A DNA stretch of 28,940 nucleotides, taken from positions 1 to 28,940 of the IMG/VR virus record IMGVR_UViG_3300020159_001374; one strand, written 5' to 3'. A program made the position numbers and the translations under genes. The notes beneath the pieces are model-generated. The model was not told where the DNA came from. It saw only the letters and a program-made list of their open reading frames with translations, and ran no database searches. Below are positions 1 to 28,940 of the stretch, piece after piece. Each line of letters opens with the position of its first letter. Position 1 is the stretch's first letter. The DNA is from a virus.

Positions 1-1
1 C

Positions 2-187
2 CCTGCAGGATATGTCGACTTGACATTCCCACAGAACCGTGTATGGGGATTCCAGCGTGACATCACTGTTAACCGTGAATACAAGCCAAAGAAGGACACT
101 GTAGAATATACAGTCTTCGTTCGCTTCGGTATTCAATGGGAAGAACAAGATGCTGTCGCATGGGCAGACGCTGCAGCAGATGCATAA
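2..187 (+). CDS. Major capsid protein, C-terminal end (5' truncated)
   Basis: An open frame enters from the left edge and stops at TAA 185-187, giving the last 61 residues. It reads through FPQNRVWGFQRDI and ends in EEQDAVAWADAAADA. A basic beta-rich tail followed by an acidic, Ala-rich end is common in HK97-fold capsid proteins. Position supports the call: it directly precedes a strong terminator and the neck genes. Codon choice is biased to C-ending and CGT codons (TTC, AAC, CGT), unlike the AGA/TTT-rich tail genes, as expected for a highly expressed protein. The HK97 core is outside the window, so the family is inferred from position, codon bias and general character. Confidence 0.7.
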   Translation, partial: PAGYVDLTFPQNRVWGFQRDITVNREYKPKKDTVEYTVFVRFGIQWEEQDAVAWADAAADA

Positions 188-208
188 TCTGTAAACAGTA
201 AAAATTAG

Positions 209-238
209 GGGGAGTAGGAGTTAACGCTCCTACTCCCC
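209..238 (+). terminator. Intrinsic terminator after the capsid gene
   Basis: A perfect 12-bp stem (209-220 pairing with 227-238) closes a 6-nt loop TTAACG and is followed by TTTATTA. It lies 21 nt after the capsid stop codon. It would end the capsid transcript and partly insulate the less abundant neck genes downstream. Confidence 0.9.
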
Positions 239-247
239 TTTATTACT

Positions 248-274
248 TATAATGATATAATACTAACAAGGAGG
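248..274 (+). promoter_or_regulatory. Promoter and Shine-Dalgarno of the neck operon
   Basis: Two TATAAT hexamers lie at 248-253 and 256-261. The second is preceded by TGA, making an extended -10 (TGn-TATAAT). There is no recognisable TTGACA -35. A perfect AAGGAGG follows at 268-274, four bases before the ATG at 279. The site sits just after the capsid terminator, so it probably restarts transcription for the neck genes. Confidence 0.7.
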
Positions 275-278
275 AATT

Positions 279-728
279 ATGGAAAACATTAATGAAAATC
301 CAATTGTAGAAGAAACAACACACGAAGCACCAGTTTCTGAAGCACCAGTTGCAGAAGAGCCTGTTGTAGAAGCCCCAGCGGTAGAGCATGTTGAAGAAAC
401 TCCAGTTGTAGAAGAGGCTGCAGAGGCAGTCGTAGAAGCACCTGCATACCAGGCACCTGAAGAAGTTCAGGCACTTGGATCAGTTGCAGAAGGAGTAATT
501 GGAGCAACAACAGCACCAAAGGCACCTGAAAAAAAGAAGAAGGAAAAGTCTTCAGAAGTTAAAGAAACTGTAGCACTATTCTCAACAAAGAATGTTACAT
601 GGTCAGAGGTAGGCAAAGTCTATCGTGGCTACAACATTGTTGAAAAAGACGCTGCTGAAAAGTGGCTAACTCGCCCACATATCCGCATAGCAACTCCAGA
701 AGAAGTTGCTAAGGAATTTGGTAAGTAA
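279..728 (+). CDS. Small capsid-associated protein with Glu/Pro/Val-rich N-terminus
   Basis: Encodes 149 residues, starting at ATG after AAGGAGG. Residues 1 to about 60 are an acidic low-complexity tract built from short variants of VVEAP and PVVEE, likely disordered. A Lys-rich stretch (PEKKKKEK, about residue 85) follows. The last 50 or so residues look folded and end in PHIRIATPEEVAKEFGK. Small proteins with such a tail are often found directly after the major capsid gene in actinophages; I recall that pattern but cannot check it. Possible roles are capsid decoration, scaffolding-like help or head-neck assembly. Codon use is intermediate between the capsid gene and the tail genes. Function is not established. 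Confidence 0.6.
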   Translation: MENINENPIVEETTHEAPVSEAPVAEEPVVEAPAVEHVEETPVVEEAAEAVVEAPAYQAPEEVQALGSVAEGVIGATTAPKAPEKKKKEKSSEVKETVALFSTKNVTWSEVGKVYRGYNIVEKDAAEKWLTRPHIRIATPEEVAKEFGK

Positions 729-731
729 TAA

Positions 732-1649
732 ATGGAAATATTGAGAGTTCCGCCATATGAAACAATTGCAGTCAACTTTGTTGTTCCTTCAGGTTACAGC
801 AATATCGACATCTATGCAAGAGTTACGGATATGGCGGATCTTTCAATCCAGGATATAGAGTTTTTAGATTCGTCTACAGGAGATGATTTAGAGATTTCTC
901 TTCCTGGTAGATACGACAACAATTACAGAGTAGAACTTTTTAAAATTGTTAGCGGGACAGAAGTTTTAATTTACGAAGAGTTTTATGAACTCATAAGACC
1001 GTATGTAGACCCAAATACATTAGGAACAACAGCATCCGAGATTGCTGAATATACAACTCTAGAACTAGTTGCTAGATCCATGATAGATACGTTTTGTCCA
1101 GAAGGATTTTATAATAAAAAGGTTGCAGTTATTGGAACTGGCAATGGCTCAGATTATTTTCCTTTGTGGGAAAAAGTTTATAGAGTGTTTAAAGTTTATG
1201 AAAATAACCAACTAGTATACGACAGAGCAACTCCAGATTTAAATGAGCATGAGTATTCTATAACATCCGACAAGACCGCTATACAAAAAATACGTGATGG
1301 TGTAGTAAATAGGTACGAGTCTACAGCGCAGAACCTGCCAATTGCAAGTGGAGATCTTGCCTATTACGGATACGATGGCACAGGGTTTCCTTCAGGATAT
1401 GACTATACATTTATCGTTGATTACGGATATCTAACTATACCTGCTGACATCGAGTACGCAACAAAACTTTTAATAGAAGACCTTAAATGCGGAAAGTTAG
1501 ATTACTATAAGAGATATGTAACCTCATACAACACAGATCAGTTTAGAATTCAGTTTGACAAAGTTATGCTTAGCGGAACTGGTAACTTTTTAGTAGACAA
1601 GATACTTGAAAAATATGTTAAAAATATTGTCAAGCCAGGGATAATTTAA
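732..1649 (+). CDS. Putative head-tail connector (adaptor) protein
   Basis: Encodes 305 residues. The start ATG follows two consecutive TAA stops (726-731) and has only a weak purine-rich leader. The N-terminal 90 residues are beta-rich (IDIYARVTD, LEISLPGRYD). The later part (LTIPADIEYATKLLIEDL, then KLDYYKRYV) is helical, like gp6/gp15-type adaptor proteins that bind under the portal. At 305 residues it is longer than the simplest adaptors because of the extra N-terminal beta domain. Being first of four coupled neck genes between capsid and tail tube supports the role. The assignment rests on synteny and secondary-structure impression; no catalytic motif is expected. Confidence 0.55.
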   Translation: MEILRVPPYETIAVNFVVPSGYSNIDIYARVTDMADLSIQDIEFLDSSTGDDLEISLPGRYDNNYRVELFKIVSGTEVLIYEEFYELIRPYVDPNTLGTTASEIAEYTTLELVARSMIDTFCPEGFYNKKVAVIGTGNGSDYFPLWEKVYRVFKVYENNQLVYDRATPDLNEHEYSITSDKTAIQKIRDGVVNRYESTAQNLPIASGDLAYYGYDGTGFPSGYDYTFIVDYGYLTIPADIEYATKLLIEDLKCGKLDYYKRYVTSYNTDQFRIQFDKVMLSGTGNFLVDKILEKYVKNIVKPGII

Positions 1650-2095
1650 TGATATGCGAAGAGCCAGATTTTATTTTTCCTATGCAGGCAGACATTTACT
1701 ATCCAATTGTTGAGCAAGGAACCTATGGCAATATTAAGAAAACCTGGGTTTTAGATAAGACTATTGCTGCTAATTTTAATGCAGTAGGAACTGCAGGAAA
1801 TGAAGAAGTTAAGCCAAATGTAAATATTACACAAAAGATAAGTTTGATTGGAAGAGTAAAAACAGATCTAAGAATTTCAAGTTTGGATACCCCTCACTCA
1901 ATAACAAATATAATTTTAACAAATGTTCGTGATAAAAACTGTAACTATATTTATACAGAGACATCTGGACCAAGATCTGGAAAGTCTACAATATTTGAAG
2001 TAGCAACACAAGAGCCATATGTTGGACCATTTGGTGGAATTGAATACTATAATCTTGTAATTCGCAGGTCTGAAAATCAGGCGGTAGATGTATAA
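1649..2095 (+). CDS. Putative head closure (stopper) protein
   Basis: Encodes 148 residues and starts in a TAATG overlap with the preceding stop, so translation is probably coupled. The protein looks mostly beta-strand (ADIYYPIVEQGTYGNIKKTW, then YYNLVIRRSE), consistent with the small beta-barrel head-closure proteins (gp16/FII-like) that plug the head after packaging. There is no signal peptide or membrane segment. The call depends mainly on its place second in the neck cluster. Confidence 0.5.
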   Translation: MICEEPDFIFPMQADIYYPIVEQGTYGNIKKTWVLDKTIAANFNAVGTAGNEEVKPNVNITQKISLIGRVKTDLRISSLDTPHSITNIILTNVRDKNCNYIYTETSGPRSGKSTIFEVATQEPYVGPFGGIEYYNLVIRRSENQAVDV

Positions 2096-2769
2096 TGCTT
2101 AAAGTTGTAATGGACAGTAGAGTGTTTCAAAAAGAAATAAACAACATTATGAACTACTCAACTGGATTTTTAGAGGGAATTGAAAAAGGTAAGAAAGACT
2201 TCTATCTATCTTTAGCCCCAAGAATAACAGAGATGGCGTCACAGTTTATTGATGTAAATGCAAGAATGTCTCCAGAATTGCTTCATCATATCTATGAGTG
2301 GGAAAAGACTGGAAGCCCAGAGGCAAGACTTTTTGACATTGACTATAAGATTAGCAGTATAGGTATAACATTTACTTCATCTTTAAAACAATCTCAATCA
2401 ATTAAAAATGGATCCAAGGTGCCATTCTATAATAAGGCAAAGATTATGGAAGAGGGTGTTGCAATTACTATTAGACCTAAAAAAGCAACCTTCTTAAGGT
2501 TTGAAGTAAATGGAGAAGAGGTCTATACTCCAAGAGAAGTGATTGTGGACAACCCTGGTGGACAAACACAGGGCCAGTTTGATAAGGTTGTTAGTAATTT
2601 TTTTGGTGTATACTTTAGACAATCGTTCTTAAATTCTAGCGGATTGCTTCAATACTTTCAATATCCACAGACTTATAAAAAGAACATGGCATCAGCAAAG
2701 CAAGGCGGTAGATCTTTAGGATTAAAGACTGGTTATCGCTGGGTAGCAGATGCGGGAAGGCTTAGATAA
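2095..2769 (+). CDS. Putative neck / tail-completion protein (HK97 gp10-like)
   Basis: Encodes 224 residues, entered through a TAATG overlap. The central segment runs KIMEEGVAITIRPKKATFLRF and is followed by an EEVYTPREVIV strand pattern. It resembles the alpha/beta core of HK97 gp10-type neck proteins, in which a helix with a Gly turn precedes a strand carrying Pro and Phe. Family members are usually 110-170 residues, so this one carries extensions at both ends. The basic C-terminus (KQGGRSLGLKTGYRW) could contact other neck subunits or DNA. Synteny, third of four neck genes, is the strongest argument. Confidence 0.5.
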   Translation: MLKVVMDSRVFQKEINNIMNYSTGFLEGIEKGKKDFYLSLAPRITEMASQFIDVNARMSPELLHHIYEWEKTGSPEARLFDIDYKISSIGITFTSSLKQSQSIKNGSKVPFYNKAKIMEEGVAITIRPKKATFLRFEVNGEEVYTPREVIVDNPGGQTQGQFDKVVSNFFGVYFRQSFLNSSGLLQYFQYPQTYKKNMASAKQGGRSLGLKTGYRWVADAGRLR

Positions 2770-3323
2770 TGACAGAGTCAACATCAACATTAAACACGCC
2801 AGGATTGTGGATAAACAGATATCTGCAGGAAAAGATTTTTAATAATACAGAGATTGCAATACCATTTTTCCCAACATTGCCAAACACAATCGATGACTTA
2901 ACGGAGCAATGGATTCTCATCAATGATGAAAGAGCATCATATGAAGGTGTTGTTGCCGTATACGACAGATTAATTAGAATGAGAAGGTCTCCATTCCCAC
3001 ATATCAAATGTGAACAATTGCTATACTATTTTTATGCTACTCAGAATGACGTCACTGAAAGCATGGTAAAGATTCAAGAAGCGGTTCTTCGCCTCATGGA
3101 TAGAGAAGACGAAACCGCAGAAGACATTAATTCCTGGGCCAAGGGTAAGGTTATCGACGGGATGTCTAACAAGTTTTATTTCCACAAATTCAAGGTATAC
3201 CAACTTGAAGAAGTTAGAGACCTTATTGACTTTGGAACAGCCAGAACCTATGGCGGTAACAAGGTAATCATTGACTACGATTATCATCAAATGCAGGATA
3301 TAATTAACTCACTAAACCCTTAA
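2769..3323 (+). CDS. Putative tail terminator protein
   Basis: Encodes 184 residues, starting in a TAATG overlap. It is the last neck gene before the tail tube gene, the usual position of the tail terminator (gpU-like), which caps the tube and fixes its length. The sequence shows an alpha/beta mix: an N-terminal helix (PGLWINRYLQEKIF), a strand around WILINDE, a helix (TESMVKIQEAVLRLMDRE) and a final strand plus helix (KVIIDYDYHQMQDIINSL). No motif is decisive. A terminator hairpin begins immediately after its stop codon. Confidence 0.5.
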   Translation: MTESTSTLNTPGLWINRYLQEKIFNNTEIAIPFFPTLPNTIDDLTEQWILINDERASYEGVVAVYDRLIRMRRSPFPHIKCEQLLYYFYATQNDVTESMVKIQEAVLRLMDREDETAEDINSWAKGKVIDGMSNKFYFHKFKVYQLEEVRDLIDFGTARTYGGNKVIIDYDYHQMQDIINSLNP

Positions 3324-3363
3324 AAAAGGGCTGTATAATTAGGGTGAGGAAACAAGCCCTTTT
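3324..3363 (+). terminator. Hairpin after the neck operon
   Basis: AAAAGGGCT at 3324-3332 pairs perfectly with AGCCCTTTT at 3355-3363 (9 bp, 22-nt loop). The right arm ends in a run of T, as in an intrinsic terminator, but the stem has only five bases of GGGCT strength, so termination may be partial. The loop contains a TATAAT. Confidence 0.6.
3332..3339 (+). promoter_or_regulatory. Likely promoter of the tail tube gene
   Basis: TATAAT at 3334-3339 is directly preceded by TG. It lies inside the loop of the hairpin 3324-3363, 54 nt before the tail tube start codon. There is no recognisable -35. A start site near 3346 would leave a leader of about 48 nt carrying AGAGGTG (3381-3387). Confidence 0.5.
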
Positions 3364-3393
3364 AATCCAAAAGAAAAAAAAGAGGTGAAATAA

Positions 3394-4011
3394 ATGGCAT
3401 ATACACGTGGTAGTTCTAACGATATTATCGTTGGTGCAGCAGCACTCTTCACATACGAAGATGGCTCACTCACAGACGCAGATCTTCCAGCATACGTAGC
3501 AGGCGATTCATACAAGGATACTCTCCAAGATGACGCAGACTTCCGTAACGTTGGATACACAATGAATGGTTTGGAAATACAATTCCAGCCAGATTTCGGT
3601 GAAGTAGCAGTAGACCAGGTTCTTGACGTTGCTAAGTTGTTCAAGCAAGGCATGCAGGTAAACCTAAATACTACATTCGCAGAATCAACACTAGAGAATC
3701 TCCTATTTGCATTAGCAGGTAAGAACACAGATCTAGCAACAGTTTCAAACAACCCAACACTTAACCTTTCAGCAGGAGACATCGGAGATGTCCCAGTTGA
3801 GCGTGGTTTGGTAGCAGTTGGTCCAGGAACTGGAGACGCAGCAATCAATGTTGAGCGCGTCTACGTTGCATACCGTGCACTTTCAATTGAGAGCGTATCA
3901 GTATCAGCAAAGAGAGATGAAGCGACAATGTTCGAAGTATCATTCCGTCTTCTTCCAAATGATAATGCATCATACGGTAAGATCGTAGATCGCACTTATA
4001 CCCCAGCATAA
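3394..4011 (+). CDS. Major tail tube protein
   Basis: Encodes 205 residues, starting at ATG 7 nt after AGAGGTG and ending in two consecutive TAA codons. The product has the size, acidity and beta-rich pattern of a siphovirus tail tube subunit: an N-terminal GAAALFTYEDG strand, a long central loop with GYTMNGLEIQFQPDFGEVAV, and a C-terminal pair of strands (SVSVSAKRDEATMFEVSFR). It is its own transcription unit, flanked by a promoter and a UUCG terminator, as expected for a protein made in hundreds of copies. Codons are host-optimised in look (TTC, ATC, AAC, CGT), like the capsid fragment and unlike the tail-tip genes. Confidence 0.85.
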   Translation: MAYTRGSSNDIIVGAAALFTYEDGSLTDADLPAYVAGDSYKDTLQDDADFRNVGYTMNGLEIQFQPDFGEVAVDQVLDVAKLFKQGMQVNLNTTFAESTLENLLFALAGKNTDLATVSNNPTLNLSAGDIGDVPVERGLVAVGPGTGDAAINVERVYVAYRALSIESVSVSAKRDEATMFEVSFRLLPNDNASYGKIVDRTYTPA

Positions 4012-4027
4012 TAACTAAATACATGAG

Positions 4028-4057
4028 AGGCTCAATCCTTCGGGGTTGGGCCTTTCT
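4028..4057 (+). terminator. UUCG-tetraloop terminator after the tail tube gene
   Basis: An 11-bp stem (4028-4038 with 4043-4053, including two G-U pairs) closes a TTCG loop flanked by C and G, the very stable C(UUCG)G tetraloop. It is followed by TTTCTGTTT. It lies 16 nt after the tail tube stop codon. Confidence 0.92.
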
Positions 4058-4060
4058 GTT

Positions 4061-4076
4061 TGGTATACTTATATAA
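4061..4076 (+). promoter_or_regulatory. Extended -10 promoter for a leaderless chaperone mRNA
   Basis: TGG-TATACT (4061-4069) is an extended -10. A transcription start about 7 nt downstream falls on the A of the ATG at 4076. No Shine-Dalgarno is present between the UUCG terminator and the ATG. A second TATAAT (4072-4077) overlaps the ATG and would start transcription inside the gene. Confidence 0.6.
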
Positions 4077-4756
4077 TGCCTACAGAAATATACAAAACAT
4101 CAATTATAGAACTATTTGATGGCACAGAACTGTACATTACCCCTTTAAAAATAAAATATTTAAAGTTGTTTTTAGATGAATTTGAAAATGTAAAAACCTC
4201 TAAAAATGATGATGAGGCAATGTTCTATCTTGCTAAATGTGCAACAATTACAATGAGGCAATATTGCCCAAGTATAAAGACTCAAGAACAATTGGAAGAT
4301 AATATTGACATGCCAACAGTATATAAATTGTTAGATTTTTCAGCAGGTATAAAAATAAATGAAAAGTCTGAAGAGCCAGTAAAATCTCAAGCAACAGAGA
4401 GTGGATCTTCGTGGGATGACTTAGATTTAGCAGAGATAGAAGCAGAGGTATTTTTGCTGGGAATTTGGAAAGACTACGACGAATTAGAATCATCTATGTC
4501 AATGCCAGAAATAATGGCAACCCTTAAAGTAAAAAGAGATCTTGACTACTCTAATAAAAAGTTTCTTGCTGCAATGCAAGGGGTTGACTTAGACAAAGCA
4601 AGCAATAAAAGCAATGCCTGGGAAGATATGAAAGCCAGGGTATTTAGTAATGGAGAGGCAACAAACTCTAGAGACATTGTTGCTCTTCAAGGAGTTAATG
4701 CACAAAAGGCTGGTTTTGGAATCGGAATGGGACTAGGTTACGAAAAAATAGATTAA
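4076..4756 (+). CDS. Tail-assembly chaperone, long form (G-T-like, unshifted)
   Basis: Encodes 226 residues from the ATG at 4076. An upstream in-frame TTG at 4046 lies inside the terminator stem and is unlikely. Residues 1-95 (DGTE at 15-18, CPSIKTQEQLE, PTVYKLLDFSAG at 80-91) parallel the whole short chaperone encoded next. A linker follows, then a C-terminal domain of about residues 112-200 (AEVFLLGIWKDYDELESS, KKFLAAMQGVDLD). In most siphophages such a C-terminal (T-like) domain is reached only by a -1 frameshift from the short G-like protein. Here it is continuous with the N-terminal domain. Chaperones of this type hold the tape measure during tube assembly. The gene appears leaderless. 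Confidence 0.75.
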   Translation: MPTEIYKTSIIELFDGTELYITPLKIKYLKLFLDEFENVKTSKNDDEAMFYLAKCATITMRQYCPSIKTQEQLEDNIDMPTVYKLLDFSAGIKINEKSEEPVKSQATESGSSWDDLDLAEIEAEVFLLGIWKDYDELESSMSMPEIMATLKVKRDLDYSNKKFLAAMQGVDLDKASNKSNAWEDMKARVFSNGEATNSRDIVALQGVNAQKAGFGIGMGLGYEKID

Positions 4757-4771
4757 TTTTACCTTCCAGCA

Positions 4772-4802
4772 TGGTATAATTAATTGTTAACCTACAAGGA
4801 GG
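4772..4802 (+). promoter_or_regulatory. Promoter and Shine-Dalgarno before the short chaperone and tape measure
   Basis: TGG-TATAAT (4772-4780) followed by TAAT is an extended -10 nearly identical to the one at 26557. A perfect AAGGAGG lies at 4796-4802, six bases before the ATG at 4809. No -35 is visible. It likely drives the short chaperone, the tape measure and the coupled tail-tip genes. Confidence 0.7.
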
Positions 4803-4808
4803 AAAACT

Positions 4809-5150
4809 ATGGCTGACAAGCCTTTAACAACAAAAAATACAGATGGCAAGACCATCACACTAATGGATGGCACAGAGATTGTAGCAAGACCACTTAAGTT
4901 ATCACTGCTTAGACCATTTATGGCTAAGTTCTCTCTTTTGGCAGAGGCCTCAGAGGATAACGAAAAGTCAATGGACATACTCATTGATTGTGCACAAATA
5001 GCACTAAAGCAGTTCAAGCCAGAGTTGGCAGAAAGCAAGGAAGCGCTAGAAGAAATTTTAGATCTTCCAACTGTTTATCAAATTATCGATGTGGCATCAG
5101 GACTTCAAAACTCTGAGTCGTCAACATTGCTAAGTTCTTTAAACAAATAA
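4809..5150 (+). CDS. Tail-assembly chaperone, short form (G-like)
   Basis: Encodes 113 residues with an excellent Shine-Dalgarno. It matches the N-terminal half of the preceding gene's product in order and spacing: I-x-L-x-DGTE near residue 20, a PLK motif, a CAQIALKQFKP stretch against CATITMRQYCP, and LPTVYQIIDVASGL against MPTVYKLLDFSAGI. The two are therefore paralogues, and this one lacks the C-terminal domain. Its place immediately before the tape measure is the standard chaperone position. A -1 slippery heptamer lies three codons before its stop, but the -1 frame closes after nine codons. Confidence 0.8.
   Translation: MADKPLTTKNTDGKTITLMDGTEIVARPLKLSLLRPFMAKFSLLAEASEDNEKSMDILIDCAQIALKQFKPELAESKEALEEILDLPTVYQIIDVASGLQNSESSTLLSSLNK
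5138..5144 (+). other. Possible relic -1 slippery site (T TTA AAC)
   Basis: The heptamer T-TTA-AAC is in the correct phase relative to the short chaperone frame (X XXY YYZ). After a -1 slip the reading frame would add about nine codons and stop at TGA 5171-5173, so no T-like extension is encoded. It may be a relic, a weak functional site or coincidence in an A-rich region. Confidence 0.35.
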
Positions 5151-5176
5151 AAAAACTAAAAGAGGTGCATTGAGAA

Positions 5177-8100
5177 TTGGCAGATGTAAATTCTAATATA
5201 AATATTAATTTTAATACGGCTGCTGCTCTTGCACAACTACGTAGTCTACAGGCAGGCCTCAGCAGGTTCCATCAGTCACTTGCTGAGGGCAACCTGGCTG
5301 CTGCGAATGCTCAAAAAGGTTTAAATGCACAACTGATTCAATCTGTTGGGGCTACAGGAAAATTTTCTGCAAGTCAAGTCAAAGTTGCTGGAAGCACACT
5401 GGCTTTTACATCTGCATTAGAAAAAAACAAACTATCACTTCGTGAATATTATAGATACACCATGGCAGCAGCAACTGCCAATACCCGTGTTATGGGCAAG
5501 GCTTTTGCACAAGAACGAGAAATTATAAATCGTGCTCGTAGAGATAGAGTAAAAGCCTTACAAGCCCAATACGTTCAGATGAACAAATCCAATGCTGGAT
5601 TTATGGATGCAATTAGAATTATGCCAAAAAGCCTTCAAATGGCTAGTGGAAAGTTTACAGAACTTGGAACAAGAATACAGTATGCTGCACAAAGACAGCA
5701 GTTCCTTAATCAACTATTAAAGCAGGGATCTACACAACTCCTTAACTTTGGTAAGAATACTCAATGGGCTGGACGACAGTTGATGGTTGGTATGACAATG
5801 CCACTTGTCTTATTTGGCGCAGCAGCAGCAAAATCATTTAGAGAATTAGAAACAGCGATTGTAAAGTTTAAGCGTGTTTATGGAAATGCTTTTACTAATG
5901 AATCAGAAATAAATCTAGCCGTAGAAAATATCAGGGCTCTGGCAACTGAATATACTAAATATGGTGTAGCAGTAAAAGATACTATGGACATGGCTGCAAC
6001 TGCAGCAGCAGCAGGCTTTACAGGTAGAGCATTAACAGCACAAGTTGAAACAGCAACAAAGTTAGCAGTTCTTGGACAGATAGAGCAGCAGCAAGCACTT
6101 GAAACTACTATTTCTTTGCAAAATGCTTTTGGTTTATCTAGTGAAGAACTTGCCAAAAAGATTGACTTTCTTAACGCAGTAGAAAACCAAACTGTTCTAT
6201 CTATTGAAGACTTAACTATTGCAATTCCAAAAGCAGCACCAATTATAAAACAACTTGGTGGAAGTGTTGAAGACCTAGCCTTTTTCCTTACAGCAATGAA
6301 GGAAGGTGGAATTAACGCAGCAGAAGGAGCAAACGCATTAAAGTCTGGTCTTGCTTCTATGATTAACCCATCTAAAAAAGCAGCAGCATTTCTTGGAGAT
6401 CTTGGAATAAATATAAAAGGTATTGTTGAGGCAAATGCTGGAAATTTACAAAATACTATTATTGGTTTTGCACAGGCACTCGATACACTTGACCCACTTA
6501 ATCGTGCAAGAGCAATTGAACAAATGTTTGGTAAGTTTCAATTTTCTCGTTTATCAACACTATTTCAAAATGTAACAAAAGATAGTTCACAAGCATCACG
6601 TGCTCTTAGTTTAGCAGGATCCTCAGTAGAAGAATTAGCAATCCTATCTGAGCGAGAAATGGGAAAGATTGAAGACTCTGTTGGAGTTAAGTTTCAGGCA
6701 GCAATAGAGCAATTTAAACAAGACATTATGCCTTTAGGAAAAATATTTCTTGAAGCCTTAACCCCAGTAGTTAAATTTTTTGGTGGACTATTTGAAAAGT
6801 TTAATGGTCTTGGAGATAAAACAAAGAAAATTATTGCAATAGTAGTTGGAGCAGTAGCAGGTCTTGGACCAGTAGTGCTAATGACTTTCGGTCTTTTGAT
6901 GAACGCAGTTGCAAATGGAATTAAACTGTTTGCAATGCTTCGTGGCGGTATTGCTAAGTTAAATGGAAAAACAAATATAATGGGCGCAGGCTTTAACTAT
7001 ATGACACAAGAGCAGATTGAAAATGCTGCATCTTCTAGTCAACTTCACCAAACACACACAAGGCTAGTTGAAGTATTTAATGTTGAAAAAACTGCTGTAT
7101 CTGGTCTTGCTGCATCTTACAGTGCACTAAGCACTCAGATGAGAGCAATGGCTTCACAAAACCCAGCGCTGTTTGCAGGAGGAAAACCTGGTGCAATGAA
7201 TGCAGTAAGAGGTTTGCCACCAGTAAAAAGGTATAAGACTGGAATACTTAGTGTCCCTGGTCCAAAGGGTGCAGGAGATGTTGTTCCAGCAATGCTTTCT
7301 CCAGGAGAAGCAGTTATTCCAACAAAGACTACAAACAAGTACAGAGGCCTTATTAGTGCAATGTTTAAAGATAAGGTACCAGGGTTTATGGCTGGAAGAC
7401 TTCCTGGTGGACCTGGAAAGGGTGTTCCACTATCTCCTGGACCAAAAGCAGTAAGAGATGCACAGCAAGCAAGATACAGAAGAATAAACGATGCTCGTCA
7501 AGGATACTCTGACCCTCATCCAGAAAAGCAAACAGGTCCAACTTTTATTGGTATGCCAAAGAGTTCTTCCGAAGCCACACAGTCTAGACAAATTTTAGAT
7601 AAGATCTCAAATCAGGTAAGACTTGGAGAATTTGGATCTGTTCCACCAACAGATTTTGGAACAATGCTTCAGTCATTTTCAGGAAGAAGTTTCCCTGCAC
7701 GTGGAGTTGGCGGGGTATACAGAAAATCTAACGGACAAATAGTAGTAGTAAAACCAACAATAGATGCAAAGACTGCATTAGCAGAAGTTCGTGCTACTCA
7801 AATTGCTAGAGAAGTTCATGGACTTGTATCTCCAAAACAAACTATTAGAACAATGATGGACCCAACAGACCCAACAGGCCAAAGAAAGTTTATAGTTATT
7901 GAATCTCCATATGATCCAAGAATTGCTACTACGACTGGCAAGTTTTCAAAATCTGAAATGGTTAAGCAGTTAGTTGCATCAACATTAAGAGGAGATAAGG
8001 ATTTACAAAGACCAAACTTGTCTGGTAATGTTTTGTCAGATGTTGGAACTGCTGGAGTATTTGATAGAGCATCTGGATTTAGAGATTTTGCTAAGGTCAT

Positions 8101-11100
8101 GCCAAGCATGGAGCAGCAAGCAATTGTTAACCTTCTTGGAGTAAAGGGAGGAGCAAAGAAATTCTTTGCACAAGAAACTTCTGCAACAGCAGCCTCAATG
8201 ACTCCAGCCCAGTACGACACAGCAATAAAAGCAGAGATTCGTAAATCAATTCCAAGATTAGAAAACCTTCTTAAGACTTGGAACCTAGGCCCAGAAGAAA
8301 AAATTGTTTATGGAAATATGCTTCAAAGACTTAAGGATGGAGCAAAGACAGATTGGGCAGCACTACAGCCTATGCATGCTCGTGCAGGAGATGGTGTTAT
8401 AAAGGCAATTAGGGGTATTAATCCTGAATCATTAAGTGTTGAACAAAGAGAACAACTTAGCAGATACTCTTTAGCATCACTTGGCGAAGAGCAGTCATCT
8501 ATAGATAATTTAAAGGGTACTGTCAATAAACAATTTTTAGACAGGCTAGAGACTATAGATCCAGATAGAGCAAGAGTTATCAAGGCAGCATGGTTCGGTG
8601 GAAAGGTTGATAACGTTCCACCAACAGGAGGCTCACAAAGTTTTTCCTCACCAAGACAAACAACATTTTTAAACGAACTTGATAAGATGACTCCAGTCAA
8701 TATCGATGGAGTAACTAAATATGTCCATGACGACGATATGGATGCATTTGCATCAGACCCTAAAGGAAGAGCAAAGTGGGCAAGAACATCTCAAGAAGTT
8801 AGAGATATGCTTCTTTACAGAATGGGTGCTGAGCCAGATGATAAGGGCAGATTTGTTGCTAATAAAAAATTTACTGGAAGATTTGGTGACCTTGGTGCTT
8901 TTACAAAAACACTAAGATCCACTGGAAAACAGTCAGGAGGAGGTCTTGGAAATACAAGCAAGATTGTAAAACCTTTTGCAAAACAAGAAATAGAAGAATA
9001 CAACAAAAGAGTTGGAAATCCGCTTACAACGATAACAGGAAAACAGATGCTTGCCGATGGGTGGTCTCCAGAGGAGGTTAAAGATCGATTAAAAGAAAAT
9101 CTTTCACACATAAAAAAAGAAGTTACTGGTTCAACATCAGGTGCTCTAAAGATGAAAACTGGAGAGGCTTTATATGATACAAGATTATTAAATAATTATC
9201 TAAATGCAGACAGAAGAAGTTCCAAGATCCTTGATTGGAATGGCCCTAATAATATTTTAGGATTATCAGATGTAGAAGAATATAGAAGAGCAGCAGACTT
9301 TATGGCAAAAGAACAGCATCCAACGAATGCAAATGAAAGAGCACTTCTTGCTAAAGCCGCAGAATTAGATCAGATAGTTATTAATCATAAAGATAAGGGA
9401 AACAAAGTTCCATCAGATTTAATCATAGCAGATAAAAGAGTTCCTAAAGCATTAAGAACTCTAATATCAGACCCACGATTCCAGCCAGGTAGATTACTTA
9501 ATTTAGCAGCACAATCAGCAGACCAGGTTTTAGTAAATCCTAATAACGAAACTAAGATAACTGTTAATCCAAAGACTAAGAAAGTAAAAGAACAAAGATT
9601 AACAAATGCTAACACTACTCCTAAACCTGTTGGAGCAGTAGCAGACAGCGGAAGCCGATTAGATACCAGAGCAACATCATTAGGACCAAATCAAAGCGTT
9701 GTAACAAGAAGCCAACTTTTAAATTTCCGCAGAGGTTTTGCAAAAATTCCTACATTCTCTATGCCTGGAAAAATTGATGGAGACCCCAGCGTAGGAAAAA
9801 TCACATCATCGGATCAACTAAGCAAAGCAGCACAAAAAAGAATTAATGCTGGACTTGCTGAAAAGGCAAGACTATTAGCAAAAGAAAATAAACTAACTAA
9901 GACTCAAATTACAAGGGCAATTGAAAAGATAAGAACACAAAGAACTGAAACAGAAATTACAAAGGCAAATATTCGTTTACAAACTCAGGCTGCTAATGAA
10001 GCCAAAAAGAATGCATTATCTCCAAAGCAACAGAAAAAATTAGATCGTCAAACAGTAAGACAAAACAGGATGGAGAAAGTAGGTAGATACTCTGGTGGCG
10101 TTTCTATGGCTCTTGGAACTGCAGGCATGGGATTAATGATGGCTGGCCAAGAAAAGGCTGGTATGGCAGCAATGGGTGCATCTGCTGTAGCAGGATTGGC
10201 TCCAATGCTTACAAACCCTGCAGGAGCCGTTGCTGCAGGACTTATGGTAGCAGTAGGAGCAATTGTTGCATTTAACATGGCACTAGACAAGGCCAAAAAA
10301 GAAGGTATTGCTTTAGGTAATGCCATGTCTATGACTAAGGGCAAACTAATTGAATTATCAAAAATCACTAACACTGTTTCAGCATCTGAATCAGCAGACA
10401 GAAAAAGAGCAGATCTACTTGTTGGAGCAAATGAAAAACAACGCAAAGTTGGACAAACAATACTTGAGTCAGACTTTGGAAAATCACTACTTGCAGATAT
10501 AGAAGCACAGGTAAAAGCAGGATTCTCAAGTGCTGATATTGGAAAAAACATGGGAGTTCAACTGTCTGCAGCAATGCTTAGCGGTGTCATAGACTCAGAT
10601 CAAGCAAGAAGTTTGGCTATGGCAATAGGTAATGAGTTAAAAGACTATCCTCTATCTGCAAATATTGCTGCGGAAATAATTCAAATTACTGGTCCTAACG
10701 GAGAAAATATTAAAAAGGATCCACTACAAGTTGCTTTAGATATTGATAAAAAAACTTTTGAGACTTCTAAAAAGATGGTTGATTATGCATCAGGACAAAG
10801 TTTTTCCTATTGGAATGCATTAAATGCCTTTGGTGGAATTGGATCGGTTTCACAGCAGTTTGGCCCAATCGTCGGCGGTGCACTTGGTAAATTTAGTATG
10901 TTTGACCGCAATAAGAACACATCAACACTCATCGGCCCAGGTGGAACCATGGCATCTGCTGAATCAGCAAGAAAGGGAGAAAAGGGTACATGGCATCAGG
11001 TGCAACAATCTATAAATCCATACATTTATCAGGACTGGTATGATCCCAAAAAGAGTGGAATGGATAAAGCCTTGTCTGTTCTTACATTTGGTACAACCTC

Positions 11101-14100
11101 TGCATACTTTCAGATAAGAGATGCAAAGGCAGCATCACTTAAAATTCAAACTGCTGGTGCACAGTTAATGGTTCAAGAATTAGCAAACAATCAGCAAATA
11201 ATAGATTCATTAAACAAACAGTATGACATTAGACTAAAAAGTGCTAAAACTGAAAAAGAAAGAGCAAAAATTCAGGAAGAAAGAAGAGCAGCACTTGATG
11301 GTGTAAATGCACAAAATCAAAATCAAATCAATACAATCTTAGCATCTAAAGATAAAATTGGAGAAGATGCTTGGAATGCTGCCATTAAAGGCGCTGTAGA
11401 TGAGTTATATCCAAAAGGACCACAAGCAGCACTTAAAGATGCAGCACTTCTACAACTAGAGGGTATGGCAGATAGTGCATTTAAAACAGAAATGCAGTTG
11501 CAGTTTGCAAGTAACTTAATCGATCCAATGACTTTGATTGATTTACTTAGTAATGAACCATTCCAAAAAGAATATAATATTTTAGTTGATACTACTTTTA
11601 AAGGTGACGCTGCAGGCGCATCTGTTTTTTCACAGTTAATGTCAAAGGCTGGACTTGGTACTGATCAAAAAACCAATGTTACAGCAATGATAAATGATAC
11701 AACAACGTATGACGCTGCTATGAAAAACGCTACAACTGATGAACAAAGAGCAAAAGCCAGAGGGGATAGACAAGAACAGATAGATAGCATTAAAGAAGCA
11801 GTTGCTGCATTGTCTCAAATACAAGAAACCTATGGTATTAACTTAGATGTTAATGATAATAGTGTGGCAAAAGTTCAAAGAATTGCAGACATGGTAAAAG
11901 CATTAGGCGGGAAAAAGGGCGTAACAAAGGCTGAATTAAAAATAATGGCAGACCCGAAATTAGGGGGAGATCCAAGATATCAATACATTTTAGATAATTG
12001 GGAAGCGCTTGTTGGAGATGGCCTTACAATGTCAGCAACAATGTTGCTTAATCTTGAAACAATGGTTACAGATGATATGATTCTGCAGGGTTATTTGCAG
12101 GCTGCTGGAACTACAAGCGAGATTCAAACAAATGAATTAATGCAAAAGGGAATGATTCCAAGTTGGGCGATGGATAGAACTGCTAAAGAAAAGGCAGCCG
12201 CTTACTTTGCTGCAAATCCAGCCAAGTTTAAAGAAATCTTTGGTGTTGAGTATGAGGGTCAAGATCCTCCTGTAAAGGTGGCTGACCCACTTGAGTTCTT
12301 ACAGCCATTGGCTATGCAATTAAAGCAGGTAAGAGACAATGCATTTAATGCTCTTACTCCAGTAAAGTCATTGCTTGAAGCATTTACAAATAAAAAAACA
12401 CAAAAAGATGCTTTTAATTTATTCGATGGTATTCAAAATAGACTTTTAAGGTTTGGCGTTGGTAAAGACTTTAGAGAAGCAATTGATTCTATGTCTGCAG
12501 AAGAATTTTCAAAGGTAGCAGAATTAACAGGTGATAGAGCCCTCTTTACTTTTGAAAAAGATAAGCCAAGATCAAAGGATACAATTACTGGACTAACTGA
12601 TACTGGCTTGGCTGCTGACCAAGGATACCGTGAAAGAAACCTTGGTACCTTTAATCTTGCTAATGAAGAGACAATAAAAGATATACAAGATCAATCCAAG
12701 GCATACAACATTTTAATTGGAAACGGATTAAGCGCAGCCCAGGCTTTAGAAGTTGTTGCTGATAAGTCTCAAGCAGCAGCCATTGCAGCAGGGGCAATTT
12801 CAAGTAGTGACCCAGACTGGAAACTTTATATTTCAAACATTAAAGAATCAACCACTGCTCTTGAGCGCCAAGCAGCATTAAATGATGCAATTAAGGCAAA
12901 TGAAGAATTTAGACTATATGCAGACATGCCAAACCTTGTTTCTCAAATGAAAGAACTTGGATATAGTACTGACCAAGTTGATGCCGTTCTTGGAAATCCA
13001 AAACTAGCAAAGTTTTTAGTCAATGATTTAAAAGATGGAAAACTAGATTCTAAAGAAATTGCAGATTATTTAAATGGTATTGAAGCAAGAAAGATTATTG
13101 ATATTCAGGTTGCACTTAATAATGGAGATATAGAAAAAGCATCTCAAAATGGAAGACAACTTGTTGATGAACTGTTCGCAGCACAAGAAGGACTAATACT
13201 TTTTAGTGATGATGCCAAGTTAATTAAGAAAAATGAAAAAGAGATTTCAGACAAACAACTTCTTATTGCTGGATTCCAACAAGAGATTGATAAACTTAAT
13301 GACAAAATAGAAGATGGTCAAAGAAAAATTGAAGAAGCCTATACAAGACCAATTGAAGATTTAAATGAAGAGATAAATGATTTAACTCGTGACCTAGAAA
13401 CAAACCCATTATTTGGTGATCGTGCTATTAAAAAGATTCAAGATGAAAGCAGCATTCTTTCAAATGATTTAGAAATTATAAATCATGCAGCAGATGAAGT
13501 AAATAAAAGATATGATGAGCAAGCAGAGGCTCTTTCAGAGATTCAAAAGATTAATGAAAATATTGTAGAGCAACAAAGCAATCAACTTGATTTAGCAGAT
13601 GCTCTTTCAAAAGGAGATATTTCTGCAGCAGCCGAGGCTGTACAGGCAATGCGAGAAGCAAATGCATCACAGTTTGCATCAGATCAATCAGATGCTTTAG
13701 AGCAAGCAAGACAAAATGAACTTAACGCTCTTGTAGGTCCACAAAGAGGATTAACAGCAGAACAAATAAGTGAAAAGCAATATGAGAATGCACAAAAAAT
13801 TTATGAAATGGAAAACAATCCAACCAGACTTTCTATATTGGAAATGATTATTGGCAAACAAGATCAGATATATAATTACGAAGAAAGTCGTGAGTTGGCA
13901 CTTCGTGGTATTAGAAAACTTGAAGACGCAATCTTTAAGATTGAAGAAGAATCTATTGAGCCACTTCAAGAAAGAATAGACAAACTTATTTATGAAAATT
14001 CAGTTATACAGGACAGAATAAATAAACAAATAGCAGAACTTACAGTTCTTGGTGAGACAAGAGATACATGGGGGGAGATTAACGCAAAACTAGATTACGC

Positions 14101-17100
14101 AGCAGCAGCATTCAAGGCTCTAAATGGTTCAAAAGATCTTGCAGGTTTGCTACAATCAATACGAGAAATAGACTCCACCTGGACAAACATACTTCAAACA
14201 ATGTCTCTATATGCAGGGGCAATACCAAGCAATGGATCAGTTCAAGATTCAATAAATAAAATTGGTGGAGTTGGTGCAACTGCTTATGTAGCACCAGAAA
14301 GCACTGCAGAAGATGTTGCAGCAGCAGAAAAATTTGACAGCGTGGTTGCAGAATTAGATCACGCACAAGCAGCACTTGATAGTGCTCAAGAAGATTTTGA
14401 TGCAGCAGTTAAATTGGGAAATGCATATGGTGTCAGAAATGCTGGAGTAAGACTTGAAAACGCAAAAGCAAGACTTGCTGCTGCACAGATAGCCTATAAT
14501 GCAACACTTCCTAGTTCTGACTCAAACAATCCTGGAGGAAGAAATAAAAATACCTTCCAATACCTTGCTACTGGAGGAAAGGTTAAACCAGAATATTTTG
14601 AAACAGGAAAACTTGCTCGTGGTACAGACACAGTTCCTGCAATGTTAACTCCTGGAGAGTTTGTAGTTAAAAAATCTGCGGTAAAGAAGTATGGATCAAA
14701 ATTCTTTAAAAACCTCAATGACAAAAAGTATCCAAAAAAGACTGCATCTATAACCCCAGCAGCAGTACTTGACATAATTAGTAGAATTGGCCCCTCATTA
14801 GATATTAAACCAAAGTCTGCCTACGATGCTAACAACCAGCCTACTGGAAGTCCACAAGGAAGATACTGGGGAGAATTAGAAAGACTATACGAAGGCTCTC
14901 CAATCGGATTTGATAAAAATGGAAAGCCAATATTTAATACTACAGGAAAAGATCCATGGGGCGGAACAGAAATACCAGGACTTCCATTTAGTGGCAAGGT
15001 CGCAAATTTCTCAGACTATTTCCATCAACTAGCAGAGCAGCCAAAGGCATCTAGCAGCCCAGGAATGGGTATTGATAAGACTCCAGACCGTTATGCAGGT
15101 TCTGGTGCTTCTACGGGCGGTATTGGTAGTGGGGTATATCGTGCTGGTGGCCTACAACTATTCTCTAGAGGTGGAATGGTTAATCCATTAATGATGCATG
15201 ATGGCGGAATGGTAGGAAGGCCTCCACACCCTAACGCTCCAGAAGGACATATCCATCACCCAGATGGGTCAATGACTTTTAAGGGTAAAGCACTAACAAG
15301 AGATGGAAATCCTGCAGGGTTCAGGGAAATATTTAGAAAATCCAATTGGGAACAAACCGCTAACTTCTTTGGATTACCATCAATTGGAAAGACTATACAA
15401 GACCTTGTAAAATTTGGCGGACCACACGGAATGATCATGGCAAAACTTCAGGGTAAAGAAATGAAATCTAATCTTGGAGATAATCTAACGGCTGCATTAT
15501 CTGTTATTCCTATTCCTGTAATGAAATTATTAAAGCCAGCAATGAACTTAGTTAGCAAGGTAATTCCTCAAGGTGCAAAAAATTTCCTTGCAAACCAGGG
15601 CATTGACATGTTTAGCAAACTATCGACCAAGTTAAACGCACCTAAGATAACTTCAAAGCCAAATACAGAACCTTCATTGTCTAAAGATACAATAGAGATG
15701 ATTGAAAAGTATAAAGCAAATATTCAAACAAACATAAAAGAAATTGAACAATTAAAAAATGGTACTTACCTTCATCCAGGAACAAAAGAGCCTGTAGTTG
15801 GACAAGAAGCAGAGAATCTAATAAATTATCGTAAGGGCTGGATAGTTGAAGATCAAGAGCGAATTGCTTTAGGTCTAAAGTACGACGTTCCTCCAGATAT
15901 TTTTGGAACACTTGGAGAATATACTACACATCCAACAACAGCACAAGGCACAAACAAAGAGGCAATAGATCTTATAGCAAATCTAAGAAAAATTGGTAAG
16001 CCTATGACTGTTTATAGGGGATTAAGTTATAAAGACTTGGGAGATATTGCAGGCTTTAGAATGATGCCAAACACCCTTGGAATGATGAACGGTTTAGACT
16101 GGATGAAACAGTGGGGTCATCCAATGGAAGTTCTAGCACCAGGAGCAGCCTATGCACATGGATGGTTGCCAAATGCAGCAGATTTAATAAAGGCTTCTGG
16201 AAAGCCAGCACCAAGATCAGATGATCTTAAAAATGCTGCACCATTTATGTGGTTTGGCCAAGGAATAAAGCCAGGAGAATCTTGGATTCCAGAAAATATT
16301 AAATCTACAACAGAAAGTTTAGATTGGGCTAAGTATATTGCAAATCAAGGTGGTACTGGTGGAGGAGAGGCAGGCGCTGTAGCAAGAATTGAACTTGGGC
16401 CAGATGTTAGAGGTCTTAAAAACTTAATGGATTTTGGTATGGGTGGAACTGTTGCTGACCTTACCGCTACAGAGCAGTTGCTTGCTCCTTATACTAATTA
16501 TATTTTAAAAGAAGTTAAACCATTAGGACTTAATATTCCAGGAAAGGGTGGATTTGAGCGGGTTGATTACCACGTAGGACACAAGTATTACACGTCACCA
16601 GATATTCCTTTAGGAAGTGGGCCGTTCGATGAATGGGTGGGCGGTAATAATTTCTCCAAGTTACTTGATGAATATGTTTTTGAAGCAAACCAGACACTTC
16701 CAGTACCAAGCATAGCAGGAGATATGGGATATCCAACTTTTAACACAGTAAGTAATTCTAGCACAATAGATTCTATAAGCGAACTTACATCAAATTCAGT
16801 AAGTCCTGACTATATAGCAAATGTAGCAGCACGTGCTGCAACAATGTCAGCAGTTGCAGAAAAATTAAGAACTAATGCTCTTGAAAAACAAAATCTTCAA
16901 AATGCAGCAAAGGCTGAAGGATATGCAAAGAGAGGATATGCTTCTGGTGGTTTAGTTCCAAAACATTTTGCTGCTGGAGGATACGCTTCTGGAACAGATA
17001 CTGTTCCTGCAATGCTAACGCCTGGAGAGTTTGTAATTAAAAAATCTTCAGTTGATAAGTACGGAAAAGACTTTTTGCACGACATCAATGTTCAAAGATT

Positions 17101-19297
17101 ACACGACGGTGGTGAAGTAGGGCACAGGCATTTATCTGCTGGTCATATGGCAAGTGATTATAAAGCACGGAAACCTTGGTATAAAAAAGTAGGAAACTTC
17201 ATAGCAGAAGCAGTGAAAGAAACTGGAAGATCTGCTGAATGGCTTGCTCATTTAAACTCGCAACTTATGTATGGTGATAAGTCACCGACTGGCTTTGTAA
17301 TTAAAAAACTCACTGGAACCTCATTGCCTGAGCCTAAATTTATTAGCAAAAATAATCAAGATACATATGATGCAATTGCAGCACTGCGAGCAGCAGGAAT
17401 GGATTCAGAAGCAAATAAAGCATTTGCAATGAAAACTGGTATGAGCGGATTAAATGTAGGATCCCTATTTGTAGGCGGAGCATTAGGAAGTGGATTAACA
17501 AGATCTGCTATTAGTGCATACGGAGCAACAAAAGGAGTTCCAGCACTAGGAACACTTTTGCCAACTGGATCTTTATCTTACGGTACAAAGGCAGGACTAG
17601 GCGCAGCATCAAACTTGGGATCTAGTGCATATTTAAGTACTACAAAAGCATTTACTCCAAAAACTACAGTACATGCCATGGGTCCTGAAGGTTTCAATAG
17701 TCCAAGTTTAGTACAAAAAAGCGTAACAACTAAAGAAAACCCAATAACTAAAAGTCTAAAAGAACTTTTTGGTAAAGCAACAAATGCAATTAGTTCTGGA
17801 GTTAAAGGTATTGTTCCAAATATTTTGCAAAATCCTTTAATGACTAGGGTAGCATCAATGTTTCCAAAAATAAATTCTTTTACAATACCTAAAATAATTT
17901 CAACCATAAAACAAAAAAAGGGAATAGAACTTTCTCCTTGGGAAAAGGCACAAAAGGATGCCATGGAACTAGCCAATAGCGGTGGCTTTACCCCAATAGA
18001 ATCATTAATGAGTGCTAAATATTCCACACTGGTTCAAGAGTTATCGGCTCTCACCCCAAAGTCAGGAACTTTCAAGGCTCCAAAATCTGGAATTGAGTAT
18101 GGCTATCATTTTTATCCAGGAAAAGTTAGTCAATTAGATGACGAAAGCAGGCTTATACCAGGTATTGAAAATTTTTCAATCAGTGGACATCTTGGTGAAG
18201 CACTTGGGCCAGCACATAAGATTGCTGTTACTGATCTAGTTAGCGGAACACCAATTGCAAGCCTTACATGGGACTCTATTACTGGAACAATTGGAATGGC
18301 ACAAACTCTAAAAGCATATCAGGATCAGGGGATTATGAGATGGCTAAACGAATATGCTGCAACATTTTCTAGATTAAAACATTCACTTTATAGAACTGAG
18401 GAAGGTAAGGGATACTCAACGGCAATAGGTGGGATTATGCCAGATAAGATAGTTGTAGATAGACCACTTCCAATAAACTTAGCAATTTTAGAAGCATTAA
18501 AAACATCTGGGATTGGTTCAGTATTTGAAGATCATATAAAGAGGCTGGGTCCTGGGCTAAATATAAGAACAATACCTCCCGCCATACGCACACCCGCGCT
18601 GCCAGATCCAGTACCGCTAAGGTCGTCCAGGGAGGACTTTTTGGATTGGATGCGTAGAGCCCAAGAACCTAATGTAATTCCTAAGCCAGACACAGTCACG
18701 ACAGAGCCGTCCAGGTCAGTGTTTGATTGGTTACGTGGTACCTGGTCACGCGTTACCAAAGACCCTGATGTAATCTCTAAGCCAGACACTCCAGCATTCA
18801 CAGAGCCTACAGGTAGACTTATCTTTCCATTAAATCAAAGTGGCACCATTTTTAGAGACGATGGAACTCTTGCAGCGCAAATAAGTAATATTAGATATGG
18901 TCCCGATGATGTATATAGAAATTACCTCGATGAAGCACTTATCAGTTCAATTGGACGTGCTGCCATAAGAAAGGGCAACGATGGCAACCTCTATTATAAA
19001 GCAAAGGGTGGAATAATACCTGAAAAATTTGTTAGCGGAGGTTATGCAATGGGAACTGATACAGTACCAGCAATGCTAACTCCAGGAGAGTTTGTTATGA
19101 GCAGATATGCTGTTCAATCCCATGGAGCAGACACAATGAAAGCAATAAATAATGGCTCAACTGTAGGAGAGTCAGTGTATAATTACAGTATCAATGTAAA
19201 TGTTAAATCTGATTCCAACCCAGATGAAATTGCAAGAGCAGTAATGACTCAAATAAAGAGCGTTGATTCACAAAAAATTAGAGGAGTTAGAGTTTAA
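5177..19297 (+). CDS. Giant multidomain tape measure protein
   Basis: Encodes 4,706 residues. The TTG start at 5177 has AGAGGTG nine bases upstream; the next in-frame ATG is about 90 codons on. The order is: N-terminal helices; a phage tape-measure domain at about 215-465 (FRELETAIVKFKRVYGNAF, AATAAAAGFTGRAL); hydrophobic stretches near 550-590 and 1637-1700; a kinase-like domain at about 833-1065; a long helical middle; a coiled coil at 2670-2985; a GTDTVPAML element at 3149; an ADP-ribosyltransferase-like domain at 3595-3810; another element at 3939; a GNAT-like domain at 4290-4430; a last element at 4626; and a closing YNYSINVNVKSD tail typical of the family. It sets tail length and is probably ejected with the DNA. 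Codons are AGA/ATT/TTT-rich. No peptidoglycan hydrolase motif was recognised. The gene is about three times the usual tape-measure size. Confidence 0.93.
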   Translation: MADVNSNININFNTAAALAQLRSLQAGLSRFHQSLAEGNLAAANAQKGLNAQLIQSVGATGKFSASQVKVAGSTLAFTSALEKNKLSLREYYRYTMAAATANTRVMGKAFAQEREIINRARRDRVKALQAQYVQMNKSNAGFMDAIRIMPKSLQMASGKFTELGTRIQYAAQRQQFLNQLLKQGSTQLLNFGKNTQWAGRQLMVGMTMPLVLFGAAAAKSFRELETAIVKFKRVYGNAFTNESEINLAVENIRALATEYTKYGVAVKDTMDMAATAAAAGFTGRALTAQVETATKLAVLGQIEQQQALETTISLQNAFGLSSEELAKKIDFLNAVENQTVLSIEDLTIAIPKAAPIIKQLGGSVEDLAFFLTAMKEGGINAAEGANALKSGLASMINPSKKAAAFLGDLGINIKGIVEANAGNLQNTIIGFAQALDTLDPLNRARAIEQMFGKFQFSRLSTLFQNVTKDSSQASRALSLAGSSVEELAILSEREMGKIEDSVGVKFQAAIEQFKQDIMPLGKIFLEALTPVVKFFGGLFEKFNGLGDKTKKIIAIVVGAVAGLGPVVLMTFGLLMNAVANGIKLFAMLRGGIAKLNGKTNIMGAGFNYMTQEQIENAASSSQLHQTHTRLVEVFNVEKTAVSGLAASYSALSTQMRAMASQNPALFAGGKPGAMNAVRGLPPVKRYKTGILSVPGPKGAGDVVPAMLSPGEAVIPTKTTNKYRGLISAMFKDKVPGFMAGRLPGGPGKGVPLSPGPKAVRDAQQARYRRINDARQGYSDPHPEKQTGPTFIGMPKSSSEATQSRQILDKISNQVRLGEFGSVPPTDFGTMLQSFSGRSFPARGVGGVYRKSNGQIVVVKPTIDAKTALAEVRATQIAREVHGLVSPKQTIRTMMDPTDPTGQRKFIVIESPYDPRIATTTGKFSKSEMVKQLVASTLRGDKDLQRPNLSGNVLSDVGTAGVFDRASGFRDFAKVMPSMEQQAIVNLLGVKGGAKKFFAQETSATAASMTPAQYDTAIKAEIRKSIPRLENLLKTWNLGPEEKIVYGNMLQRLKDGAKTDWAALQPMHARAGDGVIKAIRGINPESLSVEQREQLSRYSLASLGEEQSSIDNLKGTVNKQFLDRLETIDPDRARVIKAAWFGGKVDNVPPTGGSQSFSSPRQTTFLNELDKMTPVNIDGVTKYVHDDDMDAFASDPKGRAKWARTSQEVRDMLLYRMGAEPDDKGRFVANKKFTGRFGDLGAFTKTLRSTGKQSGGGLGNTSKIVKPFAKQEIEEYNKRVGNPLTTITGKQMLADGWSPEEVKDRLKENLSHIKKEVTGSTSGALKMKTGEALYDTRLLNNYLNADRRSSKILDWNGPNNILGLSDVEEYRRAADFMAKEQHPTNANERALLAKAAELDQIVINHKDKGNKVPSDLIIADKRVPKALRTLISDPRFQPGRLLNLAAQSADQVLVNPNNETKITVNPKTKKVKEQRLTNANTTPKPVGAVADSGSRLDTRATSLGPNQSVVTRSQLLNFRRGFAKIPTFSMPGKIDGDPSVGKITSSDQLSKAAQKRINAGLAEKARLLAKENKLTKTQITRAIEKIRTQRTETEITKANIRLQTQAANEAKKNALSPKQQKKLDRQTVRQNRMEKVGRYSGGVSMALGTAGMGLMMAGQEKAGMAAMGASAVAGLAPMLTNPAGAVAAGLMVAVGAIVAFNMALDKAKKEGIALGNAMSMTKGKLIELSKITNTVSASESADRKRADLLVGANEKQRKVGQTILESDFGKSLLADIEAQVKAGFSSADIGKNMGVQLSAAMLSGVIDSDQARSLAMAIGNELKDYPLSANIAAEIIQITGPNGENIKKDPLQVALDIDKKTFETSKKMVDYASGQSFSYWNALNAFGGIGSVSQQFGPIVGGALGKFSMFDRNKNTSTLIGPGGTMASAESARKGEKGTWHQVQQSINPYIYQDWYDPKKSGMDKALSVLTFGTTSAYFQIRDAKAASLKIQTAGAQLMVQELANNQQIIDSLNKQYDIRLKSAKTEKERAKIQEERRAALDGVNAQNQNQINTILASKDKIGEDAWNAAIKGAVDELYPKGPQAALKDAALLQLEGMADSAFKTEMQLQFASNLIDPMTLIDLLSNEPFQKEYNILVDTTFKGDAAGASVFSQLMSKAGLGTDQKTNVTAMINDTTTYDAAMKNATTDEQRAKARGDRQEQIDSIKEAVAALSQIQETYGINLDVNDNSVAKVQRIADMVKALGGKKGVTKAELKIMADPKLGGDPRYQYILDNWEALVGDGLTMSATMLLNLETMVTDDMILQGYLQAAGTTSEIQTNELMQKGMIPSWAMDRTAKEKAAAYFAANPAKFKEIFGVEYEGQDPPVKVADPLEFLQPLAMQLKQVRDNAFNALTPVKSLLEAFTNKKTQKDAFNLFDGIQNRLLRFGVGKDFREAIDSMSAEEFSKVAELTGDRALFTFEKDKPRSKDTITGLTDTGLAADQGYRERNLGTFNLANEETIKDIQDQSKAYNILIGNGLSAAQALEVVADKSQAAAIAAGAISSSDPDWKLYISNIKESTTALERQAALNDAIKANEEFRLYADMPNLVSQMKELGYSTDQVDAVLGNPKLAKFLVNDLKDGKLDSKEIADYLNGIEARKIIDIQVALNNGDIEKASQNGRQLVDELFAAQEGLILFSDDAKLIKKNEKEISDKQLLIAGFQQEIDKLNDKIEDGQRKIEEAYTRPIEDLNEEINDLTRDLETNPLFGDRAIKKIQDESSILSNDLEIINHAADEVNKRYDEQAEALSEIQKINENIVEQQSNQLDLADALSKGDISAAAEAVQAMREANASQFASDQSDALEQARQNELNALVGPQRGLTAEQISEKQYENAQKIYEMENNPTRLSILEMIIGKQDQIYNYEESRELALRGIRKLEDAIFKIEEESIEPLQERIDKLIYENSVIQDRINKQIAELTVLGETRDTWGEINAKLDYAAAAFKALNGSKDLAGLLQSIREIDSTWTNILQTMSLYAGAIPSNGSVQDSINKIGGVGATAYVAPESTAEDVAAAEKFDSVVAELDHAQAALDSAQEDFDAAVKLGNAYGVRNAGVRLENAKARLAAAQIAYNATLPSSDSNNPGGRNKNTFQYLATGGKVKPEYFETGKLARGTDTVPAMLTPGEFVVKKSAVKKYGSKFFKNLNDKKYPKKTASITPAAVLDIISRIGPSLDIKPKSAYDANNQPTGSPQGRYWGELERLYEGSPIGFDKNGKPIFNTTGKDPWGGTEIPGLPFSGKVANFSDYFHQLAEQPKASSSPGMGIDKTPDRYAGSGASTGGIGSGVYRAGGLQLFSRGGMVNPLMMHDGGMVGRPPHPNAPEGHIHHPDGSMTFKGKALTRDGNPAGFREIFRKSNWEQTANFFGLPSIGKTIQDLVKFGGPHGMIMAKLQGKEMKSNLGDNLTAALSVIPIPVMKLLKPAMNLVSKVIPQGAKNFLANQGIDMFSKLSTKLNAPKITSKPNTEPSLSKDTIEMIEKYKANIQTNIKEIEQLKNGTYLHPGTKEPVVGQEAENLINYRKGWIVEDQERIALGLKYDVPPDIFGTLGEYTTHPTTAQGTNKEAIDLIANLRKIGKPMTVYRGLSYKDLGDIAGFRMMPNTLGMMNGLDWMKQWGHPMEVLAPGAAYAHGWLPNAADLIKASGKPAPRSDDLKNAAPFMWFGQGIKPGESWIPENIKSTTESLDWAKYIANQGGTGGGEAGAVARIELGPDVRGLKNLMDFGMGGTVADLTATEQLLAPYTNYILKEVKPLGLNIPGKGGFERVDYHVGHKYYTSPDIPLGSGPFDEWVGGNNFSKLLDEYVFEANQTLPVPSIAGDMGYPTFNTVSNSSTIDSISELTSNSVSPDYIANVAARAATMSAVAEKLRTNALEKQNLQNAAKAEGYAKRGYASGGLVPKHFAAGGYASGTDTVPAMLTPGEFVIKKSSVDKYGKDFLHDINVQRLHDGGEVGHRHLSAGHMASDYKARKPWYKKVGNFIAEAVKETGRSAEWLAHLNSQLMYGDKSPTGFVIKKLTGTSLPEPKFISKNNQDTYDAIAALRAAGMDSEANKAFAMKTGMSGLNVGSLFVGGALGSGLTRSAISAYGATKGVPALGTLLPTGSLSYGTKAGLGAASNLGSSAYLSTTKAFTPKTTVHAMGPEGFNSPSLVQKSVTTKENPITKSLKELFGKATNAISSGVKGIVPNILQNPLMTRVASMFPKINSFTIPKIISTIKQKKGIELSPWEKAQKDAMELANSGGFTPIESLMSAKYSTLVQELSALTPKSGTFKAPKSGIEYGYHFYPGKVSQLDDESRLIPGIENFSISGHLGEALGPAHKIAVTDLVSGTPIASLTWDSITGTIGMAQTLKAYQDQGIMRWLNEYAATFSRLKHSLYRTEEGKGYSTAIGGIMPDKIVVDRPLPINLAILEALKTSGIGSVFEDHIKRLGPGLNIRTIPPAIRTPALPDPVPLRSSREDFLDWMRRAQEPNVIPKPDTVTTEPSRSVFDWLRGTWSRVTKDPDVISKPDTPAFTEPTGRLIFPLNQSGTIFRDDGTLAAQISNIRYGPDDVYRNYLDEALISSIGRAAIRKGNDGNLYYKAKGGIIPEKFVSGGYAMGTDTVPAMLTPGEFVMSRYAVQSHGADTMKAINNGSTVGESVYNYSINVNVKSDSNPDEIARAVMTQIKSVDSQKIRGVRV
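7268..7341 (+). repeat. Tape-measure hinge element, divergent copy 1
   Basis: GAGDVVPAMLSPGEAVIP (about residues 698-715) is a divergent copy of the GTDTVPAMLTPGEFV element found three more times in the protein. It follows the first hydrophobic segment and precedes the kinase-like domain, separated from it by about 110 residues of Pro/Gly-rich linker. Confidence 0.7.
7673..8371 (+). other. Kinase-like domain embedded in the tape measure
   Basis: Approximate residues 833-1065. Seen: a GVGGVYRKSNG turn resembling a nucleotide-binding loop, IVVVKP with Lys859, AEVRATQIAREVHG with Glu870 eleven residues later, a strand FIVIES resembling a hinge, and LRGDKDLQRPNLSGNVL (Asp940/Asp942, Asn947/Asn951) leading to DVGTAGVFD (Asp955, Asp963). 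This order (glycine turn, Lys, Glu, hinge, Asp-Asn loop, terminal Asp) follows atypical kinases of the HipA or phosphoinositide-kinase type. I recall similar segments in other actinophage proteins. Whether it is active cannot be judged; a structural nucleotide-binding role or a non-kinase fold is possible. Confidence 0.4.
13184..14131 (+). other. Coiled-coil rod region of the tape measure
   Basis: Residues of about 2670-2985 are rich in Glu, Lys, Gln, Ile and Leu with heptad-like spacing, for example KQLLIAGFQQEIDKLNDK and LQERIDKLIYENSVIQD. A central Ala-rich part (ALSKGDISAAAEAVQAMRE) recurs in many tape-measure proteins. This is the most rod-like portion and plausibly spans the tail lumen. 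Confidence 0.75.
14567..14695 (+). repeat. Tape-measure hinge element, copy 2
   Basis: ATGGKVKPEYFETGKLAR leads into GTDTVPAMLTPGEFVVKKS and KKYG (about residues 3131-3173). It shares most residues with copies 3 and 4. It marks the end of the coiled-coil rod and the start of the first C-terminal module. Confidence 0.85.
15959..16606 (+). other. ADP-ribosyltransferase-like domain embedded in the tape measure
   Basis: Approximate residues 3595-3810. The three signature elements of R-S-E ADP-ribosyltransferases occur in order: an Arg in MTVYRGLSYKDLGD (Arg3614), a Ser-Thr-Thr strand in STTESLDWAKYIAN (Ser3710-Thr3712), where the following helix resembles the usual SxxxxxAxxFA pattern, and a catalytic-type Glu in LTATEQLLAPYTNYILKEV (Glu3766), like the E-x-E-LL-P segment but with Ala in place of the first Glu. 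That substitution would disfavour the typical arginine-modifying chemistry. Known phage members such as T4 Alt enter the host with the DNA. It is bracketed by hinge copies 2 and 3. Confidence 0.5.
16940..17065 (+). repeat. Tape-measure hinge element, copy 3
   Basis: ASGGLVPKHFAAGGYAS leads into GTDTVPAMLTPGEFVIKKS and DKYG (about residues 3922-3963). It separates the ADP-ribosyltransferase-like module from the next hydrophobic and GNAT-like module. Both copies 2 and 3 are followed by His/Gly-rich text beginning HDGG. Confidence 0.85.
18044..18466 (+). other. GNAT-like acetyltransferase domain embedded in the tape measure
   Basis: Approximate residues 4290-4430. A strand pair (HKIAVTDLVSGTPIASLTW) is followed by a short strand GTIGMAQTL and a helix preceded by YQDQGIMRWLNEYA (Gln4382 to Met4387), which fits the Q/R-x-x-G-x-G/A acetyl-CoA loop with Met in the last position. 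It ends with KHSLYRTEEGKGYSTAIGG, resembling a His-Ser/Arg-Thr/Gly pattern I associate with phage GNAT-like proteins. The evidence is motif-level only and the fold could be something else. Confidence 0.38.
18635..18812 (+). repeat. Imperfect tandem repeat in a GC-richer patch of the tape measure
   Basis: Two units share GATTGG (18644 and 18725) and then TGTAAT-CTAAGCCAGACAC (from 18673 and 18769). In protein they read FLDWMRR...NVIPKPDT...TEPS and FDWLRGT...DVISKPDT...TEPT; the second unit carries about five extra residues. The patch (about 18570-18800) is visibly richer in G and C than its surroundings. Confidence 0.7.
19001..19126 (+). repeat. Tape-measure hinge element, copy 4
   Basis: AKGGIIPEKFVSGGYAM leads into GTDTVPAMLTPGEFVMSRY (about residues 4609-4650). 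It closes the GNAT-like module and precedes the conserved-looking C-terminus of the tape measure. Confidence 0.85.
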
Positions 19298-19953
19298 TGA
19301 CAAATAATCTATATATGTCTGGTCGTAAAAAATATCAAAGACCACAGGCAATGCTCTTTGCAGATAACCAGGGTACCAAAATTGATGGATTCCACATCCC
19401 TTCAGGAGACGAGATAGGGTCATTAGCAGCCTCCACAGAGGGATCTGGGGAGTTTTTAATACTCTCTGATGATAATAGGTCTCCCATAGCCTTTAGTACC
19501 ACTAGAATAGAAAAAAGGGAGAGAATGATTAATGGCCGTATGAGGTCATATCACATTGCTGATAAACTCCAGATAACGGTATCTTGGGACATGCTTCCAT
19601 CCAGAGCCCACGATACATATGCTAAGTTTAGTTCTGAAGGAAGTGCTGATCTTGTAAAAACGGTATCAAGAACAAACCCACTAGAATTTACAACAGATGG
19701 AGGCGCAGGAGGAGTAGAAATTCTTGATTGGTATAACAACCACAAAGGATCGTTCTGGGTCTATCTTGCCTATGATAAATACACAAATTTTGAGAATGTA
19801 AGTGGAACTGCAGTAGATGATAGATTTAATAATATAAATAAATACAACGAAGTAGTGGAAGTATTCTTCTCAGATTTTAGTTATTCAGTTGTAAAAAGAA
19901 GTGGTTTAAACTTTGATTTTTGGAACGTGTCACTAACGCTGGAAGAGGCATAA
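19297..19953 (+). CDS. Putative distal tail protein
   Basis: Encodes 218 residues, starting at ATG in a TAATG overlap with the tape measure stop. It is the first gene after the tape measure, the position of the distal tail (Dit) protein that forms the ring joining tube and baseplate. The sequence is beta-rich with aromatic strands (SYHIADKLQITVSWDMLP, GSFWVYLAYDKY) and ends in NVSLTLEEA, a strand ending resembling those of Dit-like proteins. The stretch SRTNPLEFTTDGGAGGVEIL may be a surface loop. No enzymatic motif was seen. A different minor tail protein is possible. Confidence 0.55.
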   Translation: MTNNLYMSGRKKYQRPQAMLFADNQGTKIDGFHIPSGDEIGSLAASTEGSGEFLILSDDNRSPIAFSTTRIEKRERMINGRMRSYHIADKLQITVSWDMLPSRAHDTYAKFSSEGSADLVKTVSRTNPLEFTTDGGAGGVEILDWYNNHKGSFWVYLAYDKYTNFENVSGTAVDDRFNNINKYNEVVEVFFSDFSYSVVKRSGLNFDFWNVSLTLEEA

Positions 19954-22900
19954 TGTTTCAAGACAAAAATTTATTAAACCACATAGAGACAAGTTCATCG
20001 ATTGAGACAAAGTCTTCAGTCGTACTTGAGTGGAATATGAACATTGCTACAAATATTTTAAAAGTTGGAAACTATAGGTATCGTCCCAGCCAAGCAACAT
20101 CTCCGTACAGAACAATCCCAAACACCTTTGACTCTAAAGATTTTGGAAATTATTATACTGGAGCAACAGATGCAGATGTAGTTATAGATGGAGGGTTTGA
20201 TGATAACGGAACTCCAACACTTCTTTCTACTAATAAAGAAAAACTTAAGATGTTGTATTCATTAGAAGACTGCCTAAAATCTTTTAGACCAAGATCTGGA
20301 ATTAACAAAGCAAGTTTTGTTCAAGGAAAGTTTTTACATAGTCCAAACATTAATATGGCAAAAAGACCAAGATACTATATGCCAGATAAAAAAGATCCAT
20401 TCAAGTACTGGACTTCTTTTAGAACAGAGGCTGGTTTAGAATATGGAATTGCAAACAAAACTGCAAATGGAAGGCATGCAATTGAAGACACAGCCCCATT
20501 TGTTGTTTATAAAGATAAGGTTCCAGCAAATAGACTTGTTGTAAAAATGCAAACCAACGTAGGAACTTTTAGTTCTGGTTCATATACAAACCAGACAAAC
20601 TCATTTTCGGATCCACACTTTGGAGAAACAAATCAAACAACTCCAGAAAACTGGAAAATACAGGTATTAAAAAATAATAGTTGGGTTGAAGTAGCATCCT
20701 TTTCAGGCCAGGACAGAAGAAAAGATAACACAAGTATTATTGGACCAGACGGTTATGTTGAGTTATCTTATGGGTTAATTGTTCCAAAGGTATACTCAGA
20801 TATCTTTAACGACCTTGGAGAGTTACCATCCGCAACTTTAATTCCTGAATCTCAAAATAAAAATGGTGACGCTTTTTTAATTATTGAAAACTCTGGAAAT
20901 GTTGGAGTGTATCATATATGGCATGCAGATCAGTGGAAAACTTTTACTCCAGTCTATGGGTGGAAACTTGAAGATTCAGAAGTAAATAGTTTTACAAATT
21001 TTGTTACTGATTTAACCAATCCAAAATCTTATATGTTTAATGGTTCAGTAAAGTATAAAGAGTTTGAATATATTTCTGGTATAAGAATTGTAGTTGACAC
21101 CATGAAGAAGTTTGATTCTTCTTTTGATTTGATAGAGTTTTCTCCACGACTTGCAGCAGATCTATCCGACAGGGTCCAGTCATTTTCTGTAAATAAGAGT
21201 GCTTCAGATCTTGGAGTTAGTGGTATGCCAGTAGGACAACTTCTTGCATCTACAGGAAGCGTAGACCTTTTTGATTTTGACGACTCTTTTAATTCATTAA
21301 ACACAAACAGCATAATCTCTAAATATACTTTAAACAATATTCAGGTAAAAATATACGAAATACTTTCAGATGCTTTAGATATAAAGTATCATGTTCCTAT
21401 TAAAACCCTTTACTCTGACGGGTCCCCGAAAATAGATAATCAGTCTAAAGTTGTTTCCTTATCCTTAAGAGATTTATATTCTTATTTTGAATCCCAAACT
21501 GCTCCAGAACTTTTGCTAAGTAATACATCTTTAAGTGTTGCCGTTTCTATTCTATTAGACTCAATTGGTTTTTCTAATTATGTTTTTAAGAGAGTCGACG
21601 GGGAATCAGAAATGGTTATTCCATATTTTTTTGTTCCACCAGAAAAGAGTGTTGCTGAAATACTAGAAGACTTGGCTTTGTCAACACAAACGGCAATGTT
21701 CTTCGACGAATACAATAATTTTGTAATGATGAGCAAAGAATATATTATGCCAACAGAAACTCAAAGACCCACAGATCTAACGTTTTATGGTTCTTCAGAT
21801 TCAGAATCTGTCGAGGTAGTTAAAAATAAAAACACAAAAGATAAATTGTCAAACATTATAGAGATTAGTGAACAAGACAATAAGGTATACAATGATGGAA
21901 AGATCTCTTATACAACAAGAGGTATACAAAGAAGCGTTGGGACTTACAGAGAAGCAGGCCTACTTGACAATGAAAGATTTTGGGTATACAAACCAGTTCC
22001 TATTTGGGAAGTGTCAGGAACAGAAAATACAAAATCAATTAACTCAGAAGTAAACGATATGTCAAGTTATGCACTTTCTGCCATTCCTTTAAATTCAGAT
22101 TTGACTGCTACCTTACCAAGCGTTGTTGGTGGTAGGTTAGTTAACAATACAATAGATTTTGGAGAGGCAGTTTACTGGGTAACAAGATATAATGGATACT
22201 TTTACTCTAATGGAGAAATCATAAGGTACGATGCTGTTCAGTATAACGTACCAGGAGATACCGATGTTTGGATAAACAGCGTTCAAGAATATGATAAGTA
22301 TTTTTCATCGCTACCATTTAATGGAAAAATCTATCCGACTGGCCTAGTAAGAATTTATTCTGAGCCAAACTATGAAGATGTAGGGACTGTTAGTAGATTA
22401 AAAAATGGGGCGGTAGCAAAACATGGTAGGGGTCAGTTTGGAACAACAGTTGTTAGCCACTCAGCAGGAATAGATCCTTATTGGTCAAATAATGACAACG
22501 TCCGTGGATGCAATATGGAATCTAAATACTTGTTTAAAAAAGATCAGACATTACCAACAACAGCAGTTGGTCCTGCTGGAATTAACATGCCTACAACACC
22601 ACCGACTCCAGTAGTGTTGGCAAATACCTTTGCTCAAAAAGCATCCAGAAATGGAGTTATTAAAAACATGCTATCATCAAAATATATTTTAGAGTCTAGC
22701 CTTCAAGCAATGTCAACTGCTAGTCCTGGAACAGTTCAGTCTTCAGCATTAGTGATGAATGGTCCAGGGTTTAAATCAACAGATCCAGCAGCAGATTTTA
22801 TTTCATATATATATAAACCACTATTAAATAATTTTAAACATTTTGGAACAAGAATTAGAATTGTAGGTAAAATTGAAAATGATCCAAACCGTGGACAAAC

Positions 22901-24260
22901 TGCTATTGGAGCAACAGATCTTTTTATTGTTCCAGGAACAACTGCAGATAAAGATATAAAAATATCTGGAGGTTCTGGTGGTCTTGGAGTTATGGTTAAC
23001 CCATCAACAAACAACGGATACTACTTTGAAATAATTGCTTTAGGAGCAACAGGGTTAAACGCTAAAGAAAGACAAAATGTTAACAATGTTATTTTTTATA
23101 AAATAGAGCAAGGCGCCAACGAAAGTGCAGTACCAATTATATTGTTCCAGGGACTTGCAAATATATTTGTAGATGACGGAAAGTTTACAGGGCAGTACAG
23201 AATGGCAGCAGAAAAAGATCCAACTGTTTATGATCTATCTGTAGAGTATCAAGATGTTGGGTCAAGAAGAAAATTCTTTTTATATATAAATAATAACTTA
23301 GTTGGTACAGTTTTTGATGAAAAACCACTTCCAGTATACAATAACATGGCACTTTTTGTAAGAGGATCTTCCAGGGTTATGTTTGAAAATATTTATGCTT
23401 TAGCAAATAACTATTCACAAAATACTTCATTTCAGTTAAACACGCCAATATCAAGTGCTTTTGGTGATTCTACAATAAGCGCAAATGACTCATTGAGAAA
23501 ATACGCAATGAGTGGAGCAGTTCAGTCATCGTACTTGTCAGGAATTAGTTCTTCAGATCCCACAAAGTTTAGCCTATACTTTGATGAATTTGGAACAATC
23601 ATGCGTGAGGCTGCCTCCTTTAATTTTAAATATGATCAGGCTTACCCAGCATTATATGCTCGGATTACTCCAACATTTAATGATATAAGAGGATATGTTG
23701 TTTCTGGATTTAGAGGCGGATCGTACGGGGCAGAATTCCTAATATTTAATGCTACAGATAGAATACTAAATCTTGATTCAAAGAATGGTAACCCTTTAAG
23801 AATTAGTGGTGTAACATTTACTGATCAAACTGAAACCACATTTAGTGTTGATGATTATTTTTCAAAGAACAGCAATCTTTCAGATCCTCAGTTTGATGAT
23901 GATGGTTTAATAACATCTGTAAATAAGACAACAAGGAATTACCAAGATATAAAAACAAGCAGAATGCTTTATGGTAAAAAAGATTTTTCATTGAATGTTC
24001 CATATATACAATCGCAAGACGATGCTGAAAATTTAATGTCTTGGCTAGTACAAAAAATTACAAAGCCAAGAAAGTCTGTAGGAGTAAAAATATTTGCAAA
24101 CCCTATGATTCAATTAGGAGATATAGTTTCTATTGATTATGTTGAAAACAACCTTAACAAAGTTGCTCTTAAAGATTCTAGATTTGTTGTATACAATATA
24201 GAGTATTCTAAAGGTGTTGATGGACCAGAAATGTCTGTTTTTTTAAGTGAGGTACTATAA
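19953..24260 (+). CDS. Baseplate hub / tail tip protein with carbohydrate-binding insertions
   Basis: Encodes 1,435 residues. I take the ATG at 19953 (TAATG overlap, GGAAGAGG upstream) rather than an in-frame ATG at 19920 inside the previous gene. Residues of about 180-385 (VPANRLVVKMQTN, WKIQVLKNNSWVEVASF, ISGIRIVVDTM) resemble a discoidin-like jelly roll. Residues of about 405-600 look like a hub domain (VQSFSVNKSASD, SLSVAVSILLDSIGF, EILEDLALSTQTAMFFDEYN), the Tal/gp27-type ring at the tail tip. Residues of about 921-1156 look like a LamG/concanavalin-type beta sandwich. The C-terminal 100 residues (QLGDIVSIDY, RFVVYNIEYS) look like the return of the hub core. The likely role is tail-tip structure plus glycan contact. 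Confidence 0.65.
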   Translation: MFQDKNLLNHIETSSSIETKSSVVLEWNMNIATNILKVGNYRYRPSQATSPYRTIPNTFDSKDFGNYYTGATDADVVIDGGFDDNGTPTLLSTNKEKLKMLYSLEDCLKSFRPRSGINKASFVQGKFLHSPNINMAKRPRYYMPDKKDPFKYWTSFRTEAGLEYGIANKTANGRHAIEDTAPFVVYKDKVPANRLVVKMQTNVGTFSSGSYTNQTNSFSDPHFGETNQTTPENWKIQVLKNNSWVEVASFSGQDRRKDNTSIIGPDGYVELSYGLIVPKVYSDIFNDLGELPSATLIPESQNKNGDAFLIIENSGNVGVYHIWHADQWKTFTPVYGWKLEDSEVNSFTNFVTDLTNPKSYMFNGSVKYKEFEYISGIRIVVDTMKKFDSSFDLIEFSPRLAADLSDRVQSFSVNKSASDLGVSGMPVGQLLASTGSVDLFDFDDSFNSLNTNSIISKYTLNNIQVKIYEILSDALDIKYHVPIKTLYSDGSPKIDNQSKVVSLSLRDLYSYFESQTAPELLLSNTSLSVAVSILLDSIGFSNYVFKRVDGESEMVIPYFFVPPEKSVAEILEDLALSTQTAMFFDEYNNFVMMSKEYIMPTETQRPTDLTFYGSSDSESVEVVKNKNTKDKLSNIIEISEQDNKVYNDGKISYTTRGIQRSVGTYREAGLLDNERFWVYKPVPIWEVSGTENTKSINSEVNDMSSYALSAIPLNSDLTATLPSVVGGRLVNNTIDFGEAVYWVTRYNGYFYSNGEIIRYDAVQYNVPGDTDVWINSVQEYDKYFSSLPFNGKIYPTGLVRIYSEPNYEDVGTVSRLKNGAVAKHGRGQFGTTVVSHSAGIDPYWSNNDNVRGCNMESKYLFKKDQTLPTTAVGPAGINMPTTPPTPVVLANTFAQKASRNGVIKNMLSSKYILESSLQAMSTASPGTVQSSALVMNGPGFKSTDPAADFISYIYKPLLNNFKHFGTRIRIVGKIENDPNRGQTAIGATDLFIVPGTTADKDIKISGGSGGLGVMVNPSTNNGYYFEIIALGATGLNAKERQNVNNVIFYKIEQGANESAVPIILFQGLANIFVDDGKFTGQYRMAAEKDPTVYDLSVEYQDVGSRRKFFLYINNNLVGTVFDEKPLPVYNNMALFVRGSSRVMFENIYALANNYSQNTSFQLNTPISSAFGDSTISANDSLRKYAMSGAVQSSYLSGISSSDPTKFSLYFDEFGTIMREAASFNFKYDQAYPALYARITPTFNDIRGYVVSGFRGGSYGAEFLIFNATDRILNLDSKNGNPLRISGVTFTDQTETTFSVDDYFSKNSNLSDPQFDDDGLITSVNKTTRNYQDIKTSRMLYGKKDFSLNVPYIQSQDDAENLMSWLVQKITKPRKSVGVKIFANPMIQLGDIVSIDYVENNLNKVALKDSRFVVYNIEYSKGVDGPEMSVFLSEVL
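22713..23420 (+). other. LamG / concanavalin A-like sandwich inside the hub protein
   Basis: Approximate residues 921-1156. The layout is of repeated strands with aromatic and Gly residues (FGTRIRIVGKIEN, NNGYYFEIIAL, VIFYKIEQG, LSVEYQDVGSRRKFFLYINN, VYNNMALFVRGSSRVMFENI). The last pair, a strand with YINN-LVGT then a turn and a strand reporting the environment, is characteristic of LamG-like modules. It would bind glycans on the host or stabilise the tip. Confidence 0.55.
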
Positions 24261-24763
24261 TGGCAGTTAGTTCAGGAGCAAATCAAGCCTCTGCAACAGA
24301 TAAAGCACAGGCAGCAAAAGATGCAATAAAAATTGCAAACCCAGCACTTTTAGCATTAAATAACCTACCTTTAGACCCTGCAGCAGCAGAGGACATAATG
24401 CTAGAGGTTATTTTTCAAGACGTTGGCGGTCACGAACTCATAAATATATCAAGATCTGATGCAATAAATGGACAAGACATAGCCTATAGCATTATTAAAA
24501 ATCTAAAAGATGTATTGCTTGACTATAACTCTAATAATATTATTAGACTTCAGGGTACAGCAGACACATATTTTAAAAATTTTTCAATAAGTATTGAAAA
24601 AAAGTTGCCAGAAAAAGGAACGGGACCTAACGAAGAAACCGTATATATTGAGGCATCAACAGGTAACCTAATTGTAAATATAATAAACCTTGAAACTGAT
24701 GAGCAGGTTGAGATAGAAATACTTAGCCAGGAGGAGACTTTTGATGATACAATTGATCCTTAG
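24260..24763 (+). CDS. Minor tail protein, function unknown
   Basis: Encodes 167 residues from an ATG in a TAATG overlap. The N-terminal 35 residues are Ala/Lys-rich and helical (TDKAQAAKDAIKIANPALLAL). The rest alternates short strands (LEVIFQDVGGHELINIS, VYIEASTGNLIVNIINL). It ends in an acidic EEETFDD-type tail and a TAG stop, one of few non-TAA stops here. Its position between the hub and a fibre-like gene suggests a tail-tip subunit. I do not recognise the family. Confidence 0.55.
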   Translation: MAVSSGANQASATDKAQAAKDAIKIANPALLALNNLPLDPAAAEDIMLEVIFQDVGGHELINISRSDAINGQDIAYSIIKNLKDVLLDYNSNNIIRLQGTADTYFKNFSISIEKKLPEKGTGPNEETVYIEASTGNLIVNIINLETDEQVEIEILSQEETFDDTIDP

Positions 24764-24775
24764 TGAGGTTTAAAA

Positions 24776-26125
24776 ATGATAACTAATACAGGTCAAGCAA
24801 TCTTGGCAAAGTATCTTGTGGGGCAAGCACCCGCGTATGCTTCTTATATTGCCATTGGTTGTGGAGCAAAACCAGTTTCAAAACTAGCATTTTCGGTAAC
24901 AAAAAAGTTAGCATCTACAACAAAAGCAACATTAACTGTGCCAACGCATAAATTTATAGTTGGCTCAAGAGTCTATGTATCTGGGGTAGACATAAGACTA
25001 AATGGATCCCATAACGTGACAGAGGTTACAACCAACACTGTTTCATTTGCCTATACAGGAGTTGCTATTACACAAGAAGATTTAAGTCCTAACGGTACTA
25101 TGTCCTACAGTTTTGACAATAAAGAAAGATTAGATTTTGAAATGTTTCGTGTACCAATAACCTCAAGAGGGTATGTAAATGAAAACAATATTAATAAGAT
25201 TGTTTTTACAGCAGAACTACCAACTTTAGAAAGGTATGAGATAACAGAGGTAGGGGTTTACTCGGCAGGTTCAAACCCTTCTGCAGGATCAAACGATAGT
25301 AGAACAATCTTTTCTTTTAGTTCTGAAGAAAATTGGCAGTATCATGGAACAGGTCAGCCAGCATCGATACCTTCCTATGAAGCCGAACTGAACTCAGGAA
25401 ATAACGTTATAAATAAAACAGAAATTGCTTTTCAAACAAATGCAAATAACCCAATCTTTACTACTTCAAAGCGTGAGGCAAGGGGAGAAAGGTGTAGATT
25501 TTTAAATAACATGGTGGCCATACGTGGAGACATGTCAACTATCAATGTGCTGTCCGACGGAAAACTTCAGATTGCTTCAGGTAATCATATACATTTAACT
25601 GGAGCATCACTAGATTTTGACAATGCATCACCGCTAGACGATATACGTTTGGCATTTTCTTTAATAAATAAAGAAGGTGAGTCTGATGTCCAGCCAGATG
25701 AAATAAGAATAATGTTAGAGTTTGCTCAAGGAGATGTTCATAACACTGGCCTTGATCCAGAGAATACTAGTCAGTATGCAAGATTTGAAACAGTTATAAA
25801 AGATTCTGATTTAGATGTAGATTTTGCTACAGGAAGATATTTTGTATCTGTTAAAAAGTTTGAAGAGTTGACTAAGAGTTCTGGGTTTACTTGGAACGTT
25901 GTCAATGTAGTAAAATTTTATGTATCAGTAATAAAAGATGGAGCAGTCTCTGACGACTACTATGTTTGTCTTGACGCATTAAGATTAGAAAATACTACAT
26001 CTTCAAATCCACTATATGGATTAACTGGCTATTCAATTATAAAAAATACAGAATCAAAACCAATTATAAAACTTCCAAACACTACAAACCACATTGAGTT
26101 TAGATTTGGATTGGATGTTGTCTAA
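24776..26125 (+). CDS. Putative baseplate / tail fibre protein
   Basis: Encodes 449 residues. The start ATG has a short GTGAGG leader 8 nt upstream. The N-terminus (TGQAILAKYLVGQ, YIAIGCGAKP) resembles the base of phage fibre proteins that dock on the baseplate, and is followed by an Ig-like stretch (TKATLTVPTHKFIVGSRVYV) and LPTLERYEITEVGVYSAG, a motif common at the N-terminal docking part of collar and fibre proteins. Residues of about 240-449 are beta-rich (KLQIASGNHIHLTGASLDF, GRYFVSVKKFEEL), probably a jelly roll. It is coupled to the next gene by TAATG. Confidence 0.55.
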   Translation: MITNTGQAILAKYLVGQAPAYASYIAIGCGAKPVSKLAFSVTKKLASTTKATLTVPTHKFIVGSRVYVSGVDIRLNGSHNVTEVTTNTVSFAYTGVAITQEDLSPNGTMSYSFDNKERLDFEMFRVPITSRGYVNENNINKIVFTAELPTLERYEITEVGVYSAGSNPSAGSNDSRTIFSFSSEENWQYHGTGQPASIPSYEAELNSGNNVINKTEIAFQTNANNPIFTTSKREARGERCRFLNNMVAIRGDMSTINVLSDGKLQIASGNHIHLTGASLDFDNASPLDDIRLAFSLINKEGESDVQPDEIRIMLEFAQGDVHNTGLDPENTSQYARFETVIKDSDLDVDFATGRYFVSVKKFEELTKSSGFTWNVVNVVKFYVSVIKDGAVSDDYYVCLDALRLENTTSSNPLYGLTGYSIIKNTESKPIIKLPNTTNHIEFRFGLDVV

Positions 26126-26556
26126 TGGCTGACCAAGGAATAAAAAAGGCTACAGTTACAAAAGCAGACCTACCTTCCTTTAATGGTAAAACAAATAAGT
26201 ATTCTGTACGATACAGGATTGTGTCTAACGATAAAAACAGATACTCTCAGTGGTCACCTTACTATTCATTGTCTGTTGAGCCAGTACTTCCAATAGAATG
26301 CTCTGTTTCTGTAACAAATAGAGTTGTAGATATGGTATGGGCAAGTAATGGAGACCAGATAGTTGTATCGTATGATATTTATTTTAAGTACGGAACTGCA
26401 GACTGGAAGTATATGGAAACTACATTTACGAATCAGTATAAAACTATTATTCCAGAATCAGTATCTAGCCTATTAGTGTCTCTACACAGAAGCACCTACC
26501 CAAAGGTTTATTCAGAAGACAACGATTACTTTACTTCGAATCCGATATCGGTTTAA
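26125..26556 (+). CDS. Small fibronectin III-like minor tail protein
   Basis: Encodes 143 residues, TAATG-coupled to the gene before. Two strand groups fit an FN3 or Ig sandwich: KYSVRYRIVSNDKNRYSQW and VDMVWASNGDQIVVSYDIYF, with the Trp and Tyr positions typical of FN3 domains. Such domains decorate phage tails and bind cell surfaces weakly. No signal peptide is seen. Function is inferred from fold impression and position only. Confidence 0.5.
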   Translation: MADQGIKKATVTKADLPSFNGKTNKYSVRYRIVSNDKNRYSQWSPYYSLSVEPVLPIECSVSVTNRVVDMVWASNGDQIVVSYDIYFKYGTADWKYMETTFTNQYKTIIPESVSSLLVSLHRSTYPKVYSEDNDYFTSNPISV

Positions 26557-26575
26557 TGGTATAATTAATACACTA
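26557..26575 (+). promoter_or_regulatory. Extended -10 promoter for a near-leaderless gene
   Basis: TGG-TATAAT (26557-26565) followed by TAAT begins right after the preceding stop codon. The ATG is at 26575, nine bases after the hexamer, so transcription would start at or within about three bases of it. No Shine-Dalgarno is present. Confidence 0.6.
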
Positions 26576-27021
26576 TGGCAATAATTCCCTTACCTGAGCG
26601 TGGACAACCACTAGATGTAACATATATCTCTAGACTGGCACAAGCAGTAAACGACCTATCAAAAGAAACACAGGCGTCAAGATTTAACTATGTCTCTATT
26701 GCCACAAAAGACCTTGGCCCACAAAATAAAAAAGTAACAGATGTTAGAATTTTAACCAAAATTGAAAAAATTACAAATAGTGGCCAAAATGTTTTGGCTG
26801 GTAATGAAATAAAGGTTACTTCAAATTTTGCTAATGAGTTTAAATTTCCTCCAATTGTAACGGCTACAGTGGTAAATGCAGGAGCAACAGATGTTGGGAA
26901 TAATGTTTCTTTAGTTTTAGGGGAACCAACAACTTCTGGAGTAGACATATCTGTAAGATTTAATGCTTCTGGTCTGGTCACAACAAATGTTAATCTTATT
27001 ATTATTGGTGTTCCTAATTAA
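26575..27021 (+). CDS. Minor tail protein, possible fibre or spike subunit
   Basis: Encodes 148 residues, likely expressed from its own promoter and leaderless. The N-terminal helix (YISRLAQAVNDLSKETQAS) resembles a short trimerisation or attachment helix. The remainder is beta-rich (VTDVRILTKIEKITNSG, FKFPPIVTATVVNAG, VNLIIIGVPN) and similar in character to the small head domains of receptor-binding proteins. It is the last clear tail gene before the regulatory and replication genes. Receptor-binding is only a guess. Confidence 0.5.
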   Translation: MAIIPLPERGQPLDVTYISRLAQAVNDLSKETQASRFNYVSIATKDLGPQNKKVTDVRILTKIEKITNSGQNVLAGNEIKVTSNFANEFKFPPIVTATVVNAGATDVGNNVSLVLGEPTTSGVDISVRFNASGLVTTNVNLIIIGVPN

Positions 27022-27212
27022 TGTTAAAGTGTAAGAGATGTAGCGGAAGGATGTTTTTAGATAGACAGTACAGCACAGTTGGCCACCTTGAAACTTATTG
27101 TATTTCCTGTGGATCAAGAAATTTTTATAACCAACCAGAAAATTCTGCGGAGGGATCATGGCTACTAAAAAAGGAAGTATTGAGAGCGAAGGCTACAATG
27201 TCCTCCCTGTAA
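27021..27212 (+). CDS. Zinc-ribbon protein
   Basis: Encodes 63 residues from an ATG in a TAATG overlap. Two CxxC pairs (Cys4/Cys7 and Cys27/Cys30) are spaced as in a zinc ribbon, in the sequence LKCKRCSGRMFLDRQ and ETYCISCGSRNF. Small proteins of this pattern occur in many actinophages and are thought to bind nucleic acid or transcription machinery. It overlaps the next gene by 55 nt in another frame; the overlapping tail (residues of about 46-63) is beyond the ribbon and may be dispensable. Confidence 0.65.
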   Translation: MLKCKRCSGRMFLDRQYSTVGHLETYCISCGSRNFYNQPENSAEGSWLLKKEVLRAKATMSSL

Positions 27213-27700
27213 TACCAGGGAATAAAAAAGTTTGGTTTTTAAATGGTGACCTTGTTAGGGTGCATCATTTAAATAAATCTAATGGCATTATGTCTGTTTA
27301 TAATATTACAAAAGATCAAATTGAAAGTTGTTTAGTTTCTGATTTTAAAAAGAAACGTGAAAGAGCATACACCGTTAGAGAGACTGCTGATTTAGTTAAT
27401 CGTCATAAAAAATATATGCCATCATTAATGAAACGAGGAGTCATCCCATTTCCCACGGGATCTCAAAAGGGTGGAGCAAGAGGATTTCAAGTAAGATCAT
27501 ATTATTCAGAATCACAAGTAAAAGACATACGTGATATACTTGCTACATACCATATTGGTAGGCCAAGAAAAGATAAACTAATTACTAATGATATTACGCC
27601 CAGCAAGCAAGAGTTGACACGAAGAATGGGCGATGGTATACTTACATATAGAAGAACAGAAGACGGACAGTTTGTTCCAATTTGGAGCGAGTCTATTTAA
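27158..27700 (+). CDS. MerR-like helix-turn-helix DNA-binding protein
   Basis: Encodes 180 residues, with GGAGGG four bases before the ATG, stronger than that of the preceding gene. Residues of about 70-100 (RAYTVRETADLVNRHKKYMP) look like a winged-helix recognition unit of the MerR/excisionase type, and 115-130 (YYSESQVKDIRDIL) like its second helical part. A GRPRK segment at 134-138 resembles an AT-hook. The N-terminal 65 residues (VWFLNGDLVRVHHLN) form a small beta domain. It probably regulates phage transcription at the junction between tail and replication genes; the target is unknown. Confidence 0.6.
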   Translation: MATKKGSIESEGYNVLPVIPGNKKVWFLNGDLVRVHHLNKSNGIMSVYNITKDQIESCLVSDFKKKRERAYTVRETADLVNRHKKYMPSLMKRGVIPFPTGSQKGGARGFQVRSYYSESQVKDIRDILATYHIGRPRKDKLITNDITPSKQELTRRMGDGILTYRRTEDGQFVPIWSESI

Positions 27701-27713
27701 CGAAGGGTATGAA

Positions 27714-27920
27714 ATGGAAAACGAAGACACAAAGGTATCCGTTACACTTGGATACACACTTAACCTTGGAAACTTTCAATCGCTAAGACTTGATCTTGGA
27801 GTTGTTGATTCAAGACGTAATGGAGAGAGTCCAGACCAGGCTTTTGAACGTGTTTATAAATTTGTTGAAGACAAGTTAACTGAAAAGATTAACGAAGCAA
27901 AGGCAGAGATTAACGAATAA
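27714..27920 (+). CDS. Small conserved-looking phage protein, function unknown
   Basis: Encodes 68 residues. I chose ATG 27714 because GAAGGG lies 6 nt upstream and it follows the previous stop. An upstream in-frame ATG at 27633 lies inside the previous gene. The product opens with strands (VSVTLGYTLNLGNFQSLRLD) and ends with a charged helix (QAFERVYKFVEDKLTEKI). I recall this strand-strand-helix pattern near replication genes in many actinophages. No enzymatic motif is present. Confidence 0.6.
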   Translation: MENEDTKVSVTLGYTLNLGNFQSLRLDLGVVDSRRNGESPDQAFERVYKFVEDKLTEKINEAKAEINE

Positions 27921-28228
27921 TGGCAGAACGCAAAGACCGCATGGCTTTGCTTTCAAGATACAGCAAGTATCATACCGCAAGGTACGAATCAAAGCCATCC
28001 CTTAATCTAAACGTAGAACAATGGGCTTCAGATGCCTTAGTTGAATCCTATGGGATTTCAGGATGTTACGATATACTTGAGTATTACTTTAAGGTTGCAG
28101 AGAATCCTTCTTGGAATTACTTTGCATACAATGCAGAAAAGATTTTACAGGCACAAAAAGATAAAAGCAAAGACGACAACGAGAGAGCAGAGCGTAGAAG
28201 AATGGCAAAGGAGTGGCTAAGTGAATAA
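27920..28228 (+). CDS. Small helical protein beside the helicase, function unknown
   Basis: Encodes 102 residues from an ATG in a TAATG overlap and overlaps the helicase start by 8 nt. It is helical and charged, with an aromatic central segment (CYDILEYYFKVAENPSWNYF) and a basic C-terminus (ERAERRRMAKEWLSE). Its place just before a DnaB-type helicase suggests a replication accessory such as a helicase loader or partner, but no motif proves it. Confidence 0.55.
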   Translation: MAERKDRMALLSRYSKYHTARYESKPSLNLNVEQWASDALVESYGISGCYDILEYYFKVAENPSWNYFAYNAEKILQAQKDKSKDDNERAERRRMAKEWLSE

Positions 28229-28940
28229 CACAGAGTCCAAACTAATTACTGCAGTTCTTCAAGACAAGCAGATCCACGTTTTATTGCAAGCAAATGTAGA
28301 CAACCTTCTCAGAACTCACGGAGATATCTGGAATTTTATCAGACTATACTTTGAGAATAATAAGTCACTTCCGCCAGCAGAACTTGTTACAGAAAAGTTT
28401 AGAGACTTTGCCCCCATCGCAAATGTTGGAGCAACTAAGCATCACCTTGAAGAGTTACAAGGCGAGTACTTAAACGATAGCCTTAAAGATATTTTAAGGT
28501 CAGCAGCAAGCAATGTTCAAAACAATCAAGGTACTGTTGCATTAAATGATTTAATTACACAGACCTCTGAGTTAAAGAAAAATACTGCATCCATTCGTGA
28601 TATTGATGTAACGGATCTTGAGTCAGCAGTTGCATACTTTGAAAATTTAAAGGCACAACAAGCAGCAGGTCACGTTGGAATTAAGACTAACCTTCCAGGG
28701 TTTGATAACTATCTTCCATCTGGAATTATGCCAGGGCAGTTAGGAGTCTTCTTAGCATACCCAGGTATAGGAAAGTCATGGATGGCTCTATACTTCGCTG
28801 TACAGGCTTGGAAGCAGGGTAGAACACCCCTTGTAATCTCCCTTGAGATGTCAGAGACAGAAGTTCGTAACCGTGTATTTACTATTATGGGAGAAGGACT
28901 TTGGTCCCACAGAAAATTAAGTAATGGAGATGTGGAACTA
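28221..28940 (+). CDS. dnaB: DnaB-type replicative helicase, 5' part (truncated by window end)
   Basis: A GTG start at 28221 with AAGGAG seven bases upstream opens a frame that runs 240 codons to the window edge. The N-terminal 150 residues are helical, like the DnaB N-terminal domain. The RecA-like core begins with IKTNLPGFDNYLPSGI, followed by a Walker A loop AYPGIGKSW (Lys185, Ser186) and the H1a motif VISLEMSE with the expected catalytic Glu209. Walker B and later motifs lie beyond the window. It would unwind DNA at the phage replication fork. It is the first replication gene after the late region and shows no promoter of its own. Confidence 0.88.
   Translation, partial: MNNTESKLITAVLQDKQIHVLLQANVDNLLRTHGDIWNFIRLYFENNKSLPPAELVTEKFRDFAPIANVGATKHHLEELQGEYLNDSLKDILRSAASNVQNNQGTVALNDLITQTSELKKNTASIRDIDVTDLESAVAYFENLKAQQAAGHVGIKTNLPGFDNYLPSGIMPGQLGVFLAYPGIGKSWMALYFAVQAWKQGRTPLVISLEMSETEVRNRVFTIMGEGLWSHRKLSNGDVEL

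Follow-up and report, generated by a model that had tools for sequence, protein, structure and literature searches.

How does a phage supply the short and the long form of its tail-assembly chaperone if not by programmed frameshifting? In lambda-type phages, the short form is G and the long form is G plus T, and these gpG/gpGT-type chaperones are said, after the work of Xu, Hendrix and Duda in 2004, to be made by −1 frameshifting, the long form arising at a slippery heptamer. A review describes wide conservation of the G–T frameshift across long-tailed phages, T4 being the exception (PMC5009743). The window analyzed here is a 28,940-nt stretch of viral DNA (IMG/VR record IMGVR_UViG_3300020159_001374; G+C content, 37%), in which two ORFs lie between the genes for the major tail protein and the tape measure protein, as the chaperone genes of lambda-type phages do (Table 1). 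Unlike in lambda, G and T stand in one frame in the first of these genes, the heptamer is lost, and the second gene carries a G domain that is paralogous (~36–38% identity) to the first instead of identical with it. With a probability of roughly 0.85, the locus encodes the two chaperone forms (gpG and gpGT equivalents) as paralogous genes that replaced one frameshifted gene by duplication.

Table 1. Features of the chaperone locus and its neighbors in the window.
Feature	Position	Strand	Remarks
Major tail (tube) protein gene	3394..4011	+	upstream neighbor; PHROG_2175, PHROG_885
Intrinsic-terminator-like hairpin	4025..4056	+	3′ of tail tube gene, 5′ of long-gene promoter
Extended −10 TGGTATACT, long gene	4061..4069	+	hexamer 4064–4069, 12 nt before ATG
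Long tail-assembly chaperone (GT-like)	4076..4756	+	226 aa from ATG; G and T fused in frame
G-like N-terminal domain, long protein	4076..4375	+	residues 1–100; PHROG_10504, E=1.9e-18
T-like C-terminal domain, long protein	4463..4711	+	residues 130–212; PHROG_10474, E=6.5e-17
Extended −10 TGGTATAAT, short gene	4772..4780	+	TG-n-TATAAT in 109/109 distinct upstream regions
Shine-Dalgarno AAGGAGG, short gene	4796..4802	+	match of at least 4 nt in 109/109
Short tail-assembly chaperone (G-like)	4809..5150	+	113 aa; PHROG_10504, E=1.1e-17
Tape measure protein gene	5177..19297	+	4,706 aa; downstream neighbor, presumed client of the chaperones

The identity of the neighboring genes places the locus in the tail module. 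The tail tube protein matches PHROG_2175 ("protein with Ig domain") best (E=8.9e-33) and PHROG_885 ("major tail protein") weakly, and its gene occupies the position of the annotated major tail protein in the Streptomyces phages EGole and Coruscant. The tape measure protein matches PhageMin_Tail (E=2.4e-26) and tape-measure families of PHROG (best E=2e-93). These family matches cover the first ~650 residues and short stretches of the protein only. Its interior contains several repeats of a TDTVPAMLTPGEFVI-like motif, and an interior stretch, KPMTVYRGLSYKDLG, resembles an ADP-ribosyltransferase by eye only; a Pfam search of the protein found no such domain. The hairpin behind the tail tube gene has a stem of 14 pairs (7 G-C), a loop of 4 and a T-rich tail, and in many relatives a G+C-rich hairpin is visible at the equivalent place. 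An Rfam search of positions 3900–5300 gave no match. The start of the long gene was taken at the ATG at 4076, the ORF tool giving an upstream TTG at 4046.

The preliminary description held that the two genes share an N-terminal domain, and residue alignment bears this out. The N-terminal ~93 residues of the long protein align with most of the short protein (36% identity and 67% positives over 85 aa, E=2e-18 by BLASTP), and the motifs DGTE, PLK and PTVY-D-ASG are present as first described. PHROG_10504 is common to both proteins, and PHROG_10474, a separate 86-aa family, matches the long protein only. When the long N-terminal domains (long-N) and the short proteins of the whole clade were compared as profiles, HHalign returned a probability of 99.95 (E=1.8e-37). 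At the level of sequence, the short protein is thus confirmed as a paralogue of the N-terminal domain of the long protein. The T-like assignment of the C-terminal domain likewise held, as this domain shows 39–43% identity to the T part of the Streptomyces phages EGole, Yaboi and Coruscant and is homologous to the T that Streptomyces (Stanwilliamsviridae) and Rhodococcus phages express by −1 frameshifting. Purifying selection acts on both chaperone genes, as estimated from median dN/dS values of ~0.10 for long-G, ~0.08 for T and ~0.18 for the short gene, calculated over pairs that are not independent. AlphaFold models of the long N-terminal domain and of the short protein have the same order of elements, with 2 strands and 4 main helices. 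The G-like domain of the long protein is modeled with a pLDDT of ~75–90; past residue ~110 the model is poor, and the PDB fold search with the long protein gave noise only. A BFVD search with the short model gave, as its top viral structural match, a protein annotated as a tail assembly chaperone (E=1.5e-6). Similarity to the solved HK97 chaperone (2ob9) is weak (Foldseek TM 0.40, E=2.9); VIA-align gives Z=4.4 with an rmsd of 7.0 Å over 92 residues, a score equally reached by unrelated chains. Neither chaperone reached the cut-off of any Pfam or NCBIfam family, and PDB sequence searches with the chaperones gave no match.

Relatives were gathered by searching viral contigs and genome contigs, and the loci were sorted by profile searches for G, T and a second G; as many were fetched repeatedly, identical sequences were then removed. 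Two types were found: a fused type with an in-frame G–T gene and a second G behind it (218 loci; 134 distinct sequences), and a frameshift type with T in the −1 frame of a single G (47 loci; 41 distinct sequences). The frame is open across G and T in every locus of the fused type; in the three fused loci that lack a second G, the contig stops at that point. Among the fetched loci, there was neither a frameshift-type G/T accompanied by a second G nor a fused gene without a second G on an intact contig. In frameshift-type loci, the distance from the stop of T to the start of the tape measure gene is −13 to +92 nt, so that a hidden second G is not possible there. One locus, L255, was considered as an intermediate on account of its window-like T tail and was rejected, being an ordinary frameshift type with AAATTTA. 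Among freshwater phages of the frameshift type, all 34 distinct junctions have a perfect X-XXY-YYZ heptamer in the frame of G, without exception 36 nt 5′ of the G stop (CCCAAAC in 27, CCCAAAT in 6 and AAATTTA in 1). The preliminary description proposed that separate genes stand in place of the programmed frameshift; the fused G/T gene with a second G and the lost heptamer, next to relatives that retained G/T slippage, agree with it.

Annotated phages extend this comparison. In tblastn searches, the halves of the long protein correspond to two ORFs in Streptomyces phages of the Stanwilliamsviridae, where T occupies the −1 frame with respect to G; the annotation of Yaboi gives one joined product and a short product, with the tape measure gene directly after. 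Their junctions contain CCCGGAA only, which was left uncounted because it is not a perfect heptamer. The Rhodococcus phages Dorin and NiceHouse have a joined two-piece chaperone annotation and a classical slippery heptamer, GGGAAAA, before the G stop. The comparison of synteny that the preliminary description proposed found the adaptor, tail tube, chaperone and tape module shared with the Stanwilliamsviridae. Thus, the Stanwilliamsviridae (EGole, Yaboi and Coruscant) and Trinavirus-like Rhodococcus phages resemble the window in their homologous G and T and in the synteny of the tail module, and they differ in having a single G gene, T by −1 frameshift and no second G. A WhiB protein is encoded by 15 of the 18 relatives searched (mostly fused type) and by both Streptomyces phages tested. 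As WhiB was found in Corynebacterium only among 14 control genomes, the hosts are very probably Actinobacteria. The genome-contig search yielded one relative, a phage contig (L111) within a MAG named as a cyanobacterium; it encodes a frameshift-type chaperone and WhiB, and its placement is probably a binning error. In another frameshift-type locus (L287), an ORF of 2,114 aa, the longest in the stretch, begins ~6 kb past the expected tape start, and the tape measure gene may be split or the arrangement may be different.

The start signals of the two genes differ in a conserved manner. Among the distinct regions upstream of the long gene, the −10 hexamer lies exactly at −12 in 86 of 95, and a similar element lies within 15 nt in the other 9; in those 86, T-A-n-A-n-T and the G at −14 are invariant. 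No Shine-Dalgarno sequence was found before the long gene in any of the 95 regions. In bacteria, leaderless genes are marked by TANNNT ~12 bp before the start and are frequent in Actinobacteria (PMC3160421); the long gene shows this signal and has no Shine-Dalgarno sequence. It is therefore predicted to be leaderless, with transcription starting at the ATG. Upstream of the short gene, TG-n-TATAAT lies ~30–35 nt 5′ of the start in most of the 109 distinct regions, and the full AAGGAGG occurs in 72 of them. In the window, AAGGAGG precedes the short gene and not the long gene. The hexamer of the short gene is always TATAAT, whereas that of the long gene is often TATACT (C in 53 of 86). The earlier proposal that each copy has its own extended −10, one being leaderless and the other having a Shine-Dalgarno sequence, describes what is present, and the contrast is conserved across the clade. 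The start layout of 39 frameshift-type G genes, with extended −10, leader and Shine-Dalgarno, is the same as that of the short gene, implying that the ancestral start survives in the short copy and that the long copy lost its leader. Elsewhere in the window, extended −10 elements stand before two other genes. One (TGGTATAAT, in 26557–26575) lies directly 5′ of the gene at 26575 with its hexamer at −15, so that this second gene may be nearly leaderless; the other (TGATATAAT, in 253–279) is followed by AAGGAGG 5′ of the gene at 279.

It is plausible that these promoters and initiation signals set the ratio of long to short protein. Alternatively, the ratio may be set after transcription, by message stability, by initiation efficiency alone or by proteolysis, with the motifs being incidental. 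This possibility, though doubtful, draws on a strict two-hexamer sigma-70 scan, which found 8 sites against 6.8 in shuffled sequences and did not recover the extended −10 sites. However, the extended −10 of the long gene is nearly invariant and fixed in place although the long-N domains are only ~52% identical among themselves, and an extended −10 also precedes all short and frameshift-type genes. In Mycobacterium tuberculosis, leaderless messages have a lower median protein abundance, the cause being inseparable from transcript level (PMC3898074). With the cause unseparated there and leaderless messages common in Actinobacteria, the direction and the size of the ratio are not readable from the motifs.

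The divergence of the two G domains raises another explanation, that the short protein is a specialized second chaperone, for example for a very long tape measure protein, and that the classical role falls to the long form alone. Across the clade, the median identity between long-N and short is 38%, and fixed differences (K27/Y28 in the long protein vs S32/L33 in the short protein) set them apart. Two G domains that are necessarily identical in a frameshift phage have thus evolved apart, and the short protein may exceed the role of the old short form. Among the sampled loci (L270–L289), the tape measure proteins of the fused type are mostly longer (2,648–4,706 aa) than those of most frameshift-type phages (~1,580–2,550 aa), in a comparison uncorrected for relatedness. 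Nevertheless, one frameshift-type phage has a tape measure protein of 3,976 aa and no second G. Moreover, among the fetched loci, a second G accompanies loss of the frameshift and occurs nowhere else, a pattern not expected of a simple additional chaperone. A specialized second chaperone is therefore considered unlikely.

Phylogenetic analysis addressed the origin of the second G. In the G-domain tree, long-N, short and frameshift-type G form separate groups (supports 96/90, 99/95 and 100/99). Rooting the tree with the G of Rhodococcus phages unites long-N and short in a single clade (100/98) that excludes frameshift-type G. With the Streptomyces phages as root, the T tree contains a single change from frameshift to fused in 88% of bootstrap trees. 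Based on the rooted G clade and the single change in the T tree, frameshifting is most simply the older state, and duplication and fusion would most simply have occurred once, on the branch to the clade of the window, after the frameshift-type lineages had split. Acquisition of the second G by recombination from another phage, instead of duplication within the lineage, would be compatible with the long branches to the long-N and short clades, as a donor could lie outside the sampled set; it is quite improbable in light of the grouping of long-N and short against all frameshift-type G, which persists without Rhodococcus (100/99). In view of these long branches, the rooted tree is good, yet not final.

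The T domain is also out of reach of the short gene. The distance from the stop of the short gene to the tape start is 26 nt, a shift near its end would lengthen the product by no more than 8 aa (−1) or 15 aa (+1), and no T-coding frame was found 3′ of it in any frame. In the linker of the fused genes, no heptamer is present in 110 of the 134 distinct genes. Frameshifting at an unrecognized site, giving a truncated G from the long gene or a longer product from the short gene, was therefore rejected as most improbable: the heptamers of the other 24 fused genes, mostly A runs, are scattered and conserved in neither place nor type, T is in frame in every fused locus, and no T frame follows the short gene.

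The replacement of one frameshifted gene by two paralogues is best explained as follows. The ancestor most probably expressed T from a G/T gene by −1 frameshifting, and its G was duplicated; one G copy was fused in frame to T with loss of the slippery site, yielding the long form only, and the second copy remained short. The long copy probably also shed its leader and Shine-Dalgarno sequence, with the −10 positioned so that the message would start at the ATG, and the short copy retained the ancestral layout of an extended −10, a leader of ~20–25 nt and a Shine-Dalgarno sequence. As to expression ratio, binding partners and function, the short protein would be in excess, like the short form of lambda-type chaperones, which greatly outnumbers the long one. 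This is expected because its gene lies downstream, has its own promoter and would also be crossed by transcripts from the upstream promoter. Many short copies would coat the tape measure protein, and a few long copies would recruit tail tube subunits via T. More speculatively, the two G domains may have been freed for different tasks, the long protein as a specialized initiator and the short protein as a coat, and the ratio given by a leaderless and a Shine-Dalgarno gene may respond to host physiology, unlike a fixed frameshift.

How new this layout is depends on a comparison with the T4-like phages, which are contractile-tailed. As described in a citing paper, some of these phages encode the short form in one gene and the long form, as a fusion, in another (Vladimirov, Gautam and Davidson 2022, cited in PMC10885494). 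By that description the arrangement is alike, with a long fusion that contains the short part and no frameshifting, so that the principle is already known; the predicted leaderless start of its long gene may set the window apart. When 50,697 phage records were searched by tblastn with the long protein, with E up to 10, only Streptomyces and Rhodococcus phages matched, and no T4-like phage. With no homology detected in this search, the two-gene layout probably arose independently of the T4-like phages, although a distant homology may exist. Some subclusters of the Microbacterium cluster EA phages have been reported to have the usual two ORFs (PMC7302621), which by that description are not a short and a long gene with a G domain in common. 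No paper describing the two-gene layout of this clade was found in the open-access literature, subscription papers being mostly outside the search. The clade of the window adds a second case to that of the T4-like phages. It belongs to a different lineage, has close relatives that kept the ancestral frameshift state, and shows the conserved pair of leaderless and Shine-Dalgarno starts.

A large natural group of freshwater phages has thus given up the G/GT frameshift, and its close relatives retained slippage. Therefore, the states before and after the change can be compared directly, and this comparison could address what replaces the control of the ratio and whether both chaperone forms need identical N-terminal domains. 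Pipelines that find chaperones by relying on the frameshift will mislabel phages of this type. In addition, the conserved pair of start architectures provides a ready test of leaderless against Shine-Dalgarno dosage in Actinobacteria.
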